In this document: positions 1 to 64,000 of the stretch, piece by piece
Layout: each line of letters begins with the position of its first letter
Position numbering within the stretch: the stretch's first letter is position 1
DNA from: Pigmentiphaga humi
GTDB taxonomy: Bacteria > Pseudomonadota > Gammaproteobacteria > Burkholderiales > Burkholderiaceae_B
DNA length: 64,000 nucleotides
Reading direction: 5' to 3'
Assembly (NCBI RefSeq): GCF_900606115.1
Contig: NZ_UWPJ01000023.1
Span: forward strand, 1-64,000
The notes under the pieces: model-generated
What the model saw: only the letters and a program-made list of their open reading frames with translations
Told to the model about the DNA's origin: nothing
The model's database searches: none
Position numbers and translations under genes: made by a program

Positions 1-3000
1 CCGCTGAGCCTGTCGCTGGGCGGATCGGGCAAGGGCGGCGGGGCGGGCGGGGCGGTGTCCGTGACGGGCAGCAACACCCAGGGCTCGGCCGTTACCGTCA
101 CCAGCGGCGGCAAGACCCGCGCGTATACGGCGGCGATCATCACCAGCGGCGACGACGCGGCCGGCATCCTGGCGCAATCGGTCGGAGGCGGAGGGGGCCG
201 TGGCGGCGCGTCCACGTCCACCGCGCAATCGGGCGGAGCGAATGCCGTCAGCCTGGGGCTGGGCGGCGCCGCCGGTTCCGGCAGCTCCGGCGGCGCGGTC
301 AACGTCTGCGGCCAGGTCTCCGGCGGCGCCTGCACGTCGGCCATGACGGGGGCGGCGATCCTGACGGCCGGCGTGCATTCGACCGGCATCCTTGCCCAGT
401 CGATCGGAGGTGGCGGCGGCTCGGGCGGTTCGTCCAGCAGCATCGCCAGCGCCAATGCGGGCGGCGCGGACGGAGGCTCGTCGTTCGGCGCCAGCCTGGG
501 CGGCAAGACCGGCGGCGGAGGCTCGGGCGGTGCGGTGGCAGTCAACACCAATGTGACGGTGCAGACGCTGGGCGACATGTCCGCCGCCGTGCTGGCGCAA
601 TCGATAGGCGGCGGTGGGGGCGAGGGCGGCGGCGCCAGCGCGGGCGCCACCGGCGGCAACAAGGTGTCGGCCAGCCTCGCGCTGGGCGGCACGGGCGGCA
701 GCGGCGGCAATGGCGGCAGCGTTACCGTGGCCTTGGGCGGCAGCGGCGCCGAGATCGTGACCGGCGGTGCCAATGCGCCGGCGGTGGTTGCGCAATCGGT
801 GGGCGGTGGCGGCGGGACCGCCGGCATGGCGGCCACCACCAGTAGCGCGACCGGCGCGTACACGCCCAGCATAGGCGGCGCGCTGGGCGGCACGGGCGGC
901 AGCGGCGGCAATGGCGGGACGGTGAACCTGACCAGCAACGTGGCGGTCACGACCACCGGCATGCAATCGATCGGCCTGCTGGCGCAAAGCATAGGCGGCG
1001 GAGGCGGGCTGGCCACGGCGTCGACCGGCAACGCGGCCATCTTCAGCGGCACGATGACGCTGGGCAGCAAGGGCGGTTCGGGCGGCGCCGGCGGCGCTGC
1101 CTATGTCACGGCTTCGGGCAGCGTTACGACCTACGGCTTGTTCTCGTCCGGCATCGTTGCGCAGAGCGTGGGCGGCGGCGGCGGGGTCAGCGCGGTGCGC
1201 GCGAGCAACGTCGTGCTGGGCGGGACGGCCGACGACGCCAGCGGCGTGGTCAATCTTTCGAGCAACGCGGTCGTCACGACCGTGGGCGGGGCGTCGGCGG
1301 GCCTGGTCGCGCAGAGTATCGCCAGCGGCGGCCTGGCCACGAGCGGAGGTTCGGCGACCCTGGGCGGGGCGCCCAGCGGTTCCAATGGCGCGGCAGTGAA
1401 TGTCTGCAACAGCATCGTCGGCGGCAATTGCGCCAGCAACAGCGCCATCGGCGGCAGCATCGCGACCTGGGGCGATGCGTCGATCGGCCTGCTGGCGCAG
1501 AGCATAGGCGGCGGAGGCGGCGCGGTGCTGGCCAGCGGCAACGCCGTATCGGCCGATTTCAAGAATGGCGTCGGCTATTCGGGCACCGTGACGACGGTGC
1601 AGAACGCCGGCATCAGTACAGCGGGCGCCGGCTCCGCGGGAGTATTGGCGCAGTCGGTCGGCGGTGGCGGCGGCACCGTCGTGGCAGCTTACAACAATGC
1701 CGGCAACGCCAGCTATGCGGCGAACCTGGGCGGCTCGGGCATGAGCAACGACTACGGCGCGGCGGTCTCGGTCACCGCCTACGAGCACGCCATCGGCACG
1801 GCCGGCCCGAATGCTCCGGGCGTGGTGGCGCAATCCATCGGCGCCGGCGGCGGCTATTACAGCGCCAGCAATCTGGCGGCGGGCGGCAAGATGAACGTTT
1901 CGTTCACGCTCGGCGCTGATGCCGGCTCGGGCGTCGCCAATGCCGTGAAGATAGGCCTGGGCAGCGGCGGCGCGGCAACGGCGGTCAGCACGGCGGGCGC
2001 GAATTCCGCTGCGGTCGTCGCCCAGTCGATCGGCGGCGGCGGCGGTATCGCCAGCTTCTACGGCGCGCCGGGCGGTTCCGCCGTCAACGGCACCGTGACC
2101 GGCCAGCTTGGCCAGGTCGGCGGCAGCGGCATGAGCGGCACGGTCAACGTATCGGGCAGCGCGATCATCCGCACCACGGGCCTGCAATCGGCCGGTCTGC
2201 TGGCGCAGAGCATCACCGGAGGCGGCGGCCTGGCCCTGGCGGCTTCCAGCGACAACAGCCTGTTCAGCGGCACGGTTCGGTTGGGGTCGACCAAGGGCGG
2301 GAGCAACTACACCAACCCCGTCGCGGTCAATCTGACGGGCGGCAGCATCGCCACCAGCGGCGCGATGTCGCCGGGCATCGTCGCGCAGGACATCGGCGGT
2401 GGCGGCGGGCTCAGCCTGGTCGATGCCACCAACGTGGTGTTGGGCGGCGTCACCAACTCCAGCAGCTATACGGGATCGACGTCTAACAACAGCGCGGCAG
2501 TGACCAACGGCGCGGCCATCACCACGTCCGGCGCGGGCTCGATCGGCATCGTGGCCCAGAGCGTGGCGGGTGGCGGCGGCCTGGCCTACGCATCCGGTAG
2601 CGCCACGCTGGGCGGCGCGCCCAGCGGCTCGAACGCCGGCGCAGTGCTGGTCAACAGCAATGCCGCCATCTCGACCTCGGGAGTCAACGCCTTCGGCATC
2701 CTCGCGCAAAGCGTGGGTGGCGGTGGAGGCGCGGTGATCTCCACCGGCGGCGCAGTCGCCCCGACGTTCAAGGCCGGCTCCGGCAACGCCAGCGCCGTGA
2801 CGGTCAACGTCAACGCCTCCATCGCCACGACAGGCGCCGGCGCCCATGGCGTGGTCGCCCAGTCGGTGCGGGGCGGCGGCGGGCTGGTGACCAATGGGAC
2901 GACCACCGTGATGCAAGGCGGCACGAGCGGCAGCAGCGGGCTGGTCAAGGTCAATGTGGCGTCGGGCGTCAATGTCGTGGCAACGGGACAGGGTGCGGTC

Positions 3001-4809
3001 GGCATCAAGACCTGGTCTTCGACCGACCCCATCGTGAACATTGCTTCCGGGGCCACGGTCGTGGGCGGCACGGGCGGCAGCGCGCTGGAGTTCGAAGGGC
3101 CGACCAACGAACTCAACAACAGCGGTTCCGTGGGCAGCATCGACGGCGCGGACGGCGCGGCCGTGCGCACGATCTCCGGCGACACCACGGTCAACAACAG
3201 CGGCGCGCTCCAGGGCAACATCCACCTGGCGAAAGATGGCAGCAATCTCGTGCACAACCTCGGCACGGGCACGCTGGTCGCCGGGTCGACACTGGACCTG
3301 GGCGATACCGGCTTGCTGCGCAACGACGGCGTGCTGGCCAACGGCAACGCCGCCGGATCGGTGACGCGGATCACCGGCTCGCTCGAGCAGTCGGCCTCGG
3401 GGGTCATGGACTTGCGCGTCGATCATGCCAACGCCCGCATCGATGCCTTCGAGGTCAGCGGGTCGGCGAAGCTGCTGGGCAGCTTGCGGCCCACGCTGGT
3501 CAACGGCGGCTTGATCGCGCCCGGGACCACGCCGCTCGGCTCGTTCCTGCATGCGGCCGACGGCGTCGACGCCTCGGGCCTGTCGATAGGCAATACGGCC
3601 ATCCTGAGCTTTGCCCTGCACCGCAGCGGGAACGACGTTTCGCTCTCTTCCACCGCAGACTTCAGCCCGCTCGGCCTAGGCGCGGACAGCCAGCAGATCG
3701 GCGCGCTGATCGCGCGGGCGCAGAGCCAGGGCCTGCAACATTTCCAGCCGCTGGTCGCGGGGCTGGTGCAGATCCCGACGGTGACGGAACTGAGCCAGGC
3801 TTACTGGAATGTCAGCGGCGCGGCGGCATCGTCGGTCGCCATGGTGGGAGAACAGATGGGCACGGCGTTCAACCGCGTACTGCTCCAGCGTGCCACCGAC
3901 GTGCGCCCCAGCCGCGCCGCGGTGCCGCCGGGTTCACGGCAGCCTGGCGGAGAAGCCTGGCAGGACGGCCGCGACAATACCTGGGCGCAGATCTATGGCG
4001 ACAGCACCCGGATGGGCATGGATGACGCCCGCAGCAACGGCAACCTGTCCTCACGCAGTCTGGGATTGGTCATCGGCCATGACAGCAAGGTGTCGCCCGA
4101 CACCACCGTGGGGGTTGCGCTGGGCAGCGGCGTGGCGCACTTCGACGTGGGCGACCACTTCAACGGGCGCAACAACGCGCTGCAGGTCGGCGCCTATGCC
4201 TTGCAACGCGCGGGAGCGGCCTACGCGGCGGCCGCCGTGTCCTATTCCCTGCATCGCATGACCACGGACCGGTCGCTGCCGGCGATCCAGTCCACCTACG
4301 CGACCGATTTCCATGCGCACAGCGTGGGGAGCCGGGTGGAGGCCGGCTACCGGTTCGAGGGCGAGTCGTTCGCGGTGACGCCGTATGCGGCCCTGCAATT
4401 GCAGCGCGTGACCACGCCGGGCTATGCCGAAACAGGAGGCTCCGGCGCGGCGGCCGATCTGACGCTCGCGTACCAGCGGCGTTCGGCCAATTACGTGCGC
4501 ACCGAGCTGGGACTGGCGTTCGATAAGAACTTCGCGCTGGAAGGCGGCAAGTCGCTCGCCGTCAGGACCTCGGCGGCATGGGCGCACAACCATTCAGACA
4601 ATCCCGACCTGCATACGTCCTTCAACGCGCTCGGCGCTGGCAATTTCACCAGTTCGGCGCTCGCGCCCACTTCCGACCTCGCCCTGGTTTCGGCAGGCGT
4701 GGAACTGCGGCTGGCGAATCGCCTGTCGGTGGGCGTGAGCCTCTACGGAGAATTCGGCCATCGCACGCAGGCGGTAGCGGGCCGGGCGCTGATGCGCTAC
4801 CAGTGGTGA
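1..4809 (+). CDS. Type V autotransporter, glycine-rich repeat passenger plus beta-barrel (5' end outside window)
   Basis: The frame is open from the first base, with the same repeat character before the first possible start (GTG at 55), so the gene begins upstream; 1602 codons are visible. The passenger has 16 copies of a G-[IVL]-[LV]-A-Q-S-[IV]-G-G-G-G-G type motif about 60-90 residues apart, separated by Gly/Ser/Ala/Thr/Asn-rich beta-helix-like sequence. Repeats fade near base 2900. The last ~280 residues (from about base 3960) form an Autotransporter domain: WAQIYGD start, alternating beta strands, and a terminal aromatic residue (RYQW) as expected for a BAM signal. It should export its own passenger to the cell surface; adhesion is a guess. 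It converges on the TetR gene with a 19-base gap. Family call is firm, specific function unknown. Confidence 0.9.
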   Translation, partial: PLSLSLGGSGKGGGAGGAVSVTGSNTQGSAVTVTSGGKTRAYTAAIITSGDDAAGILAQSVGGGGGRGGASTSTAQSGGANAVSLGLGGAAGSGSSGGAVNVCGQVSGGACTSAMTGAAILTAGVHSTGILAQSIGGGGGSGGSSSSIASANAGGADGGSSFGASLGGKTGGGGSGGAVAVNTNVTVQTLGDMSAAVLAQSIGGGGGEGGGASAGATGGNKVSASLALGGTGGSGGNGGSVTVALGGSGAEIVTGGANAPAVVAQSVGGGGGTAGMAATTSSATGAYTPSIGGALGGTGGSGGNGGTVNLTSNVAVTTTGMQSIGLLAQSIGGGGGLATASTGNAAIFSGTMTLGSKGGSGGAGGAAYVTASGSVTTYGLFSSGIVAQSVGGGGGVSAVRASNVVLGGTADDASGVVNLSSNAVVTTVGGASAGLVAQSIASGGLATSGGSATLGGAPSGSNGAAVNVCNSIVGGNCASNSAIGGSIATWGDASIGLLAQSIGGGGGAVLASGNAVSADFKNGVGYSGTVTTVQNAGISTAGAGSAGVLAQSVGGGGGTVVAAYNNAGNASYAANLGGSGMSNDYGAAVSVTAYEHAIGTAGPNAPGVVAQSIGAGGGYYSASNLAAGGKMNVSFTLGADAGSGVANAVKIGLGSGGAATAVSTAGANSAAVVAQSIGGGGGIASFYGAPGGSAVNGTVTGQLGQVGGSGMSGTVNVSGSAIIRTTGLQSAGLLAQSITGGGGLALAASSDNSLFSGTVRLGSTKGGSNYTNPVAVNLTGGSIATSGAMSPGIVAQDIGGGGGLSLVDATNVVLGGVTNSSSYTGSTSNNSAAVTNGAAITTSGAGSIGIVAQSVAGGGGLAYASGSATLGGAPSGSNAGAVLVNSNAAISTSGVNAFGILAQSVGGGGGAVISTGGAVAPTFKAGSGNASAVTVNVNASIATTGAGAHGVVAQSVRGGGGLVTNGTTTVMQGGTSGSSGLVKVNVASGVNVVATGQGAVGIKTWSSTDPIVNIASGATVVGGTGGSALEFEGPTNELNNSGSVGSIDGADGAAVRTISGDTTVNNSGALQGNIHLAKDGSNLVHNLGTGTLVAGSTLDLGDTGLLRNDGVLANGNAAGSVTRITGSLEQSASGVMDLRVDHANARIDAFEVSGSAKLLGSLRPTLVNGGLIAPGTTPLGSFLHAADGVDASGLSIGNTAILSFALHRSGNDVSLSSTADFSPLGLGADSQQIGALIARAQSQGLQHFQPLVAGLVQIPTVTELSQAYWNVSGAAASSVAMVGEQMGTAFNRVLLQRATDVRPSRAAVPPGSRQPGGEAWQDGRDNTWAQIYGDSTRMGMDDARSNGNLSSRSLGLVIGHDSKVSPDTTVGVALGSGVAHFDVGDHFNGRNNALQVGAYALQRAGAAYAAAAVSYSLHRMTTDRSLPAIQSTYATDFHAHSVGSRVEAGYRFEGESFAVTPYAALQLQRVTTPGYAETGGSGAAADLTLAYQRRSANYVRTELGLAFDKNFALEGGKSLAVRTSAAWAHNHSDNPDLHTSFNALGAGNFTSSALAPTSDLALVSAGVELRLANRLSVGVSLYGEFGHRTQAVAGRALMRYQW

Positions 4810-4828
4810 GGAGGCGCCGGCTGCGGCT

Positions 4829-5521
4829 TCAAGAAGCGTCGTGCCCCCCCGGCTCTCGACGACGAGATATTGAACCGGCATAGTCGCGGCTGACCGCCTC
4901 CAGTCCTGCCATGGCGAATCGGCTCAGATGCTCCACCAGCACCGCGCCCGGCATCTGCAGCATTGTCTGCACGGGGCCGGGAATGCCGCGCCTGCCGATC
5001 TGCAGCAGCAAGCAGGGCGCAATGACGCTGAGCAGGCAGCGCTGGAGGGCGGGCTCATCTTCGGGGATGCCGGTGATTTCGCTCAGGATGGCCGCGACGA
5101 GCGAGGCCTTGAGCGGGATTTCCGACTGGAACAGGGCCTGGATGTGCGAGGAAGGCGCGAGGAGTTCGGCCGTCAGTACGCTGATGTGCCACTTCTCCGG
5201 TCCGCTCAATGCATTCCGGACCATGCGGTCGATCAGCGCGCTGAGCTTGTCTGCCGCCGGCGCCGGGCTTCGAGCCAGCCGCTGCAGGTCCGCGACGTCC
5301 ACCAAGCGGCGGTGCGCTTCGGTCAGGACGGCCTGATAGAGCCCGCTGCGGCTGCCGAAGTGGTAATTGATCGAGGCCAGGTCTACGCCGGCTTGCGCGG
5401 CGATGGCTTTGCTGGTGGTTTCGGCGAACCCCTGGGCGGCGAAGAGTTCACCGGCGGCTTCGAGGATGCGTGTACGGGTTGCCTCGCCATCCGTGCGAGG
5501 GCTGCGGGAGGTGTTCCTCAT
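4829..5521 (-). CDS. TetR-family regulator, CecR/YbiH-like
   Basis: 230 residues. An N-terminal TetR helix-turn-helix spans about residues 14-60 (TRTRILEAAGELFAAQGF, then SINYHFGSRSGLYQAV), followed by a C-terminal ligand domain of the DUF1956/CecR kind. In Enterobacteria cecR (ybiH) sits beside and controls the ybhGFSR efflux genes. Here the gene is divergent from exactly that type of operon, so it very likely represses both itself and the transporter through the palindrome at 5576-5598. The ATG at 5521 is the first in the frame and fits the family length. Ligand unknown. Confidence 0.88.
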   Translation of the reverse strand: MRNTSRSPRTDGEATRTRILEAAGELFAAQGFAETTSKAIAAQAGVDLASINYHFGSRSGLYQAVLTEAHRRLVDVADLQRLARSPAPAADKLSALIDRMVRNALSGPEKWHISVLTAELLAPSSHIQALFQSEIPLKASLVAAILSEITGIPEDEPALQRCLLSVIAPCLLLQIGRRGIPGPVQTMLQMPGAVLVEHLSRFAMAGLEAVSRDYAGSISRRREPGGHDAS

Positions 5522-5557
5522 CGATCCGAGGTTCCTGCGAATGGGCTGAATGCTTCG

Positions 5558-5598
5558 ATTCTGCTTGATCTTGATATTAAATTCAATTTAAATTTAAT
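5558..5598. promoter_or_regulatory. Divergent promoters overlapping an AT-rich operator palindrome
   Basis: A perfect inverted repeat lies at 5576-5598: ATTAAATT, seven bases, AATTTAAT, in an otherwise GC-rich chromosome. A rightward promoter fits it exactly (TTGATA at 5571-5576, 16 bases, TTTAAT at 5593-5598). A leftward promoter also overlaps it (on the minus strand TTGAAT at 5586-5581, 17 bases, CAGAAT at 5563-5558). One TetR dimer here would block both the regulator and the efflux operon. The palindrome is seen directly; promoter and operator roles are inferred. Confidence 0.72.
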
Positions 5599-5644
5599 GT
5601 GAGATCGCCATCCGAATCGCCTTTGACACCATGGAATTCCAAGC

Positions 5645-6646
5645 ATGAAGAAGCCTCTCATTCTTCTCGTGGCCATTGCTGCCCTGACTCTTGCCGTCTG
5701 GGGCGGGTGGCGCTTCAGCCATCGTGATGACGGCGGCGCGCTGGTTTTCTACGGCAACGTGGACATCCGGCAGGTGTCCTTGGCTTTCGACGGCAGCGGC
5801 CGGGTCAAGGAGCTGCGCGCAGAGGAAGGCGACCGCGTCGAGGCGGGCGCGCTTCTCGGTGTGCTGGATACACAGACGCTGGCGCTGCAGGCCGAGCAGG
5901 CGCAGGCGCAAATCGGCGTGCAGCAGCAGGCGCTGCTGCGCCTGCGCAATGGTTCGCGCCCGCAGGAGATCGCCCAGGCGCGCAGCCGGCTGGTTGCCGC
6001 GCAGTCCGATGCCGTCCGCGTCGAACAGGACCTGGCGCGTCTGCAGGGCATTGCCGCCAATACGCAGGGCCGCGGCGTCAGCGCGCAGGACATGGACCGC
6101 GCCAGGAGCGCCGTGCAAATCGCCCAGGCGCAGGTCGCGGAGCAGCGCGAAGCCCTGCGGCTGACGGAAGCGGGGGCGCGCAAGGAGGATATCGCCGGCG
6201 CCGACGCCCAGCTCAAGGTTTCGCAAGCGCAACTGACCTTGTTGCGGCATCAGATATCCCAAGGCGAACTCCGGGCGCCCGCCGATGCGGTCGTGCGTTC
6301 GCGCCTGCTCGAGCCGGGCGACATGGCCACGCCGCAGCGTCCGGTGTTTGCGCTGGCGTTGATCCAGCCCAAGTGGGTGCGCATCTACGTCGGGGAAACC
6401 GAGCTTGGCAAGGTCAAGCCCGGCATGGCGGCGCGTGTCGCGACCGACAGCCATCCCGGCCAGCCCATCGCCGGCAAGGTCGGCTACATCTCGTCGGTGG
6501 CCGAGTTCACGCCCAAGTCGGTCCAGACCGAGGAATTGCGCACCAGCCTGGTCTACGAAGTGCGGGTGCTGGTCGAGGACCCGCAGGACGTACTGCGGCT
6601 GGGGCAGCCGGCAACCGTCCGCATGGAGGCGGACGCCGCGCCATGA
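5645..6646 (+). CDS. HlyD-family periplasmic adaptor (membrane fusion protein), YbhG-like
   Basis: 333 residues. The N-terminal membrane anchor is residues 1-25 (MKKPLILLVAIAALTLAVWG). A split biotinyl/lipoyl domain (VKELRAEEGDRVEAGALLGVLD, later GELRAPADAVVRSRLLEPGD) flanks a long alpha-helical coiled-coil hairpin rich in Gln, Ala and Arg (about residues 75-200), then a beta-barrel. It should bridge the inner-membrane ABC permease to the outer-membrane channel at the end of the operon. It is the first gene of the operon, and its stop overlaps the next start by four bases (ATGA). It matches E. coli YbhG in order and architecture. Confidence 0.9.
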   Translation: MKKPLILLVAIAALTLAVWGGWRFSHRDDGGALVFYGNVDIRQVSLAFDGSGRVKELRAEEGDRVEAGALLGVLDTQTLALQAEQAQAQIGVQQQALLRLRNGSRPQEIAQARSRLVAAQSDAVRVEQDLARLQGIAANTQGRGVSAQDMDRARSAVQIAQAQVAEQREALRLTEAGARKEDIAGADAQLKVSQAQLTLLRHQISQGELRAPADAVVRSRLLEPGDMATPQRPVFALALIQPKWVRIYVGETELGKVKPGMAARVATDSHPGQPIAGKVGYISSVAEFTPKSVQTEELRTSLVYEVRVLVEDPQDVLRLGQPATVRMEADAAP

Positions 6647-8415
6647 ACGATGTCCGCGCTACGGTAGTCGCCGACAACCTGCGCAAGACCTTCGAGGCGC
6701 CGGGCGGTGGACCGCTGCATGCGGTCAACGAGGTGTCCTTGCGCGTGCGGCCGGGCGAACTGACCGCGCTGGTCGGCCCGGACGGCGCGGGCAAGACCAC
6801 GCTGCTGCGCATGGTGGCCGGCTTGCTCGAGCCGGACGCCGGAACACTGCTGGTGCTGGGCATCGACGCCGCTCGGGATCCGCAGGCGGTGCAGGACCGC
6901 ATCAGCTACATGCCGCAGCGCTTCGGCCTGTATGAAGACCTGAGCGTGCAGGAGAACCTGGACCTGTATGCCGACCTGCATGGCGTGCCGCGTGAGGCGC
7001 GGCGCGAACGTTTTGCGCGCATGCTGGAAATGACCGACATGGCGCGTTTCACGGACCGCCTGGCCGGCAAGCTGTCCGGCGGCATGAAGCAGAAGCTGGG
7101 ACTGGCTTGTACGCTGGTGCGCTCGCCCGATCTGCTGTTGCTCGACGAGCCTAGCGTCGGCGTCGATCCGCTGTCGCGCCGCGACCTGTGGCAGATCGTG
7201 CGGCAACTGGTCGATGACGAGAACCTGAGCGTGATCGTCAGCACCGCGTACATGGATGAGGCCGAGCGCTGCGCGCAGGTATTCGTGATGCACGAGGGCC
7301 GCCTGCTGGCCGAGGGGGCTCCGGCCGCGCTTGCCGGCCGCGCCCGTGGGTTGACTTTCACCGCGGTGCCGACGCCGGACGTCCCCGCCCGCGACTTGCA
7401 GGCACGCCTGATCGACGCCGGGGCGCTGATCGTCGATGCCGTGCCCAAGGGCGGCGCGGTGCGCTTCATCCGCCAGCCTGATGCGGACGAACGGGCGCTC
7501 GGCGAACTGCTCGGTGGCGCCGAGCGCCGGGCGCGGCCGCAGGAGCTGGAAGACGCTTTCATGATGATGCTGCGCCGGCACCAGGAAGATGCCGGATCGG
7601 CGCCGCAGCCGGAAACCACCGCCCCGCAGGCCGCTGCAAGGGCCAAGGACGACGGACCGGTGATCGTGGTGCGCGGCCTGGTGCGCAAGTTCGGCGACTT
7701 CACCGCGGTCGCCAGCACCTCCTTCGAAGTGGCCCGCGGCGAGATCTTCGGCCTGCTGGGCCCCAACGGCGCGGGCAAGACCACCACCTTCCGCATGCTG
7801 TGCGGGCTGCTGCCGGCCACCAGCGGCCACCTGGAAGTGGCGGGCCTGAACTTGCGCACGGCACGCGCGCGGGCGCGCGGCCGCATCGGCTACGTCTCGC
7901 AGAAGTTCGCGCTGTACGGCAACCTCACAGTGAGGGAGAACCTGGAGTTCTTCGGCGGCGCCTACGGCCTGCGCGGCCAGGCGCGGCGCGAGCGCGTGGC
8001 CGCGATGATCGACCGCTTCGGTCTGGAACCCAAGGCCGTCAGCGGATTGCTGCCCGGCGGCTACAAGCAGCGCCTGGCCATGGCGGCCGGCCTGCTGCAC
8101 GAGCCGGAAATCCTGTTCCTCGACGAGCCGACGAGCGGTATCGACCCGCTGGCGCGCCGCGCCTTCTGGCGCACCATCACCGGACTTGCGCAAGGTGGCG
8201 TGACCGTCGTCATCACCACCCATTTCATGGAAGAGGCGGAGTACTGCGACCGCATCGCCATCCAGGACGCCGGGAGGATGCTGGCGCTCGGCACGCCTCG
8301 GGAGGTGCGCGAGCAGGCCGGCGGCGATGGCGCCGCCGACATGGACAGCGCCTTCATCGCCATCGTCGAACAGGGCCGCGCCCAGGCTTCTCGAGGTGCC
8401 GGGGGAGCCGTATGA
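6643..8415 (+). CDS. ABC transporter ATPase with two fused nucleotide-binding domains, YbhF-like
   Basis: 590 residues from the ATG that overlaps the adaptor stop; the frame is open further upstream, but that part overlaps the adaptor gene and is not conserved-looking. Domain 1 (residues ~5-310) has Walker A GPDGAGKTT (Asp in place of the usual Asn), signature LSGGMKQ and Walker B LLLLDEP. Domain 2 (~340-590) has Walker A GPNGAGKTT, a degenerate signature LPGGYKQ, and LFLDEPTSGID. A Pro/Ala/Gln-rich linker joins them. Tandem NBDs are typical of YbhF and drug exporters with two permease genes. It should power the YbhS/YbhR-like permeases encoded next. Confidence 0.92.
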   Translation: MNDVRATVVADNLRKTFEAPGGGPLHAVNEVSLRVRPGELTALVGPDGAGKTTLLRMVAGLLEPDAGTLLVLGIDAARDPQAVQDRISYMPQRFGLYEDLSVQENLDLYADLHGVPREARRERFARMLEMTDMARFTDRLAGKLSGGMKQKLGLACTLVRSPDLLLLDEPSVGVDPLSRRDLWQIVRQLVDDENLSVIVSTAYMDEAERCAQVFVMHEGRLLAEGAPAALAGRARGLTFTAVPTPDVPARDLQARLIDAGALIVDAVPKGGAVRFIRQPDADERALGELLGGAERRARPQELEDAFMMMLRRHQEDAGSAPQPETTAPQAAARAKDDGPVIVVRGLVRKFGDFTAVASTSFEVARGEIFGLLGPNGAGKTTTFRMLCGLLPATSGHLEVAGLNLRTARARARGRIGYVSQKFALYGNLTVRENLEFFGGAYGLRGQARRERVAAMIDRFGLEPKAVSGLLPGGYKQRLAMAAGLLHEPEILFLDEPTSGIDPLARRAFWRTITGLAQGGVTVVITTHFMEEAEYCDRIAIQDAGRMLALGTPREVREQAGGDGAADMDSAFIAIVEQGRAQASRGAGGAV

Positions 8416-9542
8416 ACAGGAACGGCTTCGTCAGGCGCTTCATTGCCCTGCTGCGCAAGGAGGTGCGGCAGATGCTGCGCGACAAGAGCAATATGGCCGT
8501 GGGCCTGCTGCTGCCCGCCGCGCTGATCCTGCTGTTCGGCTATGGCCTGTCGTTCGACGTGAAGCACGCGCCGGTCGCCGTGGTCATGGAGGATGTTTCG
8601 CCCATCGCGCGGCAGGTTGTCGACGGATTGTCGGGGTCTTCCTACCTGTCGCCGGTCTGGACGCGCAGCATGGCCGATGCCGAGGCCCGCATGCGCGCGG
8701 GCGAGGTCGATGGCATCGTCCGCATTCCTCCTGATTTCTCGCGCCGCCTGGCGGCGGGCGATGCACGCGTCCAGCTCGTGCTCAATGGCGCCAACACCAC
8801 GACCGCGCAAACGCTGGAAGGGTATGTCGGCGGCGCCATCGGCACCTGGATGCAACGGCAGGCCGATCGCGCCGGCAACAAGCCGCCTGGCGCGGGTGGC
8901 GTGGAGGTGGTGCAGCGCATGTGGTTCAACGAGGCGGGCAGCAGCACCTGGTATCTGGTGCCCGGGCTGGTCGTGCTCGTGCTGACGCTGATCGGGGCCT
9001 TTCTCACCTCGCTGCTGATCGCCCGCGAATGGGAGCGCGGCACGTTCGAGCCGCTGTTCGTGACGCCGGTGCGGCCGACCGAACTGGTGCTGGCCAAGCT
9101 GGCGCCGTATCTCGTGATCGGCGCCATCGACCTGGCGCTGTGTCTGCTGGCGGCGAAGTTCCTCTTCGAGGTGCCGATGCGCGGTTCGCTGCTGGTCATC
9201 GGCCTGACGTCGATGCTGTACCTGACGGTCTCGCTGTTGCTGGGGCTGTTCATTTCCGGCGTTACGCGAAATCAGTTCCAGGCCAGCCAGGTCGCGCTGC
9301 TGACCAGCTTCCTGCCGGCGATGATGCTGTCGGGCTTCGTCTTCGACCTGCGCAACGTCCCGCTGGCGATCCAGGTAGTCAGCAATCTGCTGCCCGCCAC
9401 CCATTTCATGGGCTTGGTCAAGACCTTGTTTCTGGCGGGCGACGATTGGCCGGCCATTCTGCGCAGTACGTCCATCCTCACCGGATATGCCGTGGCACTG
9501 GCCTGGGCGACGCGGCGTACGCTGCGCAAGAAACTGGACTGA
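8412..9542 (+). CDS. ABC-2 type permease, YbhS-like
   Basis: 376 residues, starting at the ATG overlapping the ATPase stop by four bases. One N-terminal membrane segment (NMAVGLLLPAALILLFGYGLSF) is followed by a ~140-residue periplasmic domain, then five hydrophobic segments from about residue 180 with the ABC-2 hallmark EREWERGTFE-like loop (AREWERGTFEPLFVTPVRP). This is the usual layout of YbhS/YbhR/YhhJ proteins. It likely forms a heterodimer with the next gene product for export of a hydrophobic compound. Substrate cannot be read from sequence. Confidence 0.9.
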   Translation: MNRNGFVRRFIALLRKEVRQMLRDKSNMAVGLLLPAALILLFGYGLSFDVKHAPVAVVMEDVSPIARQVVDGLSGSSYLSPVWTRSMADAEARMRAGEVDGIVRIPPDFSRRLAAGDARVQLVLNGANTTTAQTLEGYVGGAIGTWMQRQADRAGNKPPGAGGVEVVQRMWFNEAGSSTWYLVPGLVVLVLTLIGAFLTSLLIAREWERGTFEPLFVTPVRPTELVLAKLAPYLVIGAIDLALCLLAAKFLFEVPMRGSLLVIGLTSMLYLTVSLLLGLFISGVTRNQFQASQVALLTSFLPAMMLSGFVFDLRNVPLAIQVVSNLLPATHFMGLVKTLFLAGDDWPAILRSTSILTGYAVALAWATRRTLRKKLD

Positions 9543-10663
9543 TGCCGATGGCTTCCCTGATTGCTTCTCTTGCGCAGATCGGTTCGCTCATCCTCAAGGA
9601 ACTGCTGGCGATCGTCAAGGAACCCTCCAGCCGCGCCATCCTGTTCGGGCCGGCGCTGATGCAGGCGCTGCTGTTCGGCTACGGTGCCACCTACGACCTC
9701 AAGCACGTGCCTTATGCGGTGCTGGACCAGAGCCGCAGCGCGGCATCGGTCGAGCTGCTGGCGCGGCTCGATGGCAGCGGCATGTTCGTGCGCGAGGCCA
9801 CGCTGCGCTCGCCGGAACAGGTCGCCGGCCAGGTCGATGCCGGGAAGGCGCTGATGGTGATCGTCATTCCGTCAGACTTCCAGAACCGGCTCGCGGCCGG
9901 CCAGCGCGCGCCGCTGCAGGTCATCGTGGATGGCCGCAATTCCTCGACTGCCGGGGCCGCCGCCAGCTACGTCGGCGCCATCGTGGCCGGCTACAACGCC
10001 TCGCTGGGGGGTGATGCGCGCGGCATCGCGATCGAACGGCGCGCCTGGTACAACCCGAACCTGGAGTCGCGCTGGAACCTGATGCCGGGCCTGATCGCCG
10101 CGTTGAGCATGCTGCAGACCTTGCTGCTGTCCGCGCTGTCGGTCGCCCGCGAGCGCGAGCAGGGCACCTTCGACCAATTGCTGGTGACGCCGCTGACCCC
10201 CATGCAGATCCTGATCGGCAAAGCGATGCCGGCGATCGCCGTGGGCCTGCTGCAATCCACCATCATCTTCCTGATCATCCGGTTCTGGTTCGAGATCCCG
10301 ATGAATGGCTCGGTGGGGCTGCTCTATCTGGGGCTGGTCACCTTCAACATCGCGGTGGTGGGCCTGGGGTTGTCGATCTCGGCGCTGTCGACGAGCCTGC
10401 AGCAGGCCATGCTCTACACCTTCCTGCTCATCATGCCGCTGATGCTGCTGTCCGGCCTGCTCACGCCGGTGCGCAACATGCCCGAGGCGCTCCAGATCGC
10501 CACCTATGCCAATCCGCTGCGTTTCGGCATGAGCATCGTGCGCGGCATTTATCTGGAAGGCGCCGGCCTGGCCGAGGTCGGGCTCGAATTCATTCCCCTG
10601 CTGGTGCTGGCCGCCGTGACGCTGCCGTTGGCGGCCTGGCTGTTCCGCAACCGTATGACCTGA
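9542..10663 (+). CDS. ABC-2 type permease, YbhR-like
   Basis: 373 residues. The ATG shares its A with the stop of the preceding permease (TGATG), so translation is probably coupled; a second in-frame ATG six bases on is possible. The topology is the same as its neighbour: one early helix (RAILFGPALMQALLFGYGATYD), a periplasmic domain, then a membrane bundle with AREREQGTFDQLLVTPLTP. The two permeases are homologous but clearly diverged, suggesting an obligate heterodimer. Only two bases separate its stop from the frame of the outer-membrane factor. Confidence 0.9.
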   Translation: MPMASLIASLAQIGSLILKELLAIVKEPSSRAILFGPALMQALLFGYGATYDLKHVPYAVLDQSRSAASVELLARLDGSGMFVREATLRSPEQVAGQVDAGKALMVIVIPSDFQNRLAAGQRAPLQVIVDGRNSSTAGAAASYVGAIVAGYNASLGGDARGIAIERRAWYNPNLESRWNLMPGLIAALSMLQTLLLSALSVAREREQGTFDQLLVTPLTPMQILIGKAMPAIAVGLLQSTIIFLIIRFWFEIPMNGSVGLLYLGLVTFNIAVVGLGLSISALSTSLQQAMLYTFLLIMPLMLLSGLLTPVRNMPEALQIATYANPLRFGMSIVRGIYLEGAGLAEVGLEFIPLLVLAAVTLPLAAWLFRNRMT

Positions 10664-10677
10664 CCGTGGGTATCGCC

Positions 10678-12189
10678 ATGTCCGACTTGCGTCGTCCCCA
10701 TCCTCCCCGTTTGCGCGCCGGCCTGGCATCCTGCGCGCTGTTCCTGGCGCTGGCCGGATGCGCCGCGGGGCCGGATTTCGCCAAACCCGAACCGGAGGCG
10801 CCGGACGACTGGACGAGCTGGCGCGGCGCCGATGACACGTTGCGCGCGCCGATCGATGCGGGAGCAGCGCTTCGGCCGCAGTGGTGGGAGGCCTTCGGCG
10901 ATCCGGTGCTGAACCGGCTCCAGCGGCAAGCCCTCGAAGCCAGCCCCGATCTCCAGACCGCCGCGCTGCGCTTTGCGCAGGCGCGCGTGCAGCGCAGCAC
11001 GGTCGCCGCGCAGCGCGGACCGCAGATCGATGCGAGCGGCGGCGTCCATCGCCAGCGCCAGAGCGAATACGGAGCCGGCACCCGCATGATCGACGCCATA
11101 GGCGGCAACCGCGAAACCTTGGCCAAGGCGTTGAGCCAGCCGTTCACGCTCTACCAGGCCGGCTTCGATGCGTCGTGGGAACTCGACCTCTGGGGGCGCG
11201 TGCGTCGCTCCGTCGAGGCCGCCGATGCCGAGGCGCGCAGCCAGGCGGCTCTGCTCGAGCTGGCGCGGCTGAGCCTGGCCAGCGATGTGGCGCGCAACTA
11301 CTTCGAACTGCGCACCGCCCAGCGCCAGATCCGGCTGGCCAGAGAGGACATCGCCGCCCTGGAGGAGCGCACGCAAATTCTGGCGGCGCGCGTGCGAGGC
11401 GGCGTCATCGATCACTTCGAGCTGGAGCGGCAGCGCGCCGAGCTGGCTGCGATCAAGGCACGCCTGCCCGGGTTGCTCGCCGAGGAAGGCGCCGGCGCCA
11501 ACCGGCTCGGGGTGTTGCTGGGCGAACGGCCGGGTGCGTTGCGCGACATGCTGACGGCCGAGGCCGGCGAAACAGCGGCAGTGTTGCCCGACCTGGCACT
11601 GGGACTGCCTTCGGAAGTCGCCCTGCGCCGGCCCGACATCCGCGCCGCCGAAGCCCGCCTGCACCGCGCCACCGCCGGCATCGGCGTGGCGCGGGCGGAA
11701 CTGTATCCGAGCATCCGCCTGGGCGCGCATTTCGGCTACGAATCCTATCTCGGCGGAGAGTTTGCCGATTGGGGCAGCCGCACATGGTCGATCGGGCCGA
11801 GCCTCGATCTTCCGCTGTTCGACCATGGCCGCCGCAAGAGCGTCGTGAGATTGCGCGAGCTGGAACAGCAGGAAGCGGCCGTGAATTACCAGCAGACGGT
11901 ACTCAAGGCATGGCAGGAAATCGACGATGCCCTCAGTGCCTATGCCGCGGAAACGCAGCAGGCGCAACAGCTTCATGCGCGTGTGCAGAACGCCGGCGAC
12001 GCTTATGCGCTGGCCCGGGCGCGCTACGAGGGCGGAGCGGTCGATTTCATGGCAGTGCTCGACAGCCGGCGGAGCTTCCTGCAGGCGCGCCGTGACCTGG
12101 CCGCCAGCGAAGGACGCCTGGGCACGCGCTACGTGGCGATCAACAAGGCCATCGGCAACGTGCCGCGGGAAACCGCTGGCGTGCGCTGA
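10678..12189 (+). CDS. Outer-membrane efflux lipoprotein, NodT/OprM family
   Basis: About 503 residues from ATG 10678; a GTG at 10666 in the same frame is an alternative start. A lipoprotein signal with lipobox LAGC (RAGLASCALFLALAGC) is followed by GPDFAKPEPEAP, the family start. Two OEP repeats are visible as long amphipathic helices with conserved VARNYFELR and LGVLLGERPG. It is the TolC-like exit duct for the ABC pump encoded upstream; in E. coli ybhGFSR lacks a linked channel and uses TolC, so the linkage makes this a self-contained tripartite exporter. It converges on the membrane-protein gene after a 31-base gap. Confidence 0.9.
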   Translation: MSDLRRPHPPRLRAGLASCALFLALAGCAAGPDFAKPEPEAPDDWTSWRGADDTLRAPIDAGAALRPQWWEAFGDPVLNRLQRQALEASPDLQTAALRFAQARVQRSTVAAQRGPQIDASGGVHRQRQSEYGAGTRMIDAIGGNRETLAKALSQPFTLYQAGFDASWELDLWGRVRRSVEAADAEARSQAALLELARLSLASDVARNYFELRTAQRQIRLAREDIAALEERTQILAARVRGGVIDHFELERQRAELAAIKARLPGLLAEEGAGANRLGVLLGERPGALRDMLTAEAGETAAVLPDLALGLPSEVALRRPDIRAAEARLHRATAGIGVARAELYPSIRLGAHFGYESYLGGEFADWGSRTWSIGPSLDLPLFDHGRRKSVVRLRELEQQEAAVNYQQTVLKAWQEIDDALSAYAAETQQAQQLHARVQNAGDAYALARARYEGGAVDFMAVLDSRRSFLQARRDLAASEGRLGTRYVAINKAIGNVPRETAGVR

Positions 12190-12220
12190 AGCGGGGCAGG
12201 GCGGTGCGCCCCGGCCTGCG

Positions 12221-13000
12221 TCACGTCCCGAATGCCGATGCGGGCGGCTGGCCGAATACGCGGGTGTAGGTCGGATAGAAGCTGCAATAGAGCACCGCCG
12301 CCGCGGCGAAATTGAACGGCATCTGGATCAGGTCGGCGATGGTGTCCGATACCCCGACGGCTTCCAATAGGCCGGTGCCGGCTTCCAGGGCCAGCACCAC
12401 CGCCAGCCAGGTCAGGCCGTACACCAGGAACGCGCCCTTGTTGCGCCAGCAGGCGATGCCCGAGAAGAACAAGGCCTTGCGCAGACCGAGCTTGTGCCAG
12501 GCGACCAGCGCCGGCGCATGCCAGAACAGGCCGGCGATGATGACGTACAGGACGCCGAACACGATCAGGGGCATGCGCAGCGCGGTCAGAAGCGGCGTGA
12601 CGTCGTTGTCGGCCATGCCCTGGAGCGCATCGCGCAGGCTGTCGGCGAAGGGCAGGAACGACACCAGCCCCGCCAGCAGCACCGCCGCGACGTAGATCGC
12701 GCCCATGGCCAGCAGTTTCTTGAACAGTCCGGGCGGCTTGAGCGCCAGGAACAGGCGCAGCGGCAGCACGGTCTTGCCCTGCTCGATGGCGCGGCAGGCC
12801 TCCAGGCTCATGACGGTGATCGACGGCATGCCGGCGACGAACAGGATGGGGCCGATGGGATTGAGTATGCTGGCGATCACCACCATGAAGCCCACCGTCA
12901 GCGCCCAGGTGAACATGGCCATGGGCTGCATGCGGAACAGGGCGAGGCCCTCGCGCGCCCATTGCCAGCCGGCCTTGGCCGGCAGAGAGGCGGCTTGCAT
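12221..13000 (-). CDS. BPSS1780-family integral membrane protein
   Basis: 259 residues from an ATG preceded by a strong AGGAGG ribosome site. Six or so hydrophobic segments are visible (for example MFTWALTVGFMVVIASIL, LAMGAIYVAAVLLAGLVSFL, LIVFGVLYVIIAGLFWHAPALVA, and FNFAAAAVLYCSFYPTYTRVF). The pattern matches the BPSS1780 family of uncharacterised membrane proteins found in Burkholderiales, often beside homoserine kinase, as here. It lies 71 bases after thrB on the same strand and is probably co-transcribed. No catalytic motif is evident; function unknown. Confidence 0.75.
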   Translation of the reverse strand: MQAASLPAKAGWQWAREGLALFRMQPMAMFTWALTVGFMVVIASILNPIGPILFVAGMPSITVMSLEACRAIEQGKTVLPLRLFLALKPPGLFKKLLAMGAIYVAAVLLAGLVSFLPFADSLRDALQGMADNDVTPLLTALRMPLIVFGVLYVIIAGLFWHAPALVAWHKLGLRKALFFSGIACWRNKGAFLVYGLTWLAVVLALEAGTGLLEAVGVSDTIADLIQMPFNFAAAAVLYCSFYPTYTRVFGQPPASAFGT

Positions 13001-13071
13001 CAGCGGCCCTCCTGGCAATGGCGGAGAAACGCACGGGCGGGTGCGGCGGGAAAGCGAAAGTCTGTCATGGC

Positions 13072-14040
13072 TCAGGGCAGCGCGATGGGCGCATGGCCGC
13101 GCCGTAGGCGCAGGATGCGTTCGAAGTGGGTCGGGTCGTGCGGCGTCAGCGTCTGGGCAGGCCTGGGCAGATGGAAGTCGCGCAGCCGCGACAGCCAGAA
13201 CCGCAGGGCCGCCGCGCGCAGCATGGCACTCCAGGCCTCGCGTTCGGCGTCGTTCAGCGGCCGGACCTGGGCGTAGGCCGCCAGCAGGGCGCCGGCCAGC
13301 TCCGGCCGGATGACGCCTTGCGCGTGGTCGATGCACCAATCGTTGACGCATACGGCAAGGTCGAACAGCCAGTGATCGCAGCCGGCGAAATAGAAGTCGA
13401 TGAAACCGCCGAGTTCGGGCGCCTGGCGCGTGCCGGCGAACAGCACATTGTCGCGGAACAGGTCGCAGTGGGCCGGTCCTTGCGGCAAGGCGCGGTAGGT
13501 ATCGGTCCGGGCGAAGACGGTCTGGAAGGCGACCTCGTCGGCCAGCATGGCGGCGGTATCGCTTGCGAGGTAGGGCGAGACCACGGGCGCGGTCTGCTGC
13601 CACCAGGGCAGGCCCAGCAGATTGGGCTGGCGCAGCGGGAAATCCTGGCCGGCCAGGTGCAGGCGGGCGAGCGTCCTGCCGACCTGCTCGCAGTGGACGG
13701 GCTCGGGCGCCATTTCGCACTTGCCCGGCAGCCGCGTGGCGATGGTGCACGGCTTGCCGTGCAGTTCCGCCAGCCGGCGCCCGTCGTGGGCGGCCTGGGG
13801 GTGGGGAACGGGAATGCCGTGTTCCGCCAGGTGCGTCATCAGGTCGATGTAGAACGGCAGCTGCTCGCGCGTGAGGCGCTCGAACAGCGTCAGCACGTAC
13901 TCGCCCTGGCTGGTCGTGAGGAAGTAATTGGTATTTTCGATGCCGGAAGGGATGCCGCGCAGGGCGCGCAACTCGCCCAATGCGTAGTGCGCGAGCAGTG
14001 CCTGGGCGTCCGTTTCGGTGACGGGGGTGAAGACGGCCAT
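13072..14040 (-). CDS. thrB: Homoserine kinase, APH-fold type
   Basis: 322 residues. This is the aminoglycoside-phosphotransferase-fold homoserine kinase, not the GHMP type: [26 protein letters not shown] at the N terminus, catalytic loop [14 protein letters not shown] (His, Asp and Asn) and the metal-binding [10 protein letters not shown]. It phosphorylates L-homoserine with ATP on the way to threonine in the cytosol. The start at [12 protein letters not shown] fits the family. It lies between the LOG-family gene and the membrane protein, on the same strand as both. Confidence 0.93.
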
Positions 14041-14153
14041 GGGTGAGCAGGGGGAATGAGGCGGGAAACGACGACGATTTACCGCATTCTAGCGTCAACG
14101 TCCCGGTTTTACGCGGCAGGCCGCGCCGCGGCTGCGCCGCGGGCGGCGCGCGT

Positions 14154-14951
14154 TCAAAGATTCAGCAAGCGTTCGCGTTCGTCCGCGGACTGGGTGAAGC
14201 CTTCGTGCTGGTAGAAATCGAAGATCGCATTGACGACGGCGTCGGGGTCGTCGAGCAGTCGCACCAGGTCGGGGTCGGCCGGCGAGATCAGCCCGTGGGC
14301 CAGCGGCTGGGCGCGGATCCACTCGAGCAGGCCGCTCCAGTAGTCCGAGCCGACCAGGATGATGGGCATGCGCCGGCTCTTGTTGGTCTGCACCAGCGTC
14401 AGCGCCTCGAACAGTTCGTCCAAGGTGCCGAAGCCGCCGGGCAGCACCACGTAGGCCAGCGCGAACTTCACGAAAGCCACTTTGCGCGGGAAGAAGTGGC
14501 GAAAGAACAGGCTGATGTTCTGGTAGGCGTTGCTGGTCTGCTCGTGCGGCAGCTCGATGTTCAGCCCGACGCTGGGGCTGGGGCCGTCGTAGGCGCCTTT
14601 GTTGGCGGCCTCCATGATGCCGGGGCCGCCGCCGGAAATGACCGAAAAGCCCGCCTCCGAAAGTTTGCGCGCGATGGTTTCGGCCAGTTCGTAGCGAGGA
14701 TCCGTTTCCGGTATCCGGGCGCTGCCGAAGATGCTGACGGCCGGCCGGATCTGGGCCAGCCGCTCGGAAGCCTCGAAGAACTCTGACATAATCCCCAGGA
14801 CATGCCATGACTCGCGCGCCTTGGCGGCGGTGGCGAGCTCGGCGTTCACCACGTCCCGCAGGCCGGGTACGCGGCCGGTCTTGCGCGTCAGCGCATCGGT
14901 TGCGCTGTGCGGCTCTTCTCTGCCTATTTCGATTTCTCTGTGTTTGATCAT
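14154..14951 (-). CDS. LOG-family (TIGR00730) Rossmann-fold protein, nucleotide-5'-monophosphate phosphoribohydrolase type
   Basis: 265 residues from ATG 14951; a TTG two codons upstream is also in frame. The family motifs are both present: GGGPGIMEAANKGA (Arg/Lys-free nucleotide loop with Glu) and PGGFGTLDELFEAL. Proteins of this type, including plant and bacterial LOG enzymes, release cytokinin-like bases from their 5'-monophosphates; many bacterial members are of uncertain role and were once called lysine decarboxylases. The ~85-residue N-terminal part (RESWHVLGIMSEFFEASERL) appears shared with Burkholderiales relatives, supporting the long start. That start overlaps the divergent polA start. 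Confidence 0.85.
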   Translation of the reverse strand: MIKHREIEIGREEPHSATDALTRKTGRVPGLRDVVNAELATAAKARESWHVLGIMSEFFEASERLAQIRPAVSIFGSARIPETDPRYELAETIARKLSEAGFSVISGGGPGIMEAANKGAYDGPSPSVGLNIELPHEQTSNAYQNISLFFRHFFPRKVAFVKFALAYVVLPGGFGTLDELFEALTLVQTNKSRRMPIILVGSDYWSGLLEWIRAQPLAHGLISPADPDLVRLLDDPDAVVNAIFDFYQHEGFTQSADERERLLNL

Positions 14952-14957
14952 GATCAA
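14944..14957. promoter_or_regulatory. Overlapping divergent start codons of polA and the LOG-family gene
   Basis: The palindrome TGATCATGATCA (14945-14956) contains the polA ATG (14950-14952, plus) and the LOG-family ATG (14951-14949, minus); the two codons share bases. No intergenic space exists, so each promoter and ribosome site must lie in the other gene's coding region if both starts are right. A start at a later codon for either gene would relax this. Confidence 0.6.
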
Positions 14958-17670
14958 GACGTTGCTGTTGGTCGACGGTTCCAGCTATCTCTATCGCGCC
15001 TATCACGCGCTGCCCGACCTGCGCAATGCGCAAGGGGAACCGACCGGTGCGCTGTACGGCGTGCTGAACATGCTGCGGCGCGCATTGAACGATCATAAGG
15101 CAGACTACCTGGCTTGCATCTTCGATGCGCCCGGCAAGACTTTCCGCGACGACCTCTACCCCGAATACAAGGCGACCCGCGCCAGCATGCCCGAAGACCT
15201 GTCGCGCCAGGTCGGTCCCATCCTGGAGGCCATCCGCGCCCAGGGCTGGCCGGTGTTCGCCATCGAGGGCATCGAGGCCGACGACGTGATCGGCACGCTG
15301 ACTGCGCGCGCGGCCGCCGAAGGCGTGCGCAGCATCGTGTCCACCGGCGACAAGGACATGGCGCAACTGGTCAACGACCACGTCACGCTGGTCAACACCA
15401 TGACCTCGGAAACGCTGGACGCCGCCGGCGTGCAGCAGAAATTCGGCGTGCCGCCAGAGGGCATCATCGACTACCTGATGCTGATCGGCGACACCGTGGA
15501 CAACGTGCCCGGCGTCGAGAAAGTCGGCCCCAAGACCGCTGCCAAATGGCTCAACCAGTACGGCTCGCTGCAAGCGCTCGTGGCCCAGGCCGAGGCGGTC
15601 AAGGGCGTGGCCGGCGCCAACCTGCGCAATGCGATCCCGAACTTTCCCCTCACGCGCGAACTGATCACCATACGCACCGATTGCGACCTGGCTGCGCACA
15701 TCTCCGGCCTGGAAGCCCTGACCATGCGGCCGGTGGAGCGCGAGAAGCTCGAGGCCATGTACGAGCGCTACGGTTTCCGCAGCTGGCTGCGCGAACTGAC
15801 CGGCGACGAGGGCCGCATTCCCGAAGGCGATTCGCGGGTGCAGGCCGACGCCCCGCCGGCGCCGGAGAACGTGCAATACGACATGGTCGCAGACTGGGAA
15901 ACCTTCGAGCGCTGGCTGCAGGCGGTGCAGGCCGCGCCGCTGGTGGCGCTGGACACCGAAACCGATTCGCTCTCCGAAATGCAGGCCCGGCTGGTCGGCC
16001 TGTCGCTGGCGGTGGAGCCGGGGCGCGCCTGCTACATCCCGCTGGCGCACCGCCATCCCGACGCCGTCGGGCAGCTGCCCAAGGACGAAGTCCTGGCGCG
16101 CCTGAAGCCCTGGCTCGAGAACGCCGACGCGCCCAAGCTGCTGCACAACGCCAAATACGACACCCACGTGCTGGCCAACGCCGGGATCGCTCTGCGCGGC
16201 ACGGCGCACGACACCATGCTGCAGGCCTACGTATTGGAATCGCATCGCGGCGTATCCCTGGACGAGCTGGCGCAGCGCTGGCTGGGCCGCAAGGGCCTGT
16301 CGTTCGAGGACGTCTGCGGCAAAGGCGTGAAACAGATCTGCTTCGACGAGGTCGCGCTCGACGTCGCGACCCAGTACGCCAGCGAAGACGTGGACTACAC
16401 CCTGCAACTGCACGCCGTGCTGTATCCGCGCATCGAGGCCGACGCCGGGCTGGCGCGCATCTACGCCATCGAAATGCCGGTTTCGCGCGTACTGGTGGCG
16501 GTCGAGCGCAATGGCGTGCGCATCGATCCGGAGGAGCTCGGGCGCCAGAGCCATGCCATCGGCCAGGAACTGCTGGTGCTCGAACAGCGCGCCTACGAAC
16601 TGGCCGGCCAGCCGTTCAACCTGAACTCGCCCAAGCAACTGGGCGAAATCCTGTTCGGCAAGCTGCAACTGCCCGTGGTCAAGAAGACCGCGAGCGGCGC
16701 GCCTTCCACCGACGAAGACGTGCTGACCAAGCTGGCCGAGGACTACCCGCTGCCGCAGGCCCTGCTCAGCTACCGGGGCCTGGCCAAGCTCAAGTCCACC
16801 TACACCGACAAACTGCCCAAGATGATCAATCCGGGCACCGGCCGCGTGCACACGCGCTACGCCCAGGCCGCGGTCGTGACGGGACGGCTGGCTTCCAGCG
16901 ATCCCAACCTGCAGAACATCCCGGTGCGCACCCCCGAAGGCCGGCGCGTGCGCGAAGCCTTCGTGGCCGACACCGGCAACCTGATCGTCTCGGCCGACTA
17001 TTCCCAGATCGAATTGCGCATCATGGCGCACATCTCCGGCGACGAAAACCTGCTGTCCGCCTTCGCGCGCGGCGAAGACATCCACCGCGCCACCGCCGCG
17101 GAAATCTTCGGTGTGACTCCCGACGAAGTCAACGGCGAACAGCGCCGCTACGCCAAGGTCATCAACTTCGGCCTGATCTACGGCATGAGCGCCTTCGGCC
17201 TGGCCAGCAACCTGGGCATCACGCGCGACGCGGCCAAGCACTACATCGACCGCTACTTCGCGCGCTACCCCGGCGTGGCCCGCTACATGGACGACACCCG
17301 CGAACAGGCCCGCGAACGCGGCTACGTCGAAACCGTCTTCGGCCGCCGCCTGTGGCTGCCCGAAATCCGCGGCGGCAGCGGCCCGCGCCGCCAGGCCGCC
17401 GAACGCGCGGCCATCAACGCTCCCATGCAGGGCACCGCCGCCGACCTCATCAAAATGGCCATGGTGCAGGTCCAGGACTGGCTCGAAGCCGACAAGCTCG
17501 GCGCGCGCCTGGTCATGCAGGTGCACGACGAACTGGTACTGGAAGTCCCGCGCGAAGAAAGCGAGATCGTCGCCACGCGGCTGCCCGCGCTGATGTGCGG
17601 CGTGGCGGAATTGAAGGTGCCGCTGGTGGCCGAAGTCGGGTCGGGATATACCTGGGAACAGGCGCATTGA
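14950..17670 (+). CDS. polA: DNA polymerase I
   Basis: 906 residues. Three domains are in order. The 5'-3' flap nuclease (1-290) has LVDGSSYLYRAYHAL, IEADDVIGTL and GDTVDNVPGV. The 3'-5' exonuclease (~310-500) keeps the proofreading LDTETDS motif near residue 335. The family A polymerase has motif A DYSQIELR (~683), motif B RRYAKVINFGLIYG (~732) and motif C QVHDELVLEV (~857). It acts in Okazaki-fragment maturation and excision repair. Full length and intact; the start MIKTLLLVDGSS is the family start. A dispersed repeat begins a few bases after its stop. Confidence 0.98.
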   Translation: MIKTLLLVDGSSYLYRAYHALPDLRNAQGEPTGALYGVLNMLRRALNDHKADYLACIFDAPGKTFRDDLYPEYKATRASMPEDLSRQVGPILEAIRAQGWPVFAIEGIEADDVIGTLTARAAAEGVRSIVSTGDKDMAQLVNDHVTLVNTMTSETLDAAGVQQKFGVPPEGIIDYLMLIGDTVDNVPGVEKVGPKTAAKWLNQYGSLQALVAQAEAVKGVAGANLRNAIPNFPLTRELITIRTDCDLAAHISGLEALTMRPVEREKLEAMYERYGFRSWLRELTGDEGRIPEGDSRVQADAPPAPENVQYDMVADWETFERWLQAVQAAPLVALDTETDSLSEMQARLVGLSLAVEPGRACYIPLAHRHPDAVGQLPKDEVLARLKPWLENADAPKLLHNAKYDTHVLANAGIALRGTAHDTMLQAYVLESHRGVSLDELAQRWLGRKGLSFEDVCGKGVKQICFDEVALDVATQYASEDVDYTLQLHAVLYPRIEADAGLARIYAIEMPVSRVLVAVERNGVRIDPEELGRQSHAIGQELLVLEQRAYELAGQPFNLNSPKQLGEILFGKLQLPVVKKTASGAPSTDEDVLTKLAEDYPLPQALLSYRGLAKLKSTYTDKLPKMINPGTGRVHTRYAQAAVVTGRLASSDPNLQNIPVRTPEGRRVREAFVADTGNLIVSADYSQIELRIMAHISGDENLLSAFARGEDIHRATAAEIFGVTPDEVNGEQRRYAKVINFGLIYGMSAFGLASNLGITRDAAKHYIDRYFARYPGVARYMDDTREQARERGYVETVFGRRLWLPEIRGGSGPRRQAAERAAINAPMQGTAADLIKMAMVQVQDWLEADKLGARLVMQVHDELVLEVPREESEIVATRLPALMCGVAELKVPLVAEVGSGYTWEQAH

Positions 17671-17675
17671 TAGGG

Positions 17676-17753
17676 CCCCCCCCTACGCGCTGACGCGCGC
17701 CCCCCAGGGGGCGAAACTGGCGGACTGGCGGAGCCAGATCCGCGGTTTCCTGG
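17676..17753 (+). repeat. Dispersed intergenic repeat, copy 1
   Basis: It starts with a C-run, TACGCGCT, an ACGCGCGCC core, then a CGCCCC/GGGGCG hairpin and a GC-rich tail containing GGAGCCAGATCC. It aligns over ~78 bases with 23159-23237 (same strand) and 51425-51502 (opposite strand). It sits between polA and the S4 gene. The left half is nearly identical between copies; the tail of this copy is the most diverged. Confidence 0.85.
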
Positions 17754-17798
17754 AGGAGGTTCGAGACGCTCCCGGGATGATCGCTGTCGGCGAAGCTT

Positions 17799-18011
17799 TT
17801 ACTTCACCTTGATCTGCTGTCCCGCCAACTCGACCACCTGTCCCGCCCGTATCTTGCACGTCTTGCGCAGTTCGACCTTCCCGTCCACCTTCACCAGCCC
17901 CCCGGCCACCAGCGCTTTTCCCGCGCCGCCCGAATCGGCCAGCGCCGTCAGCTTGAGCAGATCGCACAGCGGAATGAATTCGCCGGTCAGAGTGAACATC
18001 AGGGCAGGCAT
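17799..18011 (-). CDS. S4-domain RNA-binding protein, YbcJ-like
   Basis: 70 residues, almost entirely an S4 fold: IPLCDLLKLTALADSGGAGKALVAGGLVKVDGKVELRKTCKI, ending in a short beta segment. This is the typical length of the YbcJ/RqcP-like stand-alone S4 proteins that bind structured RNA. The start MPALMFTL leaves a short leader. It converges with polA across the dispersed repeat and diverges from trpS. The specific RNA partner is unknown. Confidence 0.85.
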   Translation of the reverse strand: MPALMFTLTGEFIPLCDLLKLTALADSGGAGKALVAGGLVKVDGKVELRKTCKIRAGQVVELAGQQIKVK

Positions 18012-18130
18012 GGACGCGCTCGGTTCGAAAATGGCAATCTCCCATTATCCGCCAAGCCGGACGGCGCCGTGCCTCGGGAGTTACACTGCGCTCTGACCTT
18101 ACGTTCCGCATGCCCGCAGCGTCCAGAAAC

Positions 18131-19486
18131 ATGAGAACCCGCATCCTCACCGGCATCACGACCACCGGCACGCCCCACCTGGGCAACTACGTCGGCGCCA
18201 TCCGGCCCGCCATCGAAGCGAGCCGCGATCCGGACAACGATGCCTTCTTCTTCATGGCCGACTACCACGCGCTGATCAAGTGCGAGGATCCGCTTCGCCT
18301 GCAGAGCTCGCGCCTGCAGATCTCGGCCACCTGGCTGGCCGCGGGCCTGGACCCGCAGCGCGTCACCTTCTACCGCCAGTCCGACCTGCCCGAGATCCCC
18401 GAACTGTGCTGGCTGCTGACCTGCGTCACCCCCAAGGGGCTGATGAACCGCGCGCATGCCTACAAAGCCTCGGTAGACCAGAACGTCGCCGACAGCGAAG
18501 ACCCGGATGCCGGCATCAACATGGGCCTGTTCTGCTATCCGATACTGATGGCGGCGGACATCCTGATGTTCAACGCGCACCGCGTCCCGGTGGGCCGCGA
18601 CCAGATCCAGCATCTCGAAATGGCGCGCGACATCGCGCAGCGCTTCAGCCACATCTACGGCGGCGGCCGCGAGGTGTTCGTGCTGCCGCGCGAGCAGATC
18701 GACGACGCGGTGGCCACCCTGCCGGGCCTGGACGGCCGCAAGATGTCCAAGAGCTACAACAACACCATTCCGCTTTTCGAAGGCTCCAGCAAGCAGCTGC
18801 GGGAGGCGATCGGCCGCATCGTCACCGACTCCCGGCTGCCGGGCGAACCGAAAGACGCCGACAACTCGCAGCTCTTCACCATCTATCGCGCCTTCGCCTC
18901 CGAATCCGAATCGGCTGCCTTCCGCGGGCAGCTCGAAGCCGGCATGGGCTGGGGCGATGCCAAGCAGGCGCTGTACGAGCGCCTGGAAAGCGAGATCGCG
19001 CCCATGCGCGAACGCTATGACGCGCTGATGGCCAGGCCCGCCGAGATCGAAGACATCCTGCAGGAGGGCGCGCGCAAGGCCCGCGCGCTGGCCACGCCGT
19101 TCATGGCCGAATTGCGGGCGGCGGTGGGCTTGAGCGCGGCACGCAGCGCCGCCGCGCCGGCCGCGAAGAAAAAGGCCGGCAAACAGGCCCGCTTCGTCAG
19201 CTTCCGCGACGAGGCGGGCGCATTCCGCTTCCGCTTCCTGGCCGCCGACGGACAAGACCTGCTGCTGTCGGTCGCCCACGCCGACGCGCAGGGCGCCGGC
19301 GCCGCGGTCAAGCGCCTGCGCGGCCTGGCCGATCCGGGCCAGGCGCTCAAGGCCGAGGGCGATACCTATGCGCTCTACCTCGACGGCGGCAAGGCGGCCA
19401 GCGGACCGGCGTACGCCGACCAGGCCGCCCGCGACGCGGCGCTGGCCAAGCTGCTGGACGAACTGCGCGCGCTGGCCGCGGACTGA
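18131..19486 (+). CDS. trpS: Tryptophanyl-tRNA synthetase with YegP-like C-terminal extension
   Basis: 451 residues from ATG 18131 (MRTRILTGITTTG); an in-frame ATG at 18110 would add seven residues. This class I synthetase charges tRNA-Trp: HIGH-like TGTPHLGNYVG near the start, GLMNRAHAYKA and MGLFCYPILMAADIL in the substrate pocket, and KMSKS intact (GRKMSKSYNN). The catalytic body ends near residue 340. The remaining ~110 residues have a Lys/Ala linker (AAPAAKKKAGKQ), then RFVSFRDEAGAFRFRFLAADGQDLLLS, which resembles the YegP/DUF1508 fold. Canonical TrpRS is ~330 residues, so this tail is an extra domain. Confidence 0.95.
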   Translation: MRTRILTGITTTGTPHLGNYVGAIRPAIEASRDPDNDAFFFMADYHALIKCEDPLRLQSSRLQISATWLAAGLDPQRVTFYRQSDLPEIPELCWLLTCVTPKGLMNRAHAYKASVDQNVADSEDPDAGINMGLFCYPILMAADILMFNAHRVPVGRDQIQHLEMARDIAQRFSHIYGGGREVFVLPREQIDDAVATLPGLDGRKMSKSYNNTIPLFEGSSKQLREAIGRIVTDSRLPGEPKDADNSQLFTIYRAFASESESAAFRGQLEAGMGWGDAKQALYERLESEIAPMRERYDALMARPAEIEDILQEGARKARALATPFMAELRAAVGLSAARSAAAPAAKKKAGKQARFVSFRDEAGAFRFRFLAADGQDLLLSVAHADAQGAGAAVKRLRGLADPGQALKAEGDTYALYLDGGKAASGPAYADQAARDAALAKLLDELRALAAD

Positions 19487-19528
19487 ACGCGGCCGGCCGG
19501 CGCATCGAACGATACGAAGAGGACAGAC

Positions 19529-20158
19529 ATGGCTCAGTTTTTTTCGGTACATCCCCAGAACCCCCAGCTGCGGCTGATCAAGCAGGCCGCGCAGCTGGTG
19601 CGCAGCGGCGGCCTGGTCGCCATCCCGACCGACTCCAGCTACGCCCTGGTGGCGCAACTGGACGACAAGCACACCGTCGAGGCGCTGCGGCGGGTGCGCG
19701 GCGTCGATGAGCGCCACCACTTGACGGTGCTGTGCCGCGACCTGGCGGAAATCGGCCAGTTCGCCCACGTGGACAACAAGCAGTACCGCCTGCTCAAGGC
19801 GGCCACGCCCGGCCCGTGGACCTTCATCCTGGAGGCCACGCGCGAGGTGCCGCGCCGCGTCTCCCATCCCTCGCGCAAGACCATAGGGATACGGGTGCCC
19901 GACCATCCCATCGCCCTGGCGCTGCTCGAGGAAATGGGCGAGCCGCTGCTGTCCAGCACCTTCATTCCCGCCGGCGAGGAGGATCCGCTGAACGACGCCG
20001 CCGAGATCCGCGAACGCTACGAACACCAGTTGGCGGCGGTCGTGGATGGCGGGGCCTGCTCGCGCGAACCGACCACGGTGCTCGACATGACCGGCGCCGA
20101 ACCGCAGGTGCTGCGGCGCGGCCGCGGCGACCCCGCGCAGCTCGGCCTGGCGGAATAG
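19529..20158 (+). CDS. YciO/YrdC/Sua5-family protein
   Basis: 209 residues with good ribosome site (GAGGA) before ATG. The YrdC fold is clear: VRSGGLVAIPTDSSYALVAQ, then RHHLTVLCRDLAEI and PGPWTFILEAT. Compared with TsaC/Sua5, which make the threonylcarbamoyl group of tRNA t6A, the length and the HPSRKTIGIRVPDHPIA segment are closer to YciO, whose role is less certain. It follows trpS by 42 bases and is probably part of a trpS-yciO-protease cluster; the next gene starts 79 bases on. Confidence 0.85.
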   Translation: MAQFFSVHPQNPQLRLIKQAAQLVRSGGLVAIPTDSSYALVAQLDDKHTVEALRRVRGVDERHHLTVLCRDLAEIGQFAHVDNKQYRLLKAATPGPWTFILEATREVPRRVSHPSRKTIGIRVPDHPIALALLEEMGEPLLSSTFIPAGEEDPLNDAAEIRERYEHQLAAVVDGGACSREPTTVLDMTGAEPQVLRRGRGDPAQLGLAE

Positions 20159-20237
20159 AGAATAGGCGGCGGACCCGGCGCCGAAAATCCCGCGCGGCCG
20201 GGCCGGAAGCGCGGGACGCTGCCGGTACAATGCCGCG

Positions 20238-20885
20238 ATGGATTCCATCATTCAGACTATCGCGGTCTACGCGATCCCGTTGATTTTCGCCATTACGCTG
20301 CACGAGGCCGCCCACGGCTACGTGGCCAGGATGTTCGGCGACGACACCGCGACCCAGGCCGGGCGGGTCACGCTCAATCCCGTCAAGCACATCGACCCCG
20401 TCGGCACCCTGCTGGTGCCGGCGGCGATCCTGCTGACGAGCAAGCTGCTGGGCGGGGCCGGCATGCTGTTCGGCTGGGCCAAGCCCGTTCCCGTCGATTT
20501 CGGACGCCTGCGCCGGCCCAAGCAGGACATGCTGTGGGTCGCCGCGGCGGGGCCGGCCATCAATCTCGTGATGGCCGTGATCTGGGCAATCGGCCTCAAG
20601 CTGATGGTTCAGTCCGGCATGAACGAAACCTTCTTCGTCGCCATGGCCGTGGCGGGCGTCCAGGTCAACCTGATGCTGATGGCATTGAACCTTTTGCCCA
20701 TTCCGCCGCTCGATGGAGGACGCATCGTTTTCAGCCTGCTGCCGCACGAACTCGCCTGGAAATACTCGAAGATCGAGCCCTACGGCATGGTCATCCTGCT
20801 GGTGTTGCTGATGACCGGCGTGCTGGGTTTCCTGGTGCAGCCGCTGCTGATGCTGGGCGACGCCATCGTCAGGCTGTTCCTGTAG
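20238..20885 (+). CDS. Site-2 protease family (M50) membrane metalloprotease
   Basis: 215 residues. The zinc motif HEAAH is in the first membrane region (FAITLHEAAHGYVARMFG) and the third ligand region is NLLPIPPLDGGRI, as in compact S2P proteins. Six hydrophobic stretches follow the minimal S2P fold without PDZ domain. Such enzymes cut membrane proteins within the bilayer; the substrate here is unknown. The gene follows the YciO-like gene on the same strand, 79 bases after it. Confidence 0.88.
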   Translation: MDSIIQTIAVYAIPLIFAITLHEAAHGYVARMFGDDTATQAGRVTLNPVKHIDPVGTLLVPAAILLTSKLLGGAGMLFGWAKPVPVDFGRLRRPKQDMLWVAAAGPAINLVMAVIWAIGLKLMVQSGMNETFFVAMAVAGVQVNLMLMALNLLPIPPLDGGRIVFSLLPHELAWKYSKIEPYGMVILLVLLMTGVLGFLVQPLLMLGDAIVRLFL

Positions 20886-20991
20886 CGCCCGCCGCCGGAT
20901 CCGCGTGCCGCCGCTTGCGGGCAGGAGCGCGCTTATCCGGTAAACTTGTACGATTTCCTTTTCGTCCCGTTCCGGGCCACCCTAGCATCGT

Positions 20992-21891
20992 ATGGCAACC
21001 ACATCTCGCACTCCTATTGCAGGCAGCATCGTCGCAATCGTCACTCCGATGCAGCCGGACGGGTCGCTCGATTTCGAGGCTTTCCGGACGCTGCTCGACT
21101 GGCACCTGGCCGAGGGCACCGACGGCTTCGTGGTCGTGGGCACCACGGGCGAGTCGCCCACTGTCTCGGTCGATGAGCACGTCGAACTGATCCGTTTCGC
21201 CGTCCAGCACGTGGCGGGCCGCGCGCCGGTCATCGCCGGGACGGGCGCCAACTCCACCTCCGAAGGCATCGAACTGACCGAGGCGGCCAAGAAGGTCGGC
21301 GCCGACGCCAGCCTGTCGGTGGTGCCTTACTACAACCGTCCCACGCAGGAAGGCCTCTACCGGCATTTCAAGACCATCGCCGAGGCGGTCGACCTGCCGA
21401 TGATCGTCTACAACGTGCCTGGCCGCACCGGCTGCGATCTCGCGCACGAGACCACGCTGCGGCTGGCGCAGGTGCCCGGCATCGTCGGCATCAAGGACGC
21501 CACGGGCGACATCGGCCGCGGGGCTTTGCTGCTGAGCCAGGTGCCCGAGCATTTCGCCGTCTACAGCGGCGACGATCCCACCGCGGCGGCGCTGATCCTG
21601 CTGGGCGCGCGCGGCAACATTTCCGTTACCGCCAACGTGGCGCCGCGCCTGATGCACGAATTGTGCGCGGTGGCGCAGGCCGGCAACGCCCCGGAGACGG
21701 CGCGCCTGAACCGGCAGATCGCGCTGCTGAACCGCAATCTCTTCCTCGAGCCCAACCCCATTCCCGTCAAGTGGGCGCTGGCCCAGATGGGCCGCATGGC
21801 CCTGGGCCAGCGCCTGCCGATGGTCGAATTGAGCGCCCAGCACCATGCCGCGGTGCGCGAGGCGCTCAAGATGGCCGGCATCGAGGTCTGA
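20992..21891 (+). CDS. dapA: 4-hydroxy-tetrahydrodipicolinate synthase
   Basis: 299 residues. The enzyme condenses pyruvate with aspartate semialdehyde in lysine and diaminopimelate synthesis. The TIM-barrel motifs are complete: [10 protein letters not shown] (Thr and Ser of the proton relay), Tyr140 in [11 protein letters not shown] and the Schiff-base lysine Lys168 in GIKDATGD. The start [15 protein letters not shown] is normal. It lies 79 bases before bamC on the same strand, the dapA-bamC arrangement found in E. coli and other proteobacteria. Confidence 0.97.
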
Positions 21892-21970
21892 CCCCCACGT
21901 TCGTGTCCCGCCCAGACATGACCCGCCTTTCGCAACGATTGCCCGGCGGTGATTCAGGAGTTGTCCATCA

Positions 21971-23155
21971 ATGAATGCAGTTCGTAAGCTTTTGCCCCGC
22001 GTGGCGGTGCTGGTTTCCTTGTCCGCGCTGTTCGCGGGATGCAGCAGCGTGAACCAGCTGCTCGGCAAGGAAGAATCCATCGACTACAAGAGTTCGGGCG
22101 CCAAGCCGACGTCCGCCAGGCTCGAGGTGCCGCCCGACCTGACCCAGTTGCCCACGGACAACCGCTTCCAGGTGCCGGCCCAGGCTTCGCCGGGCTCCAC
22201 GCCTCCGGCGCCTTCCAGCGCGACGTTCTCCAGCTATTCCACCGCCCAGACCGAGACCAAGCCGGCCGCCGCGAGCAATGTGCTGCCCGAGCGGTCCGAC
22301 ATGAAGGTCGAGCGCGACGGCGACCAGCGCTGGCTCGTCGTGATCGACCGCTCGCCCGAGCAGCTGTATCCGGTGGTGCGCGAGTTCTGGCAGGACCTCG
22401 GCTTCCTGCTGCGCGAAGACATGCCGCAGGTCGGCGTGATGGAAACGGACTGGGCCGAGAACCGCGCCAAGATCCCGCAGGATTTCCTGCGCAATACCAT
22501 CGGCAAGGTGTTCGATTCGCTGTGGTCCACCGGCGAGCGCGACATGTTCCGCACCCGCCTCGAGCGCACCGGCAACAATACCGAGATCTACATCAGCCAT
22601 CGCGGCGCCGAGGAGGTGCTGGTCGGTTCGGATAAGAGCCAGACGACCTGGACTTCGCGGCCGAACAATCCCGGCCTCGAGGCCGAGATGCTGAGCCGAC
22701 TGATGGTGCGCCTGGGCGCCGATTTCGACCGCGCCAAGGCCGCCGTCGCCGCTGCGCAGCCGGCCGCCGCGCCTGGCGGCGCGCCCCAACTGGTGACCGG
22801 CTCGGGCGACAGCGGCGCGCTGCGGATCGCCGAGCCCTTCGACCGCGCATGGCGCCGCGTCGGCCTGGCGCTGGACCGCGGCGGCTTCACCGTGGAAGAT
22901 CGCAACCGCGCCGAAGGCACCTACTACGTGCGCTACGTGGATACGGATGCCGCCAGCGCCGACAGCGGCAAGCCCGGCTTCTTCGGCCGCCTGTTCGGCA
23001 GCAGCGACAAGCCCGAGAACCGGCCGCAATACCGCATCAGGCTGGTGACGTCCAACGACGTGACGCAGGTCACGGTGCTGAACCAGCAGGGCGCGCCCGA
23101 CACTACCGCCACCGGCCGGCGCATCCTGAACGTGCTGTCCAATCAGTTGAAGTAA
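21971..23155 (+). CDS. bamC: Outer membrane assembly lipoprotein BamC
   Basis: 394 residues. Lipoprotein signal peptide with lipobox FAGC (LVSLSALFAGCSS). An extended N-terminal stretch (DYKSSGAKPTSARLEVPPDLTQLPTDNRF) is the family hallmark that contacts BamD. Two helix-grip domains follow (around residues 110-240 and 270-394), separated by an Ala/Pro linker. It is an accessory part of the BAM beta-barrel assembly complex at the outer membrane. The position directly after dapA supports the call. A dispersed repeat begins three bases after its stop. Confidence 0.92.
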   Translation: MNAVRKLLPRVAVLVSLSALFAGCSSVNQLLGKEESIDYKSSGAKPTSARLEVPPDLTQLPTDNRFQVPAQASPGSTPPAPSSATFSSYSTAQTETKPAAASNVLPERSDMKVERDGDQRWLVVIDRSPEQLYPVVREFWQDLGFLLREDMPQVGVMETDWAENRAKIPQDFLRNTIGKVFDSLWSTGERDMFRTRLERTGNNTEIYISHRGAEEVLVGSDKSQTTWTSRPNNPGLEAEMLSRLMVRLGADFDRAKAAVAAAQPAAAPGGAPQLVTGSGDSGALRIAEPFDRAWRRVGLALDRGGFTVEDRNRAEGTYYVRYVDTDAASADSGKPGFFGRLFGSSDKPENRPQYRIRLVTSNDVTQVTVLNQQGAPDTTATGRRILNVLSNQLK

Positions 23156-23158
23156 TGA

Positions 23159-23237
23159 CCCCCCCCTACGCGCTTACGCGCGCCCCCCAGGGGGCGAAGC
23201 GGGTGGACCGGCAGAGCCGGATCCACCGCTTCCTGGG
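23159..23237 (+). repeat. Dispersed intergenic repeat, copy 2
   Basis: Same ~78-base element as at 17676 and (inverted) 51425: C-run, TACGCGCTTACGCGCGCC, hairpin CGCCCC/GGGGCG, then GTGGACCGGCAGAGCCGGATCCAC, in which GTGGA/TCCAC and CCGGC/GCCGG can pair. It fills the space between bamC and the metallo-beta-lactamase gene. Very similar to copy 3 in the tail. Confidence 0.88.
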
Positions 23238-23324
23238 TCTGCAAGAGGTGTTCGGGTTCGCAGCGCTGTCGGCTTCGCATAGAGATTCGTGCGAGGCCGG
23301 TGGCGTGCCGGGCGGGGTTGGTTG

Positions 23325-24101
23325 ATGCGCTATACCAGCCTGGGGAGCGGCAGCGAGGGCAATGCGCTGGTTGTCGAAGCCAGGGAGGGCGTAACGCTCA
23401 CCCGCGTGATGATCGATTGCGGGTTCGGCCTGCGCGAGGTCGAGCGGCGATTGCTGGCGCGGGGGGTGGAGCCCGCGTCCTTGAACGCCATCCTGGTGAC
23501 CCATGAGCATGGCGACCACATCGGCGGCGTGTTCAAGCTGGCGCGCCGCCACGGCATTCCCGTCCACCTGACCACGGGTACGCGCACCGCGATGGCTGCG
23601 CGCATTCCGGTGGGCATGACGGAAGTGCGGTGCGACAGCCATACGGCATTCGGCATCGGCGGTTTGCTGGTCGAGCCTTTCCCCGTCCCGCACGACGCCC
23701 GCGAGCCTGTGCAGTACGTGTTGGGCGACGGCAGCCGTCGCCTGGGCGTGCTGACCGACCTGGGCGAGGGCACGCCGCACGTGCACAGGATGCTGTCCGG
23801 GTGCGATGCGCTGGTGCTGGAGTGCAACCATTGCCCCGACATGCTGGCGCGCAGCGAGTATCCCCATTCATTGAAGTCGCGCATAGCCGGGCGCTTCGGC
23901 CACTTGTCGAATGCGGCGGCCGCCGCGGTGCTGCAGGCAGTCGACCGGTCGCGGCTGAAAGCCTTGCATGCCGCGCATCTGAGCAAGAAGAACAATGCGC
24001 CGCAACTGGCGCAATTGGCGCTGGCTGCAGTGCTGGGCTGCGCGCCTGGCGACATCGGCGTCGCTTCGCAGGACGATGGATTCGATTGGATGTCGCTGTA
24101 G
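23325..24101 (+). CDS. MBL-fold metallo-hydrolase, WalJ/YycJ-like
   Basis: 258 residues, starting MRYTSLGSGSEGNA; earlier in-frame GTG codons fall in or near the repeat. The metallo-beta-lactamase signature HxHxDH is at residues 60-65 (THEHGDHIGG), with later ligands LTDLGEGTPHV and ECNHC. The SLGSGSEGNA start and overall length match the YycJ/WalJ branch, thought to be DNA-processing exonucleases; the substrate is not proven. It ends before a strong bidirectional terminator shared with the convergent lipoprotein gene. Confidence 0.88.
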   Translation: MRYTSLGSGSEGNALVVEAREGVTLTRVMIDCGFGLREVERRLLARGVEPASLNAILVTHEHGDHIGGVFKLARRHGIPVHLTTGTRTAMAARIPVGMTEVRCDSHTAFGIGGLLVEPFPVPHDAREPVQYVLGDGSRRLGVLTDLGEGTPHVHRMLSGCDALVLECNHCPDMLARSEYPHSLKSRIAGRFGHLSNAAAAAVLQAVDRSRLKALHAAHLSKKNNAPQLAQLALAAVLGCAPGDIGVASQDDGFDWMSL

Positions 24102-24127
24102 GCGGCCGGCATACTCCAGCCCAAAGC

Positions 24128-24153
24128 AAAAGCCCCTTTTCAAAGGGGCTTTT
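24128..24153. terminator. Bidirectional rho-independent terminator
   Basis: Perfect stem AAAAGCCCCTT (24128-24138), loop TTCA, AAGGGGCTTTT (24143-24153), with T-runs on both strands. It lies between the convergent hydrolase gene and the small lipoprotein gene and can serve both. Confidence 0.93.
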
Positions 24154-24235
24154 TCATGCGCCGCCGCACGTGCGGTGCGGCTGGCGCGCAGGCCCTGCCA
24201 GCGGGGATTCGCTGCGGGCGAGGGCCTGGCTGGGC

Positions 24236-24466
24236 TTACTGCTGGGCGGGAGCGGAAGGAGCGGCTTCGGCCGGAGCGGCGGGCTCGGAAGCGCTGGGAG
24301 CCGGAGCGGCGGGATCAGCCGGGGTCGGGGTCAGGGGCGCGGGCTCGGCAGGAGCGGTGGACGCGGGCGGGGTCGGCTCGATCGGCGCGGGAGCGGTTTC
24401 GTCCTTCTTGCCGCAAGCCGACAGGGCGATAGCCAGCATCGAAGCCAGGAGCAGAGTCTTTTTCAT
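24236..24466 (-). CDS. Small Pro/Ala-rich lipoprotein
   Basis: 76 residues. Textbook lipoprotein signal (MKKTLLLASMLAIALSACGKK) with lipobox LSAC. The mature part is a low-complexity run of Pro, Ala, Glu, Thr and Ser with no predicted fold. RBS AAAGGA precedes the ATG. Such short lipoproteins may extend from the membrane as flexible spacers; no function can be assigned. It ends ~80 bases before the shared terminator and has its own upstream AT-rich region. Confidence 0.8.
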   Translation of the reverse strand: MKKTLLLASMLAIALSACGKKDETAPAPIEPTPPASTAPAEPAPLTPTPADPAAPAPSASEPAAPAEAAPSAPAQQ

Positions 24467-24742
24467 CGTGAATCCTTTAAAGGTTGTTTAGTCGTCAACG
24501 CAAACCAGAAATAGCGCTATTCCCGTATTACCCAAACAAGGGCTAGCTAATGTCGGCCGTCATTCGAGCATGAGGAAATTCTATCAGGTCTCTAGGTATT
24601 TTCCATTGTTGAGCCTGAAAGTAAGTCTTACGTAAGCAATTTGTGTATCTGTTGTGTTTCCGTTCGGTCAGGAGTGTTCGAAACGGTTTCAGGCCGGTGG
24701 GTTTTAAACAACGGATGGGCCGGACAGCCAGGGAGCATGCCG
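24467..24742. other. AT-rich intergenic region with a 12-base palindrome
   Basis: 276 bases without a gene, clearly richer in A/T than its surroundings. It must hold the promoter of the small lipoprotein (leftward). A perfect palindrome AATAGCGCTATT lies at 24510-24521, about 44 bases upstream of the lipoprotein start. I see no convincing RNA gene or terminator for the ArsR-like gene, which ends at its right border. Confidence 0.5.
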
Positions 24743-25036
24743 CTATAGATCCTGGTTCAGGCGGGCGAGGAAGGCGGCGATGGTGGCTTCGTTGCGCTGA
24801 TAGAAAATCCACTGCCCGACCCGGCGCGTGGTGACCAGACCGGCGCGCTGCAGGGTGGACAGGTGGGCCGAGACGGTGGATTGCGATAGCCCGCAGCGCT
24901 CGAACATGCCCGCGCATACGCCCGCCTCCAGGGAGTGTTCCTGGTCCGCGAAGTATCGGGCGGGCTCCTTGAGCCAGTGCAGGATGTCGCGCCGTACCGG
25001 GTGCGATAGCGCCTTGATGATGTCGTCGATGTCCAT
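24743..25036 (-). CDS. ArsR-family winged-helix regulator
   Basis: 97 residues from ATG 25036; the frame runs further upstream into the oxygenase gene, but MDIDDIIKALSHPVRRDILHWLK is the classic ArsR start. Recognition helix LSQSTVSAHLSTLQRAGLV is followed by the wing (TTRRVGQWIFYQRNEATI). Two cysteines (VCAGMFERC) precede the recognition helix, but no full metal-binding set is evident. It lies 35 bases after the roxA-like gene on the same strand and could be co-transcribed. Target and signal unknown. Confidence 0.85.
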   Translation of the reverse strand: MDIDDIIKALSHPVRRDILHWLKEPARYFADQEHSLEAGVCAGMFERCGLSQSTVSAHLSTLQRAGLVTTRRVGQWIFYQRNEATIAAFLARLNQDL

Positions 25037-25071
25037 GCGTGGCAGGGGTTGGTCGCGGCGTTGCGGGCGCG

Positions 25072-26223
25072 TCAGGCGAGCGGCCGCCAGTGTATCCAGC
25101 CCGCCTCCAGCCACTCGTCGAGCAGCGACTTTTCGTCGATGCTCAAGCGCGCGCCCGGCCCGCAGGCCAGGCGGCGCGAGTCGGCCAGCCGCCGCAGGCT
25201 GGCGCTGGCGGGAACGGGCGCCAGTTCGCCGTTGATGAAGAGCAGGCGATCGCGGTAGATCATCTGCGTGCGGCGGTCCAGGCACAGGCTGCCGGTTTGC
25301 GGCCCGCCTTCGGCCAGCCAGGGCAGGGTGGCGGGATCGGCAGGTTCGAACACGACCTCGGGCTTGGGTTCCGTCAGCCAGCAGCCCAGATAGCGGGCCG
25401 CGGCCGCGCGATCATGCCGCACGGCCGCGACGGCGGCAAGCGCGCTGTCGATCAGCGAGGCGGGCAGCTCGGCGGGATGGCGCGCCGCGGGCTGGCCGGC
25501 ATCGCGGTAGTGGCCGCGCAAGGCGGCCGGCGCCTGTTGGCCGAGTTCGTCCGATGCGGATTCGAGCATGCCGCGCGCCAGTTCCAGCAGGGAAGGCGAG
25601 CGGAAACCGATGGAGATGGTCATGCATTCGCCTTCGGCGATGCCGTCGTGCGCGTAGGCGGGCGGCAGGTACAGCATGTCGCCGGGCTCCAGCACGAATT
25701 CCTCGGTGGGTTCGAAGGTGCGCAGGATTTTCAGCGGGGCATCCGGATCCAGGTCCAGGTTTTTCTGTTTGCCGATGCGCCAGCGCCGGCGGCCCGCGCC
25801 CTGCAGCAGGAAAACGTCGTAGCTGTCGAAGTGCGGACCCACGCCGCCGCGATCGGTGGCGATGCTGATCATGACGTCGTCCAGGCGCGCGTCGGGAATG
25901 AAACGGAACTGCGCCATCAGGTCGGCCGCGGCATCGGCGTGCAGATTCACCCCCTGCACCAGCAGGCTCCATTCCGGGTCGCGCGCGGGCGGCAGCCGCG
26001 CGAAGGGGCCCTGCTCCATCTGCCACTGGCCCTGTTCGCGCCATACCAGGCGGGATTCGACGTCGTCGCGGCGGGCCAGGCGCTTGACCTCGGCAATCGA
26101 CAGCGGCGGCCGGAAGCCTTCGAAGGCGCGGCGGATCAGCAGCGGCTTGCGTTGCCAGTGGCGCTGCATGAATTGGGAGGGCGTCAGCCCGCCGAGCAGC
26201 GAGGTAGGTGTATCGGGATTCAT
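25072..26223 (-). CDS. roxA: JmjC-type ribosomal oxygenase (50S L16 arginine hydroxylase, YcfD/RoxA-like)
   Basis: 383 residues from ATG 26223; the open frame further up overlaps the divergent FKBP gene. N-terminal QFMQRHWQRKPLLIRRAF is the YcfD family start. The Fe(II) triad is visible: His131 and Asp133 in GPHFDSYDVF, and His192 in PAYAHDGIAEGE. The family uses 2-oxoglutarate and oxygen to hydroxylate an arginine of ribosomal protein L16. A C-terminal winged-helix-like part of about 100 residues is present (GARLSIDEKSLLDEWLEAGWI). It is divergent from the FKBP isomerase gene with an 82-base gap. Confidence 0.88.
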   Translation of the reverse strand: MNPDTPTSLLGGLTPSQFMQRHWQRKPLLIRRAFEGFRPPLSIAEVKRLARRDDVESRLVWREQGQWQMEQGPFARLPPARDPEWSLLVQGVNLHADAAADLMAQFRFIPDARLDDVMISIATDRGGVGPHFDSYDVFLLQGAGRRRWRIGKQKNLDLDPDAPLKILRTFEPTEEFVLEPGDMLYLPPAYAHDGIAEGECMTISIGFRSPSLLELARGMLESASDELGQQAPAALRGHYRDAGQPAARHPAELPASLIDSALAAVAAVRHDRAAAARYLGCWLTEPKPEVVFEPADPATLPWLAEGGPQTGSLCLDRRTQMIYRDRLLFINGELAPVPASASLRRLADSRRLACGPGARLSIDEKSLLDEWLEAGWIHWRPLA

Positions 26224-26305
26224 GATTCGGGATCGTGCCGGGGGGCGGTTGCGGGGCCAGCCTGTAAAATGCCAGGACAGCAAACGTATACGGGAAAACA
26301 AGATT

Positions 26306-26896
26306 ATGACCGCTTCCAATAGCGATCCGGCCCTGGCCGTCAGCGCCGACACCGTCGTCACGGTCGAGTTCTGGATCATGAGCACGGATGGGGAAGCGCT
26401 CGACGACAGCGGCGGCCCGGTCAGCTTCCTGCACCGCGGCCTGGACAGCCTGTTGCCGCGCCTGGACGACGGCATCGAGGGCCAGGCGGCCGGTTTCGAG
26501 CAGGTCTTCCATCTCGAGCCCGAAGACGCCTTCGGCGACTACGATCCCGAACTGCTCAGGGTCGAGCCGCGTTCGCGCTTTCCCGAGCCCATCGAAATCG
26601 GCATGCAGTTCGAAGGCGTGCCCGACGACGAAGACGCGGACGAGGCCGATGGCGAGGACGAAGACGGCGACAATGCCTTGATCTTCTCGGTCACCGATCT
26701 GGCCGAAGACAAAGTGGTGCTGGATGCCAACCACCCCTACGCCGGCATGGCGCTGCGCGTGCGGATCAAGGTCCTGGCGGTGCGCGCTGCCGACCCCGAG
26801 GAAATCGAGCAAGGCTACGCCGACGAAGAGGACGACAGCGACGACGTCCTCGACGCCATGATCGAATCGCGCCGCGGCCCCGGCACCCTGCACTGA
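26306..26896 (+). CDS. FKBP-type peptidyl-prolyl isomerase, SlyD-like
   Basis: 196 residues from ATG 26306 (MTASNSDPALAVSADTVVTVEFWI). SlyD-type FKBP with flap insert: LDSLLPRLDDGIEGQAAGFEQVFHLEPEDAFGDYDPELL is the diagnostic core. The insert region carries a very acidic loop (residues ~104-121, nearly all Asp/Glu), and the C terminus has a second acidic stretch (EEDDSDD). It lacks the His/Cys metal-binding tail of E. coli SlyD. Role: proline isomerisation and chaperone activity in the cytosol. It converges with the phosphoesterase gene. Confidence 0.88.
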   Translation: MTASNSDPALAVSADTVVTVEFWIMSTDGEALDDSGGPVSFLHRGLDSLLPRLDDGIEGQAAGFEQVFHLEPEDAFGDYDPELLRVEPRSRFPEPIEIGMQFEGVPDDEDADEADGEDEDGDNALIFSVTDLAEDKVVLDANHPYAGMALRVRIKVLAVRAADPEEIEQGYADEEDDSDDVLDAMIESRRGPGTLH

Positions 26897-26909
26897 GGGC
26901 GGGCTCCCC

Positions 26910-27944
26910 TCAGCGCGCAGGGAGCGGTATCTGCGGCGGCTCCAAGATGGTGTCCATCGTGTCGATCTTGAACACGTTGCGGTCGCGGGGTTCGACGCTG
27001 ACCTTGATCCATGAGCCCGGGCGCGCAGCGCCGTAGGTGGTGACGCGCGTGACGTTGGCGAGCGGTTTGCCGTTGATCCGCACGGGTTGCTCGGGCCGGT
27101 GGGGCGCGTTGCGGGCATTGCTGCCGTGGACGATCAGCACCTGGCCGGTGTACCGGGCGGCCAGGCGGGCCAGGTCGGTTTTCAGCGCGGCGTAGGGGTC
27201 GGTGCCTGTGCCGACGCTGTCGCGGCGTCCGCTGAAGCGGGGGTCGGCGGAGAATGCCACGACGATCCCCCGTGTCTTGAGCCGCGTGGCCATGGCGAAG
27301 GCCTGGCGCAGCCAGGCGGCGTCGGCCTGGATGCGTTCCTCGTACTCGCCGTTGCGGCCGGCGCCGTTGCGGTAGTTGTTGTGGTTGCCCGGTACGTTCA
27401 CGGTGACGAACAGGATGCCGCCGTATTCCCACCGCGCGTTTTCCGGATAACCGCGAAAGCGCACGGTTTCGCTCTGGCGCTGCAGGCTGAGCTTGAGCAT
27501 GCCGAGCGAATCGTCGGGCTCGAAGAACAGGTCGCGCAGGCGCGCCAGCCGTTCGATCGGGCCGAACTGCCCCGCCGCGGTCAGGTCGCAATTGGCCCAG
27601 TCGTTCTCGCCCGGAGTCAGCACCAGGGGAATGGGGCTGGCGTCCAGCAGCTTGCGCCGATGGCTATAGACCGCGTCGTCGCAGCGTTCGCCCTTGCCCT
27701 TGAAGTTGCCGGTATGGATGGCCAGGTCGGCTGCCAGGCCGAATTGCGCCAGCATCTGGTTCAGCACGGTTTCGTCGCCCGGGCGGGAAGGCTGGTCGCC
27801 CATCAGCGCGAAGGCGAATCCGTGGCGAGCCGCGTGAGGGGATTCCTGGTTGGTCGCCGCCCCCGCCCCCAGGCCTGCCAGCGCGGCGGCCAGGCCGATC
27901 ACGCAGGCGAGCAGGGCAAGAAGGCGCGGCGGCCGGTTCGTCAT
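26910..27944 (-). CDS. Exported calcineurin-like phosphoesterase-fold protein, degenerate active site
   Basis: 344 residues with a signal peptide ([22 protein letters not shown]). The order of motifs follows metallophosphoesterases but several are altered: LMGDQPSRP for the first GDxH block, HTGNFKG where GD is usual, TPGENDW for GNHD, and IVHGSNAR near the end. Loss of some metal ligands suggests weak or changed catalysis. It starts inside the mutS stop (four-base overlap, ATGA), so it is co-transcribed with and translationally coupled to mutS. Function unknown. Confidence 0.72.
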
Positions 27945-30583
27945 AGCGGCTGCGCCAGGCTCTTGAGGCGATAGAGCGCATCGAGCGCTTCGCGCGGACT
28001 GAGCTGGTCGGGATCGAGGCCGTCCAGCGCGTCGCGCACCGCGTCCGCCGACTCGTGCCGCGACTGCTCCAGCGCATCGGCTTGCGCCGTTTCGTCCTGC
28101 GGCGGCGCGAACAAGGCCATCTGGGGCGCCGGCGTGCCCTGGGTCTCCAGCCGTTCCAGCTCGCGCCGCGCCATGCGCACGACGGCCGCCGGAACGCCCG
28201 CGCGCTGCGCCACCTGGATCCCGTAGCTGCGGCTGGCCGGGCCTTCGCGCACTTCGTGCAGGAACACGATGCCCTTGTGGGATTCGGCCGCCGCGAGGTG
28301 GACGTTGGCCACTTCCTGCCGCAGCGACGGCAGCCGGGTCAGTTCGAAGTAATGGGTGGCGAACAGCGTCAGCGCGCGGTTCTGCGCGACCAGTTGGAAG
28401 GCGATGGCCCAGGCGAGCGCCAGGCCGTCGTAGGTGGACGTGCCGCGGCCGATCTCGTCCATCAGAACCAGGCTGTCAGAGGTGCTCGAAGCGAGGATCG
28501 CGGCGGCCTCGATCATCTCCATCATGAAGGTCGAGCGCCCGCCCGCCAGGTCGTCGGCGGCGCCGATGCGCGTGAAGATGCGGTCGATGCGGCCGATGCG
28601 CGCGCCGCGCGCGGGCACGAAACTGCCCACGCGCGCCAGCAGCACGATCAGCGCGGTCTGGCGCATATAGGTCGATTTGCCGCCCATGTTGGGACCGGTG
28701 ATCAGCAGCATGCGCCGCGTCTGCGACAGCCGGCAGTCGTTGGGCGTGAATCGTTCGATCACGCGTTCGACCACGGGGTGGCGGCCTTGTTCGATCTGGA
28801 GGTCGGCATGGTCGACCAGTTCGGGCGCGACCCAGTCGTTGGTGCGGGCATGGACCGCCAGCGAGGCCAGCACGTCGATCTCGGCCAGCGCGGCGGCGGT
28901 GCGGGTCAGCGCGCGCACGTGCGGGGCGAGGGCGTCGAGCACCTGTTCGTACAGCCATTTTTCGCGCGCCAGCGCGCGGTCCTGGGCCGACAGGATCTTG
29001 TCTTCCCAGGTCTTGAGTTCCGGCGTGATGTAGCGCTCGGCGTTCTTGAGCGTCTGGCGCCGGCGGTAGTCGTCCGGGACCTTGTCGGTCTGGCCGCGCG
29101 TGACTTCGATGAAAAAGCCATGGACGCGGTTGAACTCCACCCGCAGGTTGGCGATGCCGGTGCGCTCGCGTTCGCGTTTTTCCAGCTGCACCAGGAAATC
29201 GCCGCTGTGGGTTTCCAGCATGCGCAGTTCGTCCAGCTCCGCGTCGAAGCCGGCGGCCAGCACGCCGCCATCGCGCACATTGACGGCGGGTTCGGCGGCG
29301 ATCGCGCGTGCCAGCAGTTCGCCTACGGCGGGATCGGGCGCCAGGTGCGCCGCCAGTTCGGGCAGCCGTGCCTGCGTGTCGGCGGGCAGCATGCTGCCTT
29401 TGCCTGCGAGCTGGAGCACCATGCCGTGCAGGCCGGGCAGCAGCGCCAGCGCGTCGCGCAGGCTGGCCAGTTCGCGCGGCCGCACCGAGCGCAGCGCCAC
29501 GCGCGCGGCGATGCGCTCCACGTCGGGCAGCGGCGACAGCGCCTCTTGCAGCACGCGCGGATCGCCGCCGTCCAGCAGCGTCTCGATGGCCCGCAGGCGC
29601 GCGGCGGCCGGCGCATTGTCGCGCAGCGGATGATGCAGCCAGCGGCGCAGCAGGCGGCTGCCCATCGGGGTCTGGCAATGATCCAGCACCGAGAACAGGG
29701 TGGGCGATTCCTCGCCGCGCAGCGTCTCGGTCAGTTCCAGATTGCGGCGCGTGACCGGGTCGAGCAGCACGTACTGGCTGGCGCGGTCGGCGCTCAGCTG
29801 CTGCACGTGCGCCAGCGCCTGCGACTGCGTGTGCGAGACATAGCGCAGCAGCGCGCCGGCGGCGCAGATCGCCTCGGGCATGTCTTCGATGTCGAAGCCC
29901 GCCAGCGAATCGGTGCCGAAGTGCCCCAGCAATTGCTGGCGCGCGCCGCTGGATTCGAAATGCCAGATCGGCACCGGGCTGATCGACGCGGTGAAATCGA
30001 CCGGCAAGGGCTGGCCTTCGGCCAGGATTACTTCGGCAGGCGCGATGCGATGCAGCTCGCTGCCCAACAGGGCCGGCGCGCATTCGGTGAGCCGGAATTC
30101 GCCGCTGGCGAGGTTGAGCCAGGCAATGCCGATGCGCCCCGCGCTGCCGCGCGACTTGCCGCTGCCGGGATGTACCGCGGCGACGGCGCGGTCGGCCTTG
30201 GCCGGAAGCAGTGCTTCGTCGGTCAGCGTGCCTGGGGTGACGATCCGGACGATGCGGCGCTCGACCGGCCCTTTGGAGGCCGCCGGATCACCCACCTGCT
30301 CGCAGATGGCAACCGATTCGCCCAGCTTGACCAGCCGTCCGAGATATTGCTCGACGGAATGGTGAGGCACGCCGGCCATGCGAATGGGGACGCCGCCCGA
30401 GGCGCCGCGGGTGGTCAGGGTCAGATTCAGCAGCCGCGACGCTTTCTCGGCGTCGTCGTAGAACATCTCGTAGAAGTCGCCCATGCGATAGAACAGCAGC
30501 ATGGGGCCGGCTTCGGCCTTGAGCCTGAGATATTGCTGCATCATGGGGGTGTGTTGATCGGCGCGGGTTTCCGTGGTGCTCAT
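27941..30583 (-). CDS. mutS: DNA mismatch repair protein MutS
   Basis: 880 residues. The mismatch-reading Phe37 and Glu39 are in [11 protein letters not shown]. Connector, lever and clamp domains follow. ATPase: Walker [14 protein letters not shown] (~residue 628), [15 protein letters not shown] and ATHYFELT. A beta-clamp-binding motif QMALF lies near residue 825, and the C-terminal tetramerisation helices are present. The protein is intact, so the strain should be repair-proficient. The 5' flank is unusual: a palindrome sits directly before the start codon and a broken integrase begins 18 bases upstream. Confidence 0.98.
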
Positions 30584-30584
30584 A

Positions 30585-30597
30585 TTAGACAGTCTAA
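30585..30597. promoter_or_regulatory. Palindrome TTAGACAGTCTAA at the mutS start
   Basis: Six-base arms around one central base, located one base upstream of the mutS start codon and three bases beyond the 3' end of the integrase remnant. Its place beside an integrase end makes a core attachment-site remnant possible; a regulatory site is the alternative. The function is inferred only. Confidence 0.4.
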
Positions 30598-30600
30598 AAC

Positions 30601-31180
30601 TCAGCCCGCCTTGCGGGGTTTAATGCCAGATCCCGGCCCCTGTACGACAGGGGTATCTCGAAGCCGGATGTAGCGCTCGGTCATCGCGCGGTCCGCGTGC
30701 CCACCGAGCACCTGAGGTATTTACCTTCGCGCTGCGCGTCCGTCAGCGCCTTGGCGCGGAGATCGTGCAGCATTGCATCCTCCACGCCAGTCGCGATGCA
30801 GGCCGCGCTACGTGTCCCGAACGGTTCCGCAGGAGGGTGCCGCCGCGGGGTCCAGTCGGGTGCGCAATAGGTACATGCCCACGAGGTTGTCATTGAGCGC
30901 CCTGGCGCGTTCAAGCGCTGCCTTGAAGTCGGGAGCGCTTTGGACCAGCAGTTTAGCCCCTGTCTTGGGTTGCCTGAAGGAAATGCCTTGTTCCGAGATG
31001 TCAGAGCGCTTTAATACCCGGACGTCGCCCACGCGCCGGCCTGTGAGGTACAGCTCGACCAGGTCGGCCATCCCACCCTTGGGGCGGGAGAACTGGCGAG
31101 CGTACTGCGGGAAGTCCATGCTGGCTCTGCACACCAACTGCGGGCGATCGGTCAGGTGACGGTGTCGTGGTGCGAGGTGA
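30601..31180 (-). pseudogene. Phage-type tyrosine integrase remnant, frameshifted
   Basis: Catalytic-domain fragments lie in three frames on the minus strand. The first reads DLVELYLTGRRVGDVRVLKRSDISEQGISFRQPKTGAKLL (catalytic Arg and the Lys hairpin). After a shift comes ATGVEDAMLHDLRAKALTDAQREG (His-x-x-Arg). After another shift near 30712 comes VLGGHADRAMTERYIRLRDT (second His and nucleophile Tyr), ending at 30601. All catalytic residues are still encoded but no single frame joins them, and the N-terminal arm- and core-binding domains are missing. It is a decayed prophage or island integrase lying immediately upstream of mutS. Confidence 0.82.
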
Positions 31181-31187
31181 TCAAGGC

Positions 31188-31450
31188 TTATCCGAGTGGG
31201 CACGGCGACGTCAGTTGGGCAACTCGCTTCGACGAGAACCTGCGCAGGGCTTTTTCGGCTGACGCCATCATCATGGCTGCGCCTCCTTCTCGATTGCAGG
31301 GGCGCTGTGGGCGGCGTCGCTAGCAGCGTCCAGCTGGGCGGCCCGCAGAATGTCGCCGATACCGTCGACGACGCTCCACCGCTGGCTCCGCCGCAGCAGG
31401 CGATACAGCGCAGTGTCCGGCAGTCCCTGCGGGGCGAGGACGGGAAGTGA
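31188..31450 (-). other. Mobile-element debris with short coupled frames
   Basis: Two overlapping short minus-strand frames: one ends at 31271 (…LYRLLRRSQRWSVVDGIGDILRAAQLDAAS…EKEAQP) and the other starts in the same bases (ATGATGATG at 31274, 28 codons, MMMASAEKALRRF…). The second has a good ribosome site (AAGGAG). This looks like a coupled pair of small phage genes, the first truncated. I cannot name either product. Confidence 0.35.
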
Positions 31451-31484
31451 TCGAGACGATCCGCCAGGGACTGCAAGCCGATGG

Positions 31485-31632
31485 CATTAATCAATGCGTG
31501 CATCGCCATCGCTTAGAGACCATCCAGCATGCCAGCCGCATGATTGGCGACTGATACGGTTTTATGACCGCCGGCGGCCACCAGGCACTGGAGATGAAAA
31601 CCCCGGCCGAGATGTTCGCTTCAGCCGCTTAA
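31485..31632 (+). pseudogene. 3' scrap of an IS3-type transposase (integrase core end)
   Basis: Read with two frameshifts, this gives CVHRHRLETIQHASRMIGDW, then IRFYDRRRP, then HQALEMKTPAEMFASAA and a stop. This is the C-terminal end of IS3-family OrfB (consensus …FYN-RRPHQALGxKTPAEAF). The first frame has lost one G in the expected TGG codon, giving a TGA. No terminal inverted repeat or 5' part was found nearby. Confidence 0.68.
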
Positions 31633-31691
31633 GCTGTGCAGGTTCCGCTGGGTCAATACATGACCGGCATTCTGGCCGCTGCCGCGGGGTC

Positions 31692-32720
31692 CTAGCGGCC
31701 TGGCTGGCTTTGCTGGACGATTCCTACATCGTTCCAGGCATCTCTCGCATTCCGGTGCAGCGTTTGCAGGGCGAGATCGACCAGGACATCGTCGCTGTCC
31801 TCGCGCCATACGGCCTTGACCGCCCCCAGGCCTGCTTCCATGGATACCGGGAGCACGCGCATGGGGGTCACGAAGCGGTATTTTCGGGTGAGCGTGAGCG
31901 GCAGCATGGCTAGGAACGGGTAGATGGTGAGAAGTTCAAGGTTCATCGTCCAGGTCTGCGATTCGACGCAGCCAGGCGGCACGGTCAGGCCGTGCTGAGC
32001 CAGGTCGCGCTCCAGGTATTCGCGGTTCGGCGAACCTGCTTCTGGAAGTATCCACGGTAGCCCTTCCAAGTCTGCCCAGCCCACGTCGGATTTTGCCGCG
32101 AGCGGATGGTGGGCGCTGCAGACGACCACCATCGGGTCTTGGAAAATGGTCTGCTGGCGAAAGCTCGAAATCAGGCGATGGGTCGTATAGCGGGCCACGA
32201 CGAGATCGATCGTCGAGTCGGCAAGCATGGGCGCGAGATAGGAGAAAGTTCCTTCCTTGAGCGAGAGTGTGACGTTGGGGGTTTGTCGCTTGAGCGTGAA
32301 GGCGAGCGCCGGAAAGATCAGCGCCGATAGCGAATAGCCTGCGCCGATGCCGATGCGGCCGGCCTGGCCGGTGCACATAGCCTCGACTTCGACGCGCGTT
32401 CGATCGAGTTGGTCCAGGAGTTCGCGGCCGCGCCTGGCAAGCAGGTGCCCCAGTTCCGTCAGCACGACGCCGTTACCTGAGCGTTGCAGGATGGGATGCT
32501 TCAACGCATCTTCCATTTCGCTGATCTGCTTCGATACGGCTGCTGGCGTGACGTTCATCTCTTCGGCCACGAGCTTCAACTGGCCTGCGCTCGCGATCGC
32601 GACGAGCACGCGCACCTGCGAGAGCCGGAGCCGTCTGGAGAAAAAGCGCTCGATCAGCAAGGCTTCGGAGCGCGGCCCCTGCTTCGGCATTACCTTTTTG
32701 TTAACTGATCTGGAATTCAT
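31692..32720 (-). CDS. LysR-type transcriptional regulator
   Basis: 342 residues from ATG 32720; starts at 32753 (353 aa) and 32690 (332 aa) are also possible and none has a strong ribosome site. Helix-turn-helix: LSQVRVLVAIASAGQLKLVAEEMNVTPAAVSKQISEMEDAL. A periplasmic-binding-like effector domain follows (GRIGIGAGYSLSALIFPALAF…). It is divergent from the Rieske oxygenase gene, the classical LysR arrangement, and probably activates the catabolic genes in response to their substrate. Base composition is less GC-rich than in the flanking core. Confidence 0.88.
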   Translation of the reverse strand: MNSRSVNKKVMPKQGPRSEALLIERFFSRRLRLSQVRVLVAIASAGQLKLVAEEMNVTPAAVSKQISEMEDALKHPILQRSGNGVVLTELGHLLARRGRELLDQLDRTRVEVEAMCTGQAGRIGIGAGYSLSALIFPALAFTLKRQTPNVTLSLKEGTFSYLAPMLADSTIDLVVARYTTHRLISSFRQQTIFQDPMVVVCSAHHPLAAKSDVGWADLEGLPWILPEAGSPNREYLERDLAQHGLTVPPGCVESQTWTMNLELLTIYPFLAMLPLTLTRKYRFVTPMRVLPVSMEAGLGAVKAVWREDSDDVLVDLALQTLHRNARDAWNDVGIVQQSQPGR

Positions 32721-32737
32721 TTCAAACCACTCTGAAA
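32720..32737. promoter_or_regulatory. Candidate LysR operator
   Basis: Interrupted dyad TTTCA (32720-32724), eight bases, TGAAA (32733-32737), between the divergent regulator and oxygenase. It resembles LysR boxes of the T-N11-A class. It would lie inside the regulator if the longest start were used, favouring a shorter start. Role inferred. Confidence 0.4.
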
Positions 32738-32788
32738 ACGGGCTCGTTAACATGGTCTTGTCTAAGCAGAAAGATCATTGTTCGAGAG

Positions 32789-33859
32789 ATGCCATATTTA
32801 AAAAATTGCTGGTACGCAGCTATGTGGGCGGAGTCGCTGAAGCCGGACTTGCTGGTCCCGCTCATGATTCTGGAGCAGCCGCTGTTGTTCTATCGGGACC
32901 AGTACGGAGTTGCGGCCGCGCTTGACGATATGTGTCCCCATCGTCTTGCGCCCTTGAGTCTGGGCAGACTTTTGCCGAATGGCAACCTCCAGTGCGGGTA
33001 TCACGGCCTTGAGTTCGATTCGTCGGGACAATGCGTCCGGAATCCGCACGGCAGCGGACGAATTCCTCGGGCATGCGCGGTGCATCGCTACACCTTGGTG
33101 GAGAGGCATCGGTTGCTCTGGATCTGGCCGGGCGACGAGACGCCGGATCCGGGGGCGATACCCGACTTCTCCTTTCTCGATGAAGACTCCGGCTATGACG
33201 TCGGGCCGCGCGACACCATTCGCATGGATTCGAACTACCGAAACATCATCGACAACTTGATGGACCTGAGCCATGCGTCGTTCCTCCATCCAGACCTGCT
33301 GGGCAACGAGGAAACGATTCAGGCCCGCATCGATATCAAACAGGAAGGGAACAGCGTCCAGGTGCGCCGCGACATGAACGATGTCCGGCCCCCTTTGTTG
33401 CGGGACCTGCTCTTCAAACAGGACGGCGCGCGCGTGAATATGTGGAACAGCATTCGCTGGGACGCACCGTCCGCGTTGCTGAACGACGTCGGAACTTACG
33501 CGCCAGAGGCGGATCCGGCCCAGTTCGCCGGCCAGCTGGGGTGCCACATTCTCACTCCGCAGACGGCCGATACGACCCTCTACTTTACTGCGGCCGCCAA
33601 GCAGGGGCCGCTTGCCTCCAGATCCGCAGACGGCGAGGTCGATTTCAAGGCGCGCATCGCCGAGTTGCGGCGCACTGCATTCAAGGACCAGGATGATCCC
33701 ATGATCCGGGCGCAACAGATCAACATCCGCCTGCATCCCGGTGTCAGGCCTGTGTTGTTCGAGATTGACGCGGCGCCTGTTCGTTGCCAGCGGATTCTCA
33801 ATGCCTTGATCGAGGAGGAACAAAAGCGGGTTAGCTCCCGGATCTCGGAAGAGCCTTGA
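32789..33859 (+). CDS. Rieske non-heme iron oxygenase, VanA-like
   Basis: 356 residues. The N-terminal Rieske [2Fe-2S] site has Cys-x-His (DDMCPHRLAPLS) and Cys-x-x-His (LQCGYHGLEF). The mononuclear iron site is NIIDNLMDLSHASFLHPDLLG, with bridging Asp and two His. The start MPYLKNCWYAAMWAESL is typical of the vanillate demethylase/dicamba demethylase group, which O-demethylate or hydroxylate aromatic acids. No ferredoxin reductase (VanB-like) gene is nearby, so electrons must come from elsewhere. The gene begins a likely operon with the Bug protein and flavin monooxygenase. Confidence 0.88.
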   Translation: MPYLKNCWYAAMWAESLKPDLLVPLMILEQPLLFYRDQYGVAAALDDMCPHRLAPLSLGRLLPNGNLQCGYHGLEFDSSGQCVRNPHGSGRIPRACAVHRYTLVERHRLLWIWPGDETPDPGAIPDFSFLDEDSGYDVGPRDTIRMDSNYRNIIDNLMDLSHASFLHPDLLGNEETIQARIDIKQEGNSVQVRRDMNDVRPPLLRDLLFKQDGARVNMWNSIRWDAPSALLNDVGTYAPEADPAQFAGQLGCHILTPQTADTTLYFTAAAKQGPLASRSADGEVDFKARIAELRRTAFKDQDDPMIRAQQINIRLHPGVRPVLFEIDAAPVRCQRILNALIEEEQKRVSSRISEEP

Positions 33860-33901
33860 ACGGCGGTGCGTTTGTAATAGAAATCAAAATGGAGACAGGT
33901 G

Positions 33902-34909
33902 ATGAAGAATAAAGAGAATATGGCGTTCGCGGGTTCGTCGCGGCGCACATGGTTGAAGATCTCCGCGGCGTCGGCCTTGGCCGCGGCTTGTGGGCCGATG
34001 CCGGTCCTGGCGCAATCGAACTATCCCGAGCGGCCTGTGCGGATCGTCGTGCCGTCCTCGCCGGGCGGCAGCTTGGACGCCGTCGCGCGCATTATCGGGC
34101 AGCAACTCGCCGAATACTGGAAAACGAGCGTCTATATCGAGAACAAGGCCGGGGCCAACCTTATCATTGGGACCTCGTATGCCGCGAAAGCTCCGGCCGA
34201 CGGGTATACCTTGCTGTTCGCGCATGATGGCGCCATGGCAATCAATCCAGTGATTTACCGGAAATTGCAGTACGGACAGAACGACTTTCTCCCCGTGGCG
34301 CAGGTCGCTGTTCTGCCGATGGTGCTGTATGTGAATTCGGAGTATCCGGCGCGCAACTTCGATCAATTGATGAGGGCCTTGCGCGCACAGCCCGGCAAGC
34401 TTTCCCTGGCCGTGGGAGGCACTAGTTCGCAGTTGACCTCGGAGTTGTTCAAGTCGCTTGCCAAGGTCGACTACGAGAACATTTCATATAAGGGCGCAGG
34501 CCCCGGCCTTGTCGCACTCGCTGCAGGCGAGGTGCAGTTGTCCTTCGCGGACACCGGAAGCGCGGCGTCGATGATGCAGACGGGAAAAATTCGGCCGATC
34601 GCTGTAGCGGCTCCCGAACGGGTCAAGCAGATGCCCGATGTTCCCTTGATATCGGAAATCGTCCCCGGCTATTCGGTGACCTCGTGGAGCGGCTTGTTCG
34701 CGCCGGCAGGAACGCCGCCGGCTGTGGTCGAGAAAATCGCGGCCGATGTGCGCGCGGTCATGGCCGCGGGGGAGGCGCGCAGCCGTCTGGAGACGCTGGG
34801 CGTCATCCCCGCGACGAGCACGCCACAGAAGTTCGGCGAGCTCATCGCTGCCGATACCGCTAATTGGAGAGAACTGGTCAAGGCCCGCAACCTGTACCAA
34901 AACGAATAA
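33902..34909 (+). CDS. Bug-family (tripartite tricarboxylate transporter) solute-binding protein
   Basis: 335 residues from ATG 33902 with GGAGA seven bases before it; a GTG one codon earlier is an alternative. It has a Tat-like signal (SSRRTWLKISAASALAAACG…LAQ). The Bug fold is seen in YPERPVRIVVPSSPGGSLDAVAR, IIGQQLAEYW, VYIENKAGANLIIGTSYAAKAPADGYTLL and APAGTPPAVVEKI. Such periplasmic receptors bind aromatic or carboxylic acids. No TctA/TctB membrane genes adjoin it, as for most Bordetella Bug proteins. The context suggests the ligand is the substrate of the oxygenases. Confidence 0.88.
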   Translation: MKNKENMAFAGSSRRTWLKISAASALAAACGPMPVLAQSNYPERPVRIVVPSSPGGSLDAVARIIGQQLAEYWKTSVYIENKAGANLIIGTSYAAKAPADGYTLLFAHDGAMAINPVIYRKLQYGQNDFLPVAQVAVLPMVLYVNSEYPARNFDQLMRALRAQPGKLSLAVGGTSSQLTSELFKSLAKVDYENISYKGAGPGLVALAAGEVQLSFADTGSAASMMQTGKIRPIAVAAPERVKQMPDVPLISEIVPGYSVTSWSGLFAPAGTPPAVVEKIAADVRAVMAAGEARSRLETLGVIPATSTPQKFGELIAADTANWRELVKARNLYQNE

Positions 34910-34965
34910 CGCCGCGTGGGTCTCTCTTCGTTGTTCATATGCAGTTCAATCATCGAGGTTCAGAA

Positions 34966-36189
34966 ATGAGGGTTGCGATCGTAGGGGGCGGCATCGGAGG
35001 GTTGACGGCCGCGCTGTACCTGCACCGCATGGGTATCCATGTGCGTGTCTTTGAAGCGGCACCGCTGTTCAAGGCGCTCGGCGTCGGAATCAATCTGATG
35101 CCGCACGCCATTCGCCGGCTGTCAGAGCTGGGCTTGGCTTCCGAACTGAAGGCGCGCGGGGTCGAACCGCTAGAGTTTGCCTTTTTTACACGGCATGGCC
35201 AGGCCATTTACTCGGAGCCGTGCGGGCGGCATGCCGGCCACTCGTGGCCGCACTTCTCCATCCATCGCGGCGCGCTCCATGAAGTCTTGTTCGACGCCGC
35301 GAGGTCGCGTCTCGGCGAGGAGAACGTGGTTACGGACCGGCGTCTCGCGCATTTCGAGCAGAATCCGCAATCGGTCGCGCTGCACTTCGTCAGCGCGGAC
35401 GGCGCGACCTTCGTTGAGCATGCGGATGCCGTCATCGCTTGCGATGGCATCCATTCCCAGATTCGCAAACAGCTGTTTCCGTCGGAGGGAGCGCCGGCTT
35501 TCGACGGCATCCACATGTGGCGCGGAGTGACTTACGGCGAGCCGTTCCTGACGGGCGCCACCGTGGCGCGCTGCGGTTCGCTCGCACATGGAAAACTCAC
35601 GGTCTATCCCATCCAGCAACTGCCGGATGGTCGGCAGCTCATCAACTGGGTGGCGGAAGTACGCAAAGGCGCGCTCACGCATACCGACTGGAGTCGGCCA
35701 GGGCGGCTGGAGGATTTCATCGACTACTACGCTGACCGGCGCTTCGACTGGCTTGATATCCCCGAGATGATGCGGCGCGCGGAGATGATTCTCGAATATC
35801 CCATGGTCGACCGCGACCCTTTGCCGCGCTGGACCTTCGGAAGGGTGACGCTGCTCGGGGATGCGGCGCATCCCATGTACCCGCGCGGAGGGAATGGCGC
35901 GGCCCAGGCTATCGTGGATGCGGAAGCGGTGGCGCTTTGCCTCGCGAAGGAGGCAGGGGTCGAGCAGGCTTTGCAGCGCTACGAGAACGAGCGGCGCATG
36001 GTCACGACACGTATCGTTCTGACCAATCGCAGCGAACCTCCCGACCACATTATCGAGCGAGTGGAGCAGCTCACCGGAGGCCGTACTTTTTCAGCGATCG
36101 ATGATGTTGTCTCGCAAAGCGAGCTCGCCGAGATTTCCCACAAATATCAGCGTGTGACCGGCATGGACCTGGACAGCACAAGCGTCTAG
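34966..36189 (+). CDS. FAD-dependent aromatic monooxygenase, PhzS/salicylate-hydroxylase-like
   Basis: 407 residues from ATG 34966 (GAGG seven bases upstream); another in-frame ATG at 34939 lacks a good site. Class A flavoprotein: the Rossmann fingerprint VAIVGGGIGGLTAALYLHRMG is at the N terminus, DAVIACDGIHSQIRKQLF mid-protein, and the second FAD motif is GDAAHPMYPRGGNGAAQAIVDAEA. The last motif with Met-Tyr-Pro is closest to PhzS-like hydroxylases. It should use NAD(P)H and oxygen to hydroxylate an aromatic ring. It is the third gene of the cassette, 56 bases after the Bug gene. Confidence 0.87.
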   Translation: MRVAIVGGGIGGLTAALYLHRMGIHVRVFEAAPLFKALGVGINLMPHAIRRLSELGLASELKARGVEPLEFAFFTRHGQAIYSEPCGRHAGHSWPHFSIHRGALHEVLFDAARSRLGEENVVTDRRLAHFEQNPQSVALHFVSADGATFVEHADAVIACDGIHSQIRKQLFPSEGAPAFDGIHMWRGVTYGEPFLTGATVARCGSLAHGKLTVYPIQQLPDGRQLINWVAEVRKGALTHTDWSRPGRLEDFIDYYADRRFDWLDIPEMMRRAEMILEYPMVDRDPLPRWTFGRVTLLGDAAHPMYPRGGNGAAQAIVDAEAVALCLAKEAGVEQALQRYENERRMVTTRIVLTNRSEPPDHIIERVEQLTGGRTFSAIDDVVSQSELAEISHKYQRVTGMDLDSTSV

Positions 36190-36212
36190 GGCGCTGTCCC
36201 CAACTAGCCTGT

Positions 36213-36235
36213 AAGATATATAAAGAATATATCTT
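36213..36235. promoter_or_regulatory. Perfect AT-rich palindrome, possible NsrR-type operator
   Basis: AAGATATAT (36213-36221), AAAGA, ATATATCTT (36227-36235). The 23-base length and AAGAT…ATCTT ends resemble the NsrR nitric-oxide-response consensus of beta/gammaproteobacteria, though the inner bases differ. It lies 36 bases before the start of a two-gene membrane-protein operon. A trailing T-run is short, so it could also act as a weak terminator of the monooxygenase operon. Role inferred. Confidence 0.5.
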
Positions 36236-36271
36236 TTTGGGGCTCGGCTTGGATAAGTCGAGGAAGTACGC

Positions 36272-36712
36272 ATGAACTACGGCCTCCTGCTCGTCCTCCA
36301 CCTGCTGGCGGCCATCGCCTTCGTCGGCACGGTGTTCTTCGAGGTGATCATGCTCGAGGGCGTGCGCCGGCATTTGCCGCACGAAACCATGCGCGCCGTG
36401 GAGCGCGCCATCGGCAACCGCACCACCGCCGTGATGCCGTGGGTGCTGCTCGCGCTCTATGGCGCGGGAATCGGGCTGGCCTGGCAGCATCGGGGGGCGC
36501 TGGCACAGCCGCTGGCCAGCAGTTTCGGGCTGTTGCTGGCGCTCAAGATCGCACTGGCGCTGAGCGTGTTCGGCCATTTCCTGACCGCCATGCGGTGGCG
36601 CCGGCGCGGCGTGCTCGGCGGGCGGCGGTCGCACCGCCTTCACTTGAGCGTGTTCTGCCATGTGCTGGCCATCGTCGTGTTGGCCAAGGCCATGTTCTAC
36701 CTGTCGTGGTAG
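36272..36712 (+). CDS. Small four-helix membrane protein, CopD-like
   Basis: 146 residues, four hydrophobic helices with His residues near helix ends (LLVLHLLAAIAFVGTVFFEV; VFGHFLTAMRW; HLSVFCHVLAIVVLAKAMFYLSW). The layout resembles the CopD/DUF2269-type membrane proteins, some of which are proposed to bind haem or copper. The start MNYGLLLVLHL is the only sensible one. It is followed after four bases by a second small membrane protein, so the two are probably one operon. Function uncertain. Confidence 0.65.
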   Translation: MNYGLLLVLHLLAAIAFVGTVFFEVIMLEGVRRHLPHETMRAVERAIGNRTTAVMPWVLLALYGAGIGLAWQHRGALAQPLASSFGLLLALKIALALSVFGHFLTAMRWRRRGVLGGRRSHRLHLSVFCHVLAIVVLAKAMFYLSW

Positions 36713-36716
36713 CGCG

Positions 36717-37124
36717 ATGGCGCTGGCCGATTTCTATGCCGCGATCAAGGCGAGCCACGTCGGATTCGTGTTGCTCAGCGGGAGCCTGTTCGCCGCGCGC
36801 GGCTTAGGCGTGCTGCTGGGCAGCGCCAAGCCCATGGCTTTGCCGGTGCGCCGGTTCAGCCAGGTGGTGGACACGGCCCTGCTGGTGAGCGCCTTGCTGT
36901 TGGCGGCGGCTTTGCAACTGGCTCCCTTTGCCCAGACGTGGCTGCAGGTCAAGCTCGTGCTGCTGGCAGCCTACGTCGGGTTCGGCACGTGGGCGCTGCG
37001 GCGGGCGTCGACGCGCAGGGGCAGGGCCATTGCGTTCGCCATGGCTTTGCTGTGTTTCGCCTGCATGCTGGCCATCGCCCGTACGCACGATCCCTTGGGG
37101 TTTCTGCGCATCCTGGGTTTCTGA
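36717..37124 (+). CDS. SirB2-like membrane protein
   Basis: 135 residues from ATG 36717. SirB family pattern: YAAIKASHVGFVLLSGSLFAARGLGVL, then RRFSQVVDTALLVSALLLAAAL, LQVKLVLLAAYVGFGTWALRRA and a last helix. SirB proteins are four-helix membrane proteins of unclear function; the name comes from an invasion-gene regulator locus in Salmonella. It is coupled with the CopD-like gene, and both may answer to the palindrome upstream. Confidence 0.75.
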   Translation: MALADFYAAIKASHVGFVLLSGSLFAARGLGVLLGSAKPMALPVRRFSQVVDTALLVSALLLAAALQLAPFAQTWLQVKLVLLAAYVGFGTWALRRASTRRGRAIAFAMALLCFACMLAIARTHDPLGFLRILGF

Positions 37125-37255
37125 CAGCCCCGCGCGGCCGCACGGCGTCGCTTTCCGCGCAGGGACGCTACACTCGGACGCCATGCGGCGGCCTGCGGCC
37201 TCCGATTCTGCGACAACCGTCGAACCGAACATCGAACCATTAGGGAGCCACCTCC

Positions 37256-38257
37256 ATGAACCGCGACTTTCCTTCCCTGACGCGCCGCAGCCTGCTGGCC
37301 GCCGCATCGGCCGCCGGCGTGGCGGCCTTGACGGCCGTGCCGGCGCAGGCCCAAGGCCGCAAGGCCGTGACCCGCATCATCGTGCCCTTCGCCCCCGGCG
37401 GCGGCAACGACGTGTTCGCGCGCCAACTGGCGCATGGCCTGAACGAGATGTTCAAGAAGGACGTGATCGTCGAGAACAAGCCGGGCGCGGGCGGCAACGT
37501 GGGCACGGAGCAGGTGGTGCGCGCCGCGGCCGACAGCAATATTTTCCTGCTGGGCCACACCGGCACCATCGCCATCAACCCCTCGCTCTACAAGAACCTG
37601 AAGTTCAACGCTTCCACCGACCTGCAGCCGGTGGCCATGTTCGCCTCGTCGGCGCTGCTGCTGGTGGTGCCGGCCTCGTCGCCGATCCAGAACGTGGCGC
37701 AATTGGTCGAGGTCTTGCAGCGCAAGGATTCCGACCTGAGCTATGCCTCCAGCGGTTCGGGCACCGGCGGCCACCTGACCGGCGAGATGTTCCTGCATGC
37801 GCTGGGCGCGCGCGCCGTCCACGCCCCCTACAAGGGCACCGCGCCGGCGCTGGCGGACGTCGCGGGCGGACAGGTGCAGTTCAGCTTCAGCGTGATCCCG
37901 GCGGCGATGGCGCTGGTCAAGGCGGGCAAGCTGCGCGCGCTGGCGGTCACCAGCGCCAAGCGCATGGCGCAGCTGCCCGACGTGCCCTCGGTGGCCGAAT
38001 CCGGCGTTCCGGCGCTGGCCGGTTTCGAGAGCACGCTGACCTACGGCATTCTGGCGCCCAAGGGCGTGCCGCAGGCGGTGGTGTCGCAGCTGGGCGCCGA
38101 GATACTGAAGGCCGCTTCGACGCCGGAGTTCCAGTCCAAGCTGGGGATCGAAGGCGCCGAGCCGCTGCTGGGCGATGCCGCCGCGTACGCGCGCAAGATA
38201 CAGCAGGAGAGCGGCAAGTGGAGCGAGGTGATCCGGGCATCGGGCGCTTCGGCCTGA
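37256..38257 (+). CDS. Bug-family solute-binding protein
   Basis: 333 residues. Twin-arginine-type signal (LTRRSLLAAASAAGVAALTAVPAQA), then Bug motifs VTRIIVPFAPGGGNDVFARQLAHGL, VIVENKPGAGGNVGTEQVV, and late LAPKGVPQAVVSQLGAEI. It is a periplasmic receptor for a carboxylate or similar small molecule, probably delivering to a tripartite tricarboxylate transporter encoded elsewhere. It stands alone: promoter region to the left, convergent LicD gene to the right. GC content is that of the core genome, unlike the Bug gene at 33.9 kb. Confidence 0.9.
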   Translation: MNRDFPSLTRRSLLAAASAAGVAALTAVPAQAQGRKAVTRIIVPFAPGGGNDVFARQLAHGLNEMFKKDVIVENKPGAGGNVGTEQVVRAAADSNIFLLGHTGTIAINPSLYKNLKFNASTDLQPVAMFASSALLLVVPASSPIQNVAQLVEVLQRKDSDLSYASSGSGTGGHLTGEMFLHALGARAVHAPYKGTAPALADVAGGQVQFSFSVIPAAMALVKAGKLRALAVTSAKRMAQLPDVPSVAESGVPALAGFESTLTYGILAPKGVPQAVVSQLGAEILKAASTPEFQSKLGIEGAEPLLGDAAAYARKIQQESGKWSEVIRASGASA

Positions 38258-38284
38258 TCCGGTTCGCAGCCGTCGCCGCGGTCT

Positions 38285-39169
38285 TCAGGAGGCGGTGTCG
38301 GCGGGAGGCCGGAAGCGCGTCACGATGTGCCTCGGCACCCGCAGGGCGGGAGGCGGCAGCTCGCGGTAGTCGCCATAGAGGCGCGTGAGCACGGCGTCGT
38401 AGGCGGCCGGCGCCGGGAATGCATGGCCTTCGAAAAGCAGCGGGCGCGTGGGCAGGAATTCTTCCAGCGGACGCGCCAGCCTGCGGGCGCGGCGCCATTG
38501 CAGCGGCAGCGATACCAGGCAGGCGACGTGGCTGGGCGGCGCCGCTCCCCAGGTGCCCAGCCAGGCGTCGTACAGGCGGCCGCGGGCGCCGGCGGGCGTC
38601 AGCCGCGCCAGCAGGTAGCCGGCGCGGGCGCCCACGCGTCGCCAGCGCGGGTGGCCTGGGCCGATCCGGCCTTGCGCGGGGTCGTTGGCGACGCGATGGC
38701 CCAGCCGCAGCAGCCAGGCTCCCCACAGGTGCAGGTGGCCGAGCCAGCCCGCGCCCCGCACCGCGTCGAACGGAAAAATGTCGATGTGGATGCCGTGGTG
38801 CATGGGCAGGTGGGCGACCCCGATCTGCCGGAATTCGCTGCCGTGGCGGCGCAGCGTGGCAATGCGCTTGCGGAAGGCCGGATCGCTGCCGCGGTGCTGC
38901 AGGAAGCAGCGCGCATCCAGCAGGGCAGGCGCCTCGCGCAGCAGGCGCTCGAAATCGGGGCGCGGCAGGGCGACGTCGATGTCGCAATCCCATGGGATGA
39001 AGCCCTGGTGGCGCACCGCGCCCAGCAGCGTGCCGGCGGCGATCTGGTAGCGCAGGCCCAGCGCCCCGCATACGCGGGCCAGTTCTCGCAGCAGTTCTTT
39101 TTGCACGGCATGGAGCGCTTCGATCTCGGACGGGGAGAGCGTCATGGCGCGCAATGGCGGCGGATTCAT
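38285..39169 (-). CDS. LicD-family phosphotransferase
   Basis: 294 residues (ATG 39169; ATG 39145 is an alternative). The diagnostic LicD block is GLRYQIAAGTLLGAVRHQGFIPWDCDIDVALPRPDFERL, with the metal-binding DCDID, followed by HHGIHIDIFPFDAV. LicD enzymes move phosphocholine or related groups from a CDP carrier to glycan acceptors. It is the last gene of a three-gene unit, two bases after the preceding stop. Together with a nucleotidyltransferase-kinase fusion upstream it suggests a complete activation-and-transfer route. Acceptor and group are unknown. Confidence 0.85.
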   Translation of the reverse strand: MNPPPLRAMTLSPSEIEALHAVQKELLRELARVCGALGLRYQIAAGTLLGAVRHQGFIPWDCDIDVALPRPDFERLLREAPALLDARCFLQHRGSDPAFRKRIATLRRHGSEFRQIGVAHLPMHHGIHIDIFPFDAVRGAGWLGHLHLWGAWLLRLGHRVANDPAQGRIGPGHPRWRRVGARAGYLLARLTPAGARGRLYDAWLGTWGAAPPSHVACLVSLPLQWRRARRLARPLEEFLPTRPLLFEGHAFPAPAAYDAVLTRLYGDYRELPPPALRVPRHIVTRFRPPADTAS

Positions 39170-39171
39170 GG

Positions 39172-40194
39172 CTACGCCGCCCGGGACGAGGGCAGCGCCA
39201 GGCGCAGCGTGCCCAGGCCGGGCGCCAGCGCCGCCAGCCGGTGGTCGACCGCGACGTCGGCGCACGCCGGATGTGTCCCGGCACCGCTGTCCAGGCATTC
39301 GAGCCATTGCCCGCCGCGCCAGGTCAGATAGCCCGATGCCACCCACGGCTGGACGATGGCGCTGCGGCAGCTGCCCAGGTGCACGGCCAGGCTTGCCCCA
39401 CGGATGTGGGTCAGTTGGATGCGCGGGCCGAATTTGTTGTACCGGCGGCGGAATTCCAGGCTCTCCATGGCGGCGCAGCGGCGCGCGGCCTGCCGAACGG
39501 CCGCCTGCCACGCCGGTCCGGAGGGCGGCTGGCCTTGGGCTGCGCCCGGGTGCACCAGGTTGCGGGCGGCGCTGGCCAGTTGCGGCGCCGTGGGTTCGGC
39601 GGCGCTCGCCTCGCGCCGGCGCAGTTCGGCCAGCACCGCTTGCGGGCCGCCCGCCGGCGCGGCCAGGTCTATGCATTGCAGCCGGACGCGGGGGCTGCTT
39701 TGTGCCGCCAGCAGGGCGCGAAGCTGGGCGATGTAGCGGTCCTGATCGCGGAGCTCGAGCTGGTTGACCCATCCCAGCACGCCATGCAGATAGGTGAAAT
39801 GCAGCTCGACCCCGGGCGGGTGCAGGGCCGCCAGCCTTGCCGCGTAATGGCGCAGGTAGTCGATCCAGAAGAGCTCGGCCCAGTCCATGTCGGGCGCGCC
39901 GGCCAGGCGCCAGCTCTTGTAGCCTCCGAACGGCAGCGTGAATACCAGCGGCTGACCGTCGGCACAGGCGGCGGCCAGTTTGCGCCGCAGATCGTCCACG
40001 GTGGCCGAGCAGGCCGCGCTGCGCCGCCAGGGGCGGGCCAGCACCGCCTGCAGCAAGGCCTCCGCCGGCGCGCCGAGGGCGGGCGGAGCAGGGTCGTCCG
40101 GCGCGCCGGACAGCCGCTGCAGCGTGGCGGCCAGCGCCTGGCGCTGGACCGGGTCCAGCGCGGGCGTGTCGGCGATCCGGACCGGCCCGTTCAC
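39172..40194 (-). CDS. Unrecognised protein between nucleotidyltransferase-kinase and LicD genes
   Basis: 340 residues, GTG start overlapping the upstream stop (GTGA). No signal peptide or membrane helix. The central part LVFTLPFGGYKSWRLAGAPDMDWAELFWIDYLRHYAARLAALHPPGVELHF followed by YIAQLRALL faintly recalls the DIT1/PvcA isocyanide-synthase fold (FP-x-KS, PD-x-AE, PPG order), but this is weak and by eye. The C-terminal part has RRRYNKFGPRIQLTHIRGASLAVHLGS. Strict coupling with its neighbours implies a step in the same pathway. I assign no function. Confidence 0.7.
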   Translation of the reverse strand: MNGPVRIADTPALDPVQRQALAATLQRLSGAPDDPAPPALGAPAEALLQAVLARPWRRSAACSATVDDLRRKLAAACADGQPLVFTLPFGGYKSWRLAGAPDMDWAELFWIDYLRHYAARLAALHPPGVELHFTYLHGVLGWVNQLELRDQDRYIAQLRALLAAQSSPRVRLQCIDLAAPAGGPQAVLAELRRREASAAEPTAPQLASAARNLVHPGAAQGQPPSGPAWQAAVRQAARRCAAMESLEFRRRYNKFGPRIQLTHIRGASLAVHLGSCRSAIVQPWVASGYLTWRGGQWLECLDSGAGTHPACADVAVDHRLAALAPGLGTLRLALPSSRAA

Positions 40195-42221
40195 GGCAAG
40201 GCCCCGGCATGTTCGAGCGGACTTTCCTGCCAGTACCGGATGTCCCGTCCGACCGTGGCCAGATGGCTGTCATGGGCGGTCTCCTCGGCCTGCCAGGCGG
40301 GCAGCCGGCCGACTGCCCGGGCCATGTTCTCCAGGGTCGCGGCCAGCGCCGGCCACTGCAGGCCGAAATCCGGGTCGAGTTCGCGCAGCAGGCCTGGCAG
40401 GGCCTCGAAGTACGGCGCGGGATCGTCGTAGCGGAAGCGCACGGCGTAGCCGGCCGGATTCAGGAAACGGTAGGCGAGCTTGCGCCCGCCGAAGCGCAGG
40501 TAGCGCACCAGCAGCGCGCGGGCGGCCCGTGCCGGATCGGCAGGCTGCATGCCGGCCGCCTCCGGACCGCGCAGCCAGTCCAGCCAGTGCGGCGCCCGGC
40601 CGGACCGGCCGCGCGCAGGCGCGCGCGCGGCGGCCAATTGGGAGGCGAAGTCGGCGCTGCCGGCATGGCCCAACAGGCTGATCCAGTCATCTTCCGGCGC
40701 CGTGGCGTGGCAGGTGGAGGTGAAGTCGTAGTCCAGCATGGGCACCGTGGCCGCGGCGCCAGTATCGAGCCAGCGTTCGGCCAGCCCCAGCCTGAGGGCC
40801 GCGGGCTGGCCTGCCACCGGAGCCAGTTCGGGAATGCCGACCAGGATGTTCTTGGGCGTGGCGTCGCGGAACGGCAGCACCGCGTCGAATGCGCCCCAGA
40901 TCCGCGCCAGCGCCCCCAGTTCGTCCAGGACGGTGCCGGGCAGCGGCGGCAGTTGCAGCAGATGCGACAGCACGTGCAGCAGTTCCCGCACGTGGGTATC
41001 GAGCGGATAGGCGGGCAGGCCCGCCGCGCCCGGCCATTGGCCCAGCGCCTGCTGGATGCGCCGCAGCCGGCCGCGTGCGCGGTCCAGCAGCGTGAGCGCG
41101 GCCTGGCCGGCATGCCGGCCTTCGATACGCCGCAGCAGCCGCAGCAGGTCGTACAGCCGGATGCCGCGCGCATGCTGCAGGACCAGTTGCCTGTCATGCA
41201 CGGCGTGCGGCACGGGGACCAGCGGTTCGCCCGGCTGCCGGCCCAGCCACCGCAGCACGTCGTATTCGTGGCGCGCCGCTTCGGCCGTCGCGCATTGTTT
41301 GAGGAAACGGCCGTCGCGGGCATGGTCGGGCTGGCTCAGCGTGCGCGCGTCCTTGTCGAGATTGCCGCGGAAATAGGCCAGCGGCGCCGCGCCCGCCAGG
41401 CTGGCCCGGGCTGCGTGCAGATCGTGCAGCGTATCCACGTCGGCCGCGCCGGCCGGCGATATCGGCAATGCCAGCAATTCCAATCCGTCCGGCTGATGCA
41501 AAGCCGCGCGCAGCACTTGCCATTGCGCATGCCTGCCCGCACTGGCGTGCCGCTGCACGAGCGGCCACAGGCGCGCCGGCCAGCGCACGGCGGGCGCCAT
41601 CATCAGCGTCGCCGCGGAGCCGCCGGCAGGCGGAGTGGAGTCGCCGGGCGAGGGGGGCGGCTCCAGGTCGAGCACCCTGGGCCAGGGGCCGCCGTGGCCG
41701 GGCGCGAGCCGCACGCCGACGGGGCGGTCCGCATCGGGCCGCATGGGCGAAGCGGCCAGCGCCGCCACGTGGTCGGGCACCTCGGCCAGGCGAGCGAGCA
41801 CGGCGGGGTCGTAGACGGTGTCGGCAAACAGCACCCAGGCGTCGCCGCCGCGCAGGGCAGGCTGCGCCATGGCCACGGCCAGGCTCTGCAGGACGCCGTT
41901 GGAGGCATAGCCGGGATTGTGGATGCACAGCGCAGCCGGCGCGTGGGCCGCGACCGCGGCCTGCACCGCGTCGGCCTGGTGGCCGGTCACGACGCAGATC
42001 CGGCCGTTGAACGGCAGCTCTCGCAGTTGCCGCAGCAGGCGCGGCAGCGTGCCCAGCCCCAGTTGCAGCGGCGCCAGCGCCTTGTGCCGCGGGCCGCCGA
42101 AGCGGCGCCCCAGACCCGCGGCCAGCACGATGAAGTGAGTGGCGATGCGTCCGGGGCCGGGGGCGTGGCGCGCCTGGGGCGAGCTTCGCGGCTGCCCGCT
42201 GCGGGAGGCGTCGGGGGACAC
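40191..42221 (-). CDS. Bifunctional nucleotidyltransferase / APH-type kinase, LicC-LicA-like fusion
   Basis: 676 residues; GTG start 42221 with GAAGGAAG upstream. Domain 1 (~27-275) is a sugar/choline-phosphate nucleotidyltransferase: FIVLAAGLGRRFGGPRHKALAPL, LFADTVYD and the late ADVDTLHDLHAA. Domain 2 (~290-676) is an aminoglycoside/choline-kinase fold: GRFLKQCATAEAARHEYDVLRWL (Lys and Glu), HARGIRLYDLL hinge, PFRDATPKNIL (catalytic Asp and Asn, with Phe in place of the usual His) and MLDYDFT (metal Asp). One protein could thus phosphorylate an alcohol and attach CMP or another nucleotide. LicC and LicA are separate proteins in Haemophilus. Confidence 0.82.
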   Translation of the reverse strand: MSPDASRSGQPRSSPQARHAPGPGRIATHFIVLAAGLGRRFGGPRHKALAPLQLGLGTLPRLLRQLRELPFNGRICVVTGHQADAVQAAVAAHAPAALCIHNPGYASNGVLQSLAVAMAQPALRGGDAWVLFADTVYDPAVLARLAEVPDHVAALAASPMRPDADRPVGVRLAPGHGGPWPRVLDLEPPPSPGDSTPPAGGSAATLMMAPAVRWPARLWPLVQRHASAGRHAQWQVLRAALHQPDGLELLALPISPAGAADVDTLHDLHAARASLAGAAPLAYFRGNLDKDARTLSQPDHARDGRFLKQCATAEAARHEYDVLRWLGRQPGEPLVPVPHAVHDRQLVLQHARGIRLYDLLRLLRRIEGRHAGQAALTLLDRARGRLRRIQQALGQWPGAAGLPAYPLDTHVRELLHVLSHLLQLPPLPGTVLDELGALARIWGAFDAVLPFRDATPKNILVGIPELAPVAGQPAALRLGLAERWLDTGAAATVPMLDYDFTSTCHATAPEDDWISLLGHAGSADFASQLAAARAPARGRSGRAPHWLDWLRGPEAAGMQPADPARAARALLVRYLRFGGRKLAYRFLNPAGYAVRFRYDDPAPYFEALPGLLRELDPDFGLQWPALAATLENMARAVGRLPAWQAEETAHDSHLATVGRDIRYWQESPLEHAGALP

Positions 42222-42376
42222 GGATACTTCCTTCTGTGGAGAGAGGCGTCCCGCGCGGCGGACGCTCCGGTAATGGATCGAATGTAACCAAGTATACGGT
42301 CGAGCCCGGGCCCGGGCGCCTTTCCCAGGGCAGGCGTCGATTACACTGCCCGCCGAATCGCAAGGGCTGTACGCCG

Positions 42377-43261
42377 ATGGACATAGAAATCAACGAAGAG
42401 CTGCGGGCCTATATCGACCCGCTGACCGAAGACGAATACGCGGCGCTGGAGCACAGCCTGCTGGCCGAGGGCTGCCGCGATGCGCTGGTGCTGTGGGGCG
42501 CGGTGCTGGTGGACGGGCACAACCGCTACGGCATCTGCAAAAAGCACGGCATTGCGTTCCGCACGGTGCAGAACACCGTCTTCCAGTCGATGGACGACGT
42601 GCGGCTGTGGATGATAGACAACCACCTGGGACGCCGCAGCATCTCGGATTTCCAGCGCGGGGTGCTGGCGCTGCGCAAAAAGGAAATCCTGGAGGCCAGG
42701 GTGAAGCAGGCTGGCGGAAACGCCGCGCCGGCGGCCGTCGCGGATGCCGTTCCGGCTGTCCGGGAAGCCGCCGGCCAGGAGCCGGCCGGCAAGCCGGCGT
42801 TTGCCACGCGCCAGGCCGTGGCGCGGGCGGCCCGCCTGAGCGCGTCGACGGTCGGGCAGATCGAGCGCATCCAGAAAACCGCCGCACCGGAATTAGTGGC
42901 GGCGGTGAAGTCCGGCGCCATTTCCATCAGCGCGGCGGCGGCCGTGGCTTCGCTGCCCGCCGAGCGGCAATCGCAGGCGGTGGCCGGCGGCAAGGAAGAA
43001 CTGCGCCGCGCAGCCCGCCAGGTGCGCGAGAGCAAGGCGCGGCCCAGGCCTGCGCCGGCCGGCGATGCCGCGCCGGAGCAGGCGGATCTGCCGCCCGAGA
43101 GCACGGACGTGGACGAACTGACCCATACCGTGCGCGCGCTGCGGCAAGAAAACGCGGAACTGAAGCGCCGCGTCGCCCACCTGACCATCGCGCTCAAGGA
43201 AGCGCGCGCCGGCAGGGAGGGCGGCCCGGCTCCTGCGGCGGATCAGGCCAGCGCGGGGTAG
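42377..43261 (+). CDS. Orphan ParB/Spo0J-like DNA-binding protein
   Basis: 294 residues from ATG 42377. The N-terminal ParB-like domain has LTEDEYAALEHSLLAEGCRDALVLWGAVLVDGHNRYGICKKHGI (the DGHNRY nucleotide-binding box) and MIDNHLGRRSISDFQRGVLAL. A KorB/ParB-type helix-turn-helix region follows (TRQAVARAARLSASTVGQIERI), and a C-terminal coiled coil (VDELTHTVRALRQENAELKRRVAHL). No parA adjoins it, so it is not the chromosomal parAB locus. It ends overlapping the OYE gene tail to tail by 19 bases. Similar proteins are labelled plasmid replication/partition-related; true role unknown. Confidence 0.78.
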   Translation: MDIEINEELRAYIDPLTEDEYAALEHSLLAEGCRDALVLWGAVLVDGHNRYGICKKHGIAFRTVQNTVFQSMDDVRLWMIDNHLGRRSISDFQRGVLALRKKEILEARVKQAGGNAAPAAVADAVPAVREAAGQEPAGKPAFATRQAVARAARLSASTVGQIERIQKTAAPELVAAVKSGAISISAAAAVASLPAERQSQAVAGGKEELRRAARQVRESKARPRPAPAGDAAPEQADLPPESTDVDELTHTVRALRQENAELKRRVAHLTIALKEARAGREGGPAPAADQASAG

Positions 43262-44352
43262 TCGGTATAGCCCTTTTCGGTGCCGCCGTAGAACGTGGTG
43301 TTGTCGGGCACGTTGAGCGGGGAGTCGTCGCGCAGGCGGCGCACCAGGTCGGGGTTGGCGATGAACGGTTTGCCGAAGGCGACCAGGTCGGCCGCGCCGC
43401 TTTCCACCGCTGCGATGGCCGAGGCACGGTCGTAGCCGTTGTTGACCATCCAGGCGCCCTTGCCGCCGGCATCAGCATAGGCGGCCTTGAGCGCCGCGTA
43501 GTCGAACGCCGCATCGCCCTGGCGGAAGTCGCGATCGCCGCCGGTGGCGCCTTCGATCACGTGCACATAGGCCAGTCCGTAGCCGGCCAGCTTGCGCGCC
43601 ACATGGTCGAACAGCGGCTGGGGCTGCGGATCGGAAGCGTCGTTGGCCGGCGTGACCGGGGAAATGCGGATGCCGGTGCGGCCGGCGCCGATTTCGCGAG
43701 TGACCGCATCGAGCACTTCCCCGAGCAGCCGCGCGCGGTTTTCGATGGAACCGCCGTAGGCGTCGTCGCGCCGGTTGCTGCCCGCACGCAGGAACTGGTC
43801 GATCAGGTAGCCGTTGGCGGCGTGGATCTCGACGCCGTCGAAGCCCGCGTCGATGGCCGCGCGCGCAGCGCGGCGATAGTCTTCGATGATGCCGGGCAAT
43901 TCATCGGTCCGCAGCGCGCGGGGCTCGGAAGTGGGCGCGAAGCCGCCGCCGTCCGGGCCGACCAGGTAGGTCTTGGCCTGGGCGCGGATGGCCGAGGGGG
44001 CGACCGGCGCGCCGCCTCCCGGCTGCAAAGAAGTGTGGGAGATGCGGCCGACGTGCCAGAGCTGCACGACGATGCGGCCGCCCGCCGCATGGACGGCGTC
44101 GGTGACGCGGCGCCAGCCGGCCAGTTGTTCTTCTTCGTAGAGGCCGGGGACGTCGGCGTAGCCCTGGCCCTGCTGGCTGATCGCGGTGGCTTCGGTGATC
44201 AGCAGGCCGGCGCTGGCGCGCTGCGCGTAATAGGTGGCGGTGATGGGCAGGGGCACGGCGCGCGGCGAACGGTTGCGGGTCAGCGGCGCCATGACGATGC
44301 GGTTGGCCAGGGCGATGTCGCCGACGGTAAGGGGGTCGAACAGGCTGGGCAT
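43243..44352 (-). CDS. Old yellow enzyme family alkene reductase (NemA-like)
   Basis: 369 residues from ATG 44352 (MPSLFDPLTVGDIALANRIVMAPLTRNRS), the normal OYE start. FMN-dependent TIM barrel; substrate-binding His and Asn in GVEIHAANGYLIDQFLR, VQLWHVGRISH, and late FMN-phosphate loop DLVAFGKPFIANPDL. These enzymes reduce activated C=C bonds and nitro-esters with NAD(P)H, often in electrophile defence. Its 3' end overlaps the ParB-like gene by 19 bases (convergent). A palindrome at 44384-44405 just upstream suggests repressor control, but no regulator gene is adjacent. Confidence 0.93.
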   Translation of the reverse strand: MPSLFDPLTVGDIALANRIVMAPLTRNRSPRAVPLPITATYYAQRASAGLLITEATAISQQGQGYADVPGLYEEEQLAGWRRVTDAVHAAGGRIVVQLWHVGRISHTSLQPGGGAPVAPSAIRAQAKTYLVGPDGGGFAPTSEPRALRTDELPGIIEDYRRAARAAIDAGFDGVEIHAANGYLIDQFLRAGSNRRDDAYGGSIENRARLLGEVLDAVTREIGAGRTGIRISPVTPANDASDPQPQPLFDHVARKLAGYGLAYVHVIEGATGGDRDFRQGDAAFDYAALKAAYADAGGKGAWMVNNGYDRASAIAAVESGAADLVAFGKPFIANPDLVRRLRDDSPLNVPDNTTFYGGTEKGYTDYPALA

Positions 44353-44383
44353 GGATGCGTCCTTGGAATCGGTGGCGGAATCA

Positions 44384-44405
44384 TATATCGGCCTATAACG
44401 ATATA
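44384..44405. promoter_or_regulatory. Candidate operator upstream of the OYE gene
   Basis: Inverted repeat TATATCG (44384-44390), eight bases, CGATATA (44399-44405), 31 bases upstream of the OYE start and ~97 upstream of the divergent HPP gene. It is AT-rich in GC-rich surroundings, typical of TetR/MarR sites. Role inferred. Confidence 0.5.
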
Positions 44406-44501
44406 AGCATATGCCCGCTCGGCTGCCGGGGTTATGCGGTCCGGGCATCGAGGGTCCGTTACTATCGCAAGCCGTTCAGATCCGAATTCCCCGCATTCCC
44501 G

Positions 44502-45677
44502 ATGTCCTACCGCAGCATTTCTCCCTTGCCCCGTCATCCCCACCCCGCCTGGGCCGCCTTCCGCGCGTGGTTGCTTTCGTTCCGCCCGAGCCGGGTGCGC
44601 ATCAACGGCAAGGAGCGTTGCCGCATCATCGCGGGGGCCGCCGTGGGCGTGGTGCTCGCCGCGTTGTCCAGCCGATGGGCGGCCGGGGGAGGACTGGCGT
44701 CGGCCTGGATGGTCGCGCCGCTGGGAGCGAGCGCGGTGCTGGTGTTCGCCGTGCCGGCGAGTCCGCTGGCGCAGCCCTGGCCGGTGATAGGCGGCAACAC
44801 CGTGTCGGCGCTGGTCGGCGTGGCCTGTGCGAGCTGGATAGGCGATCCCGCTCTGGCGGGCGCCGCGGCCGTGGCCTGCGCCATCGCCCTGATGCTGGCG
44901 CTGCGCTGCCTGCATCCACCGGGCGGGGCGGCCGCGCTGACGGCGGTGCTGGTCCATGCGACGAGCTTCCACTTCGCGTTCTTTCCGGTCCTGGTCAATT
45001 CGCTGCTGCTGGTGACGGCGGGCCTGGTCTACAACACCTTGACCGGCCGCCGCTATCCCCATACCCAGGCGGCCGCGCCGGCGGTCCCCCATTCGCGTTT
45101 CACCGCAGCCGACCTCGACGCGGCGCTGGCGCACTACAACCAGGTGCTGGACGTCAGCCGCGACGATCTCCAGGAACTGCTGCATTTCGCCGAGATGTCG
45201 GCCTACCGCCGCACCCTGGGCGAGCTGCGCTGCCAGGACATCATGACGCCCCAGCCGCTGACGGCGTCGCACGATACCTCGCTCAAGGACGCATGGCAGC
45301 GCATGCAGGCGCGCCGCATCAAGGCATTGCCGGTGGTGGACCGGCACGGCGACCTCGCGGGGATCGCCACCGTGGCCGATTTCATGCGCCAGCTCGACCA
45401 GGCCCGGCCGCAGGGACTGACGAGCCGGCTCAAGGCCCTGGCCGGGCTGGGCGGCCCGCAGGCCGGCCGGCAGGGCACGATCGGCCAGATCATGACCCGC
45501 CGGGTGACCGTGGCTAGCGCCGACCGCTACGTGATCGAGCTGATCCCGCTGTTCGCCCACGGCGGCCACCACCACATTCCCATCGTCGACGGGGGCCGCA
45601 GGCTGGTGGGCATCATCACCCAGACGGATCTGGTCAAGGCCCTGGCCAAGGCGGTGGACGCCGGAAGAGAGGGCTGA
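44502..45677 (+). CDS. HPP-family membrane protein with two CBS domains
   Basis: 391 residues from ATG 44502; upstream in-frame codons cross the OYE promoter region. The N-terminal HPP domain has four to five membrane helices with the eponymous HPP (LALRCLHPPGGAAALTAVL). The cytosolic C-terminal half has a CBS pair: CQDIMTPQPLTASHDTSLKDAWQRMQARRIKALPVVDRHGDLAGIATVADFM and IGQIMTRRVTVAS…HHHIPIVDGGRRLVGIITQTDLV. CBS pairs usually bind adenosine nucleotides and gate activity. HPP proteins have been linked to nitrite transport in plastids; the ligand here is unknown. Confidence 0.9.
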   Translation: MSYRSISPLPRHPHPAWAAFRAWLLSFRPSRVRINGKERCRIIAGAAVGVVLAALSSRWAAGGGLASAWMVAPLGASAVLVFAVPASPLAQPWPVIGGNTVSALVGVACASWIGDPALAGAAAVACAIALMLALRCLHPPGGAAALTAVLVHATSFHFAFFPVLVNSLLLVTAGLVYNTLTGRRYPHTQAAAPAVPHSRFTAADLDAALAHYNQVLDVSRDDLQELLHFAEMSAYRRTLGELRCQDIMTPQPLTASHDTSLKDAWQRMQARRIKALPVVDRHGDLAGIATVADFMRQLDQARPQGLTSRLKALAGLGGPQAGRQGTIGQIMTRRVTVASADRYVIELIPLFAHGGHHHIPIVDGGRRLVGIITQTDLVKALAKAVDAGREG

Positions 45678-45819
45678 AACCCCCTCTGTTTCGCGTAAGC
45701 AACGGCTCAACTTCGGCGCGGCGGCGCCGTTAATCCGCTTGCTACCATTACCGGAGAAGGGGCCCGCTGTTTTTTGCCGCACTGCGAGCGTGGCGCTGGA
45801 TCTTTCTGAACCGTCCCCC

Positions 45820-47514
45820 ATGCGACTTGATACCCTAGACCGCAGATCCGCCGAGTTCGTTTCGTCATTCGAAAGCGCCGTCGATTTCTTCGCCCGCATC
45901 GACCTGCAGGGGCGGTTCCTGCACATCTCCGCGCCCGGGCTGGCTTTCATCGGCTACCACCGGGAATACCTGCGCATCGTCACGCTGCGCGACCTGGTGC
46001 CGCAGGAAGAAGCCCCCTTGCTCGAGGCCTGCCTGAGGCAGGCGCAGACCAGCGGCGACGTGCAGAAATGCACCTTGCACCTGATCAAGACCCTGACCTA
46101 TCCCCGGCTGGTCGAGCTGCGCATCGCGCCGCACCCGGCCGATTCCGGGCAGTTGCTGGTGGTGGGCCACGACGTGTCGGCCTGGGCCGACAACGAGCAA
46201 TGCCTGACCTACGCGATGTACCACGACGTCCTGACCGGGCTGGCCAACCTCGCGTCGGCGCGCCACGAGATCGAGCGCGCCAAGCAGGAGGCCCTGGACG
46301 AAGGGTTTCGCGTGGCCCTGCTGCAGATAGACATCGACGAGTTCCACCGGGTCAACCGGGCGTTCGGCTACGAGGCGGGCGACCGCATCCTGCACGAAAC
46401 CGCGCTGCGCCTGAAGAACGCCTGCCACGGCCGGGAGTTCGTGGCGCGCTGCTATAGCGATGCCTTCCTGATCCTGGTGCGCGAGGTGCCTGACCGCGCC
46501 TACGTCGAGGAATTCGCGCGGCGCATTTCCGATGCCATCCAGCTGCCTTATTCCCACGAGGGGCAGACGCTGCAGCTGTCGGTGCGCATCGGCGCGGTCC
46601 TGTTTCCCGACGAGGCCAACGGCGCGGACCAGCTGCTCTACCACGTGGACGAAGCGCTGGCTTGCGCCGGCCGCAGCCCCGGCTACAACCTGGTGTTCTA
46701 CGAGCGCCGGATGTCGGGCGGCATGTCCGACTCCCTCAAGCTCGAGTCCGACCTGCACAATGGCATCCGCAACGGCGAGTTCTCGCTGCACTACCAGCCC
46801 ATCTCCGATGCCACCAGCCGCAAGGTGGTGGGCATGGAAGCCCTGATGCGCTGGAACCATCCCGTGCTGGGGCCGGTGTCGCCGGAAATCTTCATTTCGC
46901 TGGCCGAATCGGCCGGGCTGATCAACTTCCTGGGCGGCTGGGCGCTCAAGAATGCCTGCATGCAGTTGATGCAGTGGGACGCCATGGGCATCCACCTGCA
47001 ATACGCCACGGTCAACGTGTCGGCCCAGCAGTTCCGCGATGCGCGGTTCGCCTCCTCGGTGCGGGATGCTTTCAAGCTGACCGGCGTGGCGCCGCAGCGC
47101 ATCGTGCTGGAAATCACCGAAAGCGTGCTGATGGAGGATCCGGACCACGCCAAGCTGCTGCTGGAAGAGCTGACCGGGCTGGGGGTGCGCTTTGCGGTCG
47201 ACGACTTCGGAACAGGGTATTCGAGCCTGGCCTATTTGCAGAGCTTCCCGTTGGCCGCCTTGAAGATCGACCGGCGTTTCGTCAACAACCTAACGGTTTC
47301 CCGCAATGACCAGGCAATCGTTGATGCGGTGATCGGTCTGGCGCGTACACTAGGCCTCGAACTCGTGGCCGAGGGGGTGGAAACCGAAGCCCAGCTCGAG
47401 CGCCTGCGGGCGAGCGGTTGCGGGCTCATCCAGGGATGGCTGGTCTGCAAGGCTCTGCCCATCAGCGAGCTGGCCCGCAAGTTCGAAACGGGCGAACTTC
47501 AGCCCGCCAGCTGA
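45820..47514 (+). CDS. EAL-type c-di-GMP phosphodiesterase with degenerate GGDEF and PAS-like domain
   Basis: 564 residues from ATG 45820; a TTG at 45739 would add 27. The PAS-like N terminus (SSFESAVDFFARIDLQGRFLHIS) is followed by a GGDEF-fold domain whose signature is CYSDAF instead of GGDEF, so it should not make c-di-GMP. The EAL domain looks active: MEALMRWNHP (Glu340), NVSAQQFRD, EITESVLMED, VDDFGTGYSSLAYLQ and EGVETEAQLE. It should hydrolyse c-di-GMP in the cytosol. It is followed after 25 bases by an HDOD gene on the same strand, a likely signalling pair. Confidence 0.92.
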   Translation: MRLDTLDRRSAEFVSSFESAVDFFARIDLQGRFLHISAPGLAFIGYHREYLRIVTLRDLVPQEEAPLLEACLRQAQTSGDVQKCTLHLIKTLTYPRLVELRIAPHPADSGQLLVVGHDVSAWADNEQCLTYAMYHDVLTGLANLASARHEIERAKQEALDEGFRVALLQIDIDEFHRVNRAFGYEAGDRILHETALRLKNACHGREFVARCYSDAFLILVREVPDRAYVEEFARRISDAIQLPYSHEGQTLQLSVRIGAVLFPDEANGADQLLYHVDEALACAGRSPGYNLVFYERRMSGGMSDSLKLESDLHNGIRNGEFSLHYQPISDATSRKVVGMEALMRWNHPVLGPVSPEIFISLAESAGLINFLGGWALKNACMQLMQWDAMGIHLQYATVNVSAQQFRDARFASSVRDAFKLTGVAPQRIVLEITESVLMEDPDHAKLLLEELTGLGVRFAVDDFGTGYSSLAYLQSFPLAALKIDRRFVNNLTVSRNDQAIVDAVIGLARTLGLELVAEGVETEAQLERLRASGCGLIQGWLVCKALPISELARKFETGELQPAS

Positions 47515-47539
47515 AAACCGGAAACGTGACCAGAACTCC

Positions 47540-49027
47540 ATGCCGGAACTCCAACAACGTCAAGCACTGACCCGCAAGCTCTGGTCGCGCATCAACGAAC
47601 GCGGCGATTTCCCGCTGTTGTCGGAGTCGCTGCGCGTGACCATCTCGGCAATGAAAGGCGACGACTACGACTTCACCGCGCTGGTGCAGATCGTCCTGTC
47701 CGACTTCACGCTGACCCAGCGGGTCATCCGGCTGGCCAACTCGGCCATGTACATGGCGTTCGGCGGCAATATCACCACGGTCTCCCGCGCCCTGGTGGTG
47801 CTGGGCATCGAGGCCGTGGGCCATCTCGTGCTGGGCCTCAAGCTGGTGGACCATTTCCAGCAGTCGCACCTGCAGTTGCAGCGCCTGGACGCCAAGCTGG
47901 AGCTCAATCGCGCCATGCTGGCGGGCTGTGTCGCGCGCAAAGTGTGCGAGGCGCACCAGGTGCTGGTCAGCGAGGAAGCCGTGGTGTGCACGCTGATGCG
48001 CCAGCTCGGCAAGCTGCTGTGCATTTTCTATCTCGAGCAGGAGTGGACCCGCATCCGCGAACGCGCGCTGGAATGCCGCCGCACCGAGGAGGAGGTCGCC
48101 TTCGAGGTCCTGGGCGTCACCTTCGAGCAATTGGGCGAGGACGCGGCCGAGCGCTGGGGCCTGCCAGCGGTGATCTGCCGCGGGATGGAGCCTTTCGATC
48201 CGGCCAGCGTGGCGGCCGAGCAGGAGCCCAGCGCCAAGGACGAGCACTGGCTGCAGGCGGTGGCGAGCTTTTCCGTGCAGATGTCGCGCAGCATGACCAT
48301 CGCCGGCGGCGACGTCGAGCTGCGCGAATCCCGCATGCGCGAGACCGTACAGCGGTATGCGCGCGCGGTGGCGATCGGTCCGGGGCTGCTGTACCAGATC
48401 ATGGAAGACCTCACGCGCGAGCGGGCCAGCCAGCGCTTCATCCAGGAAATCGACGACCTGCACGCCGAATCGGCGCAGGGCGGGGCGCACAATGCCGAAC
48501 GCACGCTGCGCGAGGGCATGCGCGACCTGCGCTCGCTGCCGTCCGAGCATCATCTCGGCCCGGTGCTGGCCATGGCTTCCGAAGCCATGCTGGCGGGCAT
48601 GCAGTTCTCGCGCACCATCGTGTTCGTGCGCGATCCGCGCCGCCATACCTTCGAGGCCCGCCTGGGGTTCGGCCGGGGCATCGAGCAACTGCTGCCGCAG
48701 TTGCGCTTCAACGAGATCTTCTCGGTGGACGTGTTTCACCTGGCCATCACGAACTCGGTCGGGATCTTCATCGAGAATGCCGCCGACCCCAAGTTCAGCG
48801 TGCACATTCCGCGCTGGTTCCGCGACGCCGTGCCCGATGCGCATGCCTTCGTGCTGCTGCCGGTGCGCACCGACAAGGATACCGTGGCGCTGATCTACGG
48901 CGACTGGAACAGCGCCGGGCTGGCGCGCAAGATCCTGCCCGAGGAAATGGCCGCGCTGAACGACCTGGCGCGAGAACTCGGACGCTTCTTCGGCCACGCC
49001 AGGGTAGAAGCGCCCGAGACGCTGTAG
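47540..49027 (+). CDS. HDOD-domain signalling protein with GAF-like C terminus
   Basis: 495 residues. HDOD domain at residues ~20-250: FPLLSESLRVTISAMKGDDYDFTALVQIVLSDFTLTQRVIRLANSAMYMAFGGNITTVSRALVVLGIEAV is diagnostic. The C-terminal ~170 residues (ASEAMLAGMQFSRTIVFVRDPRRHTFEARLGFGRGI…VLLPVRTDKDTVALIYGDW) look like a GAF-type sensor. HDOD proteins are non-catalytic partners in stress and c-di-GMP signalling. It is probably co-transcribed with the EAL gene 25 bases upstream; converges on cysE with one base between stops. Confidence 0.88.
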   Translation: MPELQQRQALTRKLWSRINERGDFPLLSESLRVTISAMKGDDYDFTALVQIVLSDFTLTQRVIRLANSAMYMAFGGNITTVSRALVVLGIEAVGHLVLGLKLVDHFQQSHLQLQRLDAKLELNRAMLAGCVARKVCEAHQVLVSEEAVVCTLMRQLGKLLCIFYLEQEWTRIRERALECRRTEEEVAFEVLGVTFEQLGEDAAERWGLPAVICRGMEPFDPASVAAEQEPSAKDEHWLQAVASFSVQMSRSMTIAGGDVELRESRMRETVQRYARAVAIGPGLLYQIMEDLTRERASQRFIQEIDDLHAESAQGGAHNAERTLREGMRDLRSLPSEHHLGPVLAMASEAMLAGMQFSRTIVFVRDPRRHTFEARLGFGRGIEQLLPQLRFNEIFSVDVFHLAITNSVGIFIENAADPKFSVHIPRWFRDAVPDAHAFVLLPVRTDKDTVALIYGDWNSAGLARKILPEEMAALNDLARELGRFFGHARVEAPETL

Positions 49028-49028
49028 A

Positions 49029-49949
49029 TCAGTCTTCCTGCGTCTTGGCCTGGGTCACATTGGTGTCCGGCGGCACGCTCTGCGTCAGCCAGACATTGCC
49101 GCCCACCGTCGATCCGCGGCCGATCGTGATGCGCCCCAGGATGGTGGCGCCGGCATAGATCACCACGTCGTCCTCGACGATGGGGTGGCGCGCGATGCCT
49201 TTGGTCAGCTTGCCGTCGGGGTCGGCCGGGAAGCTCTTGGCGCCGAGAGTCACCGCCTGGTAGAGGCGCACGCGCTCGCCGATGATGGTGGTCTCGCCGA
49301 TCACCACGCCGGTGCCGTGGTCGATGAAGAAGCTCGCGCCGATCCGGGCGGCCGGATGGATGTCGATGCCGGTGCTGGAATGGGCGATGTCCGAGATCAG
49401 GCGCGCCAATACCGGTGCGCCGAGCTGGTGGATGGCGTGCGCCAGCCGGTAGTGGATCACCGCCTTGATGCCGGGATAGGACAGCAGCACCTCAGAGATG
49501 CTGGTGGCGGCCGGGTCGCCCTGGTAGGCGGCGTGCAGGTCGCTGACCAGCACGGAGCGGATGGCCGGGAGCCGGGCGGCGAAGCGGCGCGTGATCTCGA
49601 TGGCCTTGGCCTGCAGGTTCTGCTTGTCGTGGGTCTCGGGCGCCTCGGAAAAATACAGCGCGCGGCGCACTTGTTCGAACAGCAGGTTGAGCGTGGCGTT
49701 CAGCGTGTTGCCGACGAAATAGTCGATGCTGTCGTTGGTCAGCCGGCAGCGGCCGTAATGGGTCGGGAACAGCGTGGCGGCCAGCCCGTCGAGCACGGTG
49801 ACCAGGGTTTCGCGCGAGGGCAGTTCGCGCACGCGGTCGAGATAGCGGATCTTGTGCTCGATCTCGCGCGACTGGCGCAGCTGGTCGACGATGTCGGCCA
49901 GGTTCCATTCGGGGGAGACGTCGGGCGAGGCGTGATAGGGTGAGTTCAT
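49029..49949 (-). CDS. cysE: Serine O-acetyltransferase
   Basis: 306 residues from ATG 49949. N-terminal helical domain (IVDQLRQSREIEHKIRYLDRV…) and a C-terminal left-handed hexapeptide beta-helix: HSSTGIDIHPAARIGASFFIDHGTGVVIGETTIIGERVRLYQAVTLGAKSF, with the catalytic His in DIHPAA and IDHGTG. It acetylates serine from acetyl-CoA for cysteine synthesis. The insertion PADPDGKLTKGIARHPIVEDDV is typical of the longer EpsC/plant-like SAT branch. It is divergent from the liv operon. Confidence 0.92.
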   Translation of the reverse strand: MNSPYHASPDVSPEWNLADIVDQLRQSREIEHKIRYLDRVRELPSRETLVTVLDGLAATLFPTHYGRCRLTNDSIDYFVGNTLNATLNLLFEQVRRALYFSEAPETHDKQNLQAKAIEITRRFAARLPAIRSVLVSDLHAAYQGDPAATSISEVLLSYPGIKAVIHYRLAHAIHQLGAPVLARLISDIAHSSTGIDIHPAARIGASFFIDHGTGVVIGETTIIGERVRLYQAVTLGAKSFPADPDGKLTKGIARHPIVEDDVVIYAGATILGRITIGRGSTVGGNVWLTQSVPPDTNVTQAKTQED

Positions 49950-50115
49950 GATGAAACGTTCAGGCAAGCTGTTGCAGGGCGATCTATTGCTGGACGATCG
50001 GCGGGAGCATGGACGAAGCGGTAGAATACTGCCCCATGTCGCGCGCGTACGCGGCGGGGCGCCGTCCCGCGCCAGGGCCGCCGCTGCGCAGAGCCGACCT
50101 CTACAGGGACACATT

Positions 50116-51267
50116 ATGAACCGCATTTTCAGTCAAACGCTGGTGGCTGCGGCCGCCTTGGGCGTGACCGCGTTCGCGCAGGCCGCCGACGTCAAGATCG
50201 GCCTGGCCGCGGCGCTGTCCGGCGGTGCGGGCCAATACGGCGCCGCCATCCGCAACGGTTTCCAACTGGCGGCCGAAGAACTGAACGCCGCCGGCGGCGT
50301 CAACGGCAACACCATCAAGCTGGTCATCGAAGACGAACAGGGCAAGAAAGAAGAAGCCATCAACGTCTTCAAGAAACTGATCTTCCAGGACAAGGTCGTG
50401 CTGGTCTTCGGCCCGACGCTGTCCAACTCCGCCCAGGCTGCCGATCCGATCGCCCAGGCCGCCCAGACCCCGGTGTTCGGCACGTCCAATACCGCCGACG
50501 GCATCACCTCCATCGGCAACTTCGTGTTCCGCAATTCCGTGACCGAAGCCGACGTGCTGCCCGAGACCATCCGCGTGGCCGCCAAGCACAACGGCGTCAA
50601 GAAGGTCGCGGTGCTCTACGGCAACGACGACGTCTTCACCAAGAGCGGCTACGACAACTTCAAGAAGGCCCTGGAAGACCTCAAGATCCCGGTCACCACT
50701 ACCGAGACCTTCGCCAAGGGCGACGTCGACTTCAAGGCCCAGTTGACCAAGATCAAGGCCAGCAACCCCGACGCCGTGGTGCTGTCGGCGCTGATCGCCG
50801 AAGGCGGCCCCATCATGGTCCAGGCCCGCCAGCTCGGCCTGAACGTGCCGTTCATCGGCGGCAACGGCATGAATTCGGTCAAGATCTTCGAACTGGCCAA
50901 GGACAAGGCAGACGGCCTGTGGGTCGGCAGCCCCTGGTCGATCGAGAACAACACGGCCGAGAACAGCAAGTTCATCGCCGCCTACAAGGCCAAGTACAAC
51001 GTCGCGCCCGACCAGTTTGCCGCCCAGGCCTACGACGCCATGCACATCGTGGCCGGCGCCCTGAAGACGATCAAGATCTCCGGCAATCTGCAGGCCGACC
51101 GCAAGGCGCTGCAGGCGGCGCTGCCCGCGATCAAGGTCACCGGCGCCACCGGGGCCTTCCAATTCCGCCAGGCCAAGGGCGCGGGCGGCAAGCCCGGTGG
51201 CTACGACGCCGTGCAGACCCCCATCGTCATGGTGACGCGCGGCGGCAAATACGTCATCGAGAAGTAA
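50116..51267 (+). CDS. livJ: Branched-chain amino acid ABC transporter, periplasmic binding protein
   Basis: 383 residues from ATG 50116. Signal peptide MNRIFSQTLVAAAALGVTAFAQA, then DVKIGLAAALSGGAGQYGAAIRNGFQLAAEELNAAGGVNG, the Leu/Ile/Val-binding (type I periplasmic) start. Complete two-lobe protein ending VTRGGKYVIEK. It captures Leu/Ile/Val or similar amino acids for the LivHMGF permease encoded downstream. It is separated from livH by 238 bases holding two strong hairpins and a repeat, which probably lets the binding protein be made in excess. Confidence 0.92.
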   Translation: MNRIFSQTLVAAAALGVTAFAQAADVKIGLAAALSGGAGQYGAAIRNGFQLAAEELNAAGGVNGNTIKLVIEDEQGKKEEAINVFKKLIFQDKVVLVFGPTLSNSAQAADPIAQAAQTPVFGTSNTADGITSIGNFVFRNSVTEADVLPETIRVAAKHNGVKKVAVLYGNDDVFTKSGYDNFKKALEDLKIPVTTTETFAKGDVDFKAQLTKIKASNPDAVVLSALIAEGGPIMVQARQLGLNVPFIGGNGMNSVKIFELAKDKADGLWVGSPWSIENNTAENSKFIAAYKAKYNVAPDQFAAQAYDAMHIVAGALKTIKISGNLQADRKALQAALPAIKVTGATGAFQFRQAKGAGGKPGGYDAVQTPIVMVTRGGKYVIEK

Positions 51268-51286
51268 TCGATGGCATGATGCCGGA

Positions 51287-51335
51287 TCCGCCGGCCGAGC
51301 CGGCGGACAGCAGGGGCGCGGAGCATTCCGCGCCC
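51287..51335 (+). terminator. Tandem hairpins after livJ (attenuator-like)
   Basis: Hairpin 1: TCCGCCGGC (51287-51295), CGA, GCCGGCGGA (51299-51307). Hairpin 2: GGGCGCGGA (51314-51322), GCAT, TCCGCGCCC (51327-51335) followed by TTT. Both stems are perfect. Partial termination or mRNA protection would raise livJ relative to livHMGF. Structure seen; role inferred. Confidence 0.7.
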
Positions 51336-51424
51336 TTTGCAATAAAAGGGCCTACGCCTGTTTTTCATCTACGAACCTGATGGCTTCACGCCTGGAGCGG
51401 TTGCGCTGCGATTGCGCGGCACCG

Positions 51425-51502
51425 ACCCAGGGCGCCGTGGATCCGGCTCTGCCGGTCCACCAGCGCCGCCCCCTGGGGGGCGCGCGAAGCGCGTAGGGGG
51501 GG
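51425..51502 (-). repeat. Dispersed intergenic repeat, copy 3 (inverted)
   Basis: Minus-strand copy of the element at 17676 and 23159, nearly identical to copy 2 through GTGGACCGGCAGAGCCGGAT. Read on the plus strand, its C-run becomes AGGGGGGG ending four bases before the livH ATG (51506), so the repeat provides the purine-rich ribosome-binding region of livH. Confidence 0.88.
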
Positions 51503-51505
51503 ACC

Positions 51506-52387
51506 ATGCTCCAACAACAACTCGTCAACGCGCTCTCGCTGGGCTGCGTTTACGCACTGTTCGCGCTCGGCTTCACGCTGGTCTTCGGCGTGCTGGGCGT
51601 CATCAATCTTTCTCACGGCGCGGTATTCACCGTCGGCGCGTACGCGGCGCTGCAACTGGTGACCCACCTGGATCTGCCGCTCTGGGCAGGCCTGGCGGCA
51701 GCCGCCGTCGTCAGCGGCATCGTCGGCGTCCTGATCGACGTGCTCGTGCTCAAGCGCCTGCGCAAGCGCAATGCGCCTCATCTGATACCCATGATCGCCA
51801 CCATCGGCCTGGCGATTTCGCTGAACAGCGCGATCCAGGGCATCTACGGCGCCGCCAATATGCGTTTCCCCGCGGGCCTGGTGCCGGACGACGCGATCCA
51901 GGTCGCCGGCCTGCACATGACCGTGATCGAACTGGTCATCATCTTCCTGTCGTTCGCGCTGATGGCCGCGCTGATGCTGATCATGAAACGGACCCAGCTC
52001 GGGCGCGGCCTGCGCGCCATCGCCGAGTCGCCCAAGGCGGCCTCGCTGCTGGGCATCAACGTCGAAGGGCTGTTCCTGCTGACCTCGTTCGCGGCCGCGG
52101 CGCTGGGCGGCGTGGCCGGGGTGCTGATCGGGCTGTATTCCAATGCGGTGTTTCCGCTCATGGGCCAGCCCATGCTGCACAAGGGCATCGCGGTCATCAT
52201 CCTGGGCGGCATGGGCGACATCCGCGGCGCGATGATAGGGGGCCTGTTCCTCGGATTCGCCGAAGTGCTGTCGGTGGCCTACATAGGCTCCACCATGCGC
52301 GATGCAGTGGCCTTCGGCCTGCTGTTCCTGATTCTGCTGGTGCGTCCGCAGGGTCTGTTCGGCAAAGTGCTGGAACGCAAGGCATAA
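51506..52387 (+). CDS. livH: Branched-chain amino acid ABC transporter permease LivH
   Basis: 293 residues, eight or so membrane helices. Family marks: LVNALSLGCVYALFALGFTLVFGVLGVINLSHGAVFTVGAYAAL at the N terminus and VIILGGMGDIRGAMIGGLFLGFAEVL near the C terminus. It forms the inner-membrane channel with LivM. The start follows a G-run furnished by the dispersed repeat; no other ribosome site is seen. LivM begins 16 bases after its stop. Confidence 0.95.
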   Translation: MLQQQLVNALSLGCVYALFALGFTLVFGVLGVINLSHGAVFTVGAYAALQLVTHLDLPLWAGLAAAAVVSGIVGVLIDVLVLKRLRKRNAPHLIPMIATIGLAISLNSAIQGIYGAANMRFPAGLVPDDAIQVAGLHMTVIELVIIFLSFALMAALMLIMKRTQLGRGLRAIAESPKAASLLGINVEGLFLLTSFAAAALGGVAGVLIGLYSNAVFPLMGQPMLHKGIAVIILGGMGDIRGAMIGGLFLGFAEVLSVAYIGSTMRDAVAFGLLFLILLVRPQGLFGKVLERKA

Positions 52388-52403
52388 AAGGCGAAGAACG
52401 AAA

Positions 52404-53276
52404 ATGGAATGGTTCGATAATTTCTGGTCGATCTACAGCAACCTGGTGCTGACGCTGGGCACCAATGCGCTGCTGGCGCTGTCGATCTATCTCACCCTGT
52501 CGTGCGGCATGCTGGCCATGGCCAATGCCGCGTTCATGGGCATAGGCGCCTATACGGCGTCCATCCTCACCATGACCTTCGAGCTGCCGTTCCCGGTTGC
52601 GCTGCTGGGCGGCATGGCGGCGCCGATGGCGGTGGCCTTCATCATCGGCAAGCCCACGCTGCGGCTGTCCGGGGTCTATCTGGCCATGGCGACACTGGGT
52701 TTCGGCGAGGTGGTCCGGGTCGTCATCCTGAACACCGAATCCTGGACCGGCGGCGCGCTGGGCCTGAACGGCATTCCCCAGCTTACCGAGTGGTGGCACA
52801 TCGCGCTGGCGGTGGCGCTGGCGCTGGCGGTGCTGTACCGGCTGCGCCGCTCCAAGGTCGGCCGCGCCTTCGAGGCGATCAAGGAGGACGAGACCGCCGC
52901 CGGCCTGATGGGCATAGACGTCAACAACACCAAGATGCTGGCCTTCGTGCTCGGCGCGCTGCTGGCCGGCCTGGCGGGCGCGCTCAATGCCCACCTGACC
53001 TTCTTCATCGGGCCCAACGAATACGGTTTCGACCGCGGCGTGGAAATCCTCACCATGACCATCCTGGGCGGCATCGGCAGCCTGGCCGGCCCGGTGGCCG
53101 GCGCCGTGATCCTTACGTTGCTGCCCGAGGCATTGCGTTCCTTCAACGATTTCCGGACGGTCGTCAACGGCGCGATCCTGGTGCTGATCGTGCTGTTCCT
53201 GCCCAAGGGAATCTGGGATCCGTCCCTGCTGCGCAGTTGGCTCGGCAATCGACAAACGGCCCGCCGGGGATCCTGA
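52404..53276 (+). CDS. livM: Branched-chain amino acid ABC transporter permease LivM
   Basis: 290 residues with about eight hydrophobic helices: LLALSIYLTLSCGMLAMANAAFMGIGAYTASIL, LSGVYLAMATLGFGEVVRVVILN and ILTMTILGGIGSLAGPVAGAVIL are the LivM family signatures. It pairs with LivH in the membrane. Its stop shares a base with the livG start (TGATG), so the two are translationally coupled. Confidence 0.95.
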   Translation: MEWFDNFWSIYSNLVLTLGTNALLALSIYLTLSCGMLAMANAAFMGIGAYTASILTMTFELPFPVALLGGMAAPMAVAFIIGKPTLRLSGVYLAMATLGFGEVVRVVILNTESWTGGALGLNGIPQLTEWWHIALAVALALAVLYRLRRSKVGRAFEAIKEDETAAGLMGIDVNNTKMLAFVLGALLAGLAGALNAHLTFFIGPNEYGFDRGVEILTMTILGGIGSLAGPVAGAVILTLLPEALRSFNDFRTVVNGAILVLIVLFLPKGIWDPSLLRSWLGNRQTARRGS

Positions 53277-54048
53277 TGCTGAAACTCCAATCCATCTCCA
53301 AGAGCTTTGGCGGCCTGCACGTGCTGCAGGACGTCAACATCGAAGTCCCGCAGGGGACCATCTTCGGCCTGATCGGCCCCAACGGCGCGGGCAAGACCAC
53401 GGTCTTCAACCTGATCACCGGCCTGCTCGAGCCGAGCGGCGGCACGCTGAGCTTCGACGGCCGCAGCCTGGTGGGCGCCAAGCCGCACCAGATCACCCGG
53501 CGCGGCATTTCGCGCACGTTCCAGAACATCCGCATCTTCAAGGAGATGTCGCTGCTGGAGAACGTCGTGGTCGGCATGCACCGCCATCTCGGCTACGGCG
53601 CGGTGGGCCTGCTGCTGGCCTCGCCGGGCTACCGCGCCGCCGAGCGGCGCGCGCGCGAACGGGCGCTGGAACTGCTGTCGTGGGTCAAACTGGAACACAA
53701 GGCGCACGAGACGGCCGACAATCTTTCGTACGGCGACCAGCGCAAGCTGGAGCTCGCGCGCGCGCTGGCGACCGAGCCCAAGCTGCTGCTGCTGGACGAG
53801 CCGGTGGCGGGCATGAACACCGGCGAGAAAGTCGACCTGATGTCCGAGATCGAGAACATCAAGGCGCGCGGCTACACCATTTTCATGATCGAGCACGACA
53901 TGCGTTTCGTGATGGGTCTGTGCGAGCGCATCGCGGTGCTGAACTTCGGCCGCATCATCGCCGAGGGCAGGCCCGAGGAGATCCGCACCAATCCCATGGT
54001 GATCGAGGCCTATCTGGGCCGCGAGGACGACGTGGAGGAGGTCCAGGC

Positions 54049-54052
<4 letters not shown>
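53276..54052 (+). CDS. livG: Branched-chain amino acid ABC transporter ATPase LivG
   Basis: 258 residues. Walker A GPNGAGKTT, signature LSYGDQRKLELARAL (SYGDQ instead of SGGQ, usual for LivG), Walker B LLLLDEPVAGMN, switch His in IEHDMRFVM. Start ATG overlaps the livM stop by one base; its own stop overlaps livF by four (ATGA). It energises uptake with LivF. Confidence 0.96.
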
Positions 54053-54762
<710 letters not shown>

Positions 54763-54778
54763 GATCGGAGACCACGCC

Positions 54779-56056
54779 GTGAATGAGAGTGCAAGGCTTT
54801 CCCCGCAGGGCAGGGTGGCGCTGCCCGTCGGTTTCATCGTCGTGCTCGGGCTGCTGGCCGGCCTGCCGCCCCTGACCATAGACATCAGCCTGCCCGGCCT
54901 TCCCGCCATCGGCGCGGAGCTGGGCGCTTCCGCGGTACAGATGCAGGCGACGCTGGGCGCGTTCATGCTGACGTTCGGTTTCGGCCAGTTGATCTGGGGC
55001 CCCTTGTCCGACCGCCATGGACGCCTGGGCGTCATCCTGCTGGGGCTGGCGGTGTACGTGGCGGCGGCCATCGCATGCATGCTCGCGCAGAGCGGGGCGG
55101 CGCTGATCGGCTGGCGCGCGGTGCAGGGTTTCGGCGCGTCGGCGGCCTCGGTGGCGGGCATCGCGCTGGTCCGCGACGTCTTTCCCCAGCCGCAGCAGCG
55201 GGCCACGATCCAATCTTTCATTACCGCGGTGCTGAGTGTCGCGCCCATCGTGGCGCCGCTGATCGGCGCCTTCGTCATCCATGCAGCGGGATGGCGAGGC
55301 CTGTTCGCGGTACTGGCCGGTGTGGCGGTGCTGCTGGCCGTCACCGTGTCGATACGGCTGCGGGCCGGCGAGCTGCGGGCGCTGCGGAGCAGGCAGCCTG
55401 CCGCGCCGGCGGCGCGGGAACACGAGTCCGGCGCCGCGGCCGGGACACCCGGCTATCGCGGCTTTCTTGCCCTGCCTCGCGCACTCGCGTTGTTGTGCGC
55501 GCTGGGCCTGGTGTTCTGCGGCATGTTCGTATTCATCAGCGGTTCGCCTTTCGTGCTGATCGACGGCATGGGCGTGTCCCGCGGCGGCTATGCGATCGCC
55601 TTCGCGCTGGCGTCGGTGGCGGTGCTCGCAGGGTCGCTGTCGACCGCGCGGCTGTCGCATCGCGGCGTGCCGCCCCGGCGGGTGCTGATGGCGGGCGCGC
55701 GCGGCGCGGCCTGCGCCGGGCTGGCTGCGCTGGCGGTCGGCTTCGCGCTGCGCGGCGCGCAGGGACAGGGATGGGAAGTGGCCTTGTTCGTGGCGGCGAT
55801 GGGCGCGAGTCTTTTCTTCGGCGGCTTCATCATGCCGACCATCTATACGCTGGGCCTGCAGGACGCCGGCGCGATGGCGGGCGTGGGCGCGGCGATGCTC
55901 GGCGCGTCGCAGATGCTCGGAGGCGCGTTGGGCAGCACGGCGGTCGGGATGCTGCCGATCGAGCCGGTCGTCGCGGTGGGCGGACTTGCCGCGTTGTGCG
56001 GCGTGGCGATGTGGGCGGTTGCGCGGGCGGCATTCAGGCATGGATCGGCGGGATGA
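54779..56056 (+). CDS. MFS drug exporter, Bcr/CflA type
   Basis: 425 residues, GTG start with GGAG eight bases upstream. Twelve membrane helices; helix 1 LTIDISLPGLPAIGAELGASAVQMQATLGAFMLTFGFGQLIWGPLSDRHGRLGV contains the Bcr/CflA signature and the MFS motif A DRHGR. This family exports bicyclomycin, chloramphenicol, sulfonamides or cysteine-type metabolites. Its position directly after livF might suggest amino-acid efflux, but substrate cannot be read from sequence. Confidence 0.9.
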   Translation: MNESARLSPQGRVALPVGFIVVLGLLAGLPPLTIDISLPGLPAIGAELGASAVQMQATLGAFMLTFGFGQLIWGPLSDRHGRLGVILLGLAVYVAAAIACMLAQSGAALIGWRAVQGFGASAASVAGIALVRDVFPQPQQRATIQSFITAVLSVAPIVAPLIGAFVIHAAGWRGLFAVLAGVAVLLAVTVSIRLRAGELRALRSRQPAAPAAREHESGAAAGTPGYRGFLALPRALALLCALGLVFCGMFVFISGSPFVLIDGMGVSRGGYAIAFALASVAVLAGSLSTARLSHRGVPPRRVLMAGARGAACAGLAALAVGFALRGAQGQGWEVALFVAAMGASLFFGGFIMPTIYTLGLQDAGAMAGVGAAMLGASQMLGGALGSTAVGMLPIEPVVAVGGLAALCGVAMWAVARAAFRHGSAG

Positions 56057-56163
56057 CGAAGGCTTCGAGGCGGCCGATGATTTTTTCGGCCGCTTCGTCA
56101 TGGCACGCAGCGTGGTGCCGAAGTGGAAAATTCCATCGTTGGCGCTTTTTTGCAGTCAAAGGG

Positions 56164-56191
56164 TTGACTTTGTCATGGGCGCAATTAACAC
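56164..56191 (+). promoter_or_regulatory. Candidate promoter of the histone-like gene
   Basis: TTGACT (56164-56169) with a plausible but weak -10 (TAACAC, 56186-56191) after 16 bases, in an AT-richer gap 28 bases before the start codon. The -10 is poor, so confidence is low. Confidence 0.4.
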
Positions 56192-56218
56192 TTTGGGCCT
56201 CGACTTTTAGAGATTGAT

Positions 56219-56734
56219 ATGGTTAAGAAAACGCAATCCGTTAAGGCTGCTGCCAAACCGGCAGCCAAGAAGCCGGCCGCCAAGGTCGCCAAGAAAGCTG
56301 CTCCGGCCAAGTCCGCTGGATCGAACGTGCTGGCGAAGCTCGAAGCCGCCGCCGTGCGTCTGGGCGAGGCCGCCAAGAAGGCGCTGGATCGTTCGGAGAA
56401 GGCCCGCAAGGATGCCGCTCAGCGCGTGAGCCTTTACGAGAAGGCCGTCAAGGCCGCCGTGAAGGAAGCCAAGGCTGTCGTGGCCGCAGGCGACAAGCAG
56501 CCTGCTGCCAAGAAAGCCAAGGCCGCCACGAAGGCTGCCGCTCCGGCCAAGAAGGCGGCTGCCAAGCCCGCCGCCAAGGCTGCCAAGCCGGTGAAGCCCG
56601 CTGCGAAGCCGGCCGTCAAGCCCGCTGCGAAGAAGCCTGCCGCCAAGCGCGTGGCCAAGAAGGCCGCCGCTCCGGCTGCCGCGCCCGCCGCTGTCGAACC
56701 GCAAGCCGCCGCTTCGGCGCCTGCCGCCGTCTGA
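56219..56734 (+). CDS. Histone H1-like Lys/Ala/Pro-rich DNA-binding protein (BpH/AlgP-like)
   Basis: 171 residues. Basic tails of AAKPAAKK/PAAKA-type repeats at both ends (residues 1-35 and 95-150) flank a central helical segment (SNVLAKLEAAAVRLGEAAKKALDRSEKARKDAAQRVSLYEKAVKAAVKEAKAVVAAG). This matches eukaryotic-H1-like proteins known in Bordetella (BpH1/BpH2) and AlgP of Pseudomonas, which bind DNA and shape the nucleoid. The repeats make length variation between strains likely. Own promoter and a perfect terminator make it a single-gene unit. Confidence 0.85.
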   Translation: MVKKTQSVKAAAKPAAKKPAAKVAKKAAPAKSAGSNVLAKLEAAAVRLGEAAKKALDRSEKARKDAAQRVSLYEKAVKAAVKEAKAVVAAGDKQPAAKKAKAATKAAAPAKKAAAKPAAKAAKPVKPAAKPAVKPAAKKPAAKRVAKKAAAPAAAPAAVEPQAAASAPAAV

Positions 56735-56748
56735 CAGACTGCCCGCTG

Positions 56749-56784
56749 AAAAAAATGCCGCCCGATGTGGGCGGCATTTTTTTT
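56749..56784 (+). terminator. Rho-independent terminator of the histone-like gene
   Basis: Stem ATGCCGCCC (56755-56763), loop GATGT, GGGCGGCAT (56769-56777), flanked by seven A before and seven or more T after. It lies 15 bases after the stop and can act on both strands. Confidence 0.95.
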
Positions 56785-56849
56785 GCCTTGGAGCGGTCCG
56801 CGTGTCGATATGCGCGGGGACCTATACTGCGGTTTTTCGCCATACGTGG

Positions 56850-57221
56850 ATGTGGGCCGTGAAGTTTTTCGTCGACCGGGATTTGTCGTGGGGCGCGCTG
56901 GGTGGCGCGCTGGGGTTGATGTTCCTCGTGTCCAGCGCATTGCGCGGACCATTGCCGGAAGGGCCGTTCAGCGAACGTGTCCCGGTACTGTCCCAGTACG
57001 CCGGCGCCTTCATCGCTGCCGCGCTGATGGGCGCATGCATCGTGCTGGGCCTGTGGGGCGTGCATCGCCTGCGCTCCCGGCGCTACGAAACTCCGCGGCG
57101 CGATTTGGCCATCGCCGTCCTGTTGATGACCATCGTGACTTTCCGTCCCGTGCAGGCCATGACGCCGGACGCCATGCCCGGCGCAGGCCGCGTGCCGCCT
57201 GCGGCGGTTCAGGCGCCGTAG
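56850..57221 (+). CDS. Small membrane protein of unknown function
   Basis: 123 residues from ATG 56850; GTG 56859 (MKFFVDRDLSWG) is an equally plausible start. Three hydrophobic segments: LSWGALGGALGLMFLVSSAL, YAGAFIAAALMGACIVLGLWGV and DLAIAVLLMTIVTF, then a Pro/Ala tail. I do not recognise the family. The 3' end overlaps the convergent dehydratase gene by 13 bases, and the tail residues fall in that overlap. Confidence 0.6.
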   Translation: MWAVKFFVDRDLSWGALGGALGLMFLVSSALRGPLPEGPFSERVPVLSQYAGAFIAAALMGACIVLGLWGVHRLRSRRYETPRRDLAIAVLLMTIVTFRPVQAMTPDAMPGAGRVPPAAVQAP

Positions 57222-58186
57222 GCGGCGCGCCCCCGGCGCAAGTAGGGCGCCAGCGCGAACAGATCGACGTTGCCGCCGGACAGGATGACGCCCACGCGCT
57301 TGCCGGGAGCGTCCAGTTTGCCGGAGAGCAGGGCGGCAATGCCCAGCACGCCGGTCGGCTCGACGACGATCTTCATGCGCTCCATCAGCAGGAACATTGC
57401 GCGCAGCAGATCATCGTCGTTCACCGTGAGCATGTCGTGCACGTGCGCGAGGATCAGCGGAAAGGTGTGTTTGCCTGCAGACTGCGTGCGCGCGCCGTCG
57501 GCGATGGTGTCGGGATTGTCCACCGATTGGAGGCTGCCGCTGCGGAACGAGCGGGTGACGTCGTCGCCGGCGGCCGGTTCCACGCCGATGACGCGTATGC
57601 CGGGCGCGCAGCCGGCGGCGGCGATTGCCGAGCCCGACAGCAGGCCGCCCCCGCCGCAGGGAACCAGCAGGTAGTCGAGCGGACCGGTTTCGCGCAGCAG
57701 TTCCAGCGCCGCCGTGCCCTGGCCGGCGATCACGTCCGGGTGGTCGAACGGCGGGATGGTGGTCAGGCCGTCGCGGCTGGCCAGTTCGGCCGCGATGTCC
57801 TCGCGCTTCTGCGTGGCGCGGTCGTAGGTGACGATGCGCGCGCCGTAGCCGCGCGTGGCGTCGAGCTTGACCTCGGGAGCGTCGGCGGGCATGACGATGG
57901 TGGCCGGGATGCCGAGCAGGCTGCCGGCCAGCGCGACCGCTTGCGCATGGTTGCCCGACGAATACGCGACCACGCCGCGCCGGCGCGCCGCGTCCGGCAG
58001 TTGCGCCAGCGCGTTGTAGGCGCCGCGGAATTTGAAGGCGCCCATGCGCTGGAAGTTCTCGCACTTGAAAAAGACGCGCGCGCCGGTGCGTGCATCGATA
58101 GTGCGCGAGCTCAGCACCGGCGTGCGGCGGGCCTGGCCGGCGAGACGTGCGGCGGCGGTTTCGATGGCCTGGAACGTGACGGACAT
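57209..58186 (-). CDS. PLP-dependent serine/threonine dehydratase-like ammonia-lyase
   Basis: 325 residues, fold type II. Schiff-base Lys52 in FQRMGAFKFRGAYNAL, substrate loop YSSGNHAQAVALA, phosphate-binding GGGGLLSG and cofactor Ser/Gly at ILSGGNVDLFAL. It lacks the C-terminal regulatory ACT domain of biosynthetic IlvA, so it belongs with catabolic threonine/serine dehydratases, serine racemases and threo-3-hydroxyaspartate ammonia-lyases; which one cannot be told by eye. The start MSVTFQAIETAAARLAG is the family start. Confidence 0.88.
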   Translation of the reverse strand: MSVTFQAIETAAARLAGQARRTPVLSSRTIDARTGARVFFKCENFQRMGAFKFRGAYNALAQLPDAARRRGVVAYSSGNHAQAVALAGSLLGIPATIVMPADAPEVKLDATRGYGARIVTYDRATQKREDIAAELASRDGLTTIPPFDHPDVIAGQGTAALELLRETGPLDYLLVPCGGGGLLSGSAIAAAGCAPGIRVIGVEPAAGDDVTRSFRSGSLQSVDNPDTIADGARTQSAGKHTFPLILAHVHDMLTVNDDDLLRAMFLLMERMKIVVEPTGVLGIAALLSGKLDAPGKRVGVILSGGNVDLFALAPYLRRGRAAYGA

Positions 58187-58305
58187 AAGAGGATTCCGGT
58201 GGGGGTGGCTGGCGGGCTATGGCCCAAGCATATACGACGCCGCGGCCTGCGTCGGCGCGATGCGCCCCGGCCGCTCGACCATACGTTATCAGGGCTATCC
58301 CTGAT

Positions 58306-58334
58306 TTGACTCGGTTTGCGGGGACAGTCAGAAT
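58306..58334 (+). promoter_or_regulatory. Promoter of the terC-family gene
   Basis: TTGACT (58306-58311), exactly 17 bases, CAGAAT (58329-58334). Transcription would start near 58341, about 25 bases before the riboswitch aptamer. Confidence 0.65.
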
Positions 58335-58365
58335 CGCGGCTGACATATCAACCGTATGTCCCTCC

Positions 58366-58480
58366 AAAGGGGAGTAGTTCGAGAGCCTTCCGGCTCTTTC
58401 GCACTGTCGTCAATACGTGGAAGCCTGCTTCCTCCGGTAGTGCGGATCACCGCCCGGTGATCGAACAAGACCTTTGCAGC
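58366..58480 (+). promoter_or_regulatory. yybP-ykoY manganese riboswitch
   Basis: The aptamer starts with the conserved AAAGGGGAGTAG (58366-58377), then a hairpin GAGAGCC/GGCTCTT, the conserved GTCAATACG loop (near 58409-58418), a variable arm, and closes with GAACAAGACCTTTGC (58463-58477), the second metal-binding consensus. The expected pairing of GCACTG and TAGTGC bracketing the middle arm is seen. This class senses Mn2+ and is common upstream of TerC/Alx and MntP genes. It lies 87 bases before the terC-family start. The leader from ~58480 to 58560 would carry the expression switch. Confidence 0.88.
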
Positions 58481-58566
58481 CTGGCAGCAGACTGCATGGG
58501 TGCTTCCCGCTTCCCGGCCGTTCCCGTTGCCAGCAGAGGTCGACAACCTTCTCTGGAGATCCATTC

Positions 58567-59289
58567 ATGGAATGGCTTACGGCTTTCGCCGCGGAAATAT
58601 TCACGACCCAGTTCCTCTTCGCCCTGGCCTCCATCGTCGTCATCGACATCGTCCTGGCCGGGGACAACGCCATCGTCATCGCGCTCGCCGCGCGCAACCT
58701 GCCGCCCGCGCTGCAGAAAAAGGCCATCATCTGGGGGACGGTGGGCGCCATCGTCGTGCGCACGCTGATGACTCTGGCCGTGGTCTGGCTGCTCAAGGTG
58801 CCCGGCCTGATGCTGGTCGGCGGCCTGGCGCTGTTGTGGATCGCCTACCGCCTGCTGACGTCCGACGAGGACGAACACGGCAACGGCTCGGCCAACACCA
58901 GTTTCGTGGCGGCCATCAAGACCATCGTCATCGCCGATGCGGTCATGGGCGTGGACAATGTGCTCGCCGTGGCCGGCGCCGCCCATGGCAGTTTCCTGCT
59001 GGTGGTGCTGGGCCTGCTGATCAGCGTGCCCATCATGGTCTGGGGCAGCCGCCTGATCCTGCGCCTGATGGAGCGCTATCCCGCGATCATCTACATCGGC
59101 GCGGGCGTGCTGGTCGTGACCGCGGTCAAGATGGTGACCGGCGAGCCCCTGGTCAAGCCGTGGTTCCAGGCGCACGCCTGGGTGGCGTGGATGCTCTACG
59201 CGGCCGCGCTGTTCGGCGTGCTGGGCGGCAGCCGCATGGTCGTGGGCAGCCGCGCCAAGGCGCGGGAGCTCGAGTCCAGCGCCGCCTGA
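58567..59289 (+). CDS. TerC/Alx-family membrane protein, probable Mn2+ exporter
   Basis: 240 residues from ATG 58567 (GGAGA upstream); the open frame before it overlaps the riboswitch and is not coding. Seven helices; diagnostic acidic membrane motifs DIVLAGDNAIVIALAARNLPP and ADAVMGVDNVLAVAGAA. Family members act in manganese homeostasis and are regulated by yybP-ykoY riboswitches, as seen here. A cytosolic loop (DEDEHGNGSAN) separates the two halves. It ends with a strong terminator at 59431. Confidence 0.93.
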   Translation: MEWLTAFAAEIFTTQFLFALASIVVIDIVLAGDNAIVIALAARNLPPALQKKAIIWGTVGAIVVRTLMTLAVVWLLKVPGLMLVGGLALLWIAYRLLTSDEDEHGNGSANTSFVAAIKTIVIADAVMGVDNVLAVAGAAHGSFLLVVLGLLISVPIMVWGSRLILRLMERYPAIIYIGAGVLVVTAVKMVTGEPLVKPWFQAHAWVAWMLYAAALFGVLGGSRMVVGSRAKARELESSAA

Positions 59290-59430
59290 GCGCGGTTTCC
59301 GGCGGGCCGGACCGGTCCCGCCGGCGGCCCCAGGGTGGCCCGCCGCGGGAAAACCCGCCAGTTCGGTGTTCCGCGCAAGCGCTGGCCGGGTTACCCTTGC
59401 GGCTCCCGAAACCATGCGGGGTGCCAGGAT

Positions 59431-59460
59431 CGATGGCCGGCCCATGCCGGCCATCGTTTT
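59431..59460 (+). terminator. Rho-independent terminator after terC
   Basis: Perfect 11-base stem CGATGGCCGGC (59431-59441), loop CCAT, GCCGGCCATCG (59446-59456), then TTTT. It lies ~140 bases after the terC stop and 28 before the next gene. Confidence 0.88.
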
Positions 59461-59488
59461 GCGCACCTCAAGCAAGCACGCTGTCTGC

Positions 59489-61198
59489 ATGACGAACGCC
59501 GCACTGACCACAGCTCTCCCGCCGACGATCCGGCACTGCCGCGACCTGGCCCTGCGCACCGCGCTGGTACTGGCCACCACCGTCCTCCTGATGGCCGACG
59601 ACTGGGTGCAGCAGTGGTTCACGCCTGCCAACCAGGCCGATTTCGAGCTGAACTACTTCGTCGCGCTGCTGGCGTTCAACCTGGGGCTGTGGCTGTGCGG
59701 CAGCCGCGTGTTCGTATCGCTCGTGCTGTTGCTGCTGGGCGGCATGCAATTGGTCCAGCTGGGCCATATTTCGTACGCGGGGCGTCCGCTCGATCCGATC
59801 GCCCTGGCCAGCCTGTTCGCCGAGTTCCACGACGTCGAGCAGGTCGCGCATGCGGATTTCGCCGACCACTTCCATGTGCTGATAGCCGTGGCCATCCCTT
59901 ACCTGGCCGCATGGTGCCTCTTCATGGCCCATATGCGCCGGGACGTGCGGCGCTGGCAGCGCGCCCTGGGCGTGATGCTGGTGGCCGCCGGGCTGCTGTC
60001 CAAGCCCTATCGCGCCTCCTACCGGGACCTGAACGCTTTCCTGCCCGGCCCGACGCGCAGCGGCCTGCACAACTCGCTCAATACTTTCAGTTTCTATCTC
60101 GTGCACAACGTGCTGCACGGCGGCGTGCAGAAGATTCCCACGGTGGACGTGCCCGCGCCCGTGGTCACGCCGTTTCCGTCGGACGCCCGGCACGTCTGGC
60201 TGTTCGTGGCCGATTCGCTGCGCGCCGGGCACCTGGGCGTCCTGGACTACGGGCGCGACACCACGCCGCGCCTGGCGCGGCGCATGGAGCAGGGACTGGT
60301 GGCCAGGCATGGCGTGGCGGCGGCCGTTTCCACCGCTGCCAGCATGCCGCTGATTCTCAATGCCGTGCGCGAGCCCGGCCAGTTGTCGCAGATACGCGGC
60401 AACGCCACCAATCTCTTCAGGCTGGCCAAGGAGGCGGGCTTCACGACCTACTGGATTTCCTCGCAGGAATCCAAGCTGCTCAATGACGTCGGCAGCCGCT
60501 ACGTCGACGTCTCGGTCACCCGCGAGGATGAGCCCGAGCGCTTCCTGCGCGAGGGCGACGACGCCGTGCTGTCGCTAATGCGCGAGCAGGCCTGGCCGGA
60601 CAAGACTTTCGTGGTGGTCTTGCTGCGCTCGGTCCATGCTCCCTACGAAGCCAATTATGCGCACGCGCGCCAGCATTTCGCGCGCTGGCCCGACGGGCGC
60701 GAATTGCCGCGCGCCGAGCGCATGCGCAACGCCTACGACAACGCCGTGCTCTATCTGGATACGCTGCTGGACCGCATGATGGGGGAGTTCGACCGCTTGT
60801 CCGGCCCACGCCACCTGGTCGTCACCGGCGACCATGGCCAGTTGCTCGGCAGCAACGGGCTGTGGGGGCACAACGTGCTCGAACCCGAGGTGGCCGACGT
60901 GCCCGTGCTCGCCTGGAGCCGCGACGCCGGCGCCGCGGCGCCGGCCTGGCCCTCCGGCGAGCGCTGGGTAAGCCACTATGAAATGGGACGCTGGCTGGCC
61001 AGGCAACTGGGCAGCGACATCCGTTCCCTCGCCGCCATCGAGGGCGTGCACTACCTGCAGGGCAAGAACCTGTACGGGGCCAATACCTTCCGCGAAGTGC
61101 ACGAAGGCGTGGGCCTGGAATTCTCCGAGGTGCTGCCCGTAGGCCATGGACTGCCGGTGCGTCCGTACGATCCGGCCCGCCCGGTCGCCGCGCGCTGA
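59489..61198 (+). CDS. EptA-like phosphoethanolamine transferase/sulfatase-fold membrane enzyme
   Basis: 569 residues from ATG 59489. Four to five N-terminal helices (residues ~15-175) are followed by a periplasmic alkaline-phosphatase-fold domain. The nucleophile region STAASMPLILN corresponds to EptA GTATAVSVPCM, keeping the Thr; VADSLRAGHLGVLDYGRDTTP matches VGETSRADHFGLLGYGRDTTP but has Asp-Ser for Glu-Thr. Late metal loop VTGDHGQLLGSNGLWGHN is intact. The cysteines that brace EptA are absent. It probably modifies a lipid or surface glycan with a phospho-group; substrate unknown. Confidence 0.8.
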   Translation: MTNAALTTALPPTIRHCRDLALRTALVLATTVLLMADDWVQQWFTPANQADFELNYFVALLAFNLGLWLCGSRVFVSLVLLLLGGMQLVQLGHISYAGRPLDPIALASLFAEFHDVEQVAHADFADHFHVLIAVAIPYLAAWCLFMAHMRRDVRRWQRALGVMLVAAGLLSKPYRASYRDLNAFLPGPTRSGLHNSLNTFSFYLVHNVLHGGVQKIPTVDVPAPVVTPFPSDARHVWLFVADSLRAGHLGVLDYGRDTTPRLARRMEQGLVARHGVAAAVSTAASMPLILNAVREPGQLSQIRGNATNLFRLAKEAGFTTYWISSQESKLLNDVGSRYVDVSVTREDEPERFLREGDDAVLSLMREQAWPDKTFVVVLLRSVHAPYEANYAHARQHFARWPDGRELPRAERMRNAYDNAVLYLDTLLDRMMGEFDRLSGPRHLVVTGDHGQLLGSNGLWGHNVLEPEVADVPVLAWSRDAGAAAPAWPSGERWVSHYEMGRWLARQLGSDIRSLAAIEGVHYLQGKNLYGANTFREVHEGVGLEFSEVLPVGHGLPVRPYDPARPVAAR

Positions 61199-61218
61199 GC
61201 CGGATTCAGGGAACCTCC

Positions 61219-62619
61219 ATGGCTGGCGTCCAAGATACTTCCTCCGCCTTCGAACTGATCACCGGCCGCAACGCGCTGCGCTCGCTGGCACTGGGCGGCG
61301 GCGTGGCGCTGCACGCCATCAACGTCTACGTGGTCACCACCATCATGCCCAGCGTGGTGCGCAGCATAGGCGGGCTGTCGTATTACGCGTGGAGTACGAC
61401 GCTGTTCGTGGTGGCGTCGATACTCGGGTCGGCCGCGTCCTATCGGCTGATCGAGCGGATGGGGCCGCGGCGCGCCTATCTGGCCGGCCTGGCGCTGTTC
61501 TGCGCGGGATCGGTAGGATGCGCCAGCGCGCCGGCCATGGCCTGGCTGCTGGCGGGGAGGACGGTGCAGGGGCTGGGCGGCGGGGTGCTGCTGGCCCTGT
61601 CCTACGCGCTGATCAGGATGGTTTACGAGCCGCGCCTGTGGGCGCGGGCGCTGGCTTTCGTGTCGGCCATGTGGGGCGTGGCCACCTTGTCCGGCCCGGC
61701 GCTGGGCGGCTGGTTCGCCAGCATGGGATGGTGGCGGCCGGCTTTCCTGTCGCTGCTGCCGCTGGCCGCCGTGCTCGCCTGGCTGGTCGGGCGCCTGGTG
61801 CCCGCGGGCGCGCCGGCCTCGGCTTCGGGCGGCCGCATCCCTTGGGGCAAGCTCCTGCTGCTGGCCGGTTCGGTGCTGGCGATCTCGGTGGGCGGGCTCT
61901 CGCACGAGCTGTGGTGGAACGGCGCGGGCGTGGCGGCGGGACTGGCGCTCGCCTGGGCCATGGCGCGCCTGGACCGGGACGCCTCGGCGCCGCTGCTGCC
62001 CGCCGGCGCCTATTCGGCGCGCGCGGTGCTGGGCGCCAATTACCTGACCATGGCGCTGCTGGTCATCGGACTCACCAGCGAGATCTACGTGCCGTATTTC
62101 CTGCAGGTGCTGCACGCGTATGCGCCGCTGGCTGCCGGCTACCTGACCGCGGTCATGGCGGGGGGCTGGACGCTTGCCGCGCTGATGTATGCGGGGCGCA
62201 CCGGGGCTTCGGCGGCGCGGCTGGTGCGCGGCGGGCCCATCGTGACGGCGGTGGCGCTGGCGGCCCTGGCCGTGCTGGTTCCGTACACCGGCGGCAAGGG
62301 CTGGCCCGCGGCGGCCGCGCTGGTCCTGGCGCTGACGGGCGTGGGCTTCGGCATAGGCATGTGCTGGTCGCACATGGTGACGCGGGTGTTCCGCTCGGCC
62401 CCGGCGGGGCAGGAAAACCTCGCCTCGGGCTCGGTGACGACCGTGCAGCTCTATGCGATCGCCCTGGGCGCGGCGATCGCGGGCATGGTGGCCAATGCGG
62501 CCGGCCTGGCCGAGCCGGGCGGCGTCGAAGGCGCCCGTTCGGCCGCGGTGTGGTTGTTCGGCAGCTTCGCGCTGATACCCGCCGTGGCGGTGTGGAGCGC
62601 GCGCGCCGCGGCGCGCTAG
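61219..62619 (+). CDS. MFS transporter, 12-14 helix exporter
   Basis: 466 residues. Helix-rich throughout; TTIMPSVVRSIGGLSYYAWSTTLFVVASILGSAASYRLIERMGPRRAYLAGLALF has the MFS motif A region of the DHA2 branch, and MAWLLAGRTVQGLGGGVLLALSYALIRMVY the next motif. Substrate unknown. It starts 20 bases after the EptA-like gene on the same strand, so they may share a transcript. It converges on rdgC. Confidence 0.88.
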   Translation: MAGVQDTSSAFELITGRNALRSLALGGGVALHAINVYVVTTIMPSVVRSIGGLSYYAWSTTLFVVASILGSAASYRLIERMGPRRAYLAGLALFCAGSVGCASAPAMAWLLAGRTVQGLGGGVLLALSYALIRMVYEPRLWARALAFVSAMWGVATLSGPALGGWFASMGWWRPAFLSLLPLAAVLAWLVGRLVPAGAPASASGGRIPWGKLLLLAGSVLAISVGGLSHELWWNGAGVAAGLALAWAMARLDRDASAPLLPAGAYSARAVLGANYLTMALLVIGLTSEIYVPYFLQVLHAYAPLAAGYLTAVMAGGWTLAALMYAGRTGASAARLVRGGPIVTAVALAALAVLVPYTGGKGWPAAAALVLALTGVGFGIGMCWSHMVTRVFRSAPAGQENLASGSVTTVQLYAIALGAAIAGMVANAAGLAEPGGVEGARSAAVWLFGSFALIPAVAVWSARAAAR

Positions 62620-62635
62620 GCCCGGCCAGGAGCGC

Positions 62636-63538
62636 TCAGTCGCGCTTTTCGCCGCCCAGGGCCTGGAGCACGTCGTCGATGAGCTTGGCCAGTTCGCCGG
62701 ACATCAGCGCGAAGTCGGCATCGAAGCGCTCGGCATCGTCCCGCGCCAGCGCGTCGGCGTTTTCCTTGAGCACGTCCAGCGGCGCGATGCGCTTGATGGC
62801 GAGCGACTCGGACAGCACGAACGAGACGCGGTCGGCCCAGGTCATGGCCAGGCGCGTACACTGCTTGCCCGACTCGATGTGGCGCCGTACGTCGTCGGCG
62901 TCCACCGACTGGCGCACGTAGCGCACGGTGGCCCGGCCTTCGCCGGTCGAGCGCAGTTCGGTGTCCTGGTCGATGGTGAAATTGGCGGGCGCCTCCCCGC
63001 CGGCCAGCCAGTCCGTCATCGCCGCCGCAGGCGACATCTGCACGTGCAGGTTGGCCAGCGGGAACTTGTCGATGGCGCGGTTGAGCAATTGCAGCATTTC
63101 GTCGCAGCGCGCCGAAGACGAGGCATCCACGCAGAACCAGCCGTTGCGCGTGTCGATCCAGGCGCGGGTGTCGCGCAGGATGCTGAAGGCGCGCGGCAGC
63201 AGGGTTTCGCGGACGTTCTCCTTGATCTCCTTCATCTGCTTGCGGCCGGGCTTGTAGCCCTGCTGCTCTTCGATTTCCTGCGCCTTGGCCTTGGCGACCT
63301 GGTTGATCACCGTGGTGGGCAGGAGCTTCTTCTCGGTGCGCAGCGTGATCAGCAACTGGCCGCCCACGCCGTGCGCCAGCATGTCGCCGTTTTCCAGCGG
63401 CGGCGCCCAGCCCTGGGTCTGCAACTCAAGGCTGGAGCCCGGCGCGAAGGCCTGTGGCCGCAGCAGCTCGTCGAGCTGCTCGGGCGTCATGGGCCAGGGG
63501 GCGGGAAGGCGATAGATCTGTAGATTCTTGAACCACAT
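62636..63538 (-). CDS. rdgC: Recombination-associated protein RdgC
   Basis: 300 residues. [31 protein letters not shown] is the RdgC start; later [51 protein letters not shown] is the conserved lysine-rich DNA-binding stretch. RdgC forms a ring dimer around DNA, limits RecA and in Neisseria aids pilin variation. Intact length. It is followed upstream (right side) by a 50-base gap and the truncated MFS gene on the same strand. Confidence 0.96.
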
Positions 63539-63588
63539 GGCAGGCCGGCAAAAGGGTCGATTCTATACGACGATGCCGGCCGGCCTGC

Positions 63589-64000
63589 TCAACCCAGGTC
63601 GAGCGAATCGTCCTTCTTGGATTCGCGCTCGACGTCGGGCGACAACTGCCAGAATATCCACGCCGATGCCGCGGTCAGCAGGCCGATGCAGATGAAGGTG
63701 CCGTGGAAGGCCGCCAGCGTGTCGGAGGCGCTGTCGTGGTCGACCAGGTGGCTGAAGGCCGCCAGGATGCCGCCGGCCACCGTGACGCTCAGGCTCATTG
63801 CCAGCATCTGCATCATCGACAGGATGCTGTTGCCGCTGCTGGCGCCGTGCTGGCCGAGGTCTTTCAGGGTCAGCGTGTTCATGGCCGTGAACTGCAGCGA
63901 GTTGACCGCCCCGAAGAAAGCCATCAGCAGGGCCTGCGCCCAGACCGGATGGGTGGCGTCGATCAGCGCGAAGCTGGCGATGGTCAGGCCCACCAGCACG
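63589..64000 (-). CDS. MFS transporter, C-terminal part (5' end outside window)
   Basis: The frame is open to the window edge; the last 137 codons are visible. Four helices: LVGLTIASFALIDATHPVWAQALLMAFFGAVNSLQFTAMNTLTL, SGNSILSMMQMLAMSLSVTVAGGILAAF, and TFICIGLLTAASAWIFWQL, then an acidic tail (SPDVERESKKDDSLD). The pattern fits the C-terminal half of a DHA2-type exporter (HsrA/EmrB-like). It is transcribed towards rdgC with a 50-base gap. Confidence 0.82.
   Translation of the reverse strand, partial: VLVGLTIASFALIDATHPVWAQALLMAFFGAVNSLQFTAMNTLTLKDLGQHGASSGNSILSMMQMLAMSLSVTVAGGILAAFSHLVDHDSASDTLAAFHGTFICIGLLTAASAWIFWQLSPDVERESKKDDSLDLG

Follow-up and report, generated by a model that had tools for sequence, protein, structure and literature searches.

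A recurrent three-gene unit joins a LicD-family protein and a PntC/LicC-like nucleotidyltransferase to a divergent relative of isonitrile synthases

Three tightly coupled genes (Table 1) in the 64,000-nucleotide stretch of Pigmentiphaga humi DNA analysed here, which we call the window, bring together a LicD-family protein, a nucleotidyltransferase with a putative kinase half, and a divergent relative of isonitrile synthases of the DIT1_PvcA superfamily, which points to a possible new type of surface decoration. The literature searched gave no connection of LicD with isonitrile synthases. The original prediction had described three minus-strand genes coupled by a 4-base GTGA overlap and a 2-base gap, and the coordinates and starts agree with it, the stop of gene 1 being coupled to the start of gene 2, which is followed by gene 3 after 2 bases. 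A scan for promoters and terminators of the unit returned none, and none of the ten neighbours adjoining it in the window was a glycan gene by Pfam.

Table 1. Location of the genes, the overlap and the gene 1 domains of the unit
Feature	Location	Strand	Details
Gene 1	40191..42221	-	GTG start, 676 aa
Gene 2	39172..40194	-	GTG start, 340 aa
Gene 3	38285..39169	-	ATG start, 294 aa
GTGA overlap	40191..40194	-	4 bases; gene 1 stop coupled to gene 2 start
PntC/LicC-like nucleotidyltransferase, N-terminal	gene 1 residues ~28-277	-	PF12804 E 1.7e-13
Putative kinase domain	gene 1 residues ~278-676	-	motifs only

The linkage that had been read from a single genome recurs in another genome (locus L035), in a Rhodobacter-type MAG (L036) and in Thiocapsa imhoffii (L037), making four genomes in all for a rare arrangement. 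The proteins encoded by the three genes keep 34-52% identity in the Rhodobacter-type and Thiocapsa genomes, while L035 has the identical gene order in a partly broken state, with the gene 1 frame broken and LicD interrupted. In T. imhoffii, genes 1 and 2 form a single reading frame of 883 aa. Because the three proteins are conserved and the gene order is repeated elsewhere, we regard the unit as more than a chance reading. L035 sits in a polysaccharide locus that also encodes glycosyltransferases, an ABC transporter and two epimerases, a UDP-GlcNAc 2-epimerase and one of polysaccharide biosynthesis; reading of the ORFs around L036 gave no adjoining glycan genes. One neighbour in L037 looks flippase-like by eye and has no Pfam match.

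Plasmids were searched for genes 1 and 2 and had no match, three scans of viral contigs (28, 66 and 21 pattern matches) led to no confirmed relative, and a weak gene 2 match in one genome, G011 (E 9.9e-4 over 66 residues, with one internal stop), was attributed to chance. A scan with the gene 1 family matched 153 of 268 genomes, and most of these matches were rejected; among the matches listed, all except those in this genome and in G489 lie within residues 5-184, and the rejected ones are probably GlmU or other nucleotidyltransferases.

Gene 2 has no match in Pfam or NCBIfam up to E 1, nor in PHROGs or PADLOC up to E 0.01. The original prediction spoke of "one novel member" and missed that this protein belongs to the isonitrile-synthase superfamily and that, in one species, it is joined to gene 1. 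When the predicted model of gene 2 was compared by Foldseek, the first 8 of 538 matches were all PvcA/PIsnA chains (E 4.3e-8 to 1.5e-5), keeping in mind that confidence in the model is middling (pLDDT 74, falling below 50 in the conserved stretches 91-98 and 263-286) and that superposition on the top matches gave TM ~0.5 and rmsd 6.6-7.8. A profile from the alignment of the four clade members of gene 2 (A2) placed PIsnA/PvcA as the top 3 of the 10 PDB sequences listed, at E 0.002-0.0044, and hhalign of these four against three PF05141 (DIT1_PvcA) proteins gave E 5.4e-4. With two bridge proteins, from loci L063 and L064, added to the clade, the value against PF05141 proteins was 5.7e-8, and negative controls of the extended profile returned 0.44, 0.021 and 0.29. 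The L063 protein matches the A2 profile at E 5.4e-21 and passes the PF05141 cut-off (29.8 bits vs 26.4). At that curated cut-off gene 2 is unmatched, and one of the four clade members is weakly matched (E 0.11); a PF05141 search of the genomes carrying L035, L036 and L037 was negative in all three, and the controls were also silent, so that this result shows little. A tree of nine gene 2/PvcA proteins keeps the gene 2 and PvcA groups apart, L063 forming a long branch of unsure placement. The gene 2 relative at L063 adjoins a transketolase gene pair and a RidA-type gene, and no kinase or LicD was noticed there.

Isonitrile synthases convert an amino group to an isonitrile, taking the carbon from ribulose 5-phosphate. 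Of the residues that do not vary among four PF05141 proteins, gene 2 keeps several, K93, E107, Y154, N212, P283 and W284 among them, but lacks the SDG Asp-Gly pair and the TPWH His; all four members of the gene 2 clade are without the Asp of (S/T)DG and the His of TPWH. The clade has instead polar motifs of its own that are invariant in the four genomes, namely FGGYK, (W/L)AE, SAARN, RR-x-x-NK, IQL-x-H-x-RG, H-x-GSCR and QPWV. Based on the loss of the SDG and TPWH residues, gene 2 may not perform isonitrile chemistry, and its product (X) could bear an isonitrile, a formyl or a different group.

The N-terminal half of gene 1 is an NTP-transferase, in line with the original prediction. Its best solved relative by profile against the PDB is PntC (6pd1, E 1.1e-5), followed by GlmU; the 5 PDB sequences that match this profile up to E 0.01 do not include LicC. 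In NCBIfam, GlmU (1.3e-6, the best listed), a DVU_1551-type NTPtran (1.9e-6) and molybdenum-cofactor cytidylyltransferase (5.6e-5) all match far below cut-off, and by fold (model pLDDT 60) the matches are CTP:inositol-1-phosphate cytidylyltransferases and GlmU, with MurU at rank 50.

For the C-terminal half, which had been proposed to be APH/choline-kinase-like, the support comes from catalytic motifs, and no kinase family match emerged in Pfam or NCBIfam. A Brenner-like loop spans D453-N458, where the Brenner His is replaced by F451, and a choline-kinase-like D497-x-D499-F follows; the gene 1 motifs are invariant in alignments A3 and A7. The LicA motifs given in the accessible part of PMC4364537 are similar to both the D453-N458 spacing and V-x2-L-D-Y-D-F. 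No kinase appears among the 50 fold matches shown for gene 1, the model (pLDDT 60) being too weak for a judgement on a kinase fold. An AmgK-like identity was without hhalign support, as there was no signal (P 0.16) against an alignment of two APH proteins of the same genome, one of them AmgK-like. PF25792 (BREX_BrxC_helical) matched one of four such halves (E 3e-5) and was rejected because its score is below the cut-off (24.7 bits vs 27) and the match is limited to one stretch; XopZ (E 0.017) and RecN (E 0.2), single weak NCBIfam matches, were likewise set aside. Judging from these motifs, gene 1 may have kinase activity.

Gene 3 is a putative phospho-alcohol transferase of the LicD family (PF04991, E 3e-31), as first proposed, and is the only LicD locus found in the window genome; LicD is also matched in L036 and L037 and, for the interrupted gene of L035, in its first piece. 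Residues W60, D61, D63 and D65 are invariant in the LicD alignment (A4). The match to the NCBIfam Mf1 model is partial (56.3 bits, cut-off 225).

We consider the chances about even that the unit encodes a Lic-like pathway of surface decoration in condensed form. In such a pathway, gene 2 would build X, a small nitrogen-containing alcohol, intracellularly, the likely substrates being an amine or amino acid and a ketose phosphate. X would then be phosphorylated by the kinase half of gene 1, and the phospho-X activated to CDP-X (or another NDP-X) by the nucleotidyltransferase half; LicD would transfer phospho-X from CDP-X to a cell-surface glycan. The analysis establishes the superfamily of gene 2, the families of the nucleotidyltransferase domain and of LicD, the linkage in four genomes and the one fusion; we infer kinase activity, the sequence of the steps, CTP as the nucleotide, a target at the surface and what X is chemically. 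The fold and profile results for gene 2, PntC as best solved relative of the nucleotidyltransferase, the recurrent linkage and the polysaccharide setting of L035 favour this reading. Weighing against it are the absent SDG and TPWH residues and the middling model of gene 2, the missing family matches for gene 2 and the kinase half, the lack of glycan genes next to the unit in the window and in L036, and the broken genes of L035. The findings are consistent with a decorating group made inside the cell, and the fusion of genes 1 and 2 in T. imhoffii fits consecutive steps, for which such a fusion is expected. A bolder version, tentative and in our view rather unlikely, is that the group placed on bacterial surface glycans is a phospho-alcohol with an isonitrile (or formyl) function, made and activated by the 883-aa Thiocapsa protein as a three-activity enzyme and attached by LicD via a phosphodiester. 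Precedents for the Lic-like pathway as a whole come from the available portions of two sources: Dit1, of the same superfamily as gene 2, makes a spore-wall precursor (PMC7345447), and rhabduscin, the isnAB product, is reported at the bacterial surface (PMC6386379).

The unit might instead place an ordinary phosphocholine- or phosphoethanolamine-type decoration, with gene 1 as a LicC-LicA-like fusion that works on a common alcohol and gene 2 as a minor modifier of the group or of the acceptor, for example by N-formylation as proposed for Dit1, that builds no new alcohol. We hold this to be possible but unlikely. The proximity of the nucleotidyltransferase to PntC, the LicD membership of gene 3 and its partial match to Mf1, a characterised LicD protein that accepts CDP-choline and CDP-ethanolamine (PMC11982090, as far as the text available goes), all favour it, as does the statement in the part of PMC7345447 at hand that the Dit1 product is most likely formyl tyrosine and not an isonitrile. 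However, no choline permease was noticed on reading the ORF lists around the window unit, L036 and L037, and both the constant linkage and the joining of genes 1 and 2 in one frame point to a central role for gene 2, not an accessory one.

Improbable, in our estimation, is that gene 1 is an AmgK-MurU-like sugar kinase and nucleotidyltransferase making an NDP-sugar, with LicD and gene 2 on another branch. The GlmU and MurU fold matches and the GlmU NCBIfam match described above would suit this, and an adjacent APH/nucleotidyltransferase pair, presumably AmgK-MurU-like, lies elsewhere in the window genome, but PntC is the best solved relative by profile, the kinase half gave no hhalign signal with the AmgK-like protein, and LicD donors are of the CDP-choline type in the available excerpts of PMC10434233 and PMC11982090. 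We also think it very unlikely that gene 2 is a catalytically dead isonitrile-synthase fold acting as scaffold or regulator for the gene 1 enzyme. While the SDG-type and TPWH motifs are lost and a fusion could serve scaffolding, the invariant polar motifs resemble an active site, and the L063 relative lies in a setting where neither kinase nor LicD was noticed.

Lic-type decorations affect bacterial encounters with hosts, phages and metals. Isonitrile synthases, for their part, are known chiefly from secondary metabolism. The recurrent unit and its natural fusion would carry the latter superfamily into cell-envelope biology, and an isonitrile or formyl decoration, if real, would make the cell surface metal-binding and chemically reactive. 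The novel member originally proposed now has a concrete identity, and T. imhoffii DSM 21303, with the 883-aa protein and one transferase, offers a small testable system.

Compared with PvcA/IsnA, gene 2 has in common the predicted fold, the sequence signal of the N-terminal half and Lys93, Glu107, Tyr154, Asn212 and PW283-284; it differs in the missing SDG Asp-Gly and TPWH His and in its own C-terminal motifs, and its partners are a nucleotidyltransferase-kinase and LicD, no PvcB/IsnB-type dioxygenase being recognised alongside. Yeast Dit1 shares the superfamily, and its product reaches a surface layer, the spore wall, whereas its partner is the P450 Dit2, and the available part of the source mentions neither nucleotide activation nor LicD for it. 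PntC phosphonate cytidylyltransferases share with the unit the closest solved nucleotidyltransferase by profile, a role, presumed for the unit, in surface tailoring, and frequent fusion to the group-making enzyme, there Ppm (accessible text of PMC6697681); in those systems the group is a phosphonate made via Ppm, which was not recognised beside the unit. With LicC-LicA fusions the unit shares the joining of a nucleotidyltransferase to a kinase, putative in the unit. Such fusions occur in Treponema, to our knowledge with no third, isonitrile-synthase-like domain. The Lic-1 phosphocholine pathway consists of the LicA kinase, LicB permease, LicC cytidylyltransferase and LicD transferase. The unit differs from it in a kinase half unrecognised by profiles, in that LicB was not noticed nearby in the ORF lists, and in the extra isonitrile-synthase-like protein, fused in one species; it shares a LicD-family transferase, a PntC/LicC-like nucleotidyltransferase, a kinase-like partner and the logic of activation followed by transfer.

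The three minus-strand genes of the original prediction were found as described: gene 1 overlaps gene 2 by GTGA, and gene 3 follows after a 2-base gap. Two of its family assignments were borne out, namely an NTP-transferase domain in gene 1 (PF12804, E 1.7e-13) and membership of gene 3 in the LicD family (PF04991, E 3e-31), the latter being the only LicD locus found in the Pigmentiphaga humi genome. The middle gene matched no family in four libraries (Pfam, NCBIfam, PHROGs, PADLOC). The G+C content of the unit is 73.9% vs. 67.7% for the window; the LicD frame stays open far upstream (see table), which is probably a by-product of high G+C and can mislead gene callers.

Features of the unit, its surroundings and related loci (window positions unless a locus is named)
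Feature	Positions	Strand	Remark
Gene 1, nucleotidyltransferase and putative kinase fusion	40191-42221	-	676 aa
Gene 2, isonitrile-synthase-like	39172-40194	-	340 aa
Gene 3, LicD family	38285-39169	-	294 aa
Open LicD frame	38285-40273		662 codons, across all of gene 2
ParB/KorB-like gene (by eye)	42236-43261		adjoins unit; edge of variable interval
Gene group resembling a degradation island	31692-38257		adjoins unit
APH-family gene, probably homoserine kinase ThrB	13072-14040		PF01636, 143.6 bits
IS66-family transposase gene	L035:12788-14488		inside LicD gene of genome G489
LicD tail (by eye)	L035:15284-15727		
Alphaproteobacterial gene run	L063:5973-10640		methyltransferase, esterase, split transketolase pair, gene 2 relative, RidA-type gene

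An AlphaFold model of gene 2 built from four sequences (pLDDT 74, pTM 0.78; residues 91-98 and 263-286 at pLDDT <50) was compared with the PDB, and the best 8 of 538 matches were all isonitrile synthases, namely PvcA (3e59) and PIsnA (9dh4, 9dhm), at E 4.3e-8 to 1.5e-5, probability 1.00, TM 0.47-0.58 and rmsd 6.6-7.8, followed at rank 9 by a tyrosyl-tRNA synthetase (E 4e-3). Among the 10 PDB sequences listed by a profile made from four gene 2 proteins, with no fold used, PvcA/PIsnA likewise took the first three places (E 0.002-0.0044), ahead of a DNA methylase at E 0.088. Further, a protein from the alphaproteobacterial locus L063 matched the four-member profile at E 5.4e-21 (for one genome) and itself exceeds the cut-off of PF05141, the Pfam family of isonitrile synthases (29.8 vs. 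26.4 bits), while an undoubted member of that family from locus L064 (PF05141 E 2e-48) was matched by the profile in the same scan at E 4.4e-4. Profile-profile comparison of the four gene 2 proteins with three PF05141 proteins, run without controls, gave E 5.4e-4 and a probability of 30%; adding the L063 protein to the first set and the L064 protein to the second brought this to E 5.7e-8 and 94.7%, an improvement that leans on L063, itself a PF05141 match. As a control, the five-member gene 2 profile gave E 0.44 against LicD, 0.021 against APH and 0.29 against NTase alignments. Cumulatively, fold match, sequence profile, profile-profile comparison, the L063 bridge and the L064 match place gene 2 in a divergent branch of the isonitrile-synthase (DIT1_PvcA) superfamily. 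The clade retains K93 (the Lys of the PAFPAKS-type motif), E107, Y154, N212 and PW283-284 and has invariant blocks of its own; all four members lack Asp in the (S/T)DG motif and His in TPWH. We call gene 2 isonitrile-synthase-like, not an isonitrile synthase.

In gene 1, the profile of the nucleotidyltransferase half matched PntC best among solved structures (6pd1, E 1.1e-5), then GlmU (0.0027), and LicC was not among its five PDB matches up to E 0.01. The gene 1 model was closest to inositol-1-phosphate cytidylyltransferase, both in its DIPPS-fused form and as the free enzyme. NCBIfam listed GlmU, a DVU_1551-type NTase and a molybdenum-cofactor cytidylyltransferase, none of them near its cut-off. 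On these matches we consider a cytidylyltransferase likely, not certain. Invariant in this half are L33-A-A-G-x-G-x-R-F, K47, D134 and D261/D263, which we take to be the usual NTase catalytic motifs.

The other half of gene 1 matched no kinase family in Pfam or NCBIfam, gave no hhalign signal against two APH proteins of the same genome, and yielded a single, insignificant phosphotransferase match in the PDB (corramycin phosphotransferase, E 0.24). It does contain the invariant block P-F-R-D453-A-T-P-K-N458, with the Asp-Asn spacing found in the Brenner motif of LicA, and the stretch V-P-M-L-D497-Y-D499-F, which agrees with the beginning of the choline-kinase motif (motifs as given in PMC4364537). 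Relative to those motifs, Ile is replaced by Leu and Glu by Asp, and the Brenner His is missing. These motifs suggest a probable but unproven kinase.

Co-occurrence of the three genes, a check named in the original prediction, held in 3/3 related loci, one reached via gene 1 and two via gene 2. Among the matches listed in a family scan with gene 1 (268 genomes), only G489 besides P. humi matched beyond the NTase region; its 20-kb stretch L035 carries the three genes in window order, and their surroundings there include glycosyltransferases, an ABC transporter and sugar epimerases. This locus seems to be decaying, since an IS66-type transposase gene splits LicD and the reading frame of gene 1 is disrupted, unless the assembly misreads it. 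A gene 2 scan of genome contigs gave 38 pattern matches, two of them confirmed: a Rhodobacter sp. MAG (L036), with the genes in window order, and Thiocapsa imhoffii DSM 21303 (L037), in which genes 1 and 2 form a single 883-aa reading frame and LicD lies convergently on the opposite strand. The gene 2 proteins are 52, 39 and 39% identical to that of the window; the corresponding values are 45 and 34% for the gene 1 proteins and 46 and 37% for the LicD proteins. Glycan genes of the L035 kind were not recognised near the unit in the window (ten neighbours checked with Pfam) or in the MAG (ORFs read by eye), and Thiocapsa has a flippase-like neighbour without a Pfam match. The original Lic-like interpretation stands in part, through NTase, LicD and co-occurrence, with motifs only for the kinase half.

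The unit is rare. Gene 2 was found in 2/61 relatives (P. humi itself and one chance-like match), in 1/399 genomes of the order and 1/398 of the phylum (each P. humi itself), in 1/146 of the Thiocapsa family (Thiocapsa included) and in 3/385 of the MAG's class (the MAG included); a plasmid collection and three viral-contig scans held no relative. Distant members may escape these scans, which relied on short patterns or on a permissive initial screen. The neighbouring ParB/KorB-like gene, without a Pfam or PADLOC match, is present in 8/10 sibling genomes of the genus (59-83% identity; 9/11 counting P. humi). Stretches from five of these eight were aligned to the window: DNA right of 42.33 kb aligned in 5/5 and the left-hand flank, as far as 30.57 kb, in 3/5, with no alignment between these flanks in any, and gene 2 was matched in 0/10 siblings. 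Judged from these alignments and absences, the unit occupies a variable interval; its patchy distribution suggests horizontal transfer. The adjoining genes on the left, likewise unaligned in the sibling stretches, comprise a LysR-like gene (by eye), a VanA-type Rieske oxygenase, two TctC-type receptors, an FAD monooxygenase and a SirB protein (Pfam), and look like an aromatic-compound degradation island.

In the L063 run, 4-base overlaps join the gene 2 relative to the second half of the transketolase pair and to the RidA-type gene, which hints at ketose-phosphate and imine chemistry in that branch. As neither NTase-kinase nor LicD was seen there, this is a different setting from the unit, and possibly a second new one for the superfamily.

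For the unit itself, in a proposal given about even odds, gene 2 would make X, a small nitrogen-containing alcohol, which would then be phosphorylated, nucleotidylated and transferred, an order that fits the Thiocapsa fusion and the constant linkage. Among the openly licensed papers listed, none joins LicD with isonitrile or isocyanide, and the titles and abstract openings of those listed on isonitrile/isocyanide synthases mention no such surface pathway. IsnA-type enzymes link the amino-acid nitrogen of L-Trp or L-Tyr with one of the carbons of ribulose 5-phosphate (PMC7949033), a fungal member yields a valine-derived isocyanide (PMC9381783), and Dit1 most likely produces the formyl tyrosine used in the spore wall of yeast (PMC7345447). 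PntC uses CTP to activate a phosphonate (PMC6697681), and in the Lic pathway CDP-choline is made by LicA and LicC, while LicD places phosphocholine onto glycans (PMC10434233). With gene 2 placed in this superfamily, the unit is a good deal more unusual than an ordinary phosphocholine operon would be.
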